DNA of 64,000 bases from Myxococcaceae bacterium JPH2. Its GTDB lineage: Bacteria > Myxococcota > Myxococcia > Myxococcales > Myxococcaceae. The translations under genes and the position numbers were made by a program. Below are positions 1-64,000 of this stretch, in pieces. Within the stretch, counting starts at the first letter, position 1; each line of letters starts with the position of its first letter. The notes beneath the pieces are model-generated. The model did not search any database, had not been told where the DNA came from, and saw only the letters and a program-made list of their open reading frames with translations. The stretch lies in NCBI GenBank assembly GCA_016458225.1, contig JAEMGR010000034.1, forward strand, positions 1 through 64,000, read 5' to 3'.

Positions 1-2418
1 GACATGCCCGTCGCGGTCCTCGCCACCCTCAAGGCCGGCGCCGCCTACCTCCCGCTCGACCCGTCGTATCCCTCCGAGCGTCTCGCCTTCATGCTCGAGG
101 ACACCTCCGCGCCTGTCGTCCTCGCGCACGCCACCTTCGCCTCCGCGCTTCCGTCCTCCACCCAGGCCCGCATCCTCCGCCTCGACGAGCACGCCGCGGA
201 CATCGCCCGTTGCCCCACGCACCCGCTCGGGCTGGAGCTGTCCACCGAGGCGCATTGCTACTTCGTCTACACCTCCGGCAGCACGGGCAAGCCCAAGGGC
301 ATCGTCATGTCCCACCGCGCGGTGGGCTACATGCTCGACTGGCTCACCCCGCGCCACGTCGTGGCCACGGGCACCACGCTCCAGTTCGCCTCGCTCAACT
401 TCGACGTCTCCTTCCAGGAGCTGTTCGGCACGTGGCGGCTGGGCGGGCGCGTGCTGCTCGTGACGAGCGCGCTGCGCCAGGACCCCGTGGAGATGCTGCG
501 CTACATGGTGCGGCACCAGGTGGACCGCCTGTATCTGCCCTTCGTCGCGCTCCAGGCGCTCTGCGACGCGGCCGCGCACGAGCCCGAGCTGCCGCCGCTC
601 GTCGAGGTCATCACCGCCGGTGAGCAACTCCAGGTGACGCCCGCGCTCGTCGCCTTCTTCGAGCGACTGCCCGGCTGCATCCTGGAGAACCAATACGGCC
701 CCTCGGAGGCGCACGCCGTCTCCACCTGGAGGGCCTCGGGCCCGCCGCGCACGTGGCCCGCGCTGCCGCCCGTCGGTGTGCCCATGCCGCGCGTGCAGCT
801 CTACGTCCTCGACGCGCGGGGAGAGCCGTGCCCCATCGGCGTCCCCGGCGAGATATTCGTGGGGGGAGACACCCTGGCCCACGGCTATCACGCGCGGCCA
901 GACCTCACCGCCGATCGCTTCATTCCCTCACACCTGGACACCGCGCCGGGAGCGCGGCTCTATCGCACCGGAGACAAGGCCCGCTGGCTGGCCAACGGGA
1001 ACCTCGAGTTCCTCGGCCGCCTCGATGGCCAGGTGAAGCTGCGCGGCTTCCGCATCGAGTTGGGCGAGGTGGAGTCCGCCCTGCGCGCCGCGGCCGGAGT
1101 GAAGGACGCCATCGTCGTCGTGCGCGAGGACACGCCCGGCGTTCGCCGCCTCGTGGGTTACCTCATCGTGTCACCGGAGACGCAGTGGGAGCCCGAGGCC
1201 CTGCGCACGGCCCTGGCGCGGCGACTCCCCGAGTACATGGTGCCCGCCGCGCTCGTCCGGCTGGACGCCCTGCCGCTCATGCCCAGCGGCAAGGTGAACC
1301 GAGGGGCCCTGCCACCGCCCGACGCGAGCCAGGACGGCACGCTCCAGCGGATGGCACCGCGCACCGCGCTGGAGCTCCAGCTCGCGCGCATCTTCGAGGA
1401 GGTGCTCGGAGTCGGCGCCATCGGCGTGCGCGACAGCTTCTTCGAGCTGGGCGGCCACTCGCTGCTCGCCGTGCGGCTGCTGGCCCGCGTGCGCGAAGCG
1501 ACCGGCCGCGCGCTCCCCGTCGCCACCCTCTTCCAGAACGCCAACGTGGAGTCGCTCGCCGCGGTACTGCGACAGGAGGCGGAGGGAACCCGCGCGGACT
1601 GGTCCCCGCTCGTGGAGTTCCGAGGCGGCAAGCAACAGCGGCCCTTCTTCTGCGTCCACGCCGTGGGCGGCAACGTCCTCAGCTACATCGAGCTGGCTCG
1701 AGCCCTGGGAGACGCACAGCCCTTCTACGGACTCCAGGCGCGCGGACTGGAGGGAGATGTGCCGCCCTGCCAGAGCATCCCCGAGATGGCGAGGCTCTAT
1801 CTCGCCGCCATGCGCGCCGTGCAGCCCAAGGGGCCCTATCTGCTCGGAGGCTGGTCGCTGGGAGGTTCCATCGCGCTGGAGATGGCCCAGCAGCTCCGCC
1901 AGCAAGGCGAAGAGGTCGAGCTGCTCGTCCTCATCGATACCTACGCGCGGCTCGTCCCCAAGGGAGAGACGCCGAACCTCCAGGTGGAGGCCACGCGCGC
2001 GAGCACGCTGTTCTACCAAGACCTCCTGCGAGCGGCCGGCCACGCCCTGCCACTGCCCGACGCGGAGCTGGAGCAACTGGAACCCGCGCGCAGGCTCCAG
2101 CTCCTCGAAGAGGCCAGCCGAGCCACCGCCGCGCAGCCGCTCCAAGCCCTGCGCGACGTGTTCCAGACGCACCTGCTGCTGGGCTGGACCTACGAGCCGC
2201 GAGCGTATCCGGGACGCGTCCTGCTCCTGGAGGCGAGCGAGCCCGCACGCACGCGAGGCTGGGAGGAGTTCGTCACCGGCCCGCTGGAGGTCCAGACCAT
2301 TTCGGGCGACCACTACTCCATCCTGCGAGGCGCGCGCGTCCAGCAACTCGCCACGGTGTTGCGAGAAGCCCTGGAGCGAGCCCGAGCCGCCCGACCGGAG
2401 CAGGCCCGCTCGGCCTGA
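1..2418 (+). CDS. Nonribosomal peptide synthetase, terminal A-PCP-TE module (5' end outside window)
   Basis: The open frame enters from the left edge, so this is the C-terminal part of a larger synthetase. Counting from the first ATG (base 4): adenylation core motifs run from LKAGAAYLPLDPSYP (about 9-23) through YTSGSTGKPKG (89-99), NQYGPSE, YRTGD and KLRGFRIELGEVE to MPSGKVNR. A carrier domain follows with GGHSLLAV, phosphopantetheine serine about residue 486. A type I thioesterase follows with GWSLGG (Ser about 618) and a late GDHYS histidine motif, so this is the last module and releases the peptide. Reading the PheA specificity positions by eye gives D-V-Q-Y-I-A-Q-A-V-K, close to published proline codes; this is inference. 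The ATG at base 4 is an internal codon. It lies 9 nt upstream of an MFS exporter gene and is probably co-transcribed with it. Confidence 0.95.
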   Translation, partial: DMPVAVLATLKAGAAYLPLDPSYPSERLAFMLEDTSAPVVLAHATFASALPSSTQARILRLDEHAADIARCPTHPLGLELSTEAHCYFVYTSGSTGKPKGIVMSHRAVGYMLDWLTPRHVVATGTTLQFASLNFDVSFQELFGTWRLGGRVLLVTSALRQDPVEMLRYMVRHQVDRLYLPFVALQALCDAAAHEPELPPLVEVITAGEQLQVTPALVAFFERLPGCILENQYGPSEAHAVSTWRASGPPRTWPALPPVGVPMPRVQLYVLDARGEPCPIGVPGEIFVGGDTLAHGYHARPDLTADRFIPSHLDTAPGARLYRTGDKARWLANGNLEFLGRLDGQVKLRGFRIELGEVESALRAAAGVKDAIVVVREDTPGVRRLVGYLIVSPETQWEPEALRTALARRLPEYMVPAALVRLDALPLMPSGKVNRGALPPPDASQDGTLQRMAPRTALELQLARIFEEVLGVGAIGVRDSFFELGGHSLLAVRLLARVREATGRALPVATLFQNANVESLAAVLRQEAEGTRADWSPLVEFRGGKQQRPFFCVHAVGGNVLSYIELARALGDAQPFYGLQARGLEGDVPPCQSIPEMARLYLAAMRAVQPKGPYLLGGWSLGGSIALEMAQQLRQQGEEVELLVLIDTYARLVPKGETPNLQVEATRASTLFYQDLLRAAGHALPLPDAELEQLEPARRLQLLEEASRATAAQPLQALRDVFQTHLLLGWTYEPRAYPGRVLLLEASEPARTRGWEEFVTGPLEVQTISGDHYSILRGARVQQLATVLREALERARAARPEQARSA

Positions 2419-2427
2419 GGCGCCACC

Positions 2428-4053
2428 ATGTCGACCGCTCCCGCGCCCACCTATCCCGCGAACAAGTGGCTCATCACCGCGTCGGTGTCCTTCGGCACGT
2501 TGATGGCGGCCATCGACGCGTCCATCGTCAACGTGGCGCTGTCACAGATTCGCGCCTCGGTGGGTGCCACTACGCAGGAAATCACCTGGGCCTCCACCAG
2601 CTACTCCATCGCCACGGTGATGGTGATGCCGCTGTCCGCGTTCCTCGGGCGCATGTTCGGACAGAAGCGCTCGTATCTCACGTGCCTCGCCCTCTTCATC
2701 GGCGGCTCGTTCCTCTGCGGCCTCGCGTGGAGCCTGCCGGTGCTCATCCTCTTCCGCTTCATCCAGGGCCTGGGCGCGGGCGCGCTGCCGCCCACCGAGC
2801 AGGCCATCCTCCGCCAGACGTTCCCTCCCGAGGAACAGGCCATGGCCATGGCCCTCTTCACCATGGTCATCACCGTGGGCCCCGCCGTGGGCCCCACGCT
2901 CGGCGGCTACATCGTCGACAACTTCCACTGGTCGTGGATCTTCTTCATCAACCTCCCGCTGGGCTTCATCGGCCTGTTGATGGTGGGCCGCTTCGTGGAG
3001 GAGCCCGAGGACGTGCGCCTCGCCCTGCGCACCGCCGCCGAGGAGCAGCGCCGCAACATGGACTGGTCCGGCATCATCCTCATGTGCGTGGGGATGGCCT
3101 CGCTCCAGTTCGTCTTCGAGGAGGGACAGAGCCATGACTGGTTCGAGTCCCCCGAAATCGTCGCCGTGGCCCTGGTCGCCGCCGTGGCCCTGCCGGCCTT
3201 CGTGCTGCGCGAACTCACCGCGCCCGTGCCCGCCGTCAACCTGCGCCTGTTCAAGGACCCCGTCTTCACCTCGGGCACGGTGCTCGGCGGATTGATGTTC
3301 TTCATCCTCGTGTCGAGCATGTTCCTGCTGCCGCTGTTCATGCAGGAGCTGCTCGGCTTCACCGCGATGCAGTCGGGCCTGGCGCTCATGCCGCGCACGC
3401 TGGTGATGATCGTCACCATGCCCATCGTGGGGCGGCTCTACTCGCGCGTCCCACCGCAGGTGCTCATCAGCTCGGGGCTGCTCATCGCGGGGTTGGGCGT
3501 CTACCGCTGCGCCAGCTTCACGCTGGACACCGGCGCCATGGACATCGTCATCGCCATCTTCCTTCAGGGGCTCGGCACCAGCCTGCTCTTCGTGCCGCTC
3601 AACACCGTCGCGTTCGATGGCATCCCTCGACCCAAGCTCGCGGACGCCTCCGGGCTCAACACGCTGTTGCGTCAGCTCTCCAGCTCCGTGGGGCTGGCGG
3701 TGTTCGCCGCGCTCCTGGCGCGCTACACGGCCCAGGCGCACGTGGGCGTCTCGGCGCAGCTCGCCTCGGACCGGACCGACGTGCTCGACCGCGTGGCCCA
3801 GTACCAGGCCAGCTTCATGGCCAAGGGCATGGACGCGCTCAGCGCGCACGAGGCCAGCCTCCGGCTGTTGGCGGGCTCCGCCTTGCGACAGGCCACGGTG
3901 CTCGCCTTCGACAAGCTGTTCCTCCTGGGCGCGCTGCTGTTCCTGCTCGCCGTGCCCCTCATGCTCTTCCTTCGGACCGCCCCCAAGGTCGCCGCCAGCG
4001 TCCCGACGCCGACCCCCGAGCCCCCGAAGGCTCACGTGGACGTGGAGATTTGA
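2428..4053 (+). CDS. MFS multidrug exporter, DHA2 (EmrB/QacA) family
   Basis: A 541-residue integral membrane protein of the drug:H+ antiporter-2 family (normally 14 helices). The N-terminus shows the family pattern LMAAIDASIVNVAL, a conserved Asp in helix 1, and later FLGRMFGQKR for the first cytoplasmic loop and GPAVGPTLGGYIVD for motif C. GAGG-type pairing (TGAGG, 6-7 nt before the ATG) supports the start. It begins 9 nt after the synthetase stop and ends 4 nt before an EmrA-like adaptor, so the three genes look like one operon. Together with the adaptor it probably exports the peptide made by the synthetase, giving self-protection. That substrate is inferred from context only. Confidence 0.93.
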   Translation: MSTAPAPTYPANKWLITASVSFGTLMAAIDASIVNVALSQIRASVGATTQEITWASTSYSIATVMVMPLSAFLGRMFGQKRSYLTCLALFIGGSFLCGLAWSLPVLILFRFIQGLGAGALPPTEQAILRQTFPPEEQAMAMALFTMVITVGPAVGPTLGGYIVDNFHWSWIFFINLPLGFIGLLMVGRFVEEPEDVRLALRTAAEEQRRNMDWSGIILMCVGMASLQFVFEEGQSHDWFESPEIVAVALVAAVALPAFVLRELTAPVPAVNLRLFKDPVFTSGTVLGGLMFFILVSSMFLLPLFMQELLGFTAMQSGLALMPRTLVMIVTMPIVGRLYSRVPPQVLISSGLLIAGLGVYRCASFTLDTGAMDIVIAIFLQGLGTSLLFVPLNTVAFDGIPRPKLADASGLNTLLRQLSSSVGLAVFAALLARYTAQAHVGVSAQLASDRTDVLDRVAQYQASFMAKGMDALSAHEASLRLLAGSALRQATVLAFDKLFLLGALLFLLAVPLMLFLRTAPKVAASVPTPTPEPPKAHVDVEI

Positions 4054-4057
4054 CGCG

Positions 4058-5353
4058 ATGACCGCGAAACCCAGGCTGGTCGAGAACGAAGGCAAGGGCA
4101 CGGCGGATGGCGCGAGCCCAACGCCTCCGAGCAAGGGACGCCAGGGCGCGCTCGTCCTCGGCGTCCTCACGAGCGCCATGCTCCTGGGCCTGGGCGGCTA
4201 CAAGCTGCTCACGCTCGGCCAGGAGTCCACCGACAACGCGCAGGTGGAAGCGGACGTGGTGCCGGTGCATGCCCGCGTCGCCGGGCAGGTGTTGCGCGTG
4301 CGCGTGGCCGACAACAGCCACGTCTCCCAGGGCGATGTCCTGGTGGAGTTGGATCCCGCGGACCTCACGCTCGCCGAGCAACAGGCCGAGGCCGAGCTGG
4401 AGTCCGCGCGAGCCCAAGCGGACGCGGCCCAGGCGCAGGTCACCGTCGCCGAGGCTGGCGCACGCGGAGGCCACTCCACCGCGCGAGCCCAGGTGTCCGC
4501 CTCCGCCGCCGAGGTCAGCCGCGCCGAGTCCGGCGTCGCCGTCGCCCGGGCCCAGCTCGCACGCGCGGAGGCCGACGCCGGACGCGCCAACGTGGAGCTG
4601 GAGCGCGTAGCCACCCTCAAGTCCGATGGAGCGCTGTCCCAGGCGGAGCTGGACGATGCCCACGCCGCGCAGGCCTCGGCCCAGGCCGCGCTGGATGCCG
4701 CGCGCGCGCAGCTCGCCTCGGCGGAGCAAGCCCGACTCGCGGCCACCAGCCACGTGGCAGAGGCCCAGGGGCAGCTCGACCAGAGCGCGCCCGTGGACGC
4801 GAAGATCGCCGTCGCCCGCGCCAGCGCGGCACTGGCCCAGGCCCGGATGCGCTCCGCCGAGGCCACGCTCGCCCAAGCCCGGCTCCAGGTCGCGCGCACG
4901 CGCATCCTCGCCCCGGCCGACGGCGTGGTGTCTCGCCTGGGCTCGCGCGTCGGTCAGCTCGTGTCCGCGGGGCAGGCCGTGGCCCAGCTCGTCCCGACGC
5001 GCACCTACGTGGTGGCGAACTTCAAGGAGACGCAGGTGGGCCACATGCGCGAGGGGCAGCGCGCGGAGGTGACGGTGGATGCCTTCTCCGGCCGCAAGCT
5101 CGTGGGCCGGGTGGAGAGCCTCTCGGGAGGTACGGGCGCGCGCTTCGCCCTGCTGCCCCCGGACAACGCCTCGGGGAACTTCGTGAAGGTGGTGCAGCGC
5201 GTGCCCGTGCGCATCGCGTGGGACGCAGCCCCCGAGGACCTCCGCTTGCGCGCCGGACTCTCTGTGGAGGTCACCGTGTTCACCGACAGCGCCACGCCCC
5301 CGGCCTCACCACCACGGGAGGCGCGGGGCGTGAGCGCCACCACGCCTCCCTGA
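4058..5353 (+). CDS. HlyD/EmrA-type membrane fusion protein
   Basis: 431 residues. After a cytoplasmic N-terminus there is one membrane helix (about residues 28-48), then the split lipoyl/barrel-sandwich half (VVPVHARVAGQVLRVRVADN). A long alanine/glutamine-rich coiled-coil hairpin follows (about 105-275), then the second lipoyl half (ILAPADGVVSRLGSRVGQLV) and a beta-barrel domain. This is the periplasmic adaptor of a tripartite EmrAB-like pump. The ATG at 4058 was chosen because it lies 4 nt after the MFS stop and gives a family-length protein; the reading frame extends much further upstream but would overlap the whole end of the MFS gene. No outer-membrane TolC partner is encoded nearby. 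The gene ends 7 nt before the convergent aminopeptidase gene. Confidence 0.93.
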   Translation: MTAKPRLVENEGKGTADGASPTPPSKGRQGALVLGVLTSAMLLGLGGYKLLTLGQESTDNAQVEADVVPVHARVAGQVLRVRVADNSHVSQGDVLVELDPADLTLAEQQAEAELESARAQADAAQAQVTVAEAGARGGHSTARAQVSASAAEVSRAESGVAVARAQLARAEADAGRANVELERVATLKSDGALSQAELDDAHAAQASAQAALDAARAQLASAEQARLAATSHVAEAQGQLDQSAPVDAKIAVARASAALAQARMRSAEATLAQARLQVARTRILAPADGVVSRLGSRVGQLVSAGQAVAQLVPTRTYVVANFKETQVGHMREGQRAEVTVDAFSGRKLVGRVESLSGGTGARFALLPPDNASGNFVKVVQRVPVRIAWDAAPEDLRLRAGLSVEVTVFTDSATPPASPPREARGVSATTPP

Positions 5354-5360
5354 TTCACCT

Positions 5361-8066
5361 TCAGGGACGGCGAGGCGCGGCCAGGAAGGCGGACGTGCTC
5401 GCCTGCTGCGCGTTCCGGAACGCGATGCACAGGTCCGTCGCCTCCAGGATTCTCGCCAGCGACCGAGCCCCTCCCTCGGCGTGCTGGCTGCGCTCCCGAT
5501 AGAAGGCGCTCACGTCGGCGCGGTGCTCGGCGTCGCAATACCCTTCCGCCACGAAGAAGAGCCCCCGCACCAGGTCACCGGGGAGTCGCGCCGCGAGCGC
5601 GTCGTAGTGCTCCTTCACGAACGCATAGACGGTGTCGCGCGTGCGGTAGTCGGAGGAGGTCTGCGCCACGACGGAGAAGAGGGTCTCTCGCGGGTCGAAC
5701 TCGTCGGAGAGCAGCAACAGCGGGAGCTGCGTGCGGATCAACTCCGGACGCGTGATGCGCCCGAGCGCATTGAGGAGCCTTTCGCGCACCGCCCAATCCT
5801 TCTCCGTGCGCAGCGCCTGGAGCAATTGGGCCTGCCACGCCGCGTCTGCGTTCAGCGAGGCAATCGACAGCACCGTCTCCACCATGTCGGCCGCCACCGC
5901 GTCGTGGTCCACCAGCCACCTCTGCGCCAACACCCGCGCCTCCGCGCCGAGCACTGGGTCCTCGCCCGCGCAGCCCACCAGTTGGGTGAGCTGCACGCGC
6001 AGCAAGCGCACGTCCTCCGAGTCCCCCTTCCCCGTCACCAACCCCAGCTTGCGTGCCCGCGCGCCGTACAACTCGCGCACCAGCCGGACCCGCGCCTCGC
6101 GCTCGGCGTCCGTGCGCAGCACGAGGGGACGCGCAAGCTCCAGCAGCGACTGCGACGTCACCACCTCCATCCGCTCCGAATCCTTGAAGCGGGACAACAA
6201 CCCGAGCGCCTCCGACGTGGGCAGCGCGCCCGCCTCCGCCAAGGCCTGCGCATCACCGAGCAGCGCCATGCTCTCGGTGCGCGTCAGGCGCGTCAGCCCC
6301 TCGGCCTTGAGTCCCTCCCAAGCCTTGCCCGTCACGTGGGCGCGCAGGTACCCCGCCCCCTCCGCGTTGGGATAGACCCACGTCGGGCACACCGTCGCAC
6401 CCGGCAGTGGCAGCGTCGCTTCCTCGGACTCCAACACCGTACAGGTCCGCAGCGTCTGGCCCTTCACGCCGTACTTGAGACACAGCGGAACCTTCCAGGA
6501 CTGCGCCGCGACTCCCGTCGAACCCAGCGGCAGATAGCGCTGCTGCCGCAGCGTCACGCGCGGCGCGGCGCCCGCGCAGTCCAGCGCGACGCTCACCAGC
6601 GGCGCTCCGCCCTGGTCCATGAACGAGCCCAACACCTGGCTCACATCGCGGCCCGCCGCCTCGGACAGCGCGGACAAGAAGTCCGCCGACGTCGCCGTTC
6701 CACCCGCGTGCGCGCGCACATAGCGCTGGATGCCCTGGCGGAACGTGTCGTGCCCCAGCCACTCCTCCGCCATGGTGAGCACCGCGCTGCCCTTGCCATA
6801 GGTGATTCCATCGAACGCGCTCTCAATGTCATCCGCGGACGCGATGGGCTGACGCAAGTGCCGCGCGGCCACCAACCGGTCGCTCTTGAGGGCGCGGCCT
6901 CGGACCTTCATCTGCTCCAGCGGCGCCTGCCACGACGGCTGCCATCCATCCACGATGCGCAGGGAGATCCACGACGCAAAGGACTCGTTGAGCCACAAGT
7001 CATCCCACCAGCGCGGGGTGACGAGGTTGCCGAACCACTGATGCCCCAGCTCGTGCGCCTGGATGATGGCGAACGTGCGCTGCCGGTCGATGCTGTCCGC
7101 GCCCGGCGGGGCCAGCATGATGGCCGACTGGAAGGTGATGAGCCCGGGGTGTTCCATTGCGCCCGAGTGGTGCGCCACCGACAGCACGTCCAGCTTCTCG
7201 TACGGATAGGGCATCCCGAAGTAGTCCTCGAGCCGCGCGAGCAGCTCGGGCGTCACCTTCGCCGCGTACTCGGCCTCCGCCACTCGTCCGCGCGGGGTGA
7301 TGACCCGCGTCCGCACGCGCTTCAGCCCGGCCGGGCCGGCCTCCGCGACCTGGAACGGCCCCACGCCAAAGGCAATCAAGTAGCTGGGCAGAGGCTGCGT
7401 CCGCGCGAAGCGCACGACCTTGCCGCCTCCGGCCTCCACGGACTCTGCTTCCACGTCCGTGTTCGACACCGCCATGGCGCCCGCGGGCACGTGGAGCGTG
7501 AGTTGCCAGGGCACCTTGAAGCCCGGCTCGTCGAAGGAAGGAAACACGCGGCGCGCGCCCAACGGCTCGAACTGCGTATAGACATACCAATCCCCGCCCT
7601 CCTCCACGCGGAAGGCGCCATGCGTCTCCGAAGACGAGGCGGCGCCCTGATAGACAATGCGCATCCGCGCGGGGCCCGGCGCAAGCGGACGCCCGAGCGA
7701 GAATCCCAGCCACGGCGCCTCCGCGCGGCCCAGCGTGACGGGGAGGGACTGCCCCGCTTGCTCCAGCGAGGCCGACTTCACGGTGAGCGCCTCGCCCTGA
7801 AGCCACACCACGGCCGAAGGCGCGGACACCTCCAGCGCGATGTCCAGCACGCCCTCGAAGGTGGGGGACTTGGGATCCACCGTCAGCTCCGCCGCGTAGC
7901 CCGTGGGGCGGACGCCCTCGGGAATGCGCAGGGCCGGCACCGGAGGAAACTCAGCCTTCGCCGAGACCGCTTTCGCGGATGCGGCGTCATTGGACACAGG
8001 GCCCGAGCGCTGGGGTGCGCCACAAGCCACGAGCACGGAACACAGCAGGAGCAAGCGTCTGGACAT
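5361..8066 (-). CDS. M1 family zinc aminopeptidase, lipoprotein
   Basis: 901 residues beginning with a lipoprotein signal (LLLLCSVLVAC, lipobox cysteine about residue 15), so it is probably anchored in an envelope membrane. The catalytic motifs of gluzincin aminopeptidases are present: GAMEHPG for substrate binding (a variant of GAMEN), the zinc motif HELGHQWFGN and the third ligand in NESFASW. The C-terminal ERAP1-like helical half spans roughly 580-880. It removes N-terminal residues from peptides. The start at 8066 is preceded by GAGAGGAA with good spacing; an upstream in-frame ATG at 8123 would destroy the signal peptide. Monocistronic, convergent with the exporter operon. Confidence 0.93.
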   Translation of the reverse strand: MSRRLLLLCSVLVACGAPQRSGPVSNDAASAKAVSAKAEFPPVPALRIPEGVRPTGYAAELTVDPKSPTFEGVLDIALEVSAPSAVVWLQGEALTVKSASLEQAGQSLPVTLGRAEAPWLGFSLGRPLAPGPARMRIVYQGAASSSETHGAFRVEEGGDWYVYTQFEPLGARRVFPSFDEPGFKVPWQLTLHVPAGAMAVSNTDVEAESVEAGGGKVVRFARTQPLPSYLIAFGVGPFQVAEAGPAGLKRVRTRVITPRGRVAEAEYAAKVTPELLARLEDYFGMPYPYEKLDVLSVAHHSGAMEHPGLITFQSAIMLAPPGADSIDRQRTFAIIQAHELGHQWFGNLVTPRWWDDLWLNESFASWISLRIVDGWQPSWQAPLEQMKVRGRALKSDRLVAARHLRQPIASADDIESAFDGITYGKGSAVLTMAEEWLGHDTFRQGIQRYVRAHAGGTATSADFLSALSEAAGRDVSQVLGSFMDQGGAPLVSVALDCAGAAPRVTLRQQRYLPLGSTGVAAQSWKVPLCLKYGVKGQTLRTCTVLESEEATLPLPGATVCPTWVYPNAEGAGYLRAHVTGKAWEGLKAEGLTRLTRTESMALLGDAQALAEAGALPTSEALGLLSRFKDSERMEVVTSQSLLELARPLVLRTDAEREARVRLVRELYGARARKLGLVTGKGDSEDVRLLRVQLTQLVGCAGEDPVLGAEARVLAQRWLVDHDAVAADMVETVLSIASLNADAAWQAQLLQALRTEKDWAVRERLLNALGRITRPELIRTQLPLLLLSDEFDPRETLFSVVAQTSSDYRTRDTVYAFVKEHYDALAARLPGDLVRGLFFVAEGYCDAEHRADVSAFYRERSQHAEGGARSLARILEATDLCIAFRNAQQASTSAFLAAPRRP

Positions 8067-8248
8067 CGGTTCATTCCTCTCAGCGACGACCGAGGCACAG
8101 CGGGTTGAACAGCGTTCGAGCATGGCTCCGCCACTCCCACTGGCGGCGGGGCAGCAGAGACATGGCCATGACAGACAGCTCAGCCGCGGGGCGCTCCCCT
8201 GAGGCGGGTGGCTATCTTTGACTCAGCAGGAAGGAGGTCGCAGACACC

Positions 8249-8434
8249 ATGCCGGAGATCCGCGAGGGAGCGCCCCAGCCACAGAGCAACGAGGAGCGCG
8301 AGCGCCAGGCCGAAGCCCTGGAAGAAGTCCCTGGCCACACGCCCTTCGTGGCCGAGGGAGACGACGAGGATGCCCCCCACCGGGAGCATCGCTATCCAGA
8401 CCCCGACAAGACACCGGGCCGAGCGGAGGGCTGA
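8249..8434 (+). CDS. Small acidic hypothetical protein
   Basis: 61 residues, very hydrophilic and rich in Glu, Pro and Arg, with no hydrophobic core, so probably disordered. I do not recognise a family. The case for a real gene is a strong AGGAAGGAGG sequence upstream (about 11 nt from the ATG) and a TATCTT element at about 8212-8217 that could serve as a -10 box. It lies alone between the aminopeptidase start and the end of the convergent permease gene. Confidence 0.55.
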   Translation: MPEIREGAPQPQSNEERERQAEALEEVPGHTPFVAEGDDEDAPHREHRYPDPDKTPGRAEG

Positions 8435-8449
8435 AGGCCCGCCCGCCGC

Positions 8450-10906
8450 TCAGTCCGCGCGCATGGCCACCAGCGGATCCACCCGCGTGGCGCGCAGCGC
8501 GGGAATCCACGTGGCCAGCAGCGACACGCCCGTCACGACCAGCGCCAGTCCCCCGAAGACGAGCGGATCCGTCGTGCTCACGCCAAAGAGCAGACTGGAG
8601 AGGACTCGCGTCGACGCCCAGGCACCCACCAACCCCACCGCCACGCCCAGCAACGCCAGACGCATGCCGTGGCCCACCACCAGCCGCCGCACGTCCGCCG
8701 GACGCGCGCCCAAGGCCATGCGGATGCCCATCTCCCGAGTGCGCTGCCGCGCCATGTAGGCCATGACCCCAAAGAGGCCCACGGCCGCCAGCAACAGGGA
8801 CATGCCCGCGAACATCCCCACCAGCAGCGACACGAAGCGTGGCCGCGAGGTCGCCTCCTCCACCCGCTGCGCCATCGTCCGGACCTCGCCCACGGCCAGC
8901 CCCTTGTCCAGTTCGGCCACGGCCGCGCGCACGCCGGACACCAGGCCCCACGCATCCCCGCGTGTCCGCGCCGCGAAGGCCATGAAGAAGAACGTGCGCT
9001 GGAGCCCCGGCACATAGACCTCCGGCCGACTCGCGTTCCCCAGCCCGTCGTAGCGAACGTCCGCCACCACGCCCACCACCGTGAGCCAGGGCGTGGTCTC
9101 ACCGCCCACGCGGATCCGCTGCCCCACGGGATTCGCGCCCGCCCAGAACCGGCGCACGGCGGCCTCGTTGACCAGCACCACCGGCTGCGTCTCCGAGGTG
9201 TCTGAACTCGCGACATCGCGTCCCTGGCGCAGTGGGATGCCCAGCGTCGTCAGATACCCCGGCGTGATGCTCTGGAACCCCACCGAGGGCATGTCCGCGG
9301 GCGTTGCGACCGGACGACCGTCGATCTCCAATCCCTCTCGGATCCCCGCCCCACCGAACGGCAGGTCCGACACGGCCCCCACGCTCATCACGCCTGGAAG
9401 CGCGGCCACCTGCTGGCGGACCTGCTCGAAGAACTCCGCCTGCCTCGCGGAGGGGTACTTGTCCACCGGAAGCGAGAGCTTCCACGTGAGCATCGAGTCC
9501 ACCTGGAAGCCAGGGTCCACGGACTGCAAGCGCCACAGGCTGCGCATGAGCAGTCCCGCGCTGATGAGCAACACCACCGCGAGCGCCACCTCGGCCACCA
9601 CGAGCGCGCTGCGCGAGCGGCTCCGCGCCTCGGTCGCGCGCCCGTTGCCGCCGCGCCGCAACACGAGGCTCAGCTCGGGGGAGGACGCCTGGAGCGCCGG
9701 CATCACGCCGAAGAGCAGCCCCGTCATCAGCGAGACGCCCGAGGTAAAGGCAAGCACCCGCCCATCCATCCGCACCTCGCCCAAGCGCAGCAGGTCGGGC
9801 GGCACGATGTGCAGCAAGCCATCCAGCCCCCACATCGCCAACAACAAGCCGAGCCCGCCAGCCACCACCGACAACAGCAGGCTCTCCAGCAAGAGCTGAC
9901 GCACCAGCCGCCCTCGCCCAGCGCCCAGGGCCGTGCGCACCGCCAGCTCCTGACTCCGCGCCGCGGCTCGCACGAGGAAGAGGTTGGCCACGTTCGCGCA
10001 GGCGATGGCCAGCACCAGCCCCACCGCGCACAGCAGCACCCAGAGCACCGGCTGCGAGTCACCCACCACCTGCTCACGCAACGGCACGAGCGCGATGCCC
10101 GAGTGCGCGTTCTCGTCCGGGTGGTCGCGCTCCAGCCGCGCCGCCAGGGTGGACATGACGCTCGCGGCCCGCTCGGGTGTCACGCCGGGCTTCAAGCGGC
10201 CGAGCACGCGCAGGAACGACGTGCCGCGCCGCTCGCTGAGGTCCTGCGCGGTCCCCATCTCCAGCTGCGGGATGTCCTTGATGGGCGCGGGCACCCACAG
10301 CTCCGGGGACTGCGAGGCCACGCCCTGCGGCACGATGGCGGGCAAGCCAAAGTCCGGGGGCATCACCCCGAGCACCTCGTAGCTGCGCCCATCGAGCCGC
10401 ACCGAGCGCCCGATGACTCCCGGGTCCCCGCCAAAGCGCCTCACCCACAGCCCATGGCTGAGCACCACCTCCTGCCGTGGCCCATCCGCATCCGTGCGGG
10501 CCTGGAACGTGGTACCCAGGAGCGGCGAGCGGCCCAGCACCTGGAAGTAGTTGGTGGACACGCTGGCCGCCATCAACCGCTCGGGCGTGCCCTCTTCCGA
10601 GAGGCTCACCGGCAGCGAGGAGAAGGCCGCGAGCCCCTCGAAGACGTCGTTCTGCGCGCGCCAGTCCCGGAAGTTGGCGGGCGACACCGACGTGCGCCCC
10701 ACCTCGGGGAAGTGGCTCCACAACAGCATCAGCCGGTCGGCGGCGGGATACGGCAGGGGCGCCAGGAGCACCGCGTTCACCACGCTGAAGATGCCGGTGT
10801 TCGCGGCAATCCCCAGAGCCAGGGTCAGCACCGCCACGGCCGCGAACGTCGGCTGGCGCCACAGCGAGCGCGCCGCGTGACGAACTTCCTGGATGACGTC
10901 CGACAT
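8450..10906 (-). CDS. FtsX/MacB-like ABC transporter permease (ADOP type)
   Basis: 818 residues. The N-terminal segment EVRHAARSLWRQPTFAAVAVLTLALGI (first part of a longer motif) and the following helix are typical of the duplicated orphan permeases first noted in Acidobacteria. A MacB-type periplasmic domain (about 60-240) is followed by an FtsX three-helix block, a second periplasmic domain and a second FtsX block at the C-terminus with TREMGIRMALGA. Such proteins usually work with a separate MacB-like ATPase, and none is encoded in the window. The start at 10906 has GAGGAGG 5-6 nt upstream; an ATG 13 codons earlier lacks this. Its substrate is unknown; family members act in export of peptides, lipoproteins or drugs. 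Confidence 0.9.
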   Translation of the reverse strand: MSDVIQEVRHAARSLWRQPTFAAVAVLTLALGIAANTGIFSVVNAVLLAPLPYPAADRLMLLWSHFPEVGRTSVSPANFRDWRAQNDVFEGLAAFSSLPVSLSEEGTPERLMAASVSTNYFQVLGRSPLLGTTFQARTDADGPRQEVVLSHGLWVRRFGGDPGVIGRSVRLDGRSYEVLGVMPPDFGLPAIVPQGVASQSPELWVPAPIKDIPQLEMGTAQDLSERRGTSFLRVLGRLKPGVTPERAASVMSTLAARLERDHPDENAHSGIALVPLREQVVGDSQPVLWVLLCAVGLVLAIACANVANLFLVRAAARSQELAVRTALGAGRGRLVRQLLLESLLLSVVAGGLGLLLAMWGLDGLLHIVPPDLLRLGEVRMDGRVLAFTSGVSLMTGLLFGVMPALQASSPELSLVLRRGGNGRATEARSRSRSALVVAEVALAVVLLISAGLLMRSLWRLQSVDPGFQVDSMLTWKLSLPVDKYPSARQAEFFEQVRQQVAALPGVMSVGAVSDLPFGGAGIREGLEIDGRPVATPADMPSVGFQSITPGYLTTLGIPLRQGRDVASSDTSETQPVVLVNEAAVRRFWAGANPVGQRIRVGGETTPWLTVVGVVADVRYDGLGNASRPEVYVPGLQRTFFFMAFAARTRGDAWGLVSGVRAAVAELDKGLAVGEVRTMAQRVEEATSRPRFVSLLVGMFAGMSLLLAAVGLFGVMAYMARQRTREMGIRMALGARPADVRRLVVGHGMRLALLGVAVGLVGAWASTRVLSSLLFGVSTTDPLVFGGLALVVTGVSLLATWIPALRATRVDPLVAMRAD

Positions 10907-11136
10907 CAGATCCTCCTCGCAATCCCACCTGTACCGGCCCACCACAGCAAGGGACAGGCCAGGGTGGGAGCGCGCGGCAAGTCACTGGAATCCCTTCGCC
11001 GGAGGGGATCCGGACATGTCAGCCATGGGAACCCACTTCCCAGTTCCGAACAACCGGGTGCCGTCCGGCCACGAATCTGGAGGACCCCGGACTCCTGCCA
11101 CGCTTGGACTGCCCGGACATCTCGTAAAGTGCGCGC

Positions 11137-12759
11137 GTGGCGAGACTCGTGGCGATGTTTGGACCGTGCAGGGGCGTGGCGCGGAGGTTGGACGCGGCGT
11201 TGGTGATTGGCCGTGCGTGCGAGGGTGGCTGGCGGCTGAGAGACGAGCAGGTGAGCCGCGAGCACTGCGCCATCGAGCCCAATGGCTCGGGGCACACGCT
11301 GCGGGACCTGGACTCGAGCCACGGCACCTGGCTCAACGGCCAGCGCATCCAAGCGCCCGCGCGGCTGCGGCCGGGAGACCAGGTCTCGGTGGGCGAGAGC
11401 ATCCTCGTCTACGAGCCCACCTTCGACGCCCTGCGCGCGAGCGACGGCGAGTCCACGGTGGTGCTCACGCGGACCAAGGCCACGCCGCTCCAGCGCGCCC
11501 GAGCGCCCGGTCCCGAGGTGCTCGCGAGGGCCGGAGAGCTGGCCCTGCGCATCGCGAGGCCCGGCACGCCAGACGCGCTCGCGGACATGGTCTTCGAGGC
11601 CCTCGAGTCCGCGCTCCAGCCCACCGCCCTGGTCCTGCTGCGCTTCAGTCCCCGAGGACCACGTCCGCACCAGACCTGGCCCACGGGGGCCCACCTCACG
11701 GTCAGCCGGGAGCTGGTGGGTGGCGTGCTCAAGGAAGGCTGCGCGCTCGCGATGACGGAGCCCCAGTTCCGCGCCGAGCCGGAGGCACGCCACGCCCGGC
11801 TGGCCCAGCGCGCCGCGCACGTGCTCTGCGCCCCGATGTACGCCGGAGGCGCGCCCGTGGGCGTGCTCTGCGCGGTCCGCGACGAGCCCTTCCAGGCCGA
11901 GGAGCTGGCCCTCGCGGGAGCACTCGCGGGCGTGGCAGGCCCTGCCTTTTCGTCACTCGCACCGCCGACGCCCGTCGCGCCGTCCCCGCCCCTGGTGGCG
12001 AACAGCCCGGCCCTGCGCGAAGTGTTGCGCGCGGTGGACGCCGCCGCGCGCGCCCACACGCCCGTGCTCCTGTCCGGCGAGCGAGGCACGGGCAAGCAAT
12101 CGCTGGCGCGCGCACTCCACGCCCAAGGCTCCCGCGCGAGCGGCCCCTACGTCGTGCTGCGCTGTGGCGCCGACACCTCGGAGAACATGCTGCTCGACGC
12201 GCTCACGCAGGCGGAGGGCGGAACGCTGCTCGTCGGTGACGTGCCCGCCCTGCCCGCGCCACTCCAGGAACAGCTCGCCCGGGTGCTGCGAGAGCAGGTC
12301 CTCCATCATGCGAGCGCCCGCGTGAGCACACCGGTGGACGTGCGCGTCGTCGCGACAATCCGAGAGCCCGCGCGAGAGGCGGTCCGCGCCGGCACGCTGC
12401 GCGAGGATCTCCACCAAGGCCTCGCAGACACGGTCCTGAACGTCCCGCCGCTGAGAGAACGCCCCGAGGACGTGCTCCCCCTCGCCGAGCACTTCCTCTC
12501 GCTGCTTGCTCCCGCGCTCGGCCACACCCCTCGCGGCTTCACGGACGAGGCCCGCGCGGCGTTGCGTGCCTGTGCGTGGCCCGGCAACGCGCGACAACTC
12601 GCCAACGTCATCGAGCGGGCCCTGCTGCTCATGCCCGTGGCCTCGGTCCCTGTCGGTGAGCGGGACCTCTTCCCGGATGCCCCCGTGCGAGAGCGCTCGC
12701 TCGCCCCGAAAGGCGAGGCGCGCGGCACGCTCAGCTCGCCGCCGGCCACCGCGCCGTGA
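11137..12759 (+). CDS. FHA-GAF-AAA+ protein related to sigma54 activators, degenerate catalytic motifs
   Basis: 540 residues from a GTG start. Residues about 1-95 form an FHA phosphothreonine-binding domain (VIGRA, VSREHC, SSHGTWLNG). About 120-280 resemble a GAF domain. About 290-500 match the AAA+ domain of sigma54-dependent activators: Walker A GERGTGK is intact and WPGNARQLANV (sensor II region) is present. Three functional parts are not. The GAFTGA loop that contacts sigma54 is missing entirely (the chain runs SENMLLDALTQAEGGTLLV). The Walker B Asp-Glu is replaced (GGTLLVGDV). The usual RxDLYYRL is REDLHQGL. There is no C-terminal DNA-binding helix-turn-helix. It therefore probably cannot remodel sigma54 polymerase and may be a regulatory partner. 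A TAAAGT element ends 6 nt before the GTG, suggesting a leaderless mRNA. Confidence 0.88.
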   Translation: MARLVAMFGPCRGVARRLDAALVIGRACEGGWRLRDEQVSREHCAIEPNGSGHTLRDLDSSHGTWLNGQRIQAPARLRPGDQVSVGESILVYEPTFDALRASDGESTVVLTRTKATPLQRARAPGPEVLARAGELALRIARPGTPDALADMVFEALESALQPTALVLLRFSPRGPRPHQTWPTGAHLTVSRELVGGVLKEGCALAMTEPQFRAEPEARHARLAQRAAHVLCAPMYAGGAPVGVLCAVRDEPFQAEELALAGALAGVAGPAFSSLAPPTPVAPSPPLVANSPALREVLRAVDAAARAHTPVLLSGERGTGKQSLARALHAQGSRASGPYVVLRCGADTSENMLLDALTQAEGGTLLVGDVPALPAPLQEQLARVLREQVLHHASARVSTPVDVRVVATIREPAREAVRAGTLREDLHQGLADTVLNVPPLRERPEDVLPLAEHFLSLLAPALGHTPRGFTDEARAALRACAWPGNARQLANVIERALLLMPVASVPVGERDLFPDAPVRERSLAPKGEARGTLSSPPATAP

Positions 12760-13099
12760 CGCGCGCCCGACGCGGCGGTCGGAAGGCACCCGAGGGACGG
12801 CGCTTCGACTTCTGTCGCAGGAAGCGCGTGACGTGCCGACGGCGGTAGCACGTCATCAAGCGGTCCTCGTCGTTGAGCAGCAGAATCCACCCACGCGACT
12901 GCCTCGCCAGGGAGGAGCCACGCAGGTGCGCGGGCAGGTCTCGCTCCAACACGGTGAGATGGGTGGCGCCACACGCTCGCGCGGGCGAGCCGAACTCGAG
13001 GATGAAGGCCACCACCTCCTCGCGGAGCCTCCACCGCGCGCACTGCTCGAGGAAGAGCTGGGTGAGGGAGAACACGGATGACGCGGGGCTCTGGCGCAT
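12731..13099 (-). CDS. Hypothetical protein
   Basis: 122 residues. I do not recognise a family. The start is well supported by AGGAGG 8 nt before the ATG. The sequence has an amphipathic N-terminal half and a basic, arginine-rich C-terminal third (YRRRHVTRFLRQKSKRR), which could bind nucleic acid or simply be disordered. Its 3' end overlaps the convergent FHA-GAF-AAA gene by 29 nt. It is transcribed away from gpmA across a roughly 190-bp spacer. Confidence 0.7.
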   Translation of the reverse strand: MRQSPASSVFSLTQLFLEQCARWRLREEVVAFILEFGSPARACGATHLTVLERDLPAHLRGSSLARQSRGWILLLNDEDRLMTCYRRRHVTRFLRQKSKRRPSGAFRPPRRARVTARWPAAS

Positions 13100-13290
13100 G
13101 TCGACGACCTCCTGCCCTCCCCCATTTCACACGCCGTTCCAACGCATGCGGCCTACGGATTCCGCACCCTTGCGAAGGCATCCAGCCCCAGTGAGAGACA
13201 TTCCGTCAATCGCTTGCCCCGCTCTGCCTGCCAGCACGACATCCGCCCCCCCCGTGGACGCCGTCACCCCGGTTGAGCTAGCAGGAGCCC

Positions 13291-13893
13291 ATGCCGACGC
13301 TCGCCCTGGTCCGCCATGGCCAATCCCTGTGGAACCTCGAGAACCGCTTCACGGGCTCCGTGGACGTCCCGCTCACTGACCAGGGCCGCAGGGAGGCACA
13401 GCAGGCCGCTCAGGCGCTCCAGGGCATCACCTTCGACGTCGCGTACACCTCCGCGCTCAGCCGCGCTCAGGAGTCCCTCACGCTGCTGCTGGAGCGGCTG
13501 GGCCAGCTGCCCCCCATCATTCGCGATGCGGCCCTCAACGAGCGCAACTACGGCGACCTCCAGGGCCTGAACAAGGCGGACGCGGCACGGCACTTCGGCG
13601 AGCAGCAAATCAAGCTGTGGCGCCGCTCCTATGACGTGCCGCCGCCCAACGGCGAGTCCCTGGAGATGACCGCGAAGCGCGTGCTGCCCTTCTACGAGCG
13701 GGCCATCGCGGGCGACCTGCGCCTGGGCAAGAACGTGCTCGTGGTGGCGCACGGCAACTCCAATCGCGCGCTCATCATGAAGCTGGATGGACTGACGGGA
13801 GAGCAGGTCGTGGGGCTGGAGCTGGCCACGGGCAAGCCCGTCGTCTACGAGCTGTCCGTCGAAGCGACGGTCCTCGCCAAGCGCGTCCCTTAG
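13291..13893 (+). CDS. gpmA: 2,3-bisphosphoglycerate-dependent phosphoglycerate mutase
   Basis: 200 residues, histidine phosphatase superfamily. The phospho-accepting histidine lies in LVRHGQSLWN at the N-terminus. FTGSVDVPLTDQG, the LNERNYGDLQGLNK segment with its catalytic Glu, and VVAHGNSNRAL with the second histidine all match GpmA, which interconverts 3- and 2-phosphoglycerate in glycolysis. It is somewhat shorter than the E. coli enzyme (about 250 residues), within the range of compact bacterial forms. The start has both a weak GGAG and a TAGCAG hexamer 6 nt upstream. Single gene. Confidence 0.93.
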   Translation: MPTLALVRHGQSLWNLENRFTGSVDVPLTDQGRREAQQAAQALQGITFDVAYTSALSRAQESLTLLLERLGQLPPIIRDAALNERNYGDLQGLNKADAARHFGEQQIKLWRRSYDVPPPNGESLEMTAKRVLPFYERAIAGDLRLGKNVLVVAHGNSNRALIMKLDGLTGEQVVGLELATGKPVVYELSVEATVLAKRVP

Positions 13894-14035
13894 TTTCCAA
13901 GAAGCATGACGGGCCTCGCGCCCGGCCGGCCCTTCGCGGGCCTCCACCGAGAAGGGGCCTGCCCTCCACGGTGATTGAATGAGCAGGCCGCCTGCCCGTC
14001 TGACGCAGCGAGTACACGAAACCAAGGACGCCGCC

Positions 14036-14818
14036 ATGAAGGCCCTCACCCTCGCAGTTGTGATGCTCACCTCCGCCGCAGCCCTCGCGCAGCAGGCCCC
14101 GACTGTCGCCACGGGCACCCCCGCCGCGAAGGCCACCGCGCCCGCGGCTCCGGCCACCGCCGCCGCGAAGGCCGCCGCTCCCGCCGCCACCGCCGCGCAG
14201 CCCCAGGGCTTCGGCCCGGACGCGGAGCTGATGCGTCGCCCGCCGCCCCCGGGTCGCCCCATGCCGGACTCGCCGGACTACCGCGAGGGTGAGACCGAGC
14301 GCTACCGGGGCCGCGGGCTCGTGGTGGTGGACCGCGACGCCGTGGGCCGCAAGCTGGCGCGCCTGGAGGAGCTGCTCGACGACGCGATGGACCGCCGCGA
14401 CGGCCAGTCGGCGCGCAAGGCCCTGCGCCGCGCCCAGGATGAGCTGGAAGAGCTCCAGGAGATGATCTCTGACGCGCCGCCGCTCGGCTCGAACGGCCCG
14501 CCCCGCCCGACCCCGCCGTCGCCCCCGGTCGTGCAGCCCATGCCGGACGGGGCCTTCCAGCGACTGACCTCGGCCATGTCGCGCGAGGCCTTCGCGGAGG
14601 ACAAGATGCGCATCCTCACCAGCGCCACGTCCCGTGAGCACTTCGTGGTCGCCCAGGTGCTGCAGGTCCTCAACCAGTTCAGCTTCTCGCAGGACAAGCT
14701 CGAGGTGGTCCGCGCGATGAAGCCGGGCCTGCTGGACATGCAGAACAGCTACCAGCTCTACAACGCGTTCACGTTCTCCCCGGACAAGAAGCGCCTGCAG
14801 GAGATCCTCAACAACTGA
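14036..14818 (+). CDS. Secreted DUF4476 domain protein
   Basis: 260 residues. A signal peptide (residues 1-18, cleavage near ALAQQ) is followed by an Ala/Pro-rich linker, a helical segment with alternating acidic and basic residues (about 95-140), a Pro-rich stretch and a C-terminal DUF4476 domain (about 170-260). That domain shows the family's repeated pattern of SREAFAEDKMRIL, HFVVAQVLQVLNQFSF and DKLEVV. DUF4476 proteins are abundant in myxobacteria and have no firm function. The ATG at 14036 was chosen because it starts the signal peptide. A strong terminator hairpin follows. Confidence 0.85.
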   Translation: MKALTLAVVMLTSAAALAQQAPTVATGTPAAKATAPAAPATAAAKAAAPAATAAQPQGFGPDAELMRRPPPPGRPMPDSPDYREGETERYRGRGLVVVDRDAVGRKLARLEELLDDAMDRRDGQSARKALRRAQDELEELQEMISDAPPLGSNGPPRPTPPSPPVVQPMPDGAFQRLTSAMSREAFAEDKMRILTSATSREHFVVAQVLQVLNQFSFSQDKLEVVRAMKPGLLDMQNSYQLYNAFTFSPDKKRLQEILNN

Positions 14819-14844
14819 CGGACTCGCCCTCGGGCGGTCCTCCC

Positions 14845-14884
14845 GGGCGTCGCGGAGTCAGCTCCGCGGCGCCCGTCGTGTTTT
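14845..14884 (+). terminator. Intrinsic terminator of the DUF4476 gene
   Basis: Stem GGGCG-t-CGCGGAG (14845-14857), loop TCAG, then CTCCGCG-g-CGCCC (14862-14874): 12 paired bases with one internal mismatch. A short TTTT lies at 14881-14884, six bases beyond the stem. It sits 26 bp after the stop codon. Confidence 0.65.
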
Positions 14885-15411
14885 CAGCGCCCCTGCAGCG
14901 CGGTCCAGATGGCACGAGACTCGGGCGCGCTCACGGGAGCATGGAGGCTGGCCGTCACGCGTCCCTCGGCATCGAGCGCGAGCACATAGGGCGTGCGGCT
15001 GACGGGGAGATCCAACCGCCGCGCCATGTCTCCGTTCTTGTCCATCCAGGTGTCGGTCCAGAACCGCGGAGGCACCTGCTTCCTCGCCTTTCCGCGCGCC
15101 GAGCCATCGCTCACGAAGAAGGGCGCTCGCACGCTGATGAACGAAGCGCGATGCACCGCGGCGGGGACATGCGCCTGGGCGGTGTCGAACCAGGCGCGCA
15201 TCGCCGGCCCCGCGTCCTTGTCGGTGATGATGACGACCAGGGTGGGCCGCCCGTCCAGCTCGCGGCTGTCATGCGGCTGGCTCCGCAAGTCCCGGGTGGG
15301 GAACTCCGGCAGGTGCTGTCCCAGGGAGGGAAGCGCCTGCACCGCGGGAGACAGGGCGAGCGCGATGAGCACCACGCCCTGGCGCCATCCTTCTGGGATT
15401 CCGCGTCCCAT
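14884..15411 (-). CDS. Exported thioredoxin-fold protein lacking the CxxC motif
   Basis: 175 residues. The N-terminus is a signal peptide (helix about residues 11-26, cleavage near VQALPS). The rest follows a thioredoxin-like order: strand TLVVIITDKDAGPAM, helix, the region FWTDTWMDKNGDMARRLDLP, cis-proline-like SRTPYVLALDAEGRV and a last helix. No redox cysteine pair is present, so if the fold is right it is not a disulfide oxidoreductase. Exact role unknown. The start at 15411 was chosen to place the signal peptide first. Convergent with the DUF4476 gene. Confidence 0.7.
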   Translation of the reverse strand: MGRGIPEGWRQGVVLIALALSPAVQALPSLGQHLPEFPTRDLRSQPHDSRELDGRPTLVVIITDKDAGPAMRAWFDTAQAHVPAAVHRASFISVRAPFFVSDGSARGKARKQVPPRFWTDTWMDKNGDMARRLDLPVSRTPYVLALDAEGRVTASLHAPVSAPESRAIWTALQGR

Positions 15412-15525
15412 CGTGCACCCGCTCCCCGCCCACGTTAGGGCCTCTCCTGGAACGTGTGCACGCGACATTCACCCCTCCAGGTCGTGCGGGCCGAGCAGCA
15501 AGGCGCTCGCACGCTGGAGCGCGCC

Positions 15526-15921
15526 TCAGAAGGCGGTGGACATGAACACGCCGCGCCCGATGGCCATGATGCCCCCGACGATGAACAGCAGGGACACGAT
15601 GACCCCGGCCATCGGCAGCGCATAGCCCGGCGGCGTGCGGCGGCGGTTCATCGACATGCACACCTGCGCGACGACGGCCGCCAGCACCATCATCACGATG
15701 TGGCCGATGAGCGCCGGATAGTAGACGCGCGTGATGAGCACGCAGATGCCCACCAACACCTGCGTGTGCAGCAGTCCCGCGTAGGACGCGCCCAGGATGC
15801 GCCCCACCTTGTCGAAGGGACGCTGCGTCGCCAGGCCGAAAGCGAAGTACGCGACGGCGAGGACACCCGCGAGCAGCACCAGGTAGCGCAGGCCGGAATG
15901 CAGATGGAAGAAGAAGGTCAT
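15526..15921 (-). CDS. Small four-helix membrane protein
   Basis: 131 residues with about four transmembrane helices. Conserved-looking histidines sit in the helices (HLHSGLRY, LLHTQVLVG, IGHIVMM), a layout reminiscent of small cytochrome b-like or copper-handling membrane proteins, but I cannot assign a family. A TAAACC hexamer lies 7 nt before the ATG with no ribosome binding site, fitting a leaderless start. It sits between the thioredoxin-fold gene and a di-haem peroxidase, both minus strand; a role in envelope redox chemistry is conceivable but unproven. Confidence 0.7.
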   Translation of the reverse strand: MTFFFHLHSGLRYLVLLAGVLAVAYFAFGLATQRPFDKVGRILGASYAGLLHTQVLVGICVLITRVYYPALIGHIVMMVLAAVVAQVCMSMNRRRTPPGYALPMAGVIVSLLFIVGGIMAIGRGVFMSTAF

Positions 15922-15960
15922 GGGGCGCGGTTTAGCAATCCGTGAGGCGAGACGCAGCGA

Positions 15961-17082
15961 CTACGAGGGGTCCGGCTTCGGAGTCTTCTTCGTGCTGGCT
16001 GGCAACGCGGGCGCCGAGATGACCTCCGCCGGGGGCAGCTCGCCCGTGAGGCTCTTCAGGAACGCCACCAGGTCATCCACCTCGGGGTCCGTCAGGACGC
16101 GGCCCAGCTGGTGCCGGCCCATCAGCCGCACCATGGTGGGCAGGTCCGTCACGCGGCCGTCGTGGAGATAGGGCCCCGTCTTCTCGACGTTGCGCAGCCC
16201 CGGCACCCGGAACTTGCCCAGGTCGTCCTCTTCGTGCGTCACCTCGAAGCGCCCCGGGTCCTTGAGGTCGGGGAACGCCTCCACCAGCCCGAGCTTCTGG
16301 AACGACGTCCCGCCCACGGCCGGGCCGTTGTGACACGTGGTGCAGCCCGCGGACACGAAGGTCTCCAGGCCGCGTCGCTCCTGCTCGGACAGGGCACCGT
16401 GCTCGCCCATCAGGAAGCGATCGAAGCGGGAGGCCGTGGTGAGCTGGCGCTCGAACGCGGCGATGGCTCGCGCGGTGTTGTCGAGCGTCACGGGCTTCGA
16501 CTCACCCGGGAACGCGGCGCGGAAGCGCGTGGTGTACTCGGGGATGGAGGACAGCGTGGCCACGACGCGCTGCGCGTCCGGCATGGCCATCTCCACGGGG
16601 TTGAGGATGGGCCCCTTCGCCTGCGCCTCCAGCGTGTCGGCGCGGCCATCCCAGAACTGCGCGACGTGGTGCCCAGCGTTGTAGACGGTGGGCGAGTTGC
16701 GCGTGCCCTTCTGCCCCCGATGCCCGTCGGACAGCGCCTTGTTGTCCACGCCGTACGTGTCGAGCCCGTGGCAGGTGTTGCAAGACACGTCCTGGTTCTT
16801 CGACAGGCGCGGCTCGAAGAAGAGCATCCGCCCCAGCGACACCTGCGCCTCGGTGTCTTGGAGGGCGGGATAGCCGCCCTTGGGAGGTTGGAACGCCGCC
16901 ACCAGCTTGGCGGGCGCCAGCGGAGGACGCGCCGCGGGCTTGGGCGCCTCGGGCTTCACCTCGGGCCTGACTTCAGCGACGGCCGGCTTCGCGGGGACTC
17001 CCGAGCGCTCACACCCCACCAGCGACCCCACTCCCACCGCGGACAGCGTGAGCAAAGACAGCACCGGGCGTCGCGACCGCAT
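15961..17082 (-). CDS. Di-haem cytochrome c peroxidase family lipoprotein
   Basis: 373 residues. Lipoprotein signal with lipobox LVGC (about residue 19), then a Pro/Lys/Ala-rich linker. Two c-type haem attachment sites are present: CNTCHG near residue 115 and CTTCHNG near residue 255, as in the bacterial CcpA/MauG family. FFEPRLSKNQ, NSPTVYNAG and FWDGRADTLEAQA are also family hallmarks. It likely reduces peroxide in the periplasm using electrons from small cytochromes; MauG-like oxidation is the alternative. The start at 17082 has GGAGGG about 9 nt upstream. Confidence 0.9.
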   Translation of the reverse strand: MRSRRPVLSLLTLSAVGVGSLVGCERSGVPAKPAVAEVRPEVKPEAPKPAARPPLAPAKLVAAFQPPKGGYPALQDTEAQVSLGRMLFFEPRLSKNQDVSCNTCHGLDTYGVDNKALSDGHRGQKGTRNSPTVYNAGHHVAQFWDGRADTLEAQAKGPILNPVEMAMPDAQRVVATLSSIPEYTTRFRAAFPGESKPVTLDNTARAIAAFERQLTTASRFDRFLMGEHGALSEQERRGLETFVSAGCTTCHNGPAVGGTSFQKLGLVEAFPDLKDPGRFEVTHEEDDLGKFRVPGLRNVEKTGPYLHDGRVTDLPTMVRLMGRHQLGRVLTDPEVDDLVAFLKSLTGELPPAEVISAPALPASTKKTPKPDPS

Positions 17083-17215
17083 GGAACATCCCTCCGCATG
17101 GCTGGGTGTGGACAGCCAGGGTAACAGCAGCCCGAGGCGCACCGTGTCCCGCTTCCCTTGCGCCACGTGACGCCTGCTTCCCGCAGCCATCAGTGGCCCA
17201 CGCGCCCAAGCCCGC

Positions 17216-17794
17216 TTAGGGGCTGCGCAGCGGCACGTCACGCCATGTCGCGAGCCCACCCGCCGCTCGAACAGAGGGCACCGCGCGCGAAGACGCGAAG
17301 TCGGCAGGCCCCTCCGCGCTCGCGCTCCCTTGCGCCCGAGGCAGCGAGGCGAGCTGGGCATCCAGCACCGCGAGCGGCCCCCACGCCCGCCCGGCGCGCG
17401 CCGACACTGTCGCGGGTGCACGCGCAGGTTCGGAGGGGTGGCTCAGCGCGATGACGAACTGGTCCACGAGGAACGAGGCCAGCAGTCCCGTGGCGGTCCC
17501 CGCGGTGTCCCACGCGAGGTCCTTCAGCGAGAACGTCTTGCCGCGCGCCAGGTCATACAGCTCCTTCCCCACGCCCGCGCCCAGCCCCGCGCCCGCGCCG
17601 GTGAGCCAGCGCGCGGACGGCTCGTCGAAGAGCAGGGCTCCAGCGCCGTAGCCCGCGCCGGTGAATGCCAGACACGCGCCGAAGTGCCTGGGCTTGTCCG
17701 AGCCGAACCATTCATCTCCCGAGGCCGCGAACGCCGGGGACGCGAGCATCAGGGCCAGCACGAGCAAGCAGGACGGGCGCATGATTCCAGGCAT
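17216..17794 (-). CDS. YfiM/DUF2279-like exported protein
   Basis: 192 residues. A signal peptide precedes the motif region DEWFGSDKPRHFGAC and GVGKELYDLARGKTFSLKDLAWDTAGT (read in two pieces), which follows the YfiM/DUF2279 pattern of a charged cap, glycine-rich membrane-like helices and a conserved KE-D...D..WD...G set. The C-terminal 60 residues are low complexity. I chose the ATG at 17794 because GCGAGGTG lies about 6 nt upstream; the ATG at 17782 is an alternative that starts directly at the signal peptide. Divergent from the next gene. Function unknown in the family. Confidence 0.75.
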   Translation of the reverse strand: MPGIMRPSCLLVLALMLASPAFAASGDEWFGSDKPRHFGACLAFTGAGYGAGALLFDEPSARWLTGAGAGLGAGVGKELYDLARGKTFSLKDLAWDTAGTATGLLASFLVDQFVIALSHPSEPARAPATVSARAGRAWGPLAVLDAQLASLPRAQGSASAEGPADFASSRAVPSVRAAGGLATWRDVPLRSP

Positions 17795-17907
17795 GTAGCA
17801 CCTCGCCGCCAGACTGGAACCCTCGACTGAGGGTGAAACCCACGAGGTCTCATCCCGCTGGATGAACACGCCTCGTGCGTTTTCGAGACGCGGCCCGCGG
17901 ACGGGCC

Positions 17908-17913
17908 TATGCT
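17908..17913 (+). promoter_or_regulatory. -10-like TATGCT, probable leaderless start
   Basis: TATGCT lies 8 nt before the GTG at 17922, and no ribosome binding site is visible between them. This spacing would put the 5' end of the transcript at the start codon. Confidence 0.4.
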
Positions 17914-17921
17914 CCGCCAAC

Positions 17922-19019
17922 GTGAATCGACTGGACGCCTCGTTCACCTTCCGGCAGACGCGCCACCCCGCGCTCGACGGCGCGAGGGGACTGGCCGTGC
18001 TCGCCATGGTGATGGGGCACGCGCTGGACGCCCTGCTCTCCCCCGCGGTTCGCGACACGCCCTGGGTGCAGCGCTATTGGGAGCTGCGCGGCATCACCGC
18101 CCCGCTCTTCCTCGTGGTGAGCGGCTGGGCCGTGGTGATGGCGCTGGGCACCAAGCCCGGAGCCGCCCGCGAGTCCTTCGGCCGCCGCTTCCGCCGCGCC
18201 CTGCTGCTCTTGTTCCTCGGCTACTTCCTGCACTGGCCCGGTTGGGGCGTGGTGCGAGACATGGGCTGGACCCCGGCCATGCTCACGCAGGTGTTCATGT
18301 TCGATGCCCTCCAGTGCATCGGCACGTCCCTGCTCCTGGGCGCCGTGCTGCTGGTGCTGACGCCCAACCGCTGGGCGCGCCTGGGCGTCCTGTTGGCGCT
18401 CGCGGTGGGCATCCCCCTGGTGAGCACGACGATGTGGGGCCTGGGCGAGCACCTGCCCGCGCCCGTGCAACAGTTCATCGGCAACGGAGAGGGCAGCCGC
18501 TTCCCCTTCTTCCCCTGGGCGGGCTTCTTCTTCGCGGGCGCCGTCACCGCGCATGTCCTCGGGCTGCTGCGGCCGGGGTGGCCGCAGGGGCTGGCGCTGC
18601 TCGCCTTGGGCGGCGCGCTGGTGTGGCTCACGCGCTTCTCGCCCGGCGAGTGGACGGCCACCAGCGCGACCATGGTGCAGTTCCGCGTCGGCCAGGGCTT
18701 GCTGGTGCTCGGCGGCGTGAATCTGGTGCCCCAGCGCTTGAGCGCGCTGCTCGCGCCCCTCGGCCGGCTGTCGCTGTGGATCTACGTGCTGCACTTGCCG
18801 GTGGTGTACGGCTGGGCCGGCATCGCCGGGCTCTCGGGCCGAGTGGGGCCCACGCTCGGGGTCCCCGCGGCGCTCGGCGTGGGGACCGCGCTGCTGCTCG
18901 TCTGCTATCTGCTCGCGCGGTTCCTGAGCTGGGGACGCCGACAGGCGCTGCCCTGGCGTTCCGGCTCCACCACGCTGGGTGCCAACCTGAGTTCGGGGCG
19001 CGCCAGCCAGCGCATCTGA
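17922..19019 (+). CDS. Heparan-alpha-glucosaminide N-acetyltransferase-like membrane protein (DUF1624)
   Basis: 365 residues with about nine to ten transmembrane helices. The N-terminal HPALDGARGLAVLAMVMGHALD and GITAPLFLVVSGWAVVMAL match the DUF1624/HGSNAT acyltransferase family, in which the histidine after the first helix and an Asp-Arg pair are conserved. Bacterial members probably move acyl groups across the inner membrane onto a sugar; the substrate here is unknown. Start: GTG at 17922, with a TATGCT box 8 nt upstream. An in-frame ATG at 17862 is the alternative and would add 20 residues. Confidence 0.8.
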   Translation: MNRLDASFTFRQTRHPALDGARGLAVLAMVMGHALDALLSPAVRDTPWVQRYWELRGITAPLFLVVSGWAVVMALGTKPGAARESFGRRFRRALLLLFLGYFLHWPGWGVVRDMGWTPAMLTQVFMFDALQCIGTSLLLGAVLLVLTPNRWARLGVLLALAVGIPLVSTTMWGLGEHLPAPVQQFIGNGEGSRFPFFPWAGFFFAGAVTAHVLGLLRPGWPQGLALLALGGALVWLTRFSPGEWTATSATMVQFRVGQGLLVLGGVNLVPQRLSALLAPLGRLSLWIYVLHLPVVYGWAGIAGLSGRVGPTLGVPAALGVGTALLLVCYLLARFLSWGRRQALPWRSGSTTLGANLSSGRASQRI

Positions 19020-19034
19020 GGCGCGCGGCGGCCC

Positions 19035-20219
19035 TCAGCCGTCCGTGCCCGTACGCGGCAGCTTCGCGGGCGGCGACGTCGCGTTGCCCCGGTCCACCAG
19101 CTCGCGCACCACGGACTCCAGGGCGCGGATGCGGCGGCCAGCCCGGCCTCGCGCCCAGGGAGCCACGTCGGGCGAGCCGAGCATCTCCACCGCCTGCTCC
19201 ACGCCCCCCGCCTTCCCCTTGAGCGCGCGCGCCGTGGCGAGCCGGACGTTGCGCGATGCCTTGCGCGACAGCCCACTGCTCCAGAGCAGGTCCAGCGCGA
19301 ACGTGGTCCACACCGTCAGCGCGTCATCCGGGCGGAGGAAGGCCTCGAACCGGGCGAGCGCCTGGGCCCGCGATTCGCCCGCGCGGAGCACGTCCTCGGA
19401 CAGCTCCACGTGCAGCGGCGTGCTGTACGCCAGGGGCTGCTCGGGCGCGATGATGGCCTCGAAGGACTCGCCCGTGGACAGGCGCCGAGCCACCAGGTGC
19501 ACCAGCTCGGGCGGGATGTTCGCCTCGGCCGGGTGCGCGTTGGCCTCCGCGTAGAAGAGGACCAGCCGCTCCGCATCGTCCGCGAGCGAGCGCAGCTCCG
19601 CGGGCGGGCGCCACGCGCCGCGGTAGATGCGGCGTCGGTTGGGAGACGTGCGGCTCGACTGCCGGTCGAGCTGCGTGTCCACCATGAACTCGAACGCCTT
19701 CAGCATGCGGTCGAAGCGCTCCGGGTCTCCCTCCAGCTGCCCCAGCAGCTCCACCACCGCCTCGATGGTGGAGACGCAGTGGTCGGCCGGCTCGGCGCGG
19801 ATGCGGTAGTTGCTCGGGCGGCGCGGCACGAAGCCGATGCGCGGCAGTCCCGCCAGCAGCGGGTTGCGCATCACAACCTTCTTCGCCTGGGGCCAGGTGC
19901 CGTCCACGACGATGACGGTCTCCAAGTCGGCGGCGCGGGCCTCGTCCACGGTGATGGCGTTCTCGCCCGGGAAGAGCACCGCCACGCGCTCACGCCGCGC
20001 GGCCAGCTCCTCCAAGCGCGCGTGTCCGGTGAAGTCCACGCCCTGGTACAGCTCCGAGTTGGGCAGCGACAGGTGCGCCATGCGCGCGGTGCCGATGGCC
20101 ACCCGCCGCTCTCGCGGATGCTGCAGGAACACCACGCGGGTGCGCGTCTCCAACTGGGGCAGGTGCGCGCAGTAGCACGCGCTCTCGGGGCGGAAGCAAC
20201 GCAGACAGAGGGAACGCAC
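19035..20219 (-). CDS. DTW domain protein (tRNA uridine aminocarboxypropyltransferase family) with C-terminal extension
   Basis: 394 residues. The N-terminus has the zinc-type cysteines CLRCFRPESACYC. The catalytic DTW region reads VVDGTWPQAKK, with PSNYRIR downstream. TapT/TDTW enzymes put the acp group on uridine of tRNA using S-adenosylmethionine. Bacterial members are usually 200-250 residues; here about 170 extra residues follow from about residue 220, predicted mainly helical and of unknown role. The GTG start has a TAAAGC hexamer 6 nt upstream and no clear ribosome binding site. Divergent from rsmE. Confidence 0.82.
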   Translation of the reverse strand: MRSLCLRCFRPESACYCAHLPQLETRTRVVFLQHPRERRVAIGTARMAHLSLPNSELYQGVDFTGHARLEELAARRERVAVLFPGENAITVDEARAADLETVIVVDGTWPQAKKVVMRNPLLAGLPRIGFVPRRPSNYRIRAEPADHCVSTIEAVVELLGQLEGDPERFDRMLKAFEFMVDTQLDRQSSRTSPNRRRIYRGAWRPPAELRSLADDAERLVLFYAEANAHPAEANIPPELVHLVARRLSTGESFEAIIAPEQPLAYSTPLHVELSEDVLRAGESRAQALARFEAFLRPDDALTVWTTFALDLLWSSGLSRKASRNVRLATARALKGKAGGVEQAVEMLGSPDVAPWARGRAGRRIRALESVVRELVDRGNATSPPAKLPRTGTDG

Positions 20220-20357
20220 GCTGCGGCTTTATGGCACGCCGCCGGGAGGGGCAAGCCCGAGCGACCGTCCGCGCCCCCAGGAGGCGAGGAAACGACGCCC
20301 CCGCTCCCCCGCCCGTCCTCCGGTCGATGTCCCTCCCCCGTGAGGCCCCGGACGGGC

Positions 20358-20363
20358 TAGACA
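20358..20363 (+). promoter_or_regulatory. -10-like TAGACA upstream of rsmE
   Basis: TAGACA lies 11 nt before the GTG start at 20375; the intervening sequence is C-rich with no ribosome binding site. Consistent with a leaderless rsmE transcript. Confidence 0.4.
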
Positions 20364-20374
20364 CGCCCCCCAGC

Positions 20375-21121
20375 GTGAACCTGCTCCTGCTGCTCGACGA
20401 GGACTTCCTGCCGGACGGCACCGCCCGGCTCACGGGCCGCCGCGCCCAGCATGCCCGCGAGGTGCTCCGCGCCGAGCCCGGTGAAGTGCTCCGCGTGGGC
20501 CACCTGGGCGGCCTCACCGGCACGGGCGAGGTGCTGGAGAACAGCCCCGGCACCCTCCACCTGCGCGTGTCCCTCACCGAGCCGCCCCCGCCCCGCGCGG
20601 GCGTGGACCTGCTGCTCGCCATCCCCCGCCCCAAGGCCCTCAAGAAGGTGCTGCCCGCGGTGGCCTCGCTCGGCGTGGACCGGGTGGTGCTCGTCAACGC
20701 GGCCCGCGTGGAGAAGAGCTACTTCGACTCGAAGGTGCTGGACGGAGACTTCGTCCGGGAGCTGCTCCTCCAAGGGCTGGAGCAGGCCCGTGACACGCGG
20801 CTCCCCGAGGTGCTCGTGCGCGAGCGCTTCCGCCCCTTCGTCGAGGACGAGCTGGACACCGTCTTCGGCCCCAAGGCCCTGCGCCTGCTTCCCCACCCTC
20901 CGGCGCAGCAGCCCTTGCGAGCCCTGGGCGCGGACACCGCCGAGCGCGTGGTGCTCGCCATCGGTCCGGACGGCGGCTGGGTGCCGTTCGAGGCGCAACT
21001 GTTGGAATCCCACGGGTTCCACCCCTTCTCGCTGGGGCCGCGCATCCTCCGCGTGGAGACCGCCGTGCCCGTACTGCTCGGACAAGTGGCGCTTCTGCGA
21101 GAAGACATCCCGAGGACGTGA
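20375..21121 (+). CDS. rsmE: 16S rRNA (uracil-1498-N3)-methyltransferase
   Basis: 248 residues, the usual RsmE length. An N-terminal PUA-like domain (HAREVLRAEPGEVLRVG) is followed by a SPOUT methyltransferase domain: KALKKVLPAVASLGVDRVVL, the IGPDGGW cofactor-knot motif and LGPRILRVETAVPVLLGQ at the C-terminus. It methylates U1498 of 16S rRNA in the 30S subunit. The GTG start fits the family N-terminus; the frame stays open upstream to 20231 and an ATG exists at 20327, but the extra sequence is low complexity. Confidence 0.9.
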   Translation: MNLLLLLDEDFLPDGTARLTGRRAQHAREVLRAEPGEVLRVGHLGGLTGTGEVLENSPGTLHLRVSLTEPPPPRAGVDLLLAIPRPKALKKVLPAVASLGVDRVVLVNAARVEKSYFDSKVLDGDFVRELLLQGLEQARDTRLPEVLVRERFRPFVEDELDTVFGPKALRLLPHPPAQQPLRALGADTAERVVLAIGPDGGWVPFEAQLLESHGFHPFSLGPRILRVETAVPVLLGQVALLREDIPRT

Positions 21122-21173
21122 CGGCGCGAGCGGACTTGAAGGCGCGCGGGCGCCTGATGAAGAGTGGCGCGCC

Positions 21174-22730
21174 ATGGCCACTCACCCGTCCCAAGCCGCC
21201 GCCACGTCCGAGGCCGAGCCGCAGAAGCCGGCCACCTCCGCCCCCCAGCCCATCACGTCCGAGCCGCAGGCGAAGCCCGCCAGCCACGACACGGTGCCTC
21301 CGCCCGCGCTGCTCGACTTCATGATGAAGCACTGGAAGCCGCAGGCGCGAAAGCTCCCCCCCAAGCTCAAGCACGCCGAGGCCTTCCGCGCCCGCCGTCA
21401 GGCGCTGTCCAAGCTCTTCCCCGGCGAGACGCTCGTCATCCCCACTGGACACGAGAAGGTCCGCGCCAACGACACGTACTACCGCTTCCGGCCGGGCAGC
21501 GACTTCTACTACCTCACCGGCAACACCGAGCCCGACTGCGTGCTGGTGCTCCAGGCCAAGGCCGGCGGTGGCCACACGGACATCCTCTTCGTGGAGCCCA
21601 ACCCGGGCCGCTCCGACTCCACGTTCTTCACCGACCGCGTGAAGGGCGAGCTGTGGGTCGGGCCGCGCCTGGGCGTCAAGGAGAGCCAGGCCCGCTTCGC
21701 CATCGAGCACGCGCGCGGCCTCGACGAGCTGCCCGCCTTCCTCACCGGCCTGAAGGACGCACCCACCCGCGTGCTGCGCGGCTTCTCGCCCAAGGTGGAT
21801 GGCGCGCTCACCGCGGTGGCGGACAAGGACAAGGGGCTCGCCCAGGCCCTCTCCGAGCTGCGGCTGCTCAAGGACGCGCAGGAGCTGCGCGAGCTCCAAA
21901 TCTCCATCGACGCCACCCAGCGCGGCTTCGAGGACGTCATCCGCGACCTGAAGGTGGCGAAGACGGAGCGCCACGTGGAGGGCATCTTCAACCTCCGCGC
22001 CCGCGTGGAGGGCAACGACGTGGGCTACGGCACCATCGCCGCCAGCGGCTCGCACGCGTGCGTGCTGCACTGGACGCGCAATGACGGCCCCCTGAAGCCC
22101 GGCGAGCTGCTGCTCCTGGACGCGGGCGTGGAGGGCCACACGCTCTACACGGCGGACATCACCCGCACGCTGCCCATCAACGGGAAGTTCTCCAAGGAGC
22201 AGCGCGACATCTACGAGCTGGTGCTCGACGCGCAGCTCCAGGCCATCGAGGCCGTGAAGCCCGGCAACGACTTCATGGAGCCCAACCGCGTGGCCATGCG
22301 CGTGCTGGCCGAGGGACTCCACCGCCTGGGCATCCTCCGCACCCCGCCGGACGAGGCGCTCAAGGACGAGAACCAGTTCTACAAGCGCTACTCGCTGCAC
22401 AACGTCAGCCACATGCTGGGCCTGGACGTGCATGACTGCGCGCAGGCGCGGCTGGAGGCCTACAAGTACGGCAAGCTGAAGGCCGGCATGGTCCTCACCG
22501 TGGAGCCCGGCCTGTACTTCCAGGCCGATGACCTCACGGTGCCCGCCCGCTACCGCGGCATCGGCGTGCGCATCGAGGACGACGTCGTCGTCACCGCGCG
22601 CGGCTGCAAGGTCCTGTCGGGCGGCATCCCGCGCGAGGTGAAGGACGTGGAGGCGTGGATGAAGTCCGTGTGGAAGGGCGCGAAGCCCCCGAAGAAGCAG
22701 GCGGTGAAGAAGGCGGCGAAGAAGCGCTGA
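21174..22730 (+). CDS. pepP: Xaa-Pro aminopeptidase (aminopeptidase P, M24B)
   Basis: 518 residues. After an Ala/Pro/Gln-rich N-terminal stretch of about 45 residues comes the creatinase N-terminal domain (FRPGSDFYYLTGNTEPDC) and the pita-bread catalytic domain. Its metal ligands are visible: LDAGVEGHTLYTADITRT (two Asp), SHMLGLDVHD (His), VEPGLYF (Glu) and GVRIEDDVVV (Glu). It removes N-terminal residues preceding proline. The lysine-rich C-terminal tail (KKQAVKKAAKKR) is unusual for the family. Starts about 50 nt after rsmE, so possibly in the same transcript. Confidence 0.92.
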   Translation: MATHPSQAAATSEAEPQKPATSAPQPITSEPQAKPASHDTVPPPALLDFMMKHWKPQARKLPPKLKHAEAFRARRQALSKLFPGETLVIPTGHEKVRANDTYYRFRPGSDFYYLTGNTEPDCVLVLQAKAGGGHTDILFVEPNPGRSDSTFFTDRVKGELWVGPRLGVKESQARFAIEHARGLDELPAFLTGLKDAPTRVLRGFSPKVDGALTAVADKDKGLAQALSELRLLKDAQELRELQISIDATQRGFEDVIRDLKVAKTERHVEGIFNLRARVEGNDVGYGTIAASGSHACVLHWTRNDGPLKPGELLLLDAGVEGHTLYTADITRTLPINGKFSKEQRDIYELVLDAQLQAIEAVKPGNDFMEPNRVAMRVLAEGLHRLGILRTPPDEALKDENQFYKRYSLHNVSHMLGLDVHDCAQARLEAYKYGKLKAGMVLTVEPGLYFQADDLTVPARYRGIGVRIEDDVVVTARGCKVLSGGIPREVKDVEAWMKSVWKGAKPPKKQAVKKAAKKR

Positions 22731-22743
22731 GCCGCCGCCGCGC

Positions 22744-24153
22744 CTACGGCCCGGTCTCGCTGGCTTGGGGGACCGGGGCGTCACCGGAAGGCACGGGCGC
22801 GGGCACGGTGTCCGCGGGCTTCACGGCCTGCGGATACGCCTTCTGCCACGCCTCCAGCGACATGGGCTCGATGCGGTTGAGCACGGACATCTCCTGCGCG
22901 TAGACGCGCGGCTCCGTGCGGGCATCGGCCTCGACGGTGAAGGACAGGCGGTTGATCTCGTGCCCGTCCTCCGTCTCCACCACCACGCGCCAGTCACCCG
23001 GCTTGAGCGGCGCGCCCGGACGCGCCATCGAGCGATAGCCGCCCTCCGAGCCATTGGCCTTCACGCTCGCGAGCCACCCGCTGCCCAGCGACGTCCAGCC
23101 CTTCTCGGGATGGTCGAAGAACCAGCGCACCCGCACCTTGTACGCCGCGAAGTTGCTGGGGGCGAAGATGCGGAAGAAGTACTGCGGCTGCTCACCCGCC
23201 CGCGCGAGGAAGTGCTGGTTGCCATGGTGCCAGAACTGCCAGAAGGGCCGCTCCTCGTAGGAGAGCTGGTAGACGCCCGGGCTCACCTTCTTCACCTCGT
23301 GGTAGAGCCCGCTGTACTGCACCGCCAGCGGCACGGGGGGAATGAGGCCCAGCAGGTAGCACCCGAGCAGCGCCACCTGCGTACCGAACCCCGGCACCGC
23401 CACATTGCGCACCAGGAAGTGCATGTCCGGGCGCCACCGGCGGATGACGCGCAAGAGGCCGTAGATGCTCCCGCAGCCCAGCAGCACCGCGAGCGTGAAG
23501 ACCCACCAGCCCATGCGGCCGAGCAGCACCGGCACCAGGTAGGCGAAGTACAGCGTCACGCACAGGCTGAAGAGCACCACGCGGATGATGGGGCCCAGTT
23601 GTCGGAAGCGCGGCAGCTCGTTGGCCACCAGCAGCCCGAACATCGCCACCAGGAAGAAGAACGGCGTGAAGCCCGAGGTGCTCTTGAAGAGGAACAGCGT
23701 GAACGAGCTGAGCAGGCTGCCGAAGAAGAAGTGCAGCCCGTCCTCGCGGAAGCGCCACACGCGCGCGAGCAGCTTCGGCGGCTCGGTGCCCTCGGGGAAG
23801 CGCTGCTCCAACAGCAGCAGCCCCGCGAGGACGCACAGATAGACGAACGACTGCGCCAGGCTGAAGCCGTCGTCGATGGGGCTGAGCGTGAGGATGTCGT
23901 AGAGGAAGCCCGCGAAGAAGAAGAGGGCCATCTCCTCCTTCTCGTAGCGGGACCGGAAGGCCTGCACGCGGTCGATGAGCGTGGGCGTCTTCGCGGTGGC
24001 CACCAGGTCGTCGGGATCCACCGCCACGGCGGGGCTCGGCGGCGCGTGGCCCGCGTTCGACTCGGCGGAGGGCGCTCCGGCCGGGTGGGCCGGCGCCTCG
24101 GGTGTCTCGTCCTGCTGCGTCTGTCGTGGCTTGGGCGGCGTCGCGTTCAACAC
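22744..24153 (-). CDS. Membrane protein with C-terminal DUF2914 domain
   Basis: 469 residues. A soluble N-terminus of about 75 residues is followed by seven to eight transmembrane helices (about 85-285) and a C-terminal DUF2914 beta domain (about 370-440: VRVRWFFDHPEKGW, LKPGDWRVVVETEDG). Role unknown; DUF2914 is often attached to membrane or glycan-associated proteins. I prefer the GTG at 24153 because GAGGGG sits 6 nt upstream. A TTG at 24171 in the same frame would add six residues. Convergent with aminopeptidase P (13-nt gap). Confidence 0.8.
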   Translation of the reverse strand: MLNATPPKPRQTQQDETPEAPAHPAGAPSAESNAGHAPPSPAVAVDPDDLVATAKTPTLIDRVQAFRSRYEKEEMALFFFAGFLYDILTLSPIDDGFSLAQSFVYLCVLAGLLLLEQRFPEGTEPPKLLARVWRFREDGLHFFFGSLLSSFTLFLFKSTSGFTPFFFLVAMFGLLVANELPRFRQLGPIIRVVLFSLCVTLYFAYLVPVLLGRMGWWVFTLAVLLGCGSIYGLLRVIRRWRPDMHFLVRNVAVPGFGTQVALLGCYLLGLIPPVPLAVQYSGLYHEVKKVSPGVYQLSYEERPFWQFWHHGNQHFLARAGEQPQYFFRIFAPSNFAAYKVRVRWFFDHPEKGWTSLGSGWLASVKANGSEGGYRSMARPGAPLKPGDWRVVVETEDGHEINRLSFTVEADARTEPRVYAQEMSVLNRIEPMSLEAWQKAYPQAVKPADTVPAPVPSGDAPVPQASETGP

Positions 24154-24217
24154 GGCATTCCCCTCGGGCAACGCCGCCCACTCTATGCGCAGGACCGGGG
24201 TGAGGTCTCGACCCGGC

Positions 24218-24538
24218 TCAGGCGGGCGACTTGCCGGCCACCAGGTCGGCCAGCTCGCCGCGCTCGGCCAGCTCCATCAGGATGTCCGAGCCCCCCACGA
24301 ACTTCCCGTTGATGAAGATCTGCGGAATCGTGGGCCAGTTCGTGTACTCCTTGATGCCGTTGCGCACCTCGGGGTCCGAGAGCACGTCCACGGTGTGCAC
24401 CGCGCCGAACGGCCGGAGCAGCTCCAGCGCGCGCGCGGAGAAACCGCACTGCGGGAACAGGGCGTTGCCCTTCATGTACAGGACGATGGCGTGGCCCTTC
24501 GTCTCGGCGTCGAAGCGGGCCTTGAGCTGGTCGTTCAT
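24218..24538 (-). CDS. grxD: Monothiol glutaredoxin (CGFS type)
   Basis: 106 residues. The signature CGFS active site is in PQCGFSARALELL, and WPTIPQIFINGKFVGGSDI carries the cis-proline and glutathione-binding residues. CGFS glutaredoxins hold a bridging [2Fe-2S] cluster with glutathione and deliver it to targets, often as a heterodimer with BolA. A bolA gene lies immediately upstream (18-nt gap) and is co-transcribed. AAGGAG about 9 nt before the ATG supports the start. Confidence 0.94.
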   Translation of the reverse strand: MNDQLKARFDAETKGHAIVLYMKGNALFPQCGFSARALELLRPFGAVHTVDVLSDPEVRNGIKEYTNWPTIPQIFINGKFVGGSDILMELAERGELADLVAGKSPA

Positions 24539-24556
24539 GGGTCGTTCTCCTTCTGG

Positions 24557-24814
24557 CTAGCGAGGCCCGAGCTTCTTCCACTGCTCGGGCGAATAGGTCT
24601 TCAGGGCGAGCGCGTGCAGCTCCCCGGTCTTCAGCCACGCCTGGAGCGGCGCGTACACGAGCTGGTGCTGCTCGATCATCGACCGGCCCGCGAACGCCGG
24701 GCTCACGATGCGCGCCTCGAAGTGGTCTCCCGTCCCGGTGGTGTCTCGCAACTCCACCTCGGAACCGGGCAGCGCCTCCAGCAGGGTCTGGCGAAGCATT
24801 TCGGCATCCAACAT
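24557..24814 (-). CDS. bolA: BolA family protein
   Basis: 85 residues with the class II KH-like BolA fold: DHFEARIVSPAFAGRSMIEQHQLVY contains the conserved histidine that shares the iron-sulfur cluster with the glutaredoxin. It lies between yqgE and grxD, and its ATG shares one base with the yqgE stop (TGATG), implying translational coupling. The pair probably forms a BolA-Grx4 complex for iron-sulfur trafficking or iron sensing. Confidence 0.9.
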   Translation of the reverse strand: MLDAEMLRQTLLEALPGSEVELRDTTGTGDHFEARIVSPAFAGRSMIEQHQLVYAPLQAWLKTGELHALALKTYSPEQWKKLGPR

Positions 24815-25359
24815 CAGTTCATCCCCTTTCCCATCACCAGCATGGCGGGGTCCACCCCCATGCCTCGCAGCGTGGCGTCCCACAACTTGTCGGGCTCCTG
24901 CCCCAGCACCGCATCCGCCGTGGCCTCCGCGAACAGCCACGAGCCCGCGGCAATCTCGCCCTCCAACTGCTTGGGGCCCCAGCCCGCATACCCCAGGCAG
25001 AAGCGCAGGCGCGGCGTGGGGTTCTGCAACAGCGGCCCCAGCGCGTCCAGCGTGACGCTCAGGTAAAGGCCTGGGAGCACGGGAAGCTTCTCGACCTGCT
25101 CCGCGTCGTCGTGCAGGACGAAGCCGCGCTGGGGCTCCACGGGCCCTCCCACGAACACCGCCTCGGGCATGCGCGCCGAGGAGATGTCCATGGACTGCCC
25201 GCGCGCCAGCTCGCCCAACGTCAGCGCGGCGCCGCGGTTCACGACGAGCCCCATGGAGCCTGTCGCACCGTGCTCAATCATCAGGATGACCGACCGCTGG
25301 AAGTTCGGATCCCCGAGCTGGGGCATGGCCAGCAGGAAACCGGGAGCAAGGTTCTTCAC
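24814..25359 (-). CDS. YqgE/AlgH family protein (UPF0301)
   Basis: 181 residues from a GTG start. LAPGFLLAMPQLGDPNF and SVILMIEHGATGSMGLVVNR are diagnostic of the YqgE/AlgH family, as are VFVGGPVEPQRGFVLH and FCLGYAGWGPKQLEGEI. AlgH is linked to regulation of alginate in Pseudomonas but the biochemical role is unclear. First gene of the yqgE-bolA-grxD run; its stop overlaps the bolA start. Confidence 0.92.
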   Translation of the reverse strand: MKNLAPGFLLAMPQLGDPNFQRSVILMIEHGATGSMGLVVNRGAALTLGELARGQSMDISSARMPEAVFVGGPVEPQRGFVLHDDAEQVEKLPVLPGLYLSVTLDALGPLLQNPTPRLRFCLGYAGWGPKQLEGEIAAGSWLFAEATADAVLGQEPDKLWDATLRGMGVDPAMLVMGKGMN

Positions 25360-25404
25360 ACCCGGAGCATCGGGCGTTCACGCGGACCACGCAACCGGAA
25401 CCCG

Positions 25405-25863
25405 TCAGTGCCAGCTCGTGTGGCGGGACTGGAGCGCCTTCGCGAGTTGCTCGGGGCTGAGCGGCTTGCCGATGAAGAGGTCTGCGCCGAGTCCCTTGCA
25501 CTTGCGCGCCATGGTCGCGTCGCTCATCGCGCTCACGCCAATGAGCACCGCTTGCGGGAAGCGCTCGCGCAGCCGGGACATGAGCGTGGTGCCGCTGCGC
25601 CCCGGCAGGAACACGTCGATGACGGCCGCGTCCATGCGCTTGTTGCGCACGGCGAACTCGGCCTCCTCGGCGCTACCCACTGGCAGGGGCTCGTAGCCCC
25701 AACCCGCCAGCATCTCCACGAGGATCTCCCGGTGGCTCGGGTCATCCTCCACCACGAGCACCGCCCCGCGGACGGGCTCCAGCTTGAGCTCGTCCTCGCG
25801 CTGGAGTCGCTCGCGCGCGTCCTGGCCGGTGAGGGAGAGCGTGTCTTCGGTCGGAAGGGACAT
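25405..25863 (-). CDS. Single-domain response regulator
   Basis: 152 residues. A 32-residue charged N-terminal extension precedes a complete receiver domain: acidic pair VVEDD, phospho-acceptor in AAVIDVFLPGRSG, the switch residue in GVSAMSD and the lysine in FIGKPLS. There is no output domain, so it acts by protein contact, as in CheY- or Frz/Dif-type and phosphorelay systems. No histidine kinase is nearby. It lies between the peptide transporter and yqgE with gaps of 91 and 45 nt. Confidence 0.9.
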   Translation of the reverse strand: MSLPTEDTLSLTGQDARERLQREDELKLEPVRGAVLVVEDDPSHREILVEMLAGWGYEPLPVGSAEEAEFAVRNKRMDAAVIDVFLPGRSGTTLMSRLRERFPQAVLIGVSAMSDATMARKCKGLGADLFIGKPLSPEQLAKALQSRHTSWH

Positions 25864-25954
25864 GGAGGCACCGGTGGAAAGGGGTTCGTGAGAGAGGAAC
25901 CCACCCCTCGCGCGAGTGAATTCCTTCGAACCCGCGCGCCGAACCCGCTCGCCC

Positions 25955-26776
25955 TCAACGTCCGTGGGTCGTCCGGCCGCTTCCTCGCGTCAACGCCTGG
26001 GAGGCCAGCGAGGCGCCGAGCACCAGCAGCACCAACAGCCCCCAGGCCGGCAGCACCACCCGCGACCCGCCCTCGTAGACGAGCGCCGCGTAGGACGTGC
26101 CCAGGTAGCGACCGAGCGACATGGGCTCCATGCGCGCGATGCCGAAGAAGCTGACAGTGGACTCGGTGAGGATGGCGGTGGGCAGGCGGCTGAGGAACAC
26201 CGCCAGCACGAAGGGGCGCAGCGCCGGCCACAGGTGCACGCGCAACACATGCGCCCGGCCGCCCCCCAGCGCCCGAGCCGCCGCCACGTACTCCTGGGAC
26301 TCCAGCGTCAGCAGGCGGTCCCGGAACATCCGCGCCGGCCCCGCCCAGCCCACCAGCGCCAGCGACGTCACCATGAGGCCAAACGGGCCGAGCCCCGCCC
26401 CCTGCCCCGCGTCCACCAGCGACTGGCCCGCGAGCTGGAGCACCATGACGACCAGCACATCCGGCAGCGCGAAGACAGCGTCCACGCCCCGCAGCACGGC
26501 CTGCTCCAGCTTGCCGCCAACCAGCCGAGCCACCGCCGCCACGCCCAGCCCCAACAGCGTGGACAGCGCGCCCGCCGTCAGCCCCACGGCCAGGGACACC
26601 CACAGCCCGCCGAACGCCAGCTCGCACACCGTGCGGTCCGGCCGCTGCAGATCCATGCCGAGCGGACACGTGCCCGCCAGCGCCTCGGGGAACAGCCGCC
26701 CCGCCGCGAGGCTCAGTCCTCCGAGCCCCAGCAGCAACGCCAGCCCCACCCAGGCCCGCAAGGGAGCACGACTCAC
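25955..26776 (-). CDS. ABC transporter permease, OppC/DppC type
   Basis: 273 residues with about six transmembrane helices. The EAA loop for ATPase contact reads YVAAARALGGGRAHVLRVHLWP. The GTG start overlaps the stop of the upstream permease by four bases (GTGA), implying coupled translation. The N-terminal helix plus a cysteine-containing periplasmic stretch (LAGTCPLGMDLQ) is normal for OppC proteins. It pairs with the next permease; no ATP-binding subunit is encoded in the cluster. Confidence 0.85.
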   Translation of the reverse strand: MSRAPLRAWVGLALLLGLGGLSLAAGRLFPEALAGTCPLGMDLQRPDRTVCELAFGGLWVSLAVGLTAGALSTLLGLGVAAVARLVGGKLEQAVLRGVDAVFALPDVLVVMVLQLAGQSLVDAGQGAGLGPFGLMVTSLALVGWAGPARMFRDRLLTLESQEYVAAARALGGGRAHVLRVHLWPALRPFVLAVFLSRLPTAILTESTVSFFGIARMEPMSLGRYLGTSYAALVYEGGSRVVLPAWGLLVLLVLGASLASQALTRGSGRTTHGR

Positions 26777-27657
26777 GCGCGCACCTCGCGGCTCCGCGGA
26801 TCCACCCACCACCGCAGCCACTCCACCACCAGGCTCACCACGACGAGGACGCTCGCGAACGTGGTGGTGGCCACCACGACGACGGCCACCTGCTTGTTGA
26901 GGACGGCCAGCACATAGAGCTGACCGAAGTAAGGCAGGCCGAACACGCGCTCCGCCGCGAACGAGCCCGCGAGCAGCGCGGTGGCCACGGGCGTCACGGC
27001 ATCCAGCAGCGCGGGCCACACGTTGGGCAGCACGTGGCGGCGAAGCACGGCGCCCGGCCCCAGGCCCTTGGCGCGAGCAGTGCGCACATAGTCGCGAGAC
27101 AGCTCCGTCTCCAGCGAGTCCCCTACCAGCGAGCCCAGGAAGATGCCGGGCCATACGGAGATGACGAGCGCCGCGCTCAGCTCGGGCAAGAGATTCCCCC
27201 GCTCCACCACGGCGGGCGCCAACAGGAGCGCGGGGATGAACACCGGCGTGCCGAACGCCACCGCCGGCACGGCATCTCCCAGCACGGCCCAGCGCCCACG
27301 ACGCCACCGCGTGCGCAGCAACGCGAAGCCCAGGGCCCACGTCAGCGCGAGCGGCAGTGCCACCAGCCCCACGCCCACGCTGCCGGACAGCTTGCGCAGC
27401 AGCTCATCGCCCGTCACGCCCTGCGCGCTCGTGCCCAGCCGCTCACCCCGCCAGAGCTTCTCCCAGGGACGCAGGAACCCCCACGGCTCCCCCAAGCCCA
27501 GGTCGCGCCGATAGGACGCCGCCAGCTCGGGAGACACCTGTCGCTTCGCGTCGCTCTCCTGCGTGAGCGGCAACGCCGCCATGAGGAAATACGAGGCGCA
27601 GGCCACCACCGGCACCAGCACGAGCTGCCGCACCAATCGCGAGAGCACCGGCGACAT
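26773..27657 (-). CDS. ABC transporter permease, OppB/DppB type
   Basis: 294 residues; N-terminal helix, periplasmic stretch with LGLGEPWGFLRPWEKLWRGERLGTS in two pieces (typical of OppB), and about five further helices. The EAA motif is RDYVRTARAKGLGPGAVLRRH. The N-terminus is shorter than in E. coli OppB/DppB (about 306-339). Starts 3 nt after the binding-protein stop. Forms the channel with the OppC-like protein. Confidence 0.85.
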   Translation of the reverse strand: MSPVLSRLVRQLVLVPVVACASYFLMAALPLTQESDAKRQVSPELAASYRRDLGLGEPWGFLRPWEKLWRGERLGTSAQGVTGDELLRKLSGSVGVGLVALPLALTWALGFALLRTRWRRGRWAVLGDAVPAVAFGTPVFIPALLLAPAVVERGNLLPELSAALVISVWPGIFLGSLVGDSLETELSRDYVRTARAKGLGPGAVLRRHVLPNVWPALLDAVTPVATALLAGSFAAERVFGLPYFGQLYVLAVLNKQVAVVVVATTTFASVLVVVSLVVEWLRWWVDPRSREVRA

Positions 27658-27660
27658 GCG

Positions 27661-29370
27661 CTAGCGCCCTCCCCGAGCGTCAGCCGCGACCGCTCCCGAC
27701 TCACTTCCCAGGCGCAGCGAGGGCAGCGCGAGGAAGTTGAACGGATCCACGTCCAATCCGTGCAGCCGCGCGCGAACGCGGAAGTAGCGATCCGGATGGT
27801 AGAGCGGCGCGATGACAGCCTGCTCCCCGACGAGCACGTCCTGAGCCTGGACGTAGAGTGTCCGCGCGCGCGACGGATCCGCCTCCGCGTCCGCGTCTTC
27901 CAGCAGCCGCTCGAAGCGCGCCATGGGCTCGCCACCGGCCTGCGTCTCCCAGCCGGTCTGGTGGTTGCCCTCGCGCTCGAACAGCGTGAAGAACGTGTTG
28001 GGATGCGCGTAGTCCGCGCCCAGCCGCCGCACGTACAAGTCATACGCGCGCGGCCCCTCCGGAGTGCGCCGCGCCACCTCCGCGGAGAAGTCCGAGCGAA
28101 CATCCACCACCACGCGAACGCCCACGCGCCCGAGCTGCGCGGCGATGCGCTCGGCCAGTGCTTCCTCGGGCACGAACGAGTCTCCCGCCTTCACCACCAA
28201 GCGCAGCGGACGCTCCACCCCACCGGCGCGAGCCAGCTCCTCACGCGCTCGGGCCTCGTCATGAGAAGGCAACCGCGCGGCCTCTTCGGGCGAGGCGGAT
28301 GCAGGCAACTCCGCCGGCAGCAGCACGTTGGACACGCGCGCCACGGGCAACAGCCCCGCCAACAGCGCCTCCCGGTCCAGCGCGCGAGCCAGCGCACGGC
28401 GAACCTCGGGCTTGTCCAACGGCGGGCGCTGCGTGTTGAAGGCCAGGAAGTAGGTGGACAAGAGCGGCTCGCGCTGGAGGTCCGCGGGCGCGCGGGTCCG
28501 CAAGGCCGCGGCGCTGTCCACGAAGACGAAGTCCACCCGGCCGCGCTCGTAGAGGGCCGGGCCAATCTCCGACTTCATCAACGTGAGCACCGGCGCCGGA
28601 GACTCGCCCGGTCCAAGCGGCGGTGGGAACGCAGTGCGCGGGTTGTACACGAGCCGCACGCGCTCACCCGCGCGGTCCCACGCCTCCACGCGATACGGGC
28701 CCAGCGCGAGCGGTCGTCCATCACGAGGCCGGTCGAAGTAATCACGCACCGCCTCGGCCGACTTGCCCTCCAGGTCCGCCGCGGGCGCGGGGAAGAAGAT
28801 GTACACGTTGGCCAGGCGCGAGAGGAAGTAGCTGCGCGGGCGAGCCAGCGTCACCCGCAAGGTGCGCGCATCCACCGCCTCCGCGCCCACGCGCTCGAGC
28901 GCCGCCACCACGTCCGCCTCGGGGGCACCTGCTTCCTGGAGCGCGAGCGCATGCTCCGCGCCCTCCAGGTCCGCCATCTCGCCTCGCTCACGGCCTCGCA
29001 GCGCGCGACGCCAGCCGAAGACGAAGTCCCGCGCGGTGAGCGCCGAGCCGTCCGACCAGCGCACGTCCCCACGCAGATGGAACGTGTAGAGCTCGCGGCC
29101 CTGAGGGTCCCGCACGCGCTCCCAACGCTCGGCGAGCCCAGGCCCCACCGAATGGTCCGCCCCCAGCGAGGTGAGCCCCTTCTGCGTGGCGAGCATCACC
29201 GGATAGTTCGCCCAGCTCGCGGGGTCCGAGTGGCTCCAATCCAGCGTGGTGGGCATGGCCGGCACCACGACCTTGATGCCGGCGTCGGGCTGGAAGCCGC
29301 ACGGCCCGCAGGCCCCGAGGGCCACGGCCATGAGCAGCAAGGACCTCCAGAGTCGCGCGCGGGGAGCCAC
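27661..29370 (-). CDS. Peptide/nickel ABC transporter substrate-binding lipoprotein (family 5)
   Basis: 569 residues from a GTG start. A lipoprotein signal (LLLMAVALGAC) precedes an SBP_bac_5 fold: TTLDWSHSDPAS near the N-terminus, the signature LYTFHLRGDVRWSDGSALTARDFVF (in pieces) and late ADYAHPNTFFTLF. It captures oligopeptides or similar solutes for the two downstream permeases. The first gene of the transport operon. A TACAAC hexamer lies 8 nt before the GTG with no ribosome binding site. Confidence 0.9.
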   Translation of the reverse strand: MAPRARLWRSLLLMAVALGACGPCGFQPDAGIKVVVPAMPTTLDWSHSDPASWANYPVMLATQKGLTSLGADHSVGPGLAERWERVRDPQGRELYTFHLRGDVRWSDGSALTARDFVFGWRRALRGRERGEMADLEGAEHALALQEAGAPEADVVAALERVGAEAVDARTLRVTLARPRSYFLSRLANVYIFFPAPAADLEGKSAEAVRDYFDRPRDGRPLALGPYRVEAWDRAGERVRLVYNPRTAFPPPLGPGESPAPVLTLMKSEIGPALYERGRVDFVFVDSAAALRTRAPADLQREPLLSTYFLAFNTQRPPLDKPEVRRALARALDREALLAGLLPVARVSNVLLPAELPASASPEEAARLPSHDEARAREELARAGGVERPLRLVVKAGDSFVPEEALAERIAAQLGRVGVRVVVDVRSDFSAEVARRTPEGPRAYDLYVRRLGADYAHPNTFFTLFEREGNHQTGWETQAGGEPMARFERLLEDADAEADPSRARTLYVQAQDVLVGEQAVIAPLYHPDRYFRVRARLHGLDVDPFNFLALPSLRLGSESGAVAADARGGR

Positions 29371-29378
29371 CGGGCCCC

Positions 29379-29384
29379 GTTGTA
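29379..29384 (-). promoter_or_regulatory. -10-like TACAAC upstream of the binding-protein gene
   Basis: TACAAC (minus strand) lies 8 nt before the GTG start; only GGGGCCCG intervenes. Candidate -10 for a leaderless transport-operon mRNA. Confidence 0.35.
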
Positions 29385-29488
29385 CCGCGACCCGCCCCAG
29401 AAAAGAGAGAAGCCAGGAGGCCGGCGACTCCTGGTCGGCCGGCTCCCTGGCTTGTCACTTCTTCAGACCGCTCCGCCGAGCGACGAAC

Positions 29489-31945
<2,457 letters not shown>

Positions 31946-32035
31946 GTATCCGCCACCTGCTGGCCAGCCGTACAGGCAAGCCCTTCAAGAGTTGCCCACA
32001 CCCGCGCAGGGCGCGAGTGCGAGGTGAAACACGGC

Positions 32036-32041
32036 TCTATA
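32036..32041 (-). promoter_or_regulatory. Possible -10 element of lonV
   Basis: TATAGA on the minus strand, about 90 nt before the lonV start, in the 195-bp gap after the oligopeptidase gene. No good -35 partner was found. A CTTGAA at 31984-31989 resembles a heat-shock -35 but lacks a matching -10. Confidence 0.25.
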
Positions 32042-32140
32042 ACACGGCAGTTCGAGCCCCCGTTCCCCGCGTGAAGATGGGGGGAGCCACTGCTGCCATC
32101 AAGGGAACACCTGAGCACCGCCGGGCGCCTGCCCGAGGCC

Positions 32141-34354
32141 TCAGTGCCCCTCCACCGCAACCCCGGAAGCCGGCGCCTTCACGCCCAGGGCCTGGAAGAG
32201 GAACGCGTACATGTCGGCGCTGGACTCAATGGCCTTGGCCACCTGGTCCGAGCCCTGGTGCCCGGAGTTCGCCTCGATGCGCAGCAGCACCGGCGACGTG
32301 TTGCCCGGGGCGGCCTGCAGCGCCGCGACGAACTTGCGCGCGTGCAGCGGGTCCACGCGGTCATCGTGGTCCGCGCTCATCATCAGCAGCGCGGGGTAGC
32401 GCACGTCCGGCCGCACGTGGTGGTAGGGCGAGTAGGCATACAGCGTCTTGAACTGCGCCGCGTCCTCCGCCGAGCCGTACTCCGGCGTCCACGTGCGCCC
32501 GCTGCCGAAGAGGTGGTAGCGCACCATGTCCAGGAGCGGCACCGCGCACACCACCGCGCCGTACAGCTCCGGGCGCTGCGTCATGGCCGCGCCCACCAGG
32601 AGGCCGCCATTGCTGCCACCGTAGATGGCCAGCTTGCTCGGCTGCGTGTAGTGCTCGCGCGTCAAGTACTCGGCCGCGGCGTGGAAGTCGTCGAACACGT
32701 TCTGCTTGTTCGCCAGCCGGCCCGCGTCGTGCCACGCCTTGCCGTACTCACCACCACCGCGCAGGTTGGCCACCGCGTACACGCCGCCCGCGTCCAGCCA
32801 GGGCAGGATGTTGGAGCGGAAGGCGGGCTGCATGCTCACGAAGAAGCCGCCGTACCCGTACAGCAGCGTGGGCGCGGTACCGTCGCGCTTCAGGCCCTTG
32901 CGGTACACCACGAACATGGGCACCCGCGTGCCGTCCTTGGACGGGTAGAAGACCTGCTCCACGGTGTACGCGTCCGGGTCCATGGGCATCTCCACCCGCG
33001 ACCACAGGCTCACCTTCCCGCTGGCGACGGACGTCTTGTAGACCTGCCGCGGCGTGGTGAAGGAGCTGAAGGAGAAGTACGCCTCGTCTGAATCCTCCTG
33101 CCCCAGCAGGTTGGACGCGGCGCCCACGCCGGGCAGCTGCACCGTGCGCACGGGCTTGCCCTCGAGCGTGGCCAACCGGACCTCCGTCGCGGCATCGCGC
33201 AGGTACTCAAGCGACAGGTGTCCGCCCACCACGGTGGTGTTCTCCAGCGAGGCCACCGGGTCCTCGGCGACCAGCTCCCGCCACGCGGCGCGCTCGGGCT
33301 TCGTCGGGTTCACGACGAAGACGCGCTGGCGCGGGGCGCCTTCGTCGGTGGTGACGTAGAAGCGGTCCTTCCACGCGAGCACGGTGTACTTGGCGCCCTG
33401 CCCCTTCACGAGCAGCCGCCAGTCCTTCTCACCCGGGTGCTTCCAGTAGATGTCGTTCTCGCTCCAGCCGCGGATGACGTAGGCGAAGAGGTACTTGCCG
33501 TCGCGGCTCAGGTCGCCCTGAAGGAACGTGGTGGGGTCACCCGTGCGCGGGTGCACCAGCGCATCGTTCTTGGGGTCCTGTCCCAGCTGATGGAAGCGCA
33601 GCGTGGTGTAGCCGGGGCGCGCGTCCACGGGGATGCTCGGGTCGGTGGGCAGCCACTCGTAATAGAAGCCCTTGCCGTCGGGCGTCCAATGCGGGCCGGC
33701 GTACTTCGCACCTTCGATGACGTCGACCTTGGACCACTCACCCGAGTCCACGTCGAGCACGTGCAGCACGGCCTCGTCCGCGGCGTTGGGCCGCTGCGCG
33801 AACACCACGCGCTTGCCGTCCCACGAGGGCACCCACGTGCCCAGGGACACGGTGCCGTCCTTGCTCCAGCCGTTCGGGTCGAGGAGCACCTTCTCCGCGC
33901 CGGCCTCGCCGTCGCGCCAGTAGAGGATGGCCTTCTCCTTGTCCTTGTGCGTGCGGAAGTAGAAGTACCGGCTGCCTCGCCGCAGGGGCGCGGTCATCGA
34001 GTCCACGTAGTACAGCTCGCGGAAGCGCTGGGCGAGCGCGTCTCGGCCCGGCATCTGGGCCAGCGCGGCGCGCGCCTGATCATTCTCGGCCTTCATCCAC
34101 GCCTGGACTTCGGGCGCCTTCTCGTCCTCGAGCCAGCGGTAGGGATCCGCCACCTGCACGCCGTGCACGGTGTCCACGATGGGTTGGGACGGAGTGTGGG
34201 GATAAGCCATCCGGGAGACATCCTCCGAGCGAGCCGCGGCGACCGCGGGCCGGGCATCCGCCGAGGCGGACGCGGGAATTGCCTCGCGCGCGGCCTCCTG
34301 CGTGGTGGCGCACGCCGCGAGGGACATCAGGGCGGGAACGAGCAGCTTTCGCAT
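32141..34354 (-). CDS. Prolyl oligopeptidase family (S9A) serine peptidase, lipoprotein
   Basis: 737 residues. Lipoprotein signal LVPALMSLAAC (Cys about residue 15), a linker, then the seven-bladed propeller domain (about 60-470) starting DPYRWLEDEKAPEVQAWMKAEN (in pieces) and a C-terminal alpha/beta hydrolase. The catalytic serine is in YGGSNGGLL, Asp in DHDDRVDP and His in NSGHQG. It cleaves after proline in short peptides, here probably in the cell envelope. It lies between clpX and lonV and is flanked by its own terminators. Start 34354 puts the signal peptide first. Confidence 0.93.
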   Translation of the reverse strand: MRKLLVPALMSLAACATTQEAAREAIPASASADARPAVAAARSEDVSRMAYPHTPSQPIVDTVHGVQVADPYRWLEDEKAPEVQAWMKAENDQARAALAQMPGRDALAQRFRELYYVDSMTAPLRRGSRYFYFRTHKDKEKAILYWRDGEAGAEKVLLDPNGWSKDGTVSLGTWVPSWDGKRVVFAQRPNAADEAVLHVLDVDSGEWSKVDVIEGAKYAGPHWTPDGKGFYYEWLPTDPSIPVDARPGYTTLRFHQLGQDPKNDALVHPRTGDPTTFLQGDLSRDGKYLFAYVIRGWSENDIYWKHPGEKDWRLLVKGQGAKYTVLAWKDRFYVTTDEGAPRQRVFVVNPTKPERAAWRELVAEDPVASLENTTVVGGHLSLEYLRDAATEVRLATLEGKPVRTVQLPGVGAASNLLGQEDSDEAYFSFSSFTTPRQVYKTSVASGKVSLWSRVEMPMDPDAYTVEQVFYPSKDGTRVPMFVVYRKGLKRDGTAPTLLYGYGGFFVSMQPAFRSNILPWLDAGGVYAVANLRGGGEYGKAWHDAGRLANKQNVFDDFHAAAEYLTREHYTQPSKLAIYGGSNGGLLVGAAMTQRPELYGAVVCAVPLLDMVRYHLFGSGRTWTPEYGSAEDAAQFKTLYAYSPYHHVRPDVRYPALLMMSADHDDRVDPLHARKFVAALQAAPGNTSPVLLRIEANSGHQGSDQVAKAIESSADMYAFLFQALGVKAPASGVAVEGH

Positions 34355-34393
34355 GGGCCGAAGCAGATACAGAAAGCCAACGGCCCGTCCCAC

Positions 34394-34440
34394 AAAAAGT
34401 GAGCCCCGCGACGAGGCCCGCCTGCCCTCCCGTCGCGGGG
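34394..34440 (-). terminator. Intrinsic terminator downstream of clpX
   Basis: On the minus strand CCCCGCGAC pairs with GTCGCGGGG (34404-34412 with 34432-34440) around a G-rich loop. CTCAC and then TTTTT (34394-34398) follow. This separates clpX from the oligopeptidase gene. Confidence 0.65.
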
Positions 34441-34508
34441 TACCTGAGAACACCCGGGGCGCGTCCGAGTCGCTGGCTTCGCGACCACGTGACGCGCCCC
34501 GTCAGACT

Positions 34509-34533
34509 GCGCTTCTCCCGAGGGGAGAAGCGC
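34509..34533 (-). terminator. Perfect hairpin just after the clpX stop
   Basis: An 11-bp perfect stem (GCGCTTCTCCC / GGGAGAAGCGC) with loop GAG begins 4 nt after the clpX stop. No U-run follows, so it may stabilise the mRNA end or assist the terminator at 34394-34440. Confidence 0.45.
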
Positions 34534-34536
34534 GAC

Positions 34537-35817
<1,281 letters not shown>

Positions 35818-35884
35818 GAAATCCCTCGCTGCGCCGGTAAAGCCCCTACCCCGTTAAACGCCCCGCACCTGGAAACCCTGATTC

Positions 35885-35914
35885 AATCTAGTCAGCCCCT
35901 GTCCAGGGCGTCCA
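35885..35914 (-). promoter_or_regulatory. Candidate clpX promoter
   Basis: On the minus strand TGGACG (35909-35914), an 18-nt spacer and TAGATT (35885-35890). Located between the clpP terminator and clpX, where an independent promoter is expected. Confidence 0.3.
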
Positions 35915-35957
35915 CGGACCTTCCAGGTACTTAACAAGCAGCGGCAACGCGGCGCAG

Positions 35958-36005
35958 AAAGCAGAAAGCCGGAGGCGCGGGCCATCATTCCCCGCAGCCT
36001 CCGGC
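35958..36005 (-). terminator. Intrinsic terminator of clpP
   Basis: On the minus strand GCCGGAGGC (with one bulged T) plus GCGGG pairs back across a short loop (35968-36005). TTTCTGCTTTCTG follows. It lies about 38 nt after the clpP stop. Confidence 0.7.
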
Positions 36006-36042
36006 CGCTAGACCGAGGCCCGTCGAGGGCCCCGGCGCCTGC

Positions 36043-36660
36043 CTACTTCTTCTCTTCCTTCGCGGCCACCGACTTCCGGGGGTCCTGGATGGCGTCGATG
36101 ATGCCGTACGCCTTCGCCTCTGACGCCCCCATGAAGTAGTCGCGGTCGGTGTCCTTCTCCACGCGCTCGATCGACTGTCCGGTGTGCTTGACGATGAGCT
36201 CGTTGAGCCGGGCCTTCATGCGGAGGATTTCCCGCGCCTGGATCTCGATGTCCGTCGCCTGACCGCGCGCGCCGCCGAGCGGCTGGTGAATCATGATGCG
36301 ACTGGAGGGCAGGGTGAAGCGCTTGCCCTTCGCGCCGGCGAGCAGCAGCACCGCGCCCATGGACGCGGCCTGCCCCACGCAGATGGTGGACACCGGCGAC
36401 TTGACGTACTGCATCGTGTCGTAGATGGCCAACCCGGCGGTCACCGAACCGCCCGGCGAGTTGATGTAGAGGTTGATGTCCTTGTCCGGGTCCTCGGACT
36501 CGAGGAACAGGAGCTGCGCGACGATGACGTTCGCGACGTCATCGTCGATCTCCGTCCCCAGCATCACGATGCGGTCCTTCAGGAGCCGGCTGTAGATGTC
36601 GTACGAGCGCTCACCCCGATGGGTCTGCTCGATGACGTAGGGAACGGGCATGAAGGGCAT
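36043..36660 (-). CDS. clpP: ATP-dependent Clp protease proteolytic subunit ClpP
   Basis: 205 residues. The catalytic triad is visible: Ser in [11 protein letters not shown], His in [12 protein letters not shown], and Asp further on in [10 protein letters not shown]. The propeptide is short or absent. It forms the tetradecameric protease chamber used with ClpX. GAGGT 8 nt before the ATG supports the start. It lies 36 nt after tig. Confidence 0.96.
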
Positions 36661-36696
36661 GACGTGGACCTCGCAAGGGGGCTCGGCGGAAAGACC

Positions 36697-37974
36697 TCAG
36701 GAATACTTCGCTCGGCCCTTCAGGAATTCAATCGTCTTTTCCTCTCGGAGTCGCAGAGACAACCCCAGCCGCTCGTCCTCGCCCTTGAAGTACTTCTTCA
36801 CCTGGGCCACGGGCTGGTTCGCCTCCGCGGCGAGTTCCTCGATGCGCTTCTCCACGTCCGCATCGGTCGACTGGATGCCCTCCTTCTGGGCAACCGCCTC
36901 GAAGAGCAGCGTCCCCTTCACTTCCTGGACGGCCTTCTCGCGCATCTCGTCGCGCAGGCGGTTGAAGTCCAGGTTGAGGCGGCGCGGATCGATTCCCTGG
37001 CGCGCCATCTGGCGCAGGGCTCCATCCAGCATCGAGTCGATGGCGCGCTCGACCATGGCGCGCGGGACCTCGAACGCGTTGCGATCGATGAGGACCTTGA
37101 TGAGCGCCTCGCGCTCGTCCTGCTGGGCCTGCGCCTTGCGGGCCTTCTCCATGTCCGCGCGCAGCTTCGTGCGCAGCTCATCCGCCGTCTGAGCCATGCC
37201 CGTGCCCTGGGCGAACGCGTCGTCGAGCGCGGGGAGGACCATCTTCTGCAGCGCCTTGACGGTGATGTGGAAGCGCGCCGTCTTCCCGCGAACGTCCTCG
37301 GCCTGGTAGTCGGCCGGGAAGGTGTAGTCGATATCCTTGGACTCGCCGACCTTCACGCCCGCGAGCGCCTCGATGCTGCCCTGGATGAGCTCACCGGGCC
37401 GCACCTGCACGCCAATGCCCTCGGCCTTGCTGCCCTCGAAGGCATTGCCGTCCACCGTCGCCTCGAAGTCGATGGTGACCTGATCACCCGCGGCGGCGAC
37501 GTCGCGATCCGTGACGGCCTCCACGCGACCCTGCGACTGGCGCATGCGCTCGAGCTGCTCGTCGACCTGCGCGTCGGCCACGGCGGTGTCCACCTTGGCG
37601 AGCGGCAGGGCGTCGTACTCCTTCGCCTCGACCTTGGGCTTCACCTCGACGCGCGCCTCATAGGCGAACGGCGCGTCCGGCTTGAGGCCCGAGTTGGTCA
37701 CCTGCGGCGAGGACACGGCCTCCACCTTGTGGGCGCGCACGGCCTCCAGATACGAGGTCTGCACCACGCGCTGGATGACGTCGTCCTCGACCTGCTCCCG
37801 GAAGCGCTGCTCCAGGATGCGACGGGGAACCTTGCCCGGGCGGAAGCCAGGCAGCTTCACCTGCCGGCCGAGCGCGGTATACGCGCGGGTGAGCTCTTCC
37901 GCCACGCGGGCGGTGTCGACCTCGATGGAGAGCTTCTTCTCGATGGGAGAGAGCTCCTCGACCTGGACCTTCAT
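36697..37974 (-). CDS. tig: Trigger factor (ribosome-associated chaperone/prolyl isomerase)
   Basis: 425 residues. N-terminal ribosome-binding domain with the signature-like [14 protein letters not shown]. An FKBP-type prolyl isomerase domain follows (about 160-245), then a helical chaperone domain. It shields nascent chains at the exit tunnel. The ATG at 37974 has GCGAGG 6 nt upstream and gives the standard N-terminus MKVQVEE; the frame extends 11 codons further upstream. It leads the tig-clpP-clpX locus and lies about 100 bp downstream of the tRNA-Leu gene. Confidence 0.95.
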
Positions 37975-38076
37975 ACGGGCCTCGCTCGCCGCCGTGCTGG
38001 GCATCAAACCCCTGACGGCGCCGGATAAGTGGGACGTGCGCGTTTAGGGGATAGGCACGAGCGGGTCAACGCGAAA

Positions 38077-38158
38077 TGGGCGAGGAGGGACTCGAACCCT
38101 CACACCTTGCGGTACCAGATCCTAAGTCTGGTGCGTCTACCAGTTTCGCCACCCGCCC
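38077..38158 (-). tRNA. tRNA-Leu (UAG)
   Basis: 82 nt. Acceptor GGGCGGG pairs with CTCGCCC (one G-U). The anticodon arm is CCAGA-cttagga-TCTGG with anticodon TAG. A variable arm of class II type and GGTTCGAGTCC in the T arm are present. CCA is not encoded. Last of the minus-strand tRNA series. Confidence 0.95.
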
Positions 38159-38261
38159 GACGGTCCCCGCGTGCGCTTGTCGTCTTACCGCGAAACACCG
38201 ACGCCAGGGCAGTCCTTCGCGCGACTCTGGCCCACGCGCGAACAGCGCGAGCCCAGTGCCG

Positions 38262-38300
38262 AAAAAAAACGGGGCCCCTTCATTGCTGAAGGGGCCCCGT
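38262..38300 (-). terminator. Strong intrinsic terminator after tRNA-Lys
   Basis: A 13-bp perfect stem CGGGGCCCCTTCA / TGAAGGGGCCCCG (38270-38299) with a four-base loop, followed on the minus strand by eight T residues (38262-38269). It lies three bases beyond the tRNA-Lys gene and separates it from tRNA-Leu. Confidence 0.9.
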
Positions 38301-38302
38301 GA

Positions 38303-38375
38303 TGAGAGCGGAGGGAATCGAACCCACAACCTATGGATTAAGAGTCCATTGCTCTGCCAATTGAGCTACGCTCCC
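38303..38375 (-). tRNA. tRNA-Lys (CUU)
   Basis: 73 nt. Acceptor GGGAGCG/CGCTCTC, D arm AGCTCAATTGGCAGAGC, anticodon arm TGGA-ctcttaa-TCCA with anticodon CTT, T arm GTGGGTTCGATTCCC. No encoded CCA. Confidence 0.96.
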
Positions 38376-38710
38376 GGACCTGCGCTCGGTGTGTCGCGTT
38401 CGCGACGTCCAAGTGGCGGCGTAACTACCGTGGCCTGTGCGCGCTGTCAAAGCGTTTTCGCACGTCCCTGCTTCATTCTTTCTGTTCGCGGCTGGACGGC
38501 CGAGTTCCGGCCTGGCTCCGCGCTGCCGCCCCGCGCACGTGAAGCCCCTGTCGGCATGGGCTGTTGCTCCTCGCCGCGGCCCGCGTTCCGTCCTCGGAGC
38601 AAGAGACGTCTCGCACCGAGAGCGAAGCGCGGGCGGCCCCAGCCACGAACGAGGCGGCGCCATGCGGGCGGACGGGGGTCGTCCGCCCTTTTCGAGCAGC
38701 AAGGCAGGAG
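38376..38710. other. Non-coding spacer between tRNA-Lys and bet
   Basis: 335 bp. I see no convincing gene. It contains the tRNA-Lys upstream region and, at its right end, a terminator-like hairpin in plus orientation. A promoter somewhere in this spacer would make either a short RNA ended by that hairpin or an attenuated bet transcript. Confidence 0.5.
38666..38692 (+). terminator. Terminator/attenuator hairpin immediately before bet
   Basis: A perfect 9-bp stem GGGCGGACG / CGTCCGCCC (38666-38674 with 38680-38688), loop GGGGT, followed directly by TTTT (38689-38692). It ends about 20 nt before the bet start codon, where it would stop most incoming plus-strand transcription. Confidence 0.6.
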
Positions 38711-38716
38711 ATGACC

Positions 38717-39739
38717 GTGACGGAAGTGAATGCGAAGACGGAGGCCGCGGTGGCCTCGAGCAATCCGTGGAGCCGGGAGCGCGTGGAGCTGATCAAGCGC
38801 ACCATCTGCCCCCGGGGCATTGGCGAGGATGAGTTCGCCCTCTTCATCGAGCAGTGCAAGCGCAGCGGGTTGGATCCGCTGCTCAAGGAGGCCTTCTGCG
38901 TGGCGCGCCGGCAGAACACCGGCACTCGCGAGCGGCCCAACTGGACGACCAAGTACGAGTTCCAGCCGTCCGAGGCCGGCATGCTCGCCCGGGCCGAGCG
39001 CTTCCCGGACTTCAAGGGCATCCAGGCGAGCGCGGTGTTCGCCGAGGATGAGATCATCGTCGACCAGGGCAAGGGCGAGGTGGTGCATCGCTTCAACCCG
39101 GCCAAGCGCAAGGGCGCGCTCGTTGGAGCGTGGTCGCGCGTGGTCCGCGACGCGAAGCTCCCTGTCGTGGTGTGGCTCGACTTCTCTGGATACGTGCAGC
39201 AGACGCCGCTGTGGGCGCGCATCCCCACCACGATGATCGAGAAGTGCGCCCGCGTGGCGGTGCTCCGCAAGGCGTATCCCGAGGCCTTCGGCGGCCTGTA
39301 CGTCCGTGAGGAGATGCCCGCCGACGAGTTTGAGTCACTGCACGACGAGCCCGCGCCCGCGTCGGGGACCTATGAAGTGCTCGGCGCGAAGCCGGGGCCA
39401 GTGAAGGCCTCCTTCTCTCCCCTGCCGCTCACGCCACCGACCCAGGATGAGGCCGAGGCCGCGCGACTCTCCGTGGACGTGCCGTTGGCGCCTGTAGCGG
39501 AGCGAACGAGTTCCGTCCTGGTCGCGTTCGGGCCACACAAGGGAAAGACGACCACGGAGCTGACGGACTCCGAGCTGACCGAGACCATCGATCTGGCGCA
39601 CGAGAAGCTGATGGAGCAACCCAAGGCACGCTGGGCCAAGGCGATGCGCGAGAACCTCACGGCCCTGGAGGCTGAGACAGAGCTGCGCTTCCACGGCCCC
39701 ACGCCGAAGAGCACCAGCGCGAGCGCACAGGGCGCCTGA
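38717..39739 (+). CDS. bet: Phage recombination protein Bet (RecT-superfamily single-strand annealing protein)
   Basis: 340 residues. The first half matches lambda Bet: ELIKRTICPRGIGEDEFALF, CKRSGLDPLLKEAF, TTKYEFQPSEAGML, PTTMIEKCARVAVLRKAYPE. Bet anneals complementary single strands during phage recombination. The C-terminal region (about 265-335) carries FGPHKGKTTTELTDSEL, resembling the small ExoX-like C-terminal domain that starts F-G-x-x-K-G-K. The GTG at 38717 has GGAG six bases upstream; the ATG at 38711 abuts GGAG and is less likely, though it is the alternative. No exonuclease, Gam or other phage gene is present; it is flanked by tRNA genes on the opposite strand. Confidence 0.85.
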   Translation: MTEVNAKTEAAVASSNPWSRERVELIKRTICPRGIGEDEFALFIEQCKRSGLDPLLKEAFCVARRQNTGTRERPNWTTKYEFQPSEAGMLARAERFPDFKGIQASAVFAEDEIIVDQGKGEVVHRFNPAKRKGALVGAWSRVVRDAKLPVVVWLDFSGYVQQTPLWARIPTTMIEKCARVAVLRKAYPEAFGGLYVREEMPADEFESLHDEPAPASGTYEVLGAKPGPVKASFSPLPLTPPTQDEAEAARLSVDVPLAPVAERTSSVLVAFGPHKGKTTTELTDSELTETIDLAHEKLMEQPKARWAKAMRENLTALEAETELRFHGPTPKSTSASAQGA

Positions 39740-39751
39740 GAAACGAAGCAC

Positions 39752-39789
39752 GGCCCTTCCCAGAGGAGCGCAATCTTCTGGGGAGGGCC
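39752..39789 (+). terminator. Hairpin downstream of bet
   Basis: A 13-bp stem GGCCCTTCCCAGA / TCTGGGGAGGGCC with one G-T pair and a 12-nt loop, 12 nt after the stop. No U-run, so a weak or factor-assisted terminator. Confidence 0.45.
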
Positions 39790-39951
39790 TGCGCGCGTGC
39801 CCCACCGTCGCGGGCCGGGAGCGAAGAAGGCACCTGGAGAAACGGAGCGCGGTGGGATTTCTGCGGCTGGTGTTGGGATGCTCGGTCAACTTCCGTTGAC
39901 GAGCGCTCGACCCACACCGGAGTCCCGAACCACATCCGGGACTTCGAGAAG

Positions 39952-40025
39952 CGCGCCCAGAGGGACTTGAACCCCCAACCCCTGGCTTCGAAGGCCAGTG
40001 CTCTATCCAGTTGAGCTATGGACGC
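39952..40025 (-). tRNA. tRNA-Arg (UCG)
   Basis: 74 nt. Acceptor GCGTCCA/TGGGCGC, anticodon arm CTGGC-cttcgaa-GCCAG with anticodon TCG, T arm GGGGGTTCAAGTCCC. No encoded CCA. Its 3' end faces the bet gene. Confidence 0.95.
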
Positions 40026-40046
40026 AGGGCAAGGCGGGCGAAACAG

Positions 40047-40121
40047 GGCGGCCAACCGGGATCGAACCGGTAACCTCCGGAGTCACAGTCCGGCGCTCTA
40101 ACCAGTTGAGCTATGGCCGCC
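40047..40121 (-). tRNA. tRNA-His (GUG)
   Basis: 75 nt including the extra 5' G (G-1) opposite C73, diagnostic of histidine tRNA. Anticodon arm CCGGA-ctgtgac-TCCGG with anticodon GTG; T arm ACCGGTTCGATCCCGGT. It lies 21 nt upstream of tRNA-Arg(UCG). Confidence 0.96.
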
Positions 40122-40559
40122 GTCACCACGAAAACGCGGGCTTCCCTACCTCGGAACCTGGGCCCGTTCAAGGTCCAAATGTGCGATCGCTGTCGCGCAT
40201 CGTTCGGATCCTTCGCGCGGAGCATCGCCTCTCCGCACAACCCCTTGGAATCCGATGGTTTTCTTGGGCTGAGCGAGGTCGTGCCCCATCCGCGGATGGC
40301 CATCGCCCATTCCGCCAAGGCACCGCCACGCGCATCAATGACGCCAGCGAGCGCCGCATCGCGGATGCAGGGAGAAGCCGACTCAATCGTCCCGCGCTAG
40401 CCACCAGTGCCTGGCCATGCGGCGCAGCCCGAGAACGAGCCGCTCGGGCTGCCGAGAGTCGAGGTCATCCGGCAGCTGACTGGAAGGAAGGGGTTGGGTC
40501 CTGCTCCCGCCCACAGAGGCGGGAGCAGTGTCCTCAAGAATCTTCGACGCCGGGTCGAG
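40122..40559. other. Non-coding spacer between tRNA-Arg(UCU) and tRNA-His
   Basis: 438 bp without a credible coding region. It holds an 8-bp hairpin (AGCCCGAG/CTCGGGCT, 40426-40433 with 40443-40450) and the 11-bp hairpin listed at 40501-40528. Nothing else recognisable. Confidence 0.6.
40501..40528 (-). terminator. Stable hairpin downstream of tRNA-Arg(UCU)
   Basis: Perfect 11-bp stem CTGCTCCCGCC / GGCGGGAGCAG with six-base loop, 32 nt beyond the tRNA on the minus strand. No U-run; could be a terminator or a processing element. Confidence 0.4.
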
Positions 40560-40633
40560 CGCCCCAGGCAGGACTCGAACCTGCGACCCCCGGCTTAGAA
40601 GGCCGGTGCTCTATCCAGCTGAGCTACTGGAGC
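40560..40633 (-). tRNA. tRNA-Arg (UCU)
   Basis: 74 nt. Acceptor GCTCCAG/CTGGGGC with one T-G pair, anticodon arm CCGGC-cttctaa-GCCGG with anticodon TCT, T arm GCAGGTTCGAGTCCTGC. No encoded CCA. Confidence 0.95.
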
Positions 40634-40672
40634 TGGCCGCGAAATCCCTCTTCGCTACGGCTTCACTTCAAA

Positions 40673-40746
<74 letters not shown>

Positions 40747-40758
40747 AGAAGTGCGGGC

Positions 40759-40788
40759 ATTCTTGGCCCATCGTGGACGCACGCGCAA
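40759..40788 (-). promoter_or_regulatory. Candidate promoter of the tRNA cluster
   Basis: On the minus strand TTGCGC (40783-40788), an 18-nt spacer and AAGAAT (40759-40764), 12 nt before tRNA-Pro. Fits a stable-RNA promoter with a short leader. Confidence 0.35.
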
Positions 40789-40818
40789 GAGTGCAATGAC
40801 GAACGCCCGTCACCTTCC

Positions 40819-41409
40819 TCACAGCGCCAGCAGCGCGGGCCGCATCTTCGCGAAGGCCCGAGCACGGTGCGACACCGCCGTCTTTTCATCCGGGGTCATC
40901 TCCGCCATCGAGCGTCCCCCCAGCCCCTCCGCCAGGAACACCGGCTGGTACCCGAAGCCGTGCGTCCCCCGAGGGACGTGGCCAATGTGCCCATCGCACC
41001 GGCCGTGCTCGATACGCGCCTCGCCCGAGGGCGTCACCAACGCCAGCACGCACACGAAGGACGCCGTGCGCTTCGCATCCGGCACGCCCTGCAGCTCCGC
41101 GAGCAGCTTCTCGTAACGGTCCTTGTCGCTGCCCGGCGCATACCGCGCGGACAACACCCCGGGCCGCCCGTCCAGCGCATCCACGCAGAGCCCCGAGTCA
41201 TCCGCGAGCGCGGGCATCCCCGTCGCCTCCGAGTACGCTCGCGCCTTCTTCAGCGCGTTGCCCTCGAAGGTGTCCGAGTCCTCCACCGGCTCCGGAATGG
41301 GCGGCAGGTCCGCCAGGGACACCACGTCCACCGCGTCCCCCACCAGCTTGCGCAGCTCGGCGAGCTTCCCCGCGTTCGTCGTGGCGAAGAGCAGCCGCGC
41401 CTTCGTCAT
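40819..41409 (-). CDS. rdgB: Non-canonical purine NTP pyrophosphatase (RdgB/HAM1)
   Basis: 196 residues. [15 protein letters not shown] is the substrate-binding N-terminus; [24 protein letters not shown] and GFGYQPVFL complete the HAM1 pattern. It removes ITP, dITP and XTP from the nucleotide pool. Its ATG overlaps the rph stop by four bases (ATGA), the same arrangement found in many bacteria. Confidence 0.95.
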
Positions 41410-42119
41410 CCCAGCACCTTGGCCTGCGCGGCGGCGAGCTGCTTGATGGCCGCCATGCCCCCATCGAGCATCGCGTCCAGCGTCTTGCGCTCGAAGAGCT
41501 TGTGCTCGGCCGTGCCCTGCACCTCGACGATGCGGCCGTCCTCGGTGGCCACGAGGTTCAAGTCCACCTCCGCCGACGAGTCCTCCTCATAGTCCAGGTC
41601 CACCCGAACCTCGCCGTTCACCACGCCCACGGACACCGCGGCCAGCGGCGTCAGCTTGGGCAGCTTCGACAGCGAGCCCTGCTTGTGCAGCGCGCGCAGC
41701 GCCAGGGACAGCGCCACGTAGGCGCCCGTGATGGAGGCCGTCCGCGTCCCGCCATCCGCCTGGATGACGTCACAGTCCAGGGTGAGGGTCCGCACGCCCA
41801 GGGTGGTCAGGTCCACCGCCGCGCGCAGCGAGCGCCCGATGAGCCGCTGAATCTCCATGGTGCGGCCGGCCTGCTTCCCCTTCGCCGCCTCGCGGTTGCT
41901 GCGCGTGTGCGTGGAGCGCGGGAGCATCCCGTACTCGGCCGTCACCCAGCCGGAGCCCTTGCCCATCAAGTGGGGCGGAACCCGGTCCTCCACCGAGCAG
42001 GTGACGAGCACCTTCGTGTGGCCGAACTCCACCTGCACGGAGCCCTCGGCATAACGGTTCACGCCAGGGGTCAGGATGACAGGGCGAAGGTCCAGCGCAC
42101 CGCGGTTGAAGGAACGCAC
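41406..42119 (-). CDS. rph: Ribonuclease PH
   Basis: 237 residues from a GTG start with GAGAGGAG 8 nt upstream. [17 protein letters not shown] and [21 protein letters not shown] are family motifs, and [18 protein letters not shown] contains the phosphorolytic site. It trims tRNA 3' ends by phosphorolysis, which fits the nearby tRNA genes that lack encoded CCA. Coupled to rdgB. Confidence 0.96.
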
Positions 42120-42167
42120 GGGAAGCTCCTCTCGAAAAGGGAGGCAAGAGTCGAAGCTCGCCGTTTA

Positions 42168-42977
42168 TCAGGGTGCCGGTGTGCCGGCCATGGGTTCGGC
42201 ATGGCTGGCGTCGCGCTTCCGCGTCTCTCGCAGGAACGCCAACACCCCGTCCGAGATGGCCGCGGCCAGCTTGTCCTGGTAGTCCCCACGACTCAGGCGG
42301 GCGCCCTCCTCGGGATGGGAGATGAAGCCCACCTCGACGAGGACCGCCGGCGCCTCCACGCCCATGAGGACGAAGAACGGCGCCTGCTGCACACCCCGGT
42401 CCCCTGCCCCGGTGCGAGCCACCAGCCGTGGGTGGATGGCATAGGCCAGCCGCGATGAATCCGAGTGCGCCTCCGTGCGCACCAGGTCATCCAGGATGAA
42501 CGCCAGCGTCGAGCCCCCACGCGAAGCCTTCGCCGTGGGCGCCTCCGCGTTCTCGCGATCCGCCACCGCCCGAGCCGCCTCGCCGGATGCGTTGGCGGAC
42601 AGGAAGTACGTCTCGATGCCATCCGTGCGCGCGCGCAGCCGCTTGGTGGGCATGGAGTTGGCGTGGATGGAGACGAACAGGTCCGGCTGATGCTGGTTGC
42701 TGAACTCCACGCGCGCGGACAGCGCGAGCAGCGCGTCGCTGTCACGGGTGAGGAAGACCTCGGCCCCCGCCGCCTCCAGCTTGTCGCGCAGCTTCAGCGC
42801 GACCTGCAGCGCCATGTCCTTCTCGAGGAAGGTCCCCGGACCGTGGGCCCCCTCCTTGGCTCCGCCATGTCCAGGGTCGATGACGATGCGTGCGGCGCGC
42901 TCCTTCGCCCCCGCGAGGTCCGGGACGAGGCTCAGCCACAACAGCACGAGGAGGGAGACGGTACGGCGCGGCGACAT
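42168..42977 (-). CDS. N-acetylmuramoyl-L-alanine amidase (Amidase_3)
   Basis: 269 residues. Signal peptide 1-24 (cleavage near LAGA), then an AmiC-like catalytic domain: zinc ligands in VIDPGHGG, the Glu in FLEKDM, HANSM, and the catalytic Glu in VLVEVGFISHPEEG. It cuts the amide between muramic acid and the stem peptide in the periplasm, for cell separation. There is no AMIN targeting domain. TAGCAT 10 nt before the ATG suggests a leaderless transcript. Confidence 0.92.
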   Translation of the reverse strand: MSPRRTVSLLVLLWLSLVPDLAGAKERAARIVIDPGHGGAKEGAHGPGTFLEKDMALQVALKLRDKLEAAGAEVFLTRDSDALLALSARVEFSNQHQPDLFVSIHANSMPTKRLRARTDGIETYFLSANASGEAARAVADRENAEAPTAKASRGGSTLAFILDDLVRTEAHSDSSRLAYAIHPRLVARTGAGDRGVQQAPFFVLMGVEAPAVLVEVGFISHPEEGARLSRGDYQDKLAAAISDGVLAFLRETRKRDASHAEPMAGTPAP

Positions 42978-42987
42978 ACCCGCCTGA

Positions 42988-42993
42988 ATGCTA
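42988..42993 (-). promoter_or_regulatory. -10-like TAGCAT upstream of the amidase gene
   Basis: TAGCAT on the minus strand, 10 nt before the ATG. Confidence 0.4.
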
Positions 42994-43063
42994 GCGGACC
43001 CCGGCGCAGCGAGCGAACTTACGACCCGCTCCCGGTCCTCCAGCCGACACGCGCGACCGCGCC

Positions 43064-44122
43064 TCAGCCGATGACGTCAATCCCGGGACGTCCCGCCTGG
43101 ACCTCGCCGATGAGCGCCGCGTCCACGCCCGCCTTCTCCAGCGCCGTCAGCGCCTTGAGGGCATGGCGCGCCGGCACGCTGGCCAGCAGGCCGCCGTTGG
43201 TCTGCGCGTCCGCGAGCACCCACTGGATGGGCTCGGGCAGTCCCTCGGGGAAGCGCACCTTCTTCTTCACGTGGGCCAGGTTGGACTTGGTTCCTCCCGG
43301 CACCACGCCCTGCTCGGCCAGCGCGGGAACGCCCGCGATGAGCGGGATGCGCTCCAGGTCCAGCACCGCGCGAGCCTTGGCGCCCGTCATCATCTCCAGC
43401 AGGTGCCCCAACAGCCCGAAGCCCGTCACGTCCGTGAGCGCGTTCACCTTGAAGCGTCCGGACGCGAACACCTCGCCCGCCGCCTTGTTCAGCGTGGACA
43501 TCAGCGCCACCACGCGCCGGGTCATCTCGCGCGAGGCCTCGCCGCGCTTGATGGCCGTGGTCGCGATGCCCGAGCCCAGCGGCTTCGTCAGCAGCAGCAC
43601 GTCCCCCGGCTTCGCGCCCGCGTTGGTCAGCACCTTCTTGGGGTGGACCACGCCCGTGACGGCCATGCCGTACTTCGGCTCGGGGTCCCGGATGCTGTGG
43701 CCGCCGAGGATGGGGATGCCCGCCTCGTCCGCCTTGGACTGACCGCCCGCGAGGATGCGCGACAGGACCTTCATCGGCACGCCGTCCGGGAACCCGACGA
43801 GGTTGAGCGCGAACACGGGCTTAGCGCCCATGGCGTAGATGTCCGACAGCGCGTTCGCCGCGGCGATCGCACCAAACTGAAACGGGTCGTCCACCACGGG
43901 CGGGAAGAAGTCGACCGTCTCCACCACGGCCAGGCCGGGCGTGAGGCGATAGACGGCCGCATCGTCGTGGGTCGAGAAACCCACCAGCGCTTGAGGAGTC
44001 TTCACAGTCTTCAGGTGGCGCAGGACCTGCGCCAGATCCGCGGGCCGCAGCTTCGCAGCTCAACCCGCGCAGTGACTCAATTCGGTGAGGCGTTTGGGCC
44101 TCACCGGCTTCGCGTCCGCCAT
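43064..44122 (-). CDS. selD: Selenide, water dikinase SelD, selenocysteine-containing (UGA read-through)
   Basis: 352 residues if the TGA at 44062-44060 is read as selenocysteine 21. From the ATG at 44122 the frame encodes MADAKPVRPKRLTELSHCAG-U-AAKLRPADLAQVL, which matches the SelD N-terminus where the catalytic residue is Cys or Sec followed two residues later by the essential Lys. The remainder is typical SelD: VVETVDFFPPVVDDPFQFG, GGHSIRDPEPKYG, TDVTGFGLLGHLLEM. The enzyme makes selenophosphate from selenide and ATP for selenocysteine or selenouridine synthesis. A standard call would begin at the GTG at 44005 and lose the active site. The ATG lies 11 nt after the FHA-PATAN stop, a normal operon spacing. 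Confidence 0.85.
44017..44033 (-). promoter_or_regulatory. Candidate bacterial SECIS element in selD
   Basis: GGCGCAG-GTC-CTGCGCC, a perfect 7-bp hairpin in the coding strand starting 27 nt after the UGA, apical loop 34-36 nt after it and beginning with G. This is within the 16-37-nt window of the bacterial SECIS model. The GCAGGTC core resembles the apical stem-loop of E. coli fdhF SECIS. It would recruit SelB. Confidence 0.6.
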
Positions 44123-44133
44123 GATGCCGTCCC

Positions 44134-45081
44134 CTACTCCGCGCGCACGTAGTCGCGCTTGATGAGCTGCACCACGGCCTCGGCCGTCACCACGTCATCG
44201 CCATCCGAGTGGTCCAACACCCCGCTCAGCGAGCCGTGGTTGTGCACCAGCTGGAGCACGTCCATCAGCTCGGGCGTGAGCTCCTTCAGCGGCGCGGTGA
44301 GGGGCTGCGGAAGCCGCAGCGGCGAGGCCAGGGCCGGCAGCTGCGACTGGATGCGCTTGAACTCGTCGAGCTGGCGCAGGGCGTCCATGAGGAGCGCCTC
44401 GGTGGACGAGTCCAGCTCCACCATGAACTCCTGGCTGTCCGCGGCGCGCAGCTCGAAGTCGCCCTGCTCCCAGGTGACGATGCGGTTGAAGCTCTTCTGC
44501 GGCCCCAGGTTGTGGTTCTCGTCGATGACCGCGTAGTAGACGCGGCCCTGGCGCAGGTAGATCTTCCCTTCCTGCTGGTTCGTCACCACCAGCACGCCGT
44601 TCTTCTTGGACGTGTGGAAGAGCTGGAGCAGGTCCGGCAGGGGAATCTCTTCAATCTTCCCCGTCATCGAGCTGGCCTTGGTGGTGCGCGCGGCCTGGGC
44701 GGCGGCGGCCTCCTCCAGCTTCTTCATGGCCATGCCCTCGTCCACGCTGGCGCCCTCGGCGCCCTGGTGCACGAGCTTGAGGATGGACGTGCCGATGAGG
44801 ATGCGATCCCCTTCCTTCAGGCGCGCCTGCTTGACCTTCTCACCGTTGACGAAGGTCCCGTTGGTGGAGCCCAGGTCCTCGATGGTGATCTTCCCGTCGG
44901 AGAAGAGAATCTTCGCGTGCTTGCGCGAGACCATGTCCTCCACGAGGACCATGTCCAACTCGCTGGACCGCCCCACGACGATCTGCTTGTCCAACTTCAG
45001 AGGGAACTCTCCGCCCTGGTACTTCCCGGAGATGAACTTGAGGGCGTAGGACTTCGCCGCCGAACCGCTCGGAGTGCTCAC
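44134..45081 (-). CDS. FHA domain plus DUF4388 (PATAN) protein
   Basis: 315 residues from a GTG start. Residues about 15-105 form an FHA domain (VVGRSSELDMVL, VSRKHAKI, GSTNGTFVNG) that binds phosphothreonine. A DUF4388/PATAN domain follows (about 135-235: MTGKIEEIPLPDLLQLFHTSKKNG, in pieces), then a helical C-terminus. PATAN proteins in myxobacteria and other delta-group bacteria are tied to signalling, often with Ser/Thr kinases. It sits between the TPR gene (37 nt) and selD (11 nt). Confidence 0.87.
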   Translation of the reverse strand: MSTPSGSAAKSYALKFISGKYQGGEFPLKLDKQIVVGRSSELDMVLVEDMVSRKHAKILFSDGKITIEDLGSTNGTFVNGEKVKQARLKEGDRILIGTSILKLVHQGAEGASVDEGMAMKKLEEAAAAQAARTTKASSMTGKIEEIPLPDLLQLFHTSKKNGVLVVTNQQEGKIYLRQGRVYYAVIDENHNLGPQKSFNRIVTWEQGDFELRAADSQEFMVELDSSTEALLMDALRQLDEFKRIQSQLPALASPLRLPQPLTAPLKELTPELMDVLQLVHNHGSLSGVLDHSDGDDVVTAEAVVQLIKRDYVRAE

Positions 45082-45118
45082 GGTGCCACGACCTCGATGA
45101 AGAGGGTTTCCATGGTCC

Positions 45119-45841
45119 TCAACCTACCTGCTCGGCCTTCCCCGGCTCCTTCACCAGGTTGAGGTACATCTGCGCGCTCTTGTTGCCAGGACTCCGCACC
45201 AGCACGTCCTGCCAGACCTGCACCGCCTCGTCGCGGCGCCCCGCGGAGTAGAGCGCAATCCCGTAGTTGATGCGACCTGGGATGTACGCCGGATTCTGAG
45301 CGATGACCTGCTCGTACTCGGACAGCGCGGCGTCGTTGTCGCCCGCGTCCCGCAGGGCGTTGCCGAGCTTCAGGCGGATGTCGACGAACTCGGGGAACAG
45401 CGCGAGCGCGCGACGGTACTCGTCGATGGCCCGCGACCAGAAGCCGCCGGAGGCGAACACGTCGCCGATGTCGGCGTACATGTTCGCGACCTTCTTCATC
45501 ACGTAGGGGTCGAGGTCATCCGGGCTGCCCTTCTGCCGTGCGAGGGCGGCCTGATAGACCTCCTTCGCCTCGGCGTACTTGCCCATGTCGTTGTAGATGA
45601 CCGCCAGGTTGAGCGCCGCCTCGGTGTAGGCCGGATTGAGCCTCAGCGCGGACTCGAACGCCCGCTGCGCCCGGGCGAACTGCCCCTGGTCGTGGTAGAT
45701 GATGCCGAGCATGTTGTAGACGTCCGCGAACGTCGGATTCTGCTCGACAACCTTCGCGAGATACGGCTCGGCCTGCGCGTACTGCTTCTTCTCGAAGTAG
45801 CCGCGGCCGAGGGTCAATAGCTGCTTGAGGGCTTCTTCCAT
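45119..45841 (-). CDS. Tetratricopeptide repeat protein
   Basis: 240 residues made of about six TPR units with the usual W/G/Y/A/P pattern, for example YFEKKQYAQAEPYLAKVVEQNP and MLGIIYHDQGQFARAQRAFE. No signal peptide, so probably cytoplasmic and a protein-binding scaffold. It sits directly before the FHA-PATAN gene, so the two may act together. Confidence 0.88.
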   Translation of the reverse strand: MEEALKQLLTLGRGYFEKKQYAQAEPYLAKVVEQNPTFADVYNMLGIIYHDQGQFARAQRAFESALRLNPAYTEAALNLAVIYNDMGKYAEAKEVYQAALARQKGSPDDLDPYVMKKVANMYADIGDVFASGGFWSRAIDEYRRALALFPEFVDIRLKLGNALRDAGDNDAALSEYEQVIAQNPAYIPGRINYGIALYSAGRRDEAVQVWQDVLVRSPGNKSAQMYLNLVKEPGKAEQVG

Positions 45842-45879
45842 GACTCGGCCCAGCCGGGGCCTGCCTCCGCTGCGGTAGC

Positions 45880-46605
45880 CTACATGAGCCGGAGCGAAAA
45901 CAAGAATTCATCCCCCTCGCGAACGAGCGAAAGCTCTCGCGCGCCCCGGCTGTCCACCGGTCTATCGGGGAGATCTCCTTCCAGGCGGTAGTGCTCCGTC
46001 ACGACGGCCTCGTCGCGCTCCAGTCGCGCGTACCAGGACTCCACCCCGTAGCGGCGGTGGCGCACCGCGAGCAGGTCGTCCCACTCCCGCCCTCCGCCGT
46101 CGACGACGCCTCGGGTTCCACCGTCGCCGGCCGGGGCCAGGAGCCGCGTGAGGTCCTCCGTGCTGCCCTTCTCCATCGCCCGTCGCCGCGTCTCCAGCGC
46201 GGTGACGACCGCCGCCAGTCGCGGAGCATGCGAGGTCGCGGGCACCCAGTCCCCGTTGCGCAGGACGAAGGGCACGCGCTCCACGCCGGCCGTGCTGACG
46301 GTGGTGCCTCCCAGCGCCCCTTGGAAGTCCAGGGTCGCGTACGCCTCGGCGCGCTGGCCGCCAGGGGCCACCGCCACGGTGATGCGGGAGAAGTGGTGCG
46401 TGCGCGAGGTCAGCGACGCACCCGCGCCGGGGATGGGCAGCTCCAGGCCGTCCTTCTCCGTGCGCTTGAGGGCGGTGATGATCTCCACCTCGGGGCCGCC
46501 CGCGAACCCCAGCAGGCGGGGCCCCAGCACCGCGAGCGCGACGGCGCCCGCGAGCGCGGCGATGAACAACCCACCCAGGCGGCTCCAGTCCTGCGTGCTC
46601 CTCAC
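45880..46605 (-). CDS. Hypothetical membrane-anchored protein
   Basis: 241 residues from a GTG start. One N-terminal transmembrane helix (about 11-33) and a soluble domain predicted to be mainly beta with a central helical hairpin. I do not recognise a family. The GTG overlaps the upstream bamD-like stop by four bases (GTGA), so translation is probably coupled and the proteins may share an envelope role. Confidence 0.78.
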   Translation of the reverse strand: MRSTQDWSRLGGLFIAALAGAVALAVLGPRLLGFAGGPEVEIITALKRTEKDGLELPIPGAGASLTSRTHHFSRITVAVAPGGQRAEAYATLDFQGALGGTTVSTAGVERVPFVLRNGDWVPATSHAPRLAAVVTALETRRRAMEKGSTEDLTRLLAPAGDGGTRGVVDGGGREWDDLLAVRHRRYGVESWYARLERDEAVVTEHYRLEGDLPDRPVDSRGARELSLVREGDEFLFSLRLM

Positions 46606-47378
46606 GGCCCCAGCATACGCTGGGCCCGCTCCGCGGCGGGCGTGCCCGGCATGCGCTTGACGACCTGCCGCAGCGTCTCCTGCGCGCGCGTGGCGTCCTT
46701 CATCTTCAAGTAGGCGTCGTGGAGGTCGAAGAGCGCCTGCTCCTCATACTGCGTGCCCGGGTAGTTCTTCAGCAGCCCCTCCAGACGCTGCGCCACGGCG
46801 GGCCAGTGCTCCCGCTTCGCATAGAAGGCGGCCACGTACAGCTCGTGCTCGGCCAACCGCTTGCGGGCATCGTCCGCGGCCGCCTTCGCGTCCTTCGCGT
46901 AGGACGAGTCCGGGTACTGCCGCAGGAAGTCCGTCATCGCGGAGAGCGCGTCGTGGATGGCCTTCTGGTCCTTCTCTTTCGACGGGGGCAGCGCGAAGAA
47001 CTCGGAGGGGTACTCCTGCACGTAGGTGAGCGCCGCGCGGTACGCCGCGTAGTCCACCTTCGCGTGCGTGGGGTGCAGCTTGATGAAGGCGTCGTACTTG
47101 TCGCGGGCTTCCGGGAACATCTCGCGAGCGAAGTCCACGTCCGCCAGCCGCAGCTCCGCCTCGCGGGCGGCCTCCAGGTAGGGGAACTTGGTGCGGACGT
47201 ACTCGAAGTACTTTTCCGCCTTGAGGAGGTCCTTGTCCTCCATGGCCTTCTCGCCCAGGGCCAGGTTCGCATCCGCCTGGGTGGCGTAGTTCGGCTCGCC
47301 AGCGGGGCCCTGGGTGAGAGCGGCACAGCCGGAGGTCAGCAGCAACAGGGTGGTCAGACAGGCGACGACAGAGCGCAT
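46602..47378 (-). CDS. bamD: Outer membrane assembly lipoprotein, BamD/ComL type
   Basis: 258 residues. Lipoprotein signal with TSGC lipobox (Cys about 18), then TPR-like helical repeats (ALGEKAMEDKDLLKAEKYFEYV, RLADVDFAREMFPEARDKY and so on) as in BamD. It is the conserved lipoprotein partner of BamA in outer-membrane protein insertion; YbgF/CpoB-like TPR lipoproteins are the alternative. TAGCGT lies 12 nt before the ATG. recX is 15 nt upstream. Confidence 0.82.
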   Translation of the reverse strand: MRSVVACLTTLLLLTSGCAALTQGPAGEPNYATQADANLALGEKAMEDKDLLKAEKYFEYVRTKFPYLEAAREAELRLADVDFAREMFPEARDKYDAFIKLHPTHAKVDYAAYRAALTYVQEYPSEFFALPPSKEKDQKAIHDALSAMTDFLRQYPDSSYAKDAKAAADDARKRLAEHELYVAAFYAKREHWPAVAQRLEGLLKNYPGTQYEEQALFDLHDAYLKMKDATRAQETLRQVVKRMPGTPAAERAQRMLGP

Positions 47379-47393
47379 GGGGTCCTGCTCACG

Positions 47394-47903
47394 CTATTCG
47401 TCCAGCCCCGAGGGGTCCAGCGAAGGATGACCCAACACGGCGCGGATGACGTCTGGCGAAAAACCCCGGCTGGTCAGGAGGCGTGCGGCCCGAGCCACCT
47501 CCTTCGCGTCCAGGGTGCGGCCGAGCAGCCCTCGCCGCGTCAGCACCTGCCGCGCGGTGGCCTCCGCGTCGAACTCCACCTCGCCGCTGGCGGCCCCCAC
47601 CGCCCGGCGCGCGACCTCCGGCGCCAGCCCATGGGCCTGCAGTCGCTGGAGCACGGCCCGGGGCCCGAACTTGCCCCGCTCCAGCAGGGCCCTGGCGCGC
47701 TCCTGGGCGAAGCGCTCGTCGTCCACGTAGCCCAGCGCGAGGAGGCGCTCGAGCACCGCGTCCCGCACGGGCGCCGCGTAGCCCTTGCGCTCCAGCGCCA
47801 GCAGCAACTCGTGCCGGCTGCGCGCGCGCACCGACAGCAGGCGCAGGCACGCATCGGTGGCGCGGTTGACAGCCTCGGGACCCTCCAGCTCCGGAACCAT
47901 CAT
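47394..47903 (-). CDS. recX: Regulatory protein RecX
   Basis: 169 residues. Three-helix repeats with CLRLLSVRARSRHELLLALERKGY, LGYVDDERFAQERARALLERGKFGP (both in pieces) and LTSRGFSPDVIRAVL match RecX, which inhibits RecA filament growth. No recA in the window. Divergent from the gene at 47936, with a 32-bp intergenic region containing a palindrome. Confidence 0.9.
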   Translation of the reverse strand: MMVPELEGPEAVNRATDACLRLLSVRARSRHELLLALERKGYAAPVRDAVLERLLALGYVDDERFAQERARALLERGKFGPRAVLQRLQAHGLAPEVARRAVGAASGEVEFDAEATARQVLTRRGLLGRTLDAKEVARAARLLTSRGFSPDVIRAVLGHPSLDPSGLDE

Positions 47904-47911
47904 CCGTTCCC

Positions 47912-47923
47912 TACCATGTGGTA
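47912..47923. promoter_or_regulatory. 12-bp palindrome between recX and the divergent gene
   Basis: TACCA-TG-TGGTA, a near-perfect dyad in the 32-bp divergent spacer, overlapping the candidate -10 TAACAG of the plus-strand gene. It may be an operator; it does not look like the known LexA boxes I can recall. Confidence 0.35.
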
Positions 47924-47935
47924 ACAGGCCCGGCC

Positions 47936-48673
47936 ATGCACCCTGTCCTCGCCCACTACCTCACCGCAGATGTCGCCAAGGAGACGCTCCGCAAGGAGAA
48001 GGCCGGAGAGCCTCTCTCGCCCGAGGAGCAGGCCTTCGTCGCCGCGGCCGCCGCGCACCCCAAGCAGCGCACGACCCTGCTGGGCGTGGGGGGACGCGTG
48101 CTGGCCTCGGACGCGCAGGCCGCGGTGGTGATGCTGGCGGCCCACGCCTCGGCGCGCGCGCTGCTGGATGACGCCGTGCTGGCCGAGCCCACTCGCAAGG
48201 CCCGCGAGGCCCTGGCCGAGGAAGGCGCCAGCGAAGAGGAGGCCGATGCCTTCATCGCCTCCATCCTCCTGGAGGAGGCCTTCGGCTACGAGCAGGAGGT
48301 GGACTCGTTCGACCGCGACTTCGTCCAGGAGGCCCTGGGTGAGGTGCCCGCGCTGGCGGCGCTCACCAAGGAGTCTGTCGACGCGCTCTTCCTCGCCTTC
48401 GTGAAGGGCACCGCGAACGAGGTGGACCGCAAGGCGCGCGAGCACATGGCGCGCGCGCTGTTCGACATCGCGTGGTCCGAGGGCCCCGCCCCCATCAACC
48501 CCGAGCACCTGGAAGCGCTGCTCGAGGCCGAGATTGTCGACAAGCCCGAGGAGGAGCAGGACGCGCGCGTGCGCGCCACCGTGCAGCTCCTCCAGGCCCT
48601 GTCGAAGGAGGGCGTCGTCGGCCCCCTGCGGCTCACCCGGCTGCGCGCGCAGTTGGGGGATGACGACGCGTAG
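47936..48673 (+). CDS. Hypothetical helical protein
   Basis: 245 residues from the ATG at 47936. Acidic and strongly helical, with no membrane segment or signal. I do not recognise a family; the pattern of repeated amphipathic helices suggests an all-alpha scaffold. TAACAG lies 8 nt upstream of the ATG. An upstream GTG in frame (47918) would add six residues. Convergent with the pilT-like gene, 5 nt apart. Confidence 0.75.
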   Translation: MHPVLAHYLTADVAKETLRKEKAGEPLSPEEQAFVAAAAAHPKQRTTLLGVGGRVLASDAQAAVVMLAAHASARALLDDAVLAEPTRKAREALAEEGASEEEADAFIASILLEEAFGYEQEVDSFDRDFVQEALGEVPALAALTKESVDALFLAFVKGTANEVDRKAREHMARALFDIAWSEGPAPINPEHLEALLEAEIVDKPEEEQDARVRATVQLLQALSKEGVVGPLRLTRLRAQLGDDDA

Positions 48674-48678
48674 CGAGG

Positions 48679-50100
48679 TCAGAAGCGTTCGATCTGGAAG
48701 TCGTCGTCGCCTCCCGCGGCGGGCGCGGGAGCCGGCGCCGGCGTGGGAGGACGCGCGGCGGGCACGGGAGCCGGAGGACGCGCCACCGGGGCACCCGAGG
48801 CCGCCGCGCTCGGAGGACGGGCCACCGGGGCTCCTGGCGCTGCCGCGGGCGGACGGGCCACCGGCGGCGCTCCAGGGCGCGGGGCCTGCGCGGCGGGCGC
48901 CGTGGGGACAGGGGTCGGCACGGGCGCCCCCGCGGTGGGCGCGCCCTTCTGCGCGAAGGCCGCGGAGCCGGGGATGGGCCGCGCCTCGCCGGGCTTCGAG
49001 TCGAAGTTGTCCCACTTGGAGTCGGACGTGCCGCTGATGCCGGAGAAGCGCAGCGCGAAGTCGTCCGGGTTGCTCGCCTGGCGGTGGGCCTCCTCGTAGG
49101 TGACGAGGCCCTGGCGCACCAGGCCCATCAGGGACTGATCGAACGTCTGCATCCCGTACGTGTCCGTGCCCTGCGCGATGGCGTCGTGGATCTCCTTCGT
49201 GCGGTCCTTGTCCTCGATCATCTCGCGCACGCGCGCGGTGACACGCAGCACCTCCACGGACGCCACGCGGCCCTTGCCGTCCGCGCGCGGCACGAGGCGC
49301 TGACTCACCACGCCTCGGAGCACGCTGGAGAGCTGCAGGCGCACCTGCTTCTGCTGGTGCGGCGGGAAGGCGGAGACGATGCGGTTGATGGTCTCCGTGG
49401 CGTCCAGCGTGTGCAGGGTGGACATCACGAGGTGACCCGTCTCCGCCGCGTGGAGCGCCGTCTCGATGGTCTCGTGGTCTCGCATTTCGCCCACGAGGAT
49501 GACATCCGGGTCCTGGCGCAGCGCGCTCTTCAGCGCCTGCGAGAAGCTCATCGTGTCCACCCCGACCTCGCGCTGATTCACCAGCGAGCGCTTGTCCCGG
49601 ATGAGGAACTCGATGGGGTCCTCGATGGTCATGATGTGGCTGGTTTCGTTGGCGTTGATGTGATCGATCATCGCCGCCAGCGTGGTGGACTTGCCCGAGC
49701 CCGTGGTGCCCGTCACCAGCACCAGCCCGCGCTCCTCGCCGCAGATCTTCTCCAGCACCGAGGGCAGCAGCAGGTCCTTGATGGTCATCACCTTGAACGG
49801 GATGACTCGGAGCACCACGCCCACCGTGCCACGCTGCTGGAAGACGTTGACGCGGAAGCGCCCCAGCCCCGGCACGCCATAGGCAAGGTCCAGGTCATTG
49901 CTGACCTTGAACTTCTCCTTCTGGAACTCGTTCATGATGCCGAACGCCATCCGGGCGACTTCTTCCGGCGGCAGACGGCGCCCGTCCTTGAGCGGCACCA
50001 GCGAGCCATCCACGCGGAACATGGGCGGCAGGCCCGCCTTCAGGTGGATGTCGGAGGCGCCGCCGCGCAGGGCGATCTGGAGGATTTCGTTGAGTTCCAT
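48679..50100 (-). CDS. pilT: PilT-family type IV pilus retraction ATPase with long Pro/Ala-rich tail
   Basis: 473 residues. Residues 1-350 are a PilT motor: N-terminal GGASDIHLKAGLPPMFRVDG, Walker A TGTTGSGKSTT, Asp box TIEDPIEFL, Walker B DPDVILVGEMRD and His box TGHLVMSTLHT. PilT drives pilus retraction for S-motility in myxobacteria, which carry several paralogues. The last 115 residues are a Pro/Ala linker with repeated GAPVARPP units, ending in the acidic DDDFQIERF. Typical PilT proteins are about 340-370 residues. TACCAT lies 11 nt before the ATG. Confidence 0.9.
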   Translation of the reverse strand: MELNEILQIALRGGASDIHLKAGLPPMFRVDGSLVPLKDGRRLPPEEVARMAFGIMNEFQKEKFKVSNDLDLAYGVPGLGRFRVNVFQQRGTVGVVLRVIPFKVMTIKDLLLPSVLEKICGEERGLVLVTGTTGSGKSTTLAAMIDHINANETSHIMTIEDPIEFLIRDKRSLVNQREVGVDTMSFSQALKSALRQDPDVILVGEMRDHETIETALHAAETGHLVMSTLHTLDATETINRIVSAFPPHQQKQVRLQLSSVLRGVVSQRLVPRADGKGRVASVEVLRVTARVREMIEDKDRTKEIHDAIAQGTDTYGMQTFDQSLMGLVRQGLVTYEEAHRQASNPDDFALRFSGISGTSDSKWDNFDSKPGEARPIPGSAAFAQKGAPTAGAPVPTPVPTAPAAQAPRPGAPPVARPPAAAPGAPVARPPSAAASGAPVARPPAPVPAARPPTPAPAPAPAAGGDDDFQIERF

Positions 50101-50111
50101 GAGCGGGCCGG

Positions 50112-50117
50112 ATGGTA
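50112..50117 (-). promoter_or_regulatory. -10-like TACCAT upstream of the pilT-like gene
   Basis: TACCAT on the minus strand, 11 nt before the ATG, after the rpsI terminator, so the motor gene probably has its own leaderless transcript. Confidence 0.4.
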
Positions 50118-50160
50118 GCAGAACGCCCTCCGCCCTCGCGACGGGGCGCGACGCACCCCC

Positions 50161-50201
50161 AAAAGCACAACGGCGGAGATTCCCGAGTGGGAATCTCCGC
50201 C
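50161..50201 (-). terminator. Intrinsic terminator of rplM-rpsI
   Basis: Perfect 13-bp stem GGCGGAGATTCCC / GGGAATCTCCGCC with loop ACTC (50172-50201), followed by GTTGTGCTTTT on the minus strand. 32 nt after the rpsI stop. Confidence 0.75.
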
Positions 50202-50233
50202 GAGGTACGGCCTCCGAAGAGGACCGAAGCGGC

Positions 50234-50635
50234 TTAGCGCTTGGAGAACTGGAACCGGCGACGAGCGCCCGGCTGGCCGTACTTCTTACGCTCGACCGCG
50301 CGAGCATCGCGGGTGAGGAAGCCGGCCTTCTTCAGCGCCGGACGGAACTCCGGGTTGAAGGCGCACAGCGCGCGCGCGATGCCGTGACGGATGGCTCCGG
50401 CCTGACCGGAGAGACCGCCGCCGCGCACGTTCACCGTGACGTCGAGCTTGCCCTTCTGCTCGAGGACCTCGATGGGCTGGTTGAGCACCATCTTGGAGGT
50501 CTCGCGACCGAAGTAGTCGTTGATGTCGCGGCCGTTGATGGTGACGACGCCGTTACCGGGGCGGAGCCACACGCGGGCCGTGGCCTCCTTGCGGCGGCCG
50601 GTAGCATAGAAACCGAGCTCAGGATTGACAGGCAT
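50234..50635 (-). CDS. rpsI: 30S ribosomal protein S9
   Basis: 133 residues. [15 protein letters not shown] at the start, [19 protein letters not shown] in the middle and the basic tail [14 protein letters not shown] whose last residues contact the P-site tRNA. Follows rplM by 14 nt, with GGGAG upstream. Confidence 0.98.
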
Positions 50636-50649
50636 GGACGTGGGCTCCC

Positions 50650-51096
50650 TTACGCCTCAACCTCGCGCGCGACCGGCTTCTGGGCAGCGTGCGGGTGGGT
50701 GTCACCGGCATAGACCTTCAGCTTCGTCATCATCTGGCGCCCCAGCGCGTTGCGCGGGAGCATGCGGCGAACCGCGTTCAGGATGATGTCCTCGGGGTGA
50801 CGCTGACGGAGCTTCTCCAGCGTCGTGATCTTGAGGGCGCCGGGGAAACCCGCGCGCGGGTGCCGGTAGTAGTGCTTGTCCGTCTCCTTCGTACCCGTCA
50901 CCTTCACCTTGTCGGCGTTGATGACGATGACGTGATCACCCGTGTCCATGGACGGGGTGTACATGGGCTTGTGTTTGCCCTTGAGCAGCGTGGCGATCTG
51001 GCTGGCCGCGCGGCCAAGCACCTTGTCGGACACGTCAATCACGTGCCACTGGCGCTTGATGTCCGCCGCCCTAGCGCTGTAGGTCTTCTGCGACAT
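50650..51096 (-). CDS. rplM: 50S ribosomal protein L13
   Basis: 148 residues. [34 protein letters not shown] and [17 protein letters not shown] are L13 signatures. The ATG at 51096 gives the usual N-terminus and has GGAG 8 nt upstream. First gene of the conserved rplM-rpsI operon. Confidence 0.98.
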
Positions 51097-51166
51097 TTCT
51101 TGCACTCCACAAACCAACCGCGGGTCATCCACCCAATCTCTCGGTAGAAGCCCGGAAAGGCCGAAC

Positions 51167-51195
51167 CTCCTAGCGGGCGGCCGGGATCAAGTCAA
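51167..51195 (-). promoter_or_regulatory. Promoter of rplM-rpsI
   Basis: TTGACT (51190-51195), 17-nt spacer, TAGGAG (51167-51172) on the minus strand. The -35 and spacing are near ideal; predicted leader about 65 nt. Confidence 0.5.
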
Positions 51196-51302
51196 GGTCG
51201 AGCCGACCTCCCCGCCCCGAATTTCGAGCCTCCCTGCCTTGAAACCCGGGAGGTCGCGGAAACGGGCGCCCGCTCGGCCCTCCGCTCCCCTTTCCGGGGT
51301 GA

Positions 51303-53372
51303 CTAGGACCCGGTGCCCGGCGTGCCCGAGCCGGGCGGCAGCGGGCGCGCCTTGAAGCGCTCCTTGAGGTTGGCGAAGAAGTTCTTTTCCTTCTCGTCCG
51401 GGGGGCCTTGCCGCGGTGCGTCCATGTCCATGGTCTCCACGGCCTCGGGGGGCAGGTCCTCCAGGAAACGCGAGGGCGTGCGAGGCACCTCCTTGCCGCG
51501 CTTCACGCGGGTGGTGGCGCGGGTGAGGTAGAGCAGCTCCTTGGCGCGGGTGATGCCCACGTAGCAGAGGCGGCGCTCCTCCTCGAGGTTCTGCGCCTCG
51601 CCCTGCATGCCGCCGTGGGGCATGAGGTCCTCCTCCAGCCCGATGAAGAAGACGAGCCGGTACTCCAGCCCCTTGGAGGCATGGACCGTCATGAGGGTGA
51701 CGCGGCGGTTGCCGCCGGGCACGTCCTCGTCGTCGTCCTCCTGGCGCGTGTCCAGGCTCAGGCGGTTCAGGTACGTGAGGAGGCTGGCCTTGGGGCCCTC
51801 GCGCTTCTCGAAGTTCTCCAGCGAGGTGAGCACCTGATCCACGCTCTTGAGCTTCTTGTCCGCGGCGGTGGCGGAGGTCGCGTGCGCGCGCGTGGCGTCG
51901 CGGAAGCCCGTCTCCTCCAGCAGCTTGCGCGTCATCTGCGCGAGGTTGCCGTGCTCGAAGGACTCGCGGTAGCGCTCGATGAGGCGCACGAACTCGATGA
52001 CCTTGTCGCCCGCGCCAGGAGGCAGGTCTTCGTACTGCGTGGCCCGCCGCATCACCGACCACAGCGTCACGGCCTCCTTCTGCGCGTGCCCGTGCAGCCG
52101 CTCCATCGTCACGTCGCCAATGCCGCGCGCCGGCACGTTGACGATGCGCATGAGGGAGATCTCATCCATCTTGTTGGCGATGACCTTGAAGTACGCGATG
52201 ACGTCCTTCACCTCGCGCCGGTCGAAGAACTCGCTGCCGCCCACGACTTCGTAGGAGATGTTCTTCTCGCGGAGCATCTCCTCCACCGGACGTGACTGGC
52301 CGTTGGTCCGGTAGAGCACCGCGATGTCCTCCGCCCGGTAGCCCAGCGACATGTGCTTCTGGATTTCGTACGCGACGAAGCGGGCCTCCTCCTCGTCGTT
52401 CGGACACGCCACCAGCTTCACCTTCGCCCCGCCCCGGCGGTCGGTCCACATGCGCTTGTCCTTGCGCTCGGGGTTCTTCGAGATGACCGCGTTGGCCGCG
52501 TCGAGAATCATCGCCGACGAGCGATAGTTCTGCTCCAGGCGCACCTCCTTCGCGCCGTTGAAGTGGAGGCGATCAAAGTCGAGGATGTTGCGCACCTCGG
52601 CGCCGCGCCACGAGTAGATGCACTGGTCGTCGTCACCCACCGCGCACACGTTGCGCGACTCACCCGCCAGTTCCTTGAGCAGCTCCAACTGGGCGTGGTT
52701 GGTGTCCTGGAACTCGTCCACCAGCAGGTAGCGGAAGCGCTGCGTGTACTTGCGATGCAGGTCCGGGTGCTCGCGCAAGAGGCGCGTGGGCAACACCAGG
52801 AGGTCATCGAAGTCCACCGAGCCCTGAGCCTTGAGCGCCAGCTGGTAGTCCGCGAAGACCAGGTGGGTGATGAGGTCGTAGTCATCGCCCAACCCCTCGG
52901 GTTTGGGCTGAGGCGCCACGCCCGAGTTCTTCGCCTTGGAGATGAGGCCCAGCACCTTGCGCGCGTCGAAGGCGCGATCATCGATGCGGTGCTCGCGCAT
53001 GGCGCGGCGGATGATGGCGAGCTGGTCTCCCATGTCCGCGATGGCGAACTTGCGGGGCCAGCCCAGCCGGTGGATGTCCTCGCGGAGCATCTCCGCGCCG
53101 AACGCGTGGAAGGTGCACACGAGCACGCCCTGGGCGCGCTGGCCGGCCATGTGCACCAGCCGCTCCTTCATCTCCGTGGCGGCCTTGTTGGTGAAGGTGA
53201 CCGCGAGGATGTTGCGAGCCAGCAGGTTGCCCGGCCGCTCGTTGAGGAGGTGGACGATGCGATGGGTGATGACGCGGGTCTTCCCGCTGCCGGCGCCCGC
53301 CAGAACCAAGAGCGGGCCGTCGGTGGTCACCACCGCCTCGCGCTGCGGAGGGTTGAGCTTCGAGAGGTCCAT
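51303..53372 (-). CDS. UvrD/PcrA-type ATP-dependent DNA helicase
   Basis: 689 residues, superfamily 1A. Motif I AGAGSGKTRVITHRI, Q motif LNPPQREAV, motif II LVDEFQDTN, motif III DDDQCIYSWRGA, motif IV LEQNYRS, motif V TVHASKGLEYRLVF and motif VI YVGITRAKELLYL are all intact. It unwinds 3'-5' in repair and at replication-transcription conflicts. The C-terminal polymerase-interacting tail of PcrA is not obvious. The ATG at 53372 has TATCCC 13 nt upstream, close to an opposing TACCCT of the divergent gene. The frame extends upstream but those codons overlap that gene. Confidence 0.93.
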   Translation of the reverse strand: MDLSKLNPPQREAVVTTDGPLLVLAGAGSGKTRVITHRIVHLLNERPGNLLARNILAVTFTNKAATEMKERLVHMAGQRAQGVLVCTFHAFGAEMLREDIHRLGWPRKFAIADMGDQLAIIRRAMREHRIDDRAFDARKVLGLISKAKNSGVAPQPKPEGLGDDYDLITHLVFADYQLALKAQGSVDFDDLLVLPTRLLREHPDLHRKYTQRFRYLLVDEFQDTNHAQLELLKELAGESRNVCAVGDDDQCIYSWRGAEVRNILDFDRLHFNGAKEVRLEQNYRSSAMILDAANAVISKNPERKDKRMWTDRRGGAKVKLVACPNDEEEARFVAYEIQKHMSLGYRAEDIAVLYRTNGQSRPVEEMLREKNISYEVVGGSEFFDRREVKDVIAYFKVIANKMDEISLMRIVNVPARGIGDVTMERLHGHAQKEAVTLWSVMRRATQYEDLPPGAGDKVIEFVRLIERYRESFEHGNLAQMTRKLLEETGFRDATRAHATSATAADKKLKSVDQVLTSLENFEKREGPKASLLTYLNRLSLDTRQEDDDEDVPGGNRRVTLMTVHASKGLEYRLVFFIGLEEDLMPHGGMQGEAQNLEEERRLCYVGITRAKELLYLTRATTRVKRGKEVPRTPSRFLEDLPPEAVETMDMDAPRQGPPDEKEKNFFANLKERFKARPLPPGSGTPGTGS

Positions 53373-53406
53373 TGCGCGCGGGCCGGGGATACCCTTTGAT
53401 TCGGCC

Positions 53407-53967
53407 GTGCGCGACAACTTCTTGGGCCCGGCCATCGCCTTTTTGGTGCTCGTCGCGAACGCGAGCTGCCTGGACTCCCCCCGCACGGCGCCCGCCGAGC
53501 TGCCCCCCTCCGCGGTGAGCACCGCGCCCTGCGTTTATTTCAAGCAGTTGACCCCGTTCCTCCCCGAGTCGCTGGAGGGCTTCACCGTGGGCCGGATGTC
53601 CGGCTCCACCGGCAAGTACGGCGACGTGTCCGTGTCCGAGGCCGAGCGGACCTACACGCGAGGTGAGGGGCGCGAAGTGAAGGTGCGCATCGTGGACACC
53701 ACGATGGGCGAGAAGATTGCCCAGGCCATCCGCGACGCCGCGGAGAAGGCCAAGGACCGCCCGGCCAGCGACCCCACTGCCCCCATTCATTGGGAGGAGG
53801 CGGTGGGCTTCGTGCGCTATGACGCGGACGAGGCGTTGGCGGAGGCGAACCTGGTGGTGGGCGACCGCTACGTGGTGGCCGTCACCAGTCGGGGGTTCCC
53901 GAGCACCGTGGAGGTGCGGCGGGTGGCACGCGGAATCGATCTGGCCGGGCTCGCCCGGCTGCAATGA
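53407..53967 (+). CDS. Hypothetical lipoprotein
   Basis: 186 residues from a GTG start. Signal peptide with lipobox ANASC (Cys about 23), then a soluble alpha/beta domain of about 150 residues. It has two YxxG-type strands and a helix rich in Lys/Asp (IAQAIRDAAEKAKD). I do not recognise a family. TACCCT lies 11 nt before the GTG. Its stop overlaps the start of the cysteine-rich gene by four bases (ATGA), so the two are translationally coupled. Confidence 0.75.
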   Translation: MRDNFLGPAIAFLVLVANASCLDSPRTAPAELPPSAVSTAPCVYFKQLTPFLPESLEGFTVGRMSGSTGKYGDVSVSEAERTYTRGEGREVKVRIVDTTMGEKIAQAIRDAAEKAKDRPASDPTAPIHWEEAVGFVRYDADEALAEANLVVGDRYVVAVTSRGFPSTVEVRRVARGIDLAGLARLQ

Positions 53968-54488
53968 GAGCGCAAGGAGCATCCGTGGCGGTGAAGGACA
54001 GAGGCACTCGGCCCATGGCGACCCCGGACCTGCTGGCCGAGGAGGCGGCGACGCGCGAGGGCGTGGCGGCGCTGAACAAGCGCGAGTTCCTGGACCAGTT
54101 CCAGAAGCTGTCCAAGCAGTACGCGCAGGACCCCGGCAACCCAGGCTCCTACGCCTGCGAGGGGTGTCAGCGCTGCGCCAACTGCATGTTCTGCAAGGAC
54201 TGCGACAGCTGCCACCAATGCACGCACTGCACGCGCTGCGAGCTGTGCAACAACTGCTCGCACTGCGTGGACTGCAAGAGCTGCCACGCGAGCGCCTACT
54301 GCCAGCAGAGCGAGAACTGCACGCACAGCGCCTACCTGGTGCTGTGCCGCAACATGCAGGACAGCAACTACTGCTTCGGCTGCGTGGGCCTGTCCAAGAA
54401 GGACTTCCACATCCTCAACGTCCCCTTCCCCCGCACTGAGTACTTCAAGGTCGTGGCCCGGCTGCGCAAGGAGATGGGGATGCCGTGA
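53964..54488 (+). CDS. Triplet-cysteine protein with 15 consecutive CxxC-spaced cysteines
   Basis: 174 residues. Cysteines fall at residues 65, 68, 71 and every third position to 107 (15 in a row), then at 113, 119, 128, 137 and 140, all multiples of three apart. Intervening residues are polar. This looks like a cysteine ladder on one face of a tight helical or beta-solenoid structure, able to bind metals or carry many disulfides. Myxobacterial homologues have, as I recall, been labelled 'caib/baif family', which has no support here. An internal ATG at 54018 is an alternative start. No signal peptide. It follows a lipoprotein gene with ATGA overlap. Confidence 0.8.
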   Translation: MRAQGASVAVKDRGTRPMATPDLLAEEAATREGVAALNKREFLDQFQKLSKQYAQDPGNPGSYACEGCQRCANCMFCKDCDSCHQCTHCTRCELCNNCSHCVDCKSCHASAYCQQSENCTHSAYLVLCRNMQDSNYCFGCVGLSKKDFHILNVPFPRTEYFKVVARLRKEMGMP

Positions 54489-54507
54489 GGCCCGCCGCGC
54501 GCCGCGA

Positions 54508-55686
54508 CTACAGGGCGCGCACGTAGAGGGCCTTGAGGTACTCGGTGTCCGGCAGCCCCGCGAGCACGGGGTGATCCAACCCCGCGCCCCGGCGCTCCAG
54601 AATCTGCACGGGCCGCTTCGCGTCCGACGCGGCCGACAACACCATCTCCTCGAAGCCCGCGCGGTCCAGCTTGCCCGAGCACGAGCACGTGACGAGCAGC
54701 CCGTCCGGCCGCAGGCAGCGCAGCGCGCGCAGGTTCAGCTCATGGTAGGCGCGCAGCGCGGTGGCCAGCCCCTCGCGTCGCTTGGCCAGGCCGGGCGGAT
54801 CCAACACGATGGTGTCGAAGCGGCGGCCCTCCTGGTCGAAGCGGCGCAGCACGTCGAACGCGTTCGCGTTCTCCACCTTCACGTTGGCGCGACCGTTGGC
54901 CTCGGCGTTGGCCTGCGCGCGCGCGGCGGCCTTGGCGTCCTGCTCCACCGCGATGACCGAGCTGCAGTGCCGCGACAGCGCGAGCGCGAAGCCGCCGTGG
55001 TAGCTGAAGCAGTCCAGGCCCTCGCCCCGCGCCAGCTCGCCGGCGCGCAGATGGTTGTCCACCTGGTCCAAGAAGGCGCCCGTCTTCATGTCGCCCAAGA
55101 GGTCCACCGAGAAGCGGTGCGGCCCCTCGTGGTACGTGAAGCGCGCGTCGCCCTCGCCGTGCAGCAGTCGCACCTCGCGAGGCAGGCTCTCGAAGTCCCG
55201 GCCCGAGGCGTCGTCGCGGCACACCACGTGGCTCACGCCCGTCAGCTCCACCAGCATCCGCGCCAGCTTCTCCTTGCGGGCGTCCATCCCCTCGGAGAGC
55301 GTCTGGAGCGTGAGGCCTCCGCCGTACCGGTCCACGAAGAGGCCGGGCAGGAGGTCCGCCTCGCCATGCACCAGTCGGAGGCCGTCCCGCCCCGACATCA
55401 CCGCACGACGCGCGAGCGCGGCCTCCAGCCGGCGCCGGAAGAAGGCGTCATCGACCGGCTCCTCCGTGGGGCTCTTCCGGGTGAGCAGGCGCAGCGCCAG
55501 CGGTGAGCGCCGCGCGTAGAGGGCCTGCCCAATGGGATTGCCCTGCGGATCCACCACGGCCACCACCGCGCCGGCTGAGTCCACCGCGGGCGGCTCGGTC
55601 AGCTCCGTGCGGTAGAGCCACGGGTTGCCACGGCGCAGGGACTTGGCGCCCTTGAGACTGACTCGGGCGGTGGGAAGGGATGGCAT
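54508..55686 (-). CDS. rlmI: 23S rRNA (cytosine-1962-C5)-methyltransferase RlmI family
   Basis: 392 residues. N-terminal PUA domain ([13 protein letters not shown]), an EEHEE-like linker and a Rossmann SAM domain: [24 protein letters not shown] in pieces, [15 protein letters not shown] and [19 protein letters not shown]. The catalytic cysteine is in the TCSCS motif. It methylates C1962 of 23S rRNA. I use the ATG at 55686; a GTG at 55698 overlaps the upstream stop (GTGA) and is possible. Confidence 0.88.
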
Positions 55687-55694
55687 GTGTGTGT

Positions 55695-56930
55695 TCACTC
55701 CAGGCCGCGCGCGGCCAGTTCCTCGTCGTCCTCGCCGCGCAGATGCCCCACCTCGTGCAACAAAGTCACGCGAATCTGCTCGCGCAGCTCGTCCGGGGTG
55801 CGCACCGCGCGCGCCAGGTTGCGGCGGTACAGCACCACCGAGCGGCACGGGGTCTCCTTGCCGTCGCAGGGTTCGCTGAGAGAGGGGCCTCGGAAGAGGC
55901 CGAGAATCGTGGGGGACAGGGGCGGCTGGTTCGCCAGCAGGTCCGCGTCCGAGGGCAGCTCCTCGGTGTCCACCGGCACGCCCTTCAGGTCGCGGCGCAT
56001 GTCGCCCGACAGGTCCGCCACGGCCTGCATCACCGCCGCGCGGAAGTCTTCCTGCGAGGGCAGCGGCGGTGTGGGGAAGTCCTCGGGGGACAGCTCGCGG
56101 GCCTTGTCGAAGTGTCCCTGCGCGAGCTTCCACTTGCCCTCGCGCTCCAGCAGCAGGCCCAGGTGCTGGTGCACGTGCGCGGCCCGCTCCGGGTCGTCGA
56201 GCAGCGCGCCGAAGGCCTTGCGTGCCTCGGCGAAGCGGCACAGCTCGAAGAGGGCCAGGGCGCGCTCGTACTGCGCTTCATGGTTCCCCGGCTCGCGGGC
56301 CAGCACGATGGCCGCGCGCGCGAGCGCTTCGTCCGCCTGCCCCAGGTCGTTGAAGGCCATGGCGGCCACCAGCGCCAGCTCGGGGATCAACTCCGGCGGC
56401 GTGGAGGGCTGCGACAGGCCCCGCTCCGCGTAGAGGACGCCCAGCTCGTCTCGCTCGCGGGTGGACTCCAGTTGCACCGCGTACAGGCGCGCGGCCCCCA
56501 GCAGCCCTTCCGCGTCTCCTGGGTCGATGGCCAGGGCGCGGGCGAAGGCGAGCTGGGCCTCGGACTCGCGTCCCAGGGCTGCCAGCGCGACGCCGCGCTC
56601 GGCGTGGGCCGCGGCGAGGTCCGGATCCAACGCGGCGGCCTGCGCCGCGCAGGACAGGGCCTCCTCGTACTGGCCCCCGTCGTAGTAGTTCCGCGCCGCG
56701 TTCAAGGGCGAGCCACCGCGCGCATCGCAGACGGCCAGCGGATGCACCTCCGCCACCGACGCGTCCGGCGCGGAGACCACCGCCTGCGCCGCGCTGCCCG
56801 CGTCTCGCACCCCCTTCGCGATGGGCCGCACCTCACCCGTGCCGGCGTCGGGCGCGGCGGTGACGGCCGGCTCGGTGCGCTTGCAGGAGGCGAAGAGAAG
56901 GAAGAGGGCGAGCAGCCCGCGCCGCGACAT
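55695..56930 (-). CDS. TPR lipoprotein fused to a zincin metallopeptidase-like domain
   Basis: 411 residues. Lipoprotein signal FLLFASC (Cys about 16), a linker, then about six TPR units (about 75-275), then a C-terminal domain (about 300-405) with [14 protein letters not shown], matching the HExxH motif of the small PF06262-type zincins. The glutamate and both histidines are present. The catalytic partner or substrate is unknown. The C-terminal stop overlaps the alternative rlmI start. Confidence 0.82.
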
Positions 56931-57023
56931 GGGCCGGCAGGGTACGGCAATCCCCCTGCCCGCCGGAAGCACGGACATCCATGGCCGCCTGCACACCGTG
57001 CCCCTCGACCGCCCCGGGTGGTC

Positions 57024-57029
57024 TACCCT
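57024..57029 (+). promoter_or_regulatory. -10-like TACCCT upstream of maf
   Basis: TACCCT lies 9 nt before the ATG at 57039 with no ribosome binding site in between. Confidence 0.35.
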
Positions 57030-57038
57030 GGGGCCGCT

Positions 57039-57620
57039 ATGCGTGAGCTTCTCCTGGCATCGACGTCCCCCTCTCGAAAGGCCCTCCTGGACGGCCTGGG
57101 CGTGCCCTACCGCGCCGAGCCTCCCGGCGTGGACGAGGTGGTCGCCGCCCACTGGTCCCCCGAGGAAGCCGTGCGCCAGCTCGCTGCTCGCAAGGCCCGC
57201 GCGGTGCAAGCCCGGCACCCGAGCGCCTGGGTGCTCGGTTCGGATCAATTCGTCGTCGTGGACGGACAGGTGCTGTCCAAGCCCGAGAATCGCGAGGCAG
57301 CGCGCCGACAGTTGCTCGCGCTCAATGGCCGCACGCACGCGCTCTACACCGGCGTGTGTCTGGTGGGCCCAGGTGGCCACCACACCGAGGCGGTGGAGGT
57401 GGCCCGCCTCACGTTCTTCGCCGTGGCGCCCGAGGAGCTGGAGCGCTACCTCGACACCGGCGAGTGGGAGGGCTGCGCCGGCAGCTACCGGGTCGAGGGC
57501 GCGGGGCAGGCGCTGCTCGCGAGCCTGGAAGGTGACCGCACCAACGTGCAGGGCCTGCCCATGATGTCCGTGGTGCGGCTGCTGCGGCAGGTGGGCTTCA
57601 CCTTCTTCGAGCGCCGCTGA
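57039..57620 (+). CDS. maf: Maf family nucleoside triphosphate pyrophosphatase
   Basis: 193 residues. [18 protein letters not shown] and [18 protein letters not shown] are the Maf motifs, with [12 protein letters not shown] near the end. It hydrolyses non-canonical or house-cleaning nucleoside triphosphates; septum inhibition is reported for some members. Convergent with the DHH gene, 4 nt apart. Confidence 0.93.
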
Positions 57621-57624
57621 CGGC

Positions 57625-58587
57625 TCAGCCCACCGACGACAGCTCGGCGAGGATCTCCTGGTAGGCCGCCCGGGCCTTGTCCTGCTGGTCCGCCTTGAAG
57701 CTGACCGCGGACACGACCGGGTGGCCTCCACCGCCGTAGCGCCCCGCGATGGCCGAGAGGTCGTGCTGACGCAGCTCGGGCTTCCACGGGTTCGAGCCCA
57801 GCGACACCTTGGCCCGTGACGCGCCCCGCCCCACCCACAGCGTGTAGCGCGCGTCTGGGAAGAGGTCGTACGCGATGAACTTGTTGAGGCTGTCCACGCC
57901 CTCGTCCACCAGGTCGAAGAAGACGACGCCGCGCTCGTAGCGGGCCTTCGCGCGCACCAGCTCCATCTGCTTGCGGTGGCGCTCCAGCAGCGGCGCGAGC
58001 GGCGCGGCGATGAGCGGCGCGGCGGCCAGCTCCGCGAGCGACTCGGACTGCATGCGGCGGATGACCTCGGGGATGAGGGCCGGGTCCTTGTTGGACTCGA
58101 GCACCGTCATGATGCGCAGCGCGGGCTCCTCCAGCGCCACCGCCATGCGCGGCGAGGGGAACTGCGCGCCGTCGATGAGCTCCGCCCAGTGGATGAGGTC
58201 CGACAGCGCAGAGGCGTCCCAGCCGAAGCGCTCGCGCGCCACGTCCGCCAGGTACTTCGTGCAGCTCTTGCGGTGCGCGTCGTGGAACTTGTGGCCGCTC
58301 GCATCCGCGCGGAAGTGCGCCTCGTCTCCCGGCTGCTGGAAGGCGGAGGCGTGGTGATCGAACCACCACGTGAGCCGCGCGTCCTGGCTGTAGCGGAAGT
58401 CGACGATGGCGTTCTCGTCGCCGGTGAAGACGGCCGGGTCGATGCCCTCGGCGCCCGGCTTGTGGTTCAGCCCCTGATACGTGAAGGACGCGTCCGCGCG
58501 GACGCGCTCCCGGTAGAAGCGGGTGAAGACCGCGGCGCTGGCGGCACCGTCGAAGCAGTTGTCGTGGAACAGGACCTGGACGTTCAT
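57625..58587 (-). CDS. DHH family phosphoesterase
   Basis: 320 residues. DHH motifs: LFHDNCFDGAASA, IVDFRYSQDARLTWWFDHH, and a DHHA1-like C-terminus with GRYGGGGHPVVSAVSF. Related to NrnA oligoribonucleases and cyclic-dinucleotide phosphodiesterases; the exact substrate is open. TAAACG lies 12 nt before the ATG. Confidence 0.85.
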   Translation of the reverse strand: MNVQVLFHDNCFDGAASAAVFTRFYRERVRADASFTYQGLNHKPGAEGIDPAVFTGDENAIVDFRYSQDARLTWWFDHHASAFQQPGDEAHFRADASGHKFHDAHRKSCTKYLADVARERFGWDASALSDLIHWAELIDGAQFPSPRMAVALEEPALRIMTVLESNKDPALIPEVIRRMQSESLAELAAAPLIAAPLAPLLERHRKQMELVRAKARYERGVVFFDLVDEGVDSLNKFIAYDLFPDARYTLWVGRGASRAKVSLGSNPWKPELRQHDLSAIAGRYGGGGHPVVSAVSFKADQQDKARAAYQEILAELSSVG

Positions 58588-58599
58588 GAGCGTGGGCGC

Positions 58600-58605
58600 C
58601 GTTTA
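58600..58605 (-). promoter_or_regulatory. -10-like TAAACG upstream of the DHH gene
   Basis: TAAACG on the minus strand, 12 nt before the ATG, overlapping the stop region of the zinc-ribbon gene. Confidence 0.35.
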
Positions 58606-59667
58606 CTGCAACGCGAGCCCCTCGCCCACCACCGCGAAGGCCGACTCGCCCTTCCCTTCCTCCTCCGACGTCGCCACCACCGCGAGCCCCACCAACCGTC
58701 CATCCGCCAACAGTCCGCAGCCCAGCGCGCCCCGCGCTCCGGAGGCCGTCCGCAGCGCATACACCACGGACTTGCCGCCCAGCGCGCCCGGCGCACTCCG
58801 GGAGGCGGCGCGCGGCTCACCCTGTCCGCCCAGCGCCTTGAGCAGGCCCTGGCACGCGGGCGCCAGCGGGTTGCCCGGCGTGCGCTGCACCCACAGCACG
58901 CCGTAGCGGCTCATCGACTGATCACCAAAGGCCACGCCGCCCGCGTCGAGCGCGGCCTGGGGAATCTGCAGTCCTCCGCCCAGTCGCTCCCACGCGAGCA
59001 TGTTCCAGCCGAGCGGCAGCTCCAGCGAATAGCCCAGCTCGGTCCCCACGATGCGGCGCGGAGCCTCGCGTCGCAGCGCGGCCTCGCCCTGTGCGCGCAG
59101 CAGCACGATGGCCACCAGCGTGAGTCCGCCGCCCACGCCCAGCCCCATGTGCCGACGGATGGGCCCAGGCTCGCCGGCGATCATCCCCAGCGGCACCAGC
59201 CCGAGGAGCACGTAGGCCATGTGCACGTGCGCCAGCGGCTCCTCGCGCGCCAACCACGCCGTGGCCAAGAGCTGCGCCGTCAGCCCCAGCTGCGTGAGCA
59301 GCCTCGCGGGCCCGCGGTTCACCACCAGCACCGCGGCCAGCACCACGTCCAGACCCACGAGCCCGAACGTCCACGCAGGGTCGCCCAGCGCGCCCAGCAC
59401 CCCGCCCGCGCGCAGGAACCACGCACACGCCAGCAGGCCGAGCATCGTCGCCGCGGGCCACGGATGCGCGGACACCGCGCTCGTCACGAGGTCCCCGCCG
59501 AACACCGTCTGGTCCGAATCCTCGTCGGCCCTCAAGTCCTCCAGCCGCGCGCGGCCCACCTTCTTGTAGGCAGCGAGGTGTCCGAACGGCTCCCCACACT
59601 CCGGACACGCTTCGGCGCCACGAGGGATGGGACTGTGACCACAGTTGGGGCAGAGGGTCTTGGCCAT
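58603..59667 (-). CDS. Zinc-ribbon multi-helix membrane protein
   Basis: 354 residues. A C4 zinc ribbon at the N-terminus (CPNCGHSPIPRGAEACPECG), a short charged segment, then about six transmembrane helices (about 65-205), and a C-terminal soluble domain of about 145 residues. Role unknown. The ATG at 59667 was chosen because it starts the ribbon; TATACG lies 10 nt upstream, fitting a leaderless mRNA. Downstream of it, the DHH gene follows after 15 nt. Confidence 0.8.
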   Translation of the reverse strand: MAKTLCPNCGHSPIPRGAEACPECGEPFGHLAAYKKVGRARLEDLRADEDSDQTVFGGDLVTSAVSAHPWPAATMLGLLACAWFLRAGGVLGALGDPAWTFGLVGLDVVLAAVLVVNRGPARLLTQLGLTAQLLATAWLAREEPLAHVHMAYVLLGLVPLGMIAGEPGPIRRHMGLGVGGGLTLVAIVLLRAQGEAALRREAPRRIVGTELGYSLELPLGWNMLAWERLGGGLQIPQAALDAGGVAFGDQSMSRYGVLWVQRTPGNPLAPACQGLLKALGGQGEPRAASRSAPGALGGKSVVYALRTASGARGALGCGLLADGRLVGLAVVATSEEEGKGESAFAVVGEGLALQ

Positions 59668-59677
59668 GTCACCCACG

Positions 59678-59683
59678 CGTATA
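59678..59683 (-). promoter_or_regulatory. -10-like TATACG upstream of the zinc-ribbon gene
   Basis: TATACG on the minus strand, 10 nt before the ATG, with no ribosome binding site. Confidence 0.45.
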
Positions 59684-59932
59684 CCGCAGCGTGGCCGCGC
59701 GACCGCAGTCGAGGTGACACAAGACCCGCCCACCCAGGGTCAGCAAAGCCCCTGGCTTGGACGCGCGAGTTGAACGAAGCGTGGAAGTGGGTTCACGCAA
59801 TGAACGAAAGAGCGTCACGGAACGAGGAAGCCCACGACAGCTCCGGAGAAGCCGGCACGGACCGCGCTCGACAATTCCCTCACTCTCGGCCGGGAACCCT
59901 CGGCTCTCCAGAAGTCACGGAACCGTCATTTC

Positions 59933-59948
59933 TGGCACCTCGCCTGCA
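59933..59948 (+). promoter_or_regulatory. Sigma54-type promoter
   Basis: TGGCACCTCGCCTGCA matches the sigma54 consensus TGGCACG-N4-TTGCW at the diagnostic GG and GC with exact spacing and two mismatches. It lies in a 335-bp gap, 55 nt before the small gene at 60003. Confidence 0.6.
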
Positions 59949-60002
59949 TATGTCAGACCCCAGGTGTACTCACCCGCGTGGCACGGCGTGGTGGGAGGAA
60001 CC

Positions 60003-60245
60003 ATGGCGAAGCAAGCGACGGACAAGGGCCGGAAGGTGCGCAGGCAGGGGCGGCGGGTGATGCCCGCGCTCCGGCGAGGCACGCGCCGGGCCCGGGCGAA
60101 GACGGAGCGAGGCCCGCTGACGCTGGGAGAAGTCATCGCGGCGGCCTTTGAAACGTCCGAGGGTGAACTCGGCGAGGTGCTGGAACTCGTCACCTCGCCG
60201 CAGATGACGCGGGCCCTGGGCCGGCGCATCGTGCTGGAGAGCTGA
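60003..60245 (+). CDS. Small basic hypothetical protein
   Basis: 80 residues. The first 40 are very basic (KGRKVRRQGRRVMPALRRGTRR), the second half forms two helices (LTLGEVIAAAFETSEGELGEVLELV). I do not recognise a family. GGGAGGAA just upstream of the ATG and a sigma54-type promoter 55 nt ahead support a real, regulated gene. The frame stays open further upstream but the promoter lies inside it. Confidence 0.7.
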   Translation: MAKQATDKGRKVRRQGRRVMPALRRGTRRARAKTERGPLTLGEVIAAAFETSEGELGEVLELVTSPQMTRALGRRIVLES

Positions 60246-60288
60246 GGCCGTCCGACATCCGTGTCACACGGTCCGCTCGGCGAGACGA

Positions 60289-60320
60289 AAGCCCGCGTTC
60301 CCCCAAGGGAGCGCGGGCTT
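60289..60320. terminator. Bidirectional hairpin between convergent genes
   Basis: AAGCCCGCG-t-TCCC pairs with GGGA-g-CGCGGGCTT across loop CCAA (about 13 bp, one mismatch). Lies between the gene ending at 60245 and the convergent gene ending at 60358. No U-run on either strand. Confidence 0.5.
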
Positions 60321-60357
60321 CGCCATGTCTGGGGCCCGTGAAGCCCCGCGCCCCCAC

Positions 60358-61839
60358 CTAGCGGGGCTGCCAGCGCGGCCGGTGGTCGTCGCCCTTGGCC
60401 GTTTGGATTCCGGTGGGCTGGGCGTGGACGACAGCCGCGCCCACGGGACTGGCGTCCGCGGGATTGAGCTGCTGGACGTAGAGCTTCCCGCCCGCGACGT
60501 ACGCGAGGAACCGGCCATCCGGTGAGAACGCCGGCAGCGTGCCGCCGGGAACCAGGGCCTTCTCATCGCCCACGGGCGCGCCCGATGCGTCGAGGCGGCG
60601 CACGAAGATGATGTTGGCCTCGCGCGTCCCGCACAGCGTGGCGCCCGCGTTGCCGCACAAGAGCGGCGAGCCACCCGTGGGGTTGGCGAAGTAGGCGCGC
60701 ACGTACGCGGCCCAGGTGCCATCCGGCGACCACGTGGGGTACGCGATGAACGAATCCACCGAGCCCCCCGTGACGGCGTCACTGCCCATGGCGGCGATGA
60801 GCGTCGCGGTGCCTCCGGTGGCGGGCAGCGAGTACAGCTCCTCGTTGAAGAGCGCCGGCGAGGTCGCCTTCGCCTTGAGGAAGAGCAGCTCCGTGTTGGT
60901 GCGGTTGTAGTACGGCTCGGTGCCACCGGTGCCGCCGCTGACGGGCGCCGCGGCGCCGCCGATGGACGACGCGACAATCCCATCCGCGCCCGTGCTGTAC
61001 GCGTAGTCCACGCCGTTGGGCGCCCAGCTCAGCAACACGCCGTTGGGGCTCGCGCTCACGGGCGCGCCACCATCCGGCGGCAGCAGCTTGATGCCCGAGA
61101 TGGTGTTGCCCGACTTCTGCGACCAGCCGATGTACCGAGACGGCTCCCACTCCATGTAGACGAAGTCCGACGTGCCCGCGGTGGTGCCATCCGTCACTTC
61201 CTTGGAGGCGCCGAGCGCGGGAGACACGGTGCGCGTCATGAGCTTCACGCTACTGACGCCCTCGCTGCCCTGGGCGAACGCGACCGACGCGCCGCTCTTG
61301 CTCCAGCGCGGGTAGCGGCTGGGCTCGGAGGAGGACTCGCTCAGCTCCACCACGGTCGCCTGGGCGTCATCGCTGCGCACGGCGACCGCGTGCGTCTGGC
61401 CACCGCCACCGCTCGACACCGTGACGGCCAGGTAGAGCGCCTGACAGGTGGAGGGCGTGCCTTCGCAGCGCAGCCCGGGCTTGCAGTCATCGGATGCGCC
61501 ACACGCGCCGCCCTTGCCCACCGTCATTCCGCCGTCCGAAACCGGCCCCGCATCCGGAGTCCCCGAGTCCGGGGCGCCCGCATCCGGAGTCCCCGAGTCC
61601 TCGCCCGCGTCGGTCTCTCCCGCATCGCCAGGGTTCGTACCTGCGTCATACTGGGCAGGTGCGGGGAGGTTGCGCAGTTCGCACTTGTGGTTGTCCAGGT
61701 TGCACGCCCACGTCTGTCCCGTGGGCGCGGCCCCCTTGTCCCGACAGTCGAACTCGTCACGACACTCCTTGCTGTCACACCCCACAGCCACCACCCACAG
61801 CGCACCGCACAACGCGCCGACCACGACTCGTCTGGTCAT
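60358..61839 (-). CDS. Beta-propeller (TolB/PD40-like) lipoprotein
   Basis: 493 residues. Lipoprotein signal WVVAVGC (Cys about 21), a Cys-rich stretch typical of myxobacterial surface lipoproteins (DEFDCRDKG...TWACNLDNHKCEL), a low-complexity hinge with SGTPDAG repeats, and a propeller of PD40-like blades (RYPRWSKSGASVAF, AYPTWSPDGTWAAYV, PAFSPDGRFLAYV). Role unknown, probably binding or scaffolding at the surface. The ATG at 61839 has GGAGGG about 5 nt upstream. Confidence 0.82.
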   Translation of the reverse strand: MTRRVVVGALCGALWVVAVGCDSKECRDEFDCRDKGAAPTGQTWACNLDNHKCELRNLPAPAQYDAGTNPGDAGETDAGEDSGTPDAGAPDSGTPDAGPVSDGGMTVGKGGACGASDDCKPGLRCEGTPSTCQALYLAVTVSSGGGGQTHAVAVRSDDAQATVVELSESSSEPSRYPRWSKSGASVAFAQGSEGVSSVKLMTRTVSPALGASKEVTDGTTAGTSDFVYMEWEPSRYIGWSQKSGNTISGIKLLPPDGGAPVSASPNGVLLSWAPNGVDYAYSTGADGIVASSIGGAAAPVSGGTGGTEPYYNRTNTELLFLKAKATSPALFNEELYSLPATGGTATLIAAMGSDAVTGGSVDSFIAYPTWSPDGTWAAYVRAYFANPTGGSPLLCGNAGATLCGTREANIIFVRRLDASGAPVGDEKALVPGGTLPAFSPDGRFLAYVAGGKLYVQQLNPADASPVGAAVVHAQPTGIQTAKGDDHRPRWQPR

Positions 61840-61959
61840 AAGGCCCTCCGCAATCCAAGGGCGCGCGTATAGCGTTCCATCCATGCGACGTATCGGGTTT
61901 GGACGACCCGCCTTCGCCACCTGTTCCTGATTGAACGGGCCCCTCTGAAACGGTGCTCA

Positions 61960-62757
61960 ATGATCGACACCCACTGCCACCTGGATGCCGCCCGCTTCGA
62001 CCTGGACCGAGCCGACGTCGTGCATCGGGCGTGGGCCGCGGGGCTGCAGGGACTCATCATCCCCGCGGTGGGCCCGAGCACGTGGGAGCCGCTGCTCGAG
62101 TTGCCCCGGCGCGACGCGCGCATCCAGGTGGGCCTGGGCATCCATCCCCAGTTCCTCCCGGACCTCCCCGCGGAGGAGGACGGCGCGCACCTGGAGCGGC
62201 TCGACGCGCTGCTCGGACAAGGGGGCGCGGTGGCGGTGGGCGAGTGCGGGCTCGATGGGCCTTCGCTGTCGGGCGCACCGCTGGAGCGACAGTTGGCGGT
62301 GCTCCGAGGCCACCTCGCGCTGGCGCGAAAGCACCACCTGCCGGTGCTGATGCACTGCCACCGACTGCACCCCGCGCTCATCGACCTCTTCAAGAACGAG
62401 CCGCTGCCCGAGGCAGGCATCCTGATGCACAGCTACAGCGGCGGCGCGGAGCTGGCGCGCTTCTACATCCAGAAGGGCTGTCACTTCTCCTTCGCGGGCC
62501 CCGTCACCTGGGCCGAGGCGCGCAAGCCGCTGGACGCCCTGCGCGTCATCCCCCCTGAGCGACTGATGGCGGAGACGGACGCGCCGGACCAGGCGCCCAC
62601 GCCGCATCGGGGTGAGCGCTCGGAGCCCGCCTACCTGCCTCGCATCATCGAGGGCATGGCCCAGGCCCTGGGAGTGCCCGCCGACGTGCTCGCCCAGCGA
62701 ACGACCGAGAACGCGCGCCGCCTGTTCCGGGAAGCTTTCCCCCCGGCTTCGCGGTAG
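61960..62757 (+). CDS. tatD: TatD family metal-dependent hydrolase
   Basis: 265 residues. Amidohydrolase metal ligands are visible: IDTHCHLD, GIHPQF, GECGLDG, LMHCHR, MHSYSGG and ETDAPDQ. TatD enzymes have 3'-5' DNase activity in repair of oxidative lesions. Divergent from the propeller lipoprotein; tcdA follows after 28 nt. Confidence 0.9.
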   Translation: MIDTHCHLDAARFDLDRADVVHRAWAAGLQGLIIPAVGPSTWEPLLELPRRDARIQVGLGIHPQFLPDLPAEEDGAHLERLDALLGQGGAVAVGECGLDGPSLSGAPLERQLAVLRGHLALARKHHLPVLMHCHRLHPALIDLFKNEPLPEAGILMHSYSGGAELARFYIQKGCHFSFAGPVTWAEARKPLDALRVIPPERLMAETDAPDQAPTPHRGERSEPAYLPRIIEGMAQALGVPADVLAQRTTENARRLFREAFPPASR

Positions 62758-62771
62758 GCGAGCGGTCGCGT

Positions 62772-62777
62772 TATAGA
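62772..62777 (+). promoter_or_regulatory. -10-like TATAGA upstream of tcdA
   Basis: TATAGA lies 8 nt before the ATG at 62786 with no ribosome binding site between, the clearest of the leaderless-type starts in the window. Confidence 0.45.
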
Positions 62778-62785
62778 GGACCGCC

Positions 62786-63676
62786 ATGAATTCGCAGCCC
62801 GCTCCGCTCCCCCTGTCCGACGCCCCGTCGCACCCCTCTGCTCCAGCCCCGGCCTCGGTGGAACCTTCACTGGCGAAGCCCTTCAAGCTCTCACGCCGCT
62901 TCGACCGCACGGCGCGGTTGCTCGGTGACGGCGCCATGGAGCGGCTGGCCAACGCGCACGTGGTCGTCTTTGGATTGGGCGGCGTGGGCAGCTTCACCGC
63001 CGAAGGGCTGGTGCGCAGCGGCGTGGGCCGGCTGACGCTCGTGGACCACGACGACGTCTGCGTCACCAACACCAACCGCCAGCTCCACGCGACGGTGAAG
63101 GCGGTGGGCAAGTCCAAGGCCGAGCTGATGGCGCAGCGCTGCCGCGAAATCAATCCCGAGGCGAAGGTGGAGGCCCTGCGCGAGTTCTACCGCGACGAGC
63201 TGGCCGAGACGCTGCTGCCACCCGGCCGCTACGACTTCGTGGTGGACGCCATCGACAACGTGAAGGCGAAGCTGCACCTGCTGCACCGCTGCGTCACGCT
63301 GGGCATCCCGGTGGTCAGCTCCATGGGCGCCGCGGGCCGCCTGGACCCCACGGCCATCCGCGTGGAGGACCTGTCCGAGACGCACATGGATCCGTTCGCC
63401 AAGGACATCCGCAAGCTGCTCAAGCGCAAGTACGGCGTAGAGACGGAGCGACACACCGGCATCACCGCCGTGTACTCCATCGAGGCGCGCCGCCAGCCCG
63501 TGGCCCTCCAGTACGACGACGCCACGGATGGCTTCCTGTGCGTGTGCCCGCAGGACAACGAGTTCCACACGTGCGACCACCGCACCCAGATTGACGGCAG
63601 CGTGGCCTTCGTCACGTCCGCGTTCGGCATGAACGCCGCGGGTGTGGTGGTGCGCCGGCTGGCGTCGGCGCGGTAG
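62786..63676 (+). CDS. tcdA: tRNA threonylcarbamoyladenosine dehydratase (TcdA/CsdL)
   Basis: 296 residues. After a Pro/Ala-rich N-terminus of about 30 residues comes an E1-like ThiF fold: VVVFGLGGVGSFTAEGLVRSGVG, LVDHDDVCVTNTNRQLHA (in pieces) and VVDAIDNVKAKLHL. It cyclises t6A37 of tRNA to ct6A using ATP. Longer N-terminus than the E. coli protein (268). Confidence 0.92.
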   Translation: MNSQPAPLPLSDAPSHPSAPAPASVEPSLAKPFKLSRRFDRTARLLGDGAMERLANAHVVVFGLGGVGSFTAEGLVRSGVGRLTLVDHDDVCVTNTNRQLHATVKAVGKSKAELMAQRCREINPEAKVEALREFYRDELAETLLPPGRYDFVVDAIDNVKAKLHLLHRCVTLGIPVVSSMGAAGRLDPTAIRVEDLSETHMDPFAKDIRKLLKRKYGVETERHTGITAVYSIEARRQPVALQYDDATDGFLCVCPQDNEFHTCDHRTQIDGSVAFVTSAFGMNAAGVVVRRLASAR

Positions 63677-63687
63677 GCCGCTCGCGC

Positions 63688-64000
63688 TCAGGCCACCTCG
63701 GCCCGGGCGCGCGCCACCGCCGCCTCGCGACCACACGGGCGGCGGAACACGCAGCGAGCGCAGGCGTTCAAGTCGTCGGTGGGCGTGAACGCCTCCGCTT
63801 CCTTCGGGGTGTTCGTCGCGGGGTCCTTCAGCAGCGCGCGCATGCTCGCCACGCTGGAGGTGAAGTGCTCGCGGAAGGAATCCAGCGCGGCCGGGTCGAC
63901 CGTCACGTCCTTCTCCACGCCCTCGTTCAAGTACACGAGCGACGCGCGCACCTTCTCCACGGGGAAGCGGTAGCGCTGCGCCACGTAGAGCGCGTAGCCC
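63688..64000 (-). CDS. RecB-type PD-(D/E)XK nuclease, C-terminal fragment (5' end outside window)
   Basis: The frame stays open to the right edge; the visible 104 residues are the C-terminus. GYALYVAQRYRFPVEKVRASLVYL matches the last strand and helix (Q-Y motif) of RecB/Cas4-like nucleases. The end has CARCVFRRPCG, like the iron-sulfur cysteines of AddB, Cas4 and some AddA-type nucleases. Probably a helicase-nuclease or an exonuclease; which one cannot be decided here. Convergent with tcdA. Confidence 0.75.
   Translation of the reverse strand, partial: GYALYVAQRYRFPVEKVRASLVYLNEGVEKDVTVDPAALDSFREHFTSSVASMRALLKDPATNTPKEAEAFTPTDDLNACARCVFRRPCGREAAVARARAEVA

Follow-up and report, generated by a model that had tools for sequence, protein, structure and literature searches.

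Does the stop codon at the catalytic position of this selD gene specify selenocysteine (Sec), or does it mark a broken gene? The locus lies within what we call here the window, the whole stretch of 64,000 nucleotides analysed from contig JAEMGR010000034.1 of Myxococcaceae bacterium JPH2, and occupies positions 43064 to 44122 of its minus strand. From the ATG at 44122 to position 43064, the frame encodes 352 residues followed by a terminal TGA, and its only interruption is a TGA at 44060-44062, codon 21, in the context HCAG-U-AAKL, where U is the predicted Sec. An earlier note, made from the sequence alone, had proposed that this ATG opens a continuous SelD N-terminus and that automatic callers would start the gene at an internal GTG. 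The first proposal was borne out, and the second holds for the plain table-11 ORF list, which starts selD at the GTG at 44005 and hence gives a truncated product of 313 residues (43064-44005, minus strand) that does not include the active-site loop. Two features support translation ahead of the TGA: a Shine-Dalgarno-like AGGGGA (44130-44135, minus strand), located 7 nt 5' of the ATG, and the 11 codons preceding the UGA, which show a total of 41 synonymous versus 9 non-synonymous codon differences in 11 mutually dependent comparisons. The upstream gene encodes a protein with FHA and DUF4388 domains (44134-45081, minus strand) and, because only 11 nt separate its stop codon from the ATG of selD, the two genes are probably co-transcribed. 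The same strand of the window also carries six tRNA genes (Leu, Lys, Arg, His, Arg, and Pro) in a span of 2.7 kb at positions 38077-40747.

The frame matches curated SelD models. Residues 11-320 of the protein align with positions 1-310 of the 311 in the NCBIfam selD equivalog model TIGR00476, with 393.2 bits (cut-off 125), and a further SelD model, NF002098, gives 357.2 bits against a cut-off of 299. In the phmmer alignment with the selenide, water dikinase chain 3u0o, which we take to be the SelD of Escherichia coli, U21 falls opposite Cys17 and K24 opposite Lys20, presumably the catalytic residues of that enzyme. This agrees with the earlier proposal that the TGA sits at the catalytic position, three residues before a conserved Lys. 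Both 3u0o and 2yye, the latter presumably the SelD of Aquifex, are matched almost from end to end (255.5 and 182 bits, respectively), but have a Cys where the window's SelD would have Sec21.

The same alternation between Sec and Cys is found within the family. A SelD match was present in 95 of the 96 Myxococcaceae genomes searched, and 91 genomes remain as the denominator once the five without an ortholog-grade match are subtracted (no match in G013; best E-values of 1e-5 to 2e-8 in G050, G084, G085, and G086). The catalytic codon is TGA in 29 of these 91 genomes, read directly in every case, and the other 62 are of the Cys type, with the codon or the residue read in 41 of them, always as Cys, and Cys deduced from the absence of an internal stop in the remaining 21. 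The active-site Cys of one of these genomes, G035, was missed by the site pattern and read separately. Outside the family, all six loci titled Anaeromyxobacter are of the TGA type. The UGA therefore occupies a redox-active position at which homologs carry Cys. One of the Cys-type loci (L214, G088:C625:6835-7866) has a TAG inside its frame, away from the active site, which may reflect a pseudogene, an error of assembly, or recoding.

The earlier note had also held that the organism possesses the Sec machinery, and that the absence of selB and tRNA-Sec would speak against a selenoprotein. All of the genes in question were found over their cut-offs in the window's genome (8.99 Mb in 144 contigs, 99.57% complete). 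The tRNA-Sec gene selC, with a UCA anticodon, lies at C55:521-615 (71.3 bits, gathering score 47). The selB gene is located at C5:535745-537655 (311.1 bits), and residues 1-636 of its product align with the selenocysteine-specific elongation factor chain 5lzb, while selA is found at C11:11737-13062 (550.2 bits) and has as its best structure matches chains named L-seryl-tRNA(Sec) selenium transferase. The tRNA-Sec search returned seven weaker matches below the cut-off, and the three of these scanned with ARAGORN (L002-L004) were called as tRNA-Ser, tRNA-Arg, and tRNA-Leu only. With selD on contig C34, the four sel genes are spread over four contigs, and their joint expression is assumed. Among the 29 Sec-type genomes, selB (E <= 1e-40) was detected in 28, tRNA-Sec (>60 bits) in 27, both in 26, and at least one of them in all 29; the genomes missing one of the two matches (G082, G048, and G083) are drafts with a completeness of 82-90%. 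In one family genome, G007, a pair of matches exceeds the gathering score for tRNA-Sec, at C1:5204985-5205079 and C1:5182915-5183007 (73.2 and 59.5 bits, respectively), with some 22 kb between them.

Downstream of the UGA, at a distance of 26 nt, the transcript could form the apical hairpin of a predicted bacterial SECIS element (44017-44033, minus strand), with the sequence GGCGCAG-GUC-CUGCGCC and one additional U-A pair outside it (44034/44016). Taken on its own, the window's sequence is not exceptional, as the 53-nt fold has a z of -1.23 and 11% of synonymous recodings reach seven pairs, so that the hairpin is not significant on the single sequence and its support comes from comparison across relatives. 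For this comparison, the pairs were read without gaps at a fixed offset, taken from the window's sequence before counting in the relatives. In a set of 94 loci that come almost entirely from Myxococcota, all 33 distinct TGA-type SelD sequences retain the six outer pairs, versus 2 of 35 distinct Cys-type ones. When distant loci are added, these figures become 43 of 46 and 2 of 65, bearing in mind that the Sec-type sequences are related by descent and that the site pattern picked up 38 of the 55 distant loci, the other 17 being dropped from the count. The three Sec-type sequences without the six outer pairs at the fixed offset are L051, L092, and L097, and two Cys-type ones, L125 and L223, still form all seven pairs by means of other letters. 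The stem shows paired changes: at the fourth pair, the 46 distinct Sec-type sequences have G-C (36), U-A (4), G-U (3), A-U (1), C-G (1), and C-C (1). RNAalifold folds the Sec set into this stem and predicts no structure for the Cys set; between +26 and +49, the folding energy averages -12.5 kcal/mol for the former versus -4.8 kcal/mol for the latter. Such conservation together with the Sec state, and decay in the Cys type, is what would be expected of a bacterial SECIS element after the loss of Sec.

These observations have to be weighed against two other ways of explaining the stop codon. The UGA could be a nonsense mutation or a sequencing error, leaving either a pseudogene or a gene from which only the 313-residue product is made. 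The plain ORF list returns exactly that product, and a SelD truncated in this way would retain its two AIRS domains; it would, however, have neither the catalytic residue nor Lys24, and no Shine-Dalgarno-like stretch was seen ahead of the GTG on inspection of the sequence. Decay of the gene also sits badly with the mostly synonymous differences in the codons ahead of the UGA, with the presence of tRNA-Sec, SelB, and SelA, and with the recurrence of the same TGA in the 29 family genomes and the six Anaeromyxobacter loci. As the family genomes comprise, besides the window's own, a second one of the same genus (97% identical) and 27 more, the TGA is not attributable to chance or to a sequencing error, in line with the argument of the earlier note against random nonsense, and we consider this explanation hardly credible. 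Only marginally better are the prospects of near-cognate read-through, in which a Trp or Cys tRNA would decode the UGA and no Sec would be inserted. Misreading at a low rate is, as a matter of general knowledge, possible at any UGA, but the genome has a tRNA-Sec with the UCA anticodon along with SelA and SelB, the selD gene itself terminates with TGA, and the hairpin tracks the TGA state of the gene, all of which make this second explanation very improbable.

We therefore regard it as almost certain that selD encodes a Sec-containing selenophosphate synthetase, whose UGA would be read as Sec by means of SelB and the hairpin. According to this model, the ribosome would start at the ATG at 44122 and reach the UGA at codon 21, where Sec-tRNA-Sec would be delivered by SelB attached to the hairpin that lies in frame at 44017-44033. 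Sec21 would thus be placed in the N-terminal selenium-binding loop, adjoining Lys24. The resulting SelD would make selenophosphate, which SelA would use to produce more Sec-tRNA, so that a Sec-type SelD would need its own product. The read-through of the UGA, the selenium in the protein, and the activity of SelD are predicted here from the sequence.

The distribution of both SelD types over the family raises the question of the direction of change. A SelD tree was built by a quick method, using only the part of the protein that begins at residue 17 after the active site, with 82 distinct rows and a Sec-type outgroup that comprised one groundwater MAG along with three Anaeromyxobacter loci. It requires at least four changes between Sec and Cys, two of them forced by its starred branches, although many of its forks are open and 16 rows fill less than half of the columns, all of the Cys type among those listed. 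Because the outgroup is of the Sec type, the simplest reading would be that Sec is ancestral and was changed to Cys about four times, namely in the clade with MAGs L028-L032, in G035-G038, in G031-G034, and in Myxococcus plus Corallococcus. The window's genus would therefore keep the older form of SelD. The Cys-type SelD proteins of Myxococcus and Corallococcus (genus groups g5 and g19) are about 82-86% identical to the window's SelD, and these members of the same family have kept selB and selC as the window's genome has; in contrast to the window's selD, theirs have TGC in place of TGA, where the codon was read, and a decayed hairpin.

Retention of the machinery is common in the Cys type, as selB and tRNA-Sec are both present in 58 of the 62 genomes, some of the selB matches being partial. 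The only SelD-bearing genome without either of them, at thresholds of E <= 1e-40 for selB and >60 bits for tRNA-Sec, is G035 (L219 and L328; 11 Mb in two contigs), which has apparently lost the Sec machinery while keeping a Cys-type SelD. Several other selenoprotein families occur in the relatives. A SelW-like gene (PF10262, E <= 1e-5) was found in 74 of the 96 family genomes, each with one match containing one TGA, and in neither of the two genomes of the window's genus. The 12 SelW-like loci fetched all fit the motif, and the sequence CxxU itself was seen in 11 of them. Two examples, L335 (G094) and L340 (G091), read CTAUGY and similar, and L335 has about 76 residues with its Sec near residue 12. 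Annotation can easily miss such genes. FdhA with a TGA (E <= 1e-150) is limited to six draft genomes (G010, G012, G045, G046, G047, and G087). Searches in 15 genomes yielded at least five Sec peroxiredoxins, L315 and L316 (G063), L317 (G042), L318 (G006), and L319 (G073), with the TGA at the likely position of the peroxidatic Cys (TPGUT or TGGUT) and hairpins after the UGA. A SelW-like TGA gene is present in 41 Cys-SelD genomes in which selB and selC were detected but no FdhA of the Sec type (E <= 1e-150). Twelve genomes with selB and tRNA-Sec (G016, G021, G023, G029, G031-G034, G036-G038, and G049) show no TGA-type SelD, SelW, or FdhA at the thresholds used, which makes a further selenoprotein in the family likely and gives reason to expect one more in the window's genome.

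The expectation of the earlier note that the organism probably has other selenoproteins holds for these relatives, which have SelW-like proteins, peroxiredoxins, and FdhA, and found no counterpart in the window's genome in the searches made. Its one strong FdhA match (C43:74487-76490, 778.6 bits) has no stop and carries Cys at the place of Sec (RVCHAPS). The AhpC-TSA family gave 21 matches at E <= 0.01, with no stop in any of the 12 listed, and the ortholog of one of the relatives' Sec peroxiredoxins is of the Cys type (TSGCTKEL). Eight SelW-like candidates (PF10262) were scored, none reaching E <= 1e-5, and contig C14 ends at 134 kb in the search of the SelW locus. For SelU (YbbB; TIGR03167), which through the selenouridine trait would be another customer of SelD, 47 candidates were scored and none reached E <= 0.001, with a control that matched 7 of 14 known genomes and exceeded the cut-off in one. 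GrdB (PF07355) had no match at E <= 1e-8 in the 96 genomes, nor in any control, so that this negative carries no weight. The family searches covered FdhA, AhpC-TSA, SelW, SelU, and GrdB; the thioredoxin, glutaredoxin, DsbA, AhpD, MsrA, ArsS, and HdrA/GlpC families, as well as the selenium-cofactor genes YqeB/YqeC, lie outside their scope.

The window's genome was also scanned without reference to known families. The first two scans (1.66 Mb) were discarded, since the candidates shown from them (60 of 88 and 32 of 32) were, by eye, mostly neighbouring genes in the same frame or antisense frames, and did not include SelD, whose upstream coding score is below the threshold of the first scan. The candidate near position 746375 of contig C1 (TATC-U-SNGAVY) was rejected, being antisense to a frame of 527 residues and matching no Pfam family. 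A third scan drew on coding bias together with a hairpin and a residue motif over 1.97 Mb, 22% of the 8.99 Mb, and returned 12 candidates with SelD in first place, by design, as the thresholds were set after seeing SelD; the other 11 were, by eye, gene junctions or the like. The same thresholds are passed by 48 of 53 selenoprotein genes of the relatives (SelD 30/30, peroxiredoxin 5/5, FdhA 5/6, and SelW 8/12). When conserved TGA codons were sought in the surroundings of selB, selC, and selD, only SelD was convincing among the best 40 rows per set, the others being by eye ordinary stops, out-of-frame matches, or tRNA artefacts. SelD is thus the only selenoprotein found so far in the window's genome, and others may exist in families outside these searches or beyond the 22% scanned without bias.

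Sec-type SelD is already well known, and the window's gene is another example of it. Mariotti et al. in 2015 (PMC4561486) state that, among the SelDs they detected across 223 reference genomes, 19% contain Sec, that selenoprotein genes are usually misannotated, and that one change from Cys to Sec is documented, in Pasteurellales. Zhang et al. in 2006 (PMC1794560) report that each of 75 Sec-decoding genomes has FdhA or SelD as a selenoprotein, that SelD accounts for 20% of the Sec-to-Cys conversions seen, that several species with YbbB have SelD as their single selenoprotein, and that SelD is among the 11 selenoproteins of Anaeromyxobacter dehalogenans. That entry is the one myxobacterial case met with; a search by title and abstract, limited to one literature collection, returned no paper treating myxobacterial selenoproteins, and the stem "myxococc" is absent from the main texts of PMC1794560, PMC5029168, PMC4561486, PMC13188914, and PMC12013277. 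The Sec-type SelD of Anaeromyxobacter shares with the window's gene the UGA at the N-terminal catalytic codon, in all six loci, and the downstream hairpin. Compared with A. dehalogenans, SelD itself is essentially no different, but the window's genome has no other selenoprotein found and its sel genes lie on four contigs.

For annotation, the consequence is that a plain ORF caller would cut short 29 of the family's 91 SelD genes. The 41 Cys-SelD genomes with a SelW-like TGA gene do not fit the "FdhA or SelD" statement of 2006 (PMC1794560). As for the window's genus, we put forward only tentatively, and think it rather doubtful, that SelD is its sole selenoprotein, with the machinery kept just for SelD, without a selenouridine pathway, in a lineage part-way to losing Sec; if so, the loss of SelW would already lie behind it, as would the change to the Cys type of one or more redoxins and perhaps of FdhA. 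With at least four changes between Sec and Cys, a Sec outgroup, decay of the SECIS element in the Cys type, and the machinery kept in 58 of 62 genomes, Myxococcaceae represent a usable natural experiment, and they raise a concrete question: what retains the Sec machinery in genomes without a TGA-type SelD, SelW, or FdhA, and in the window's genus.
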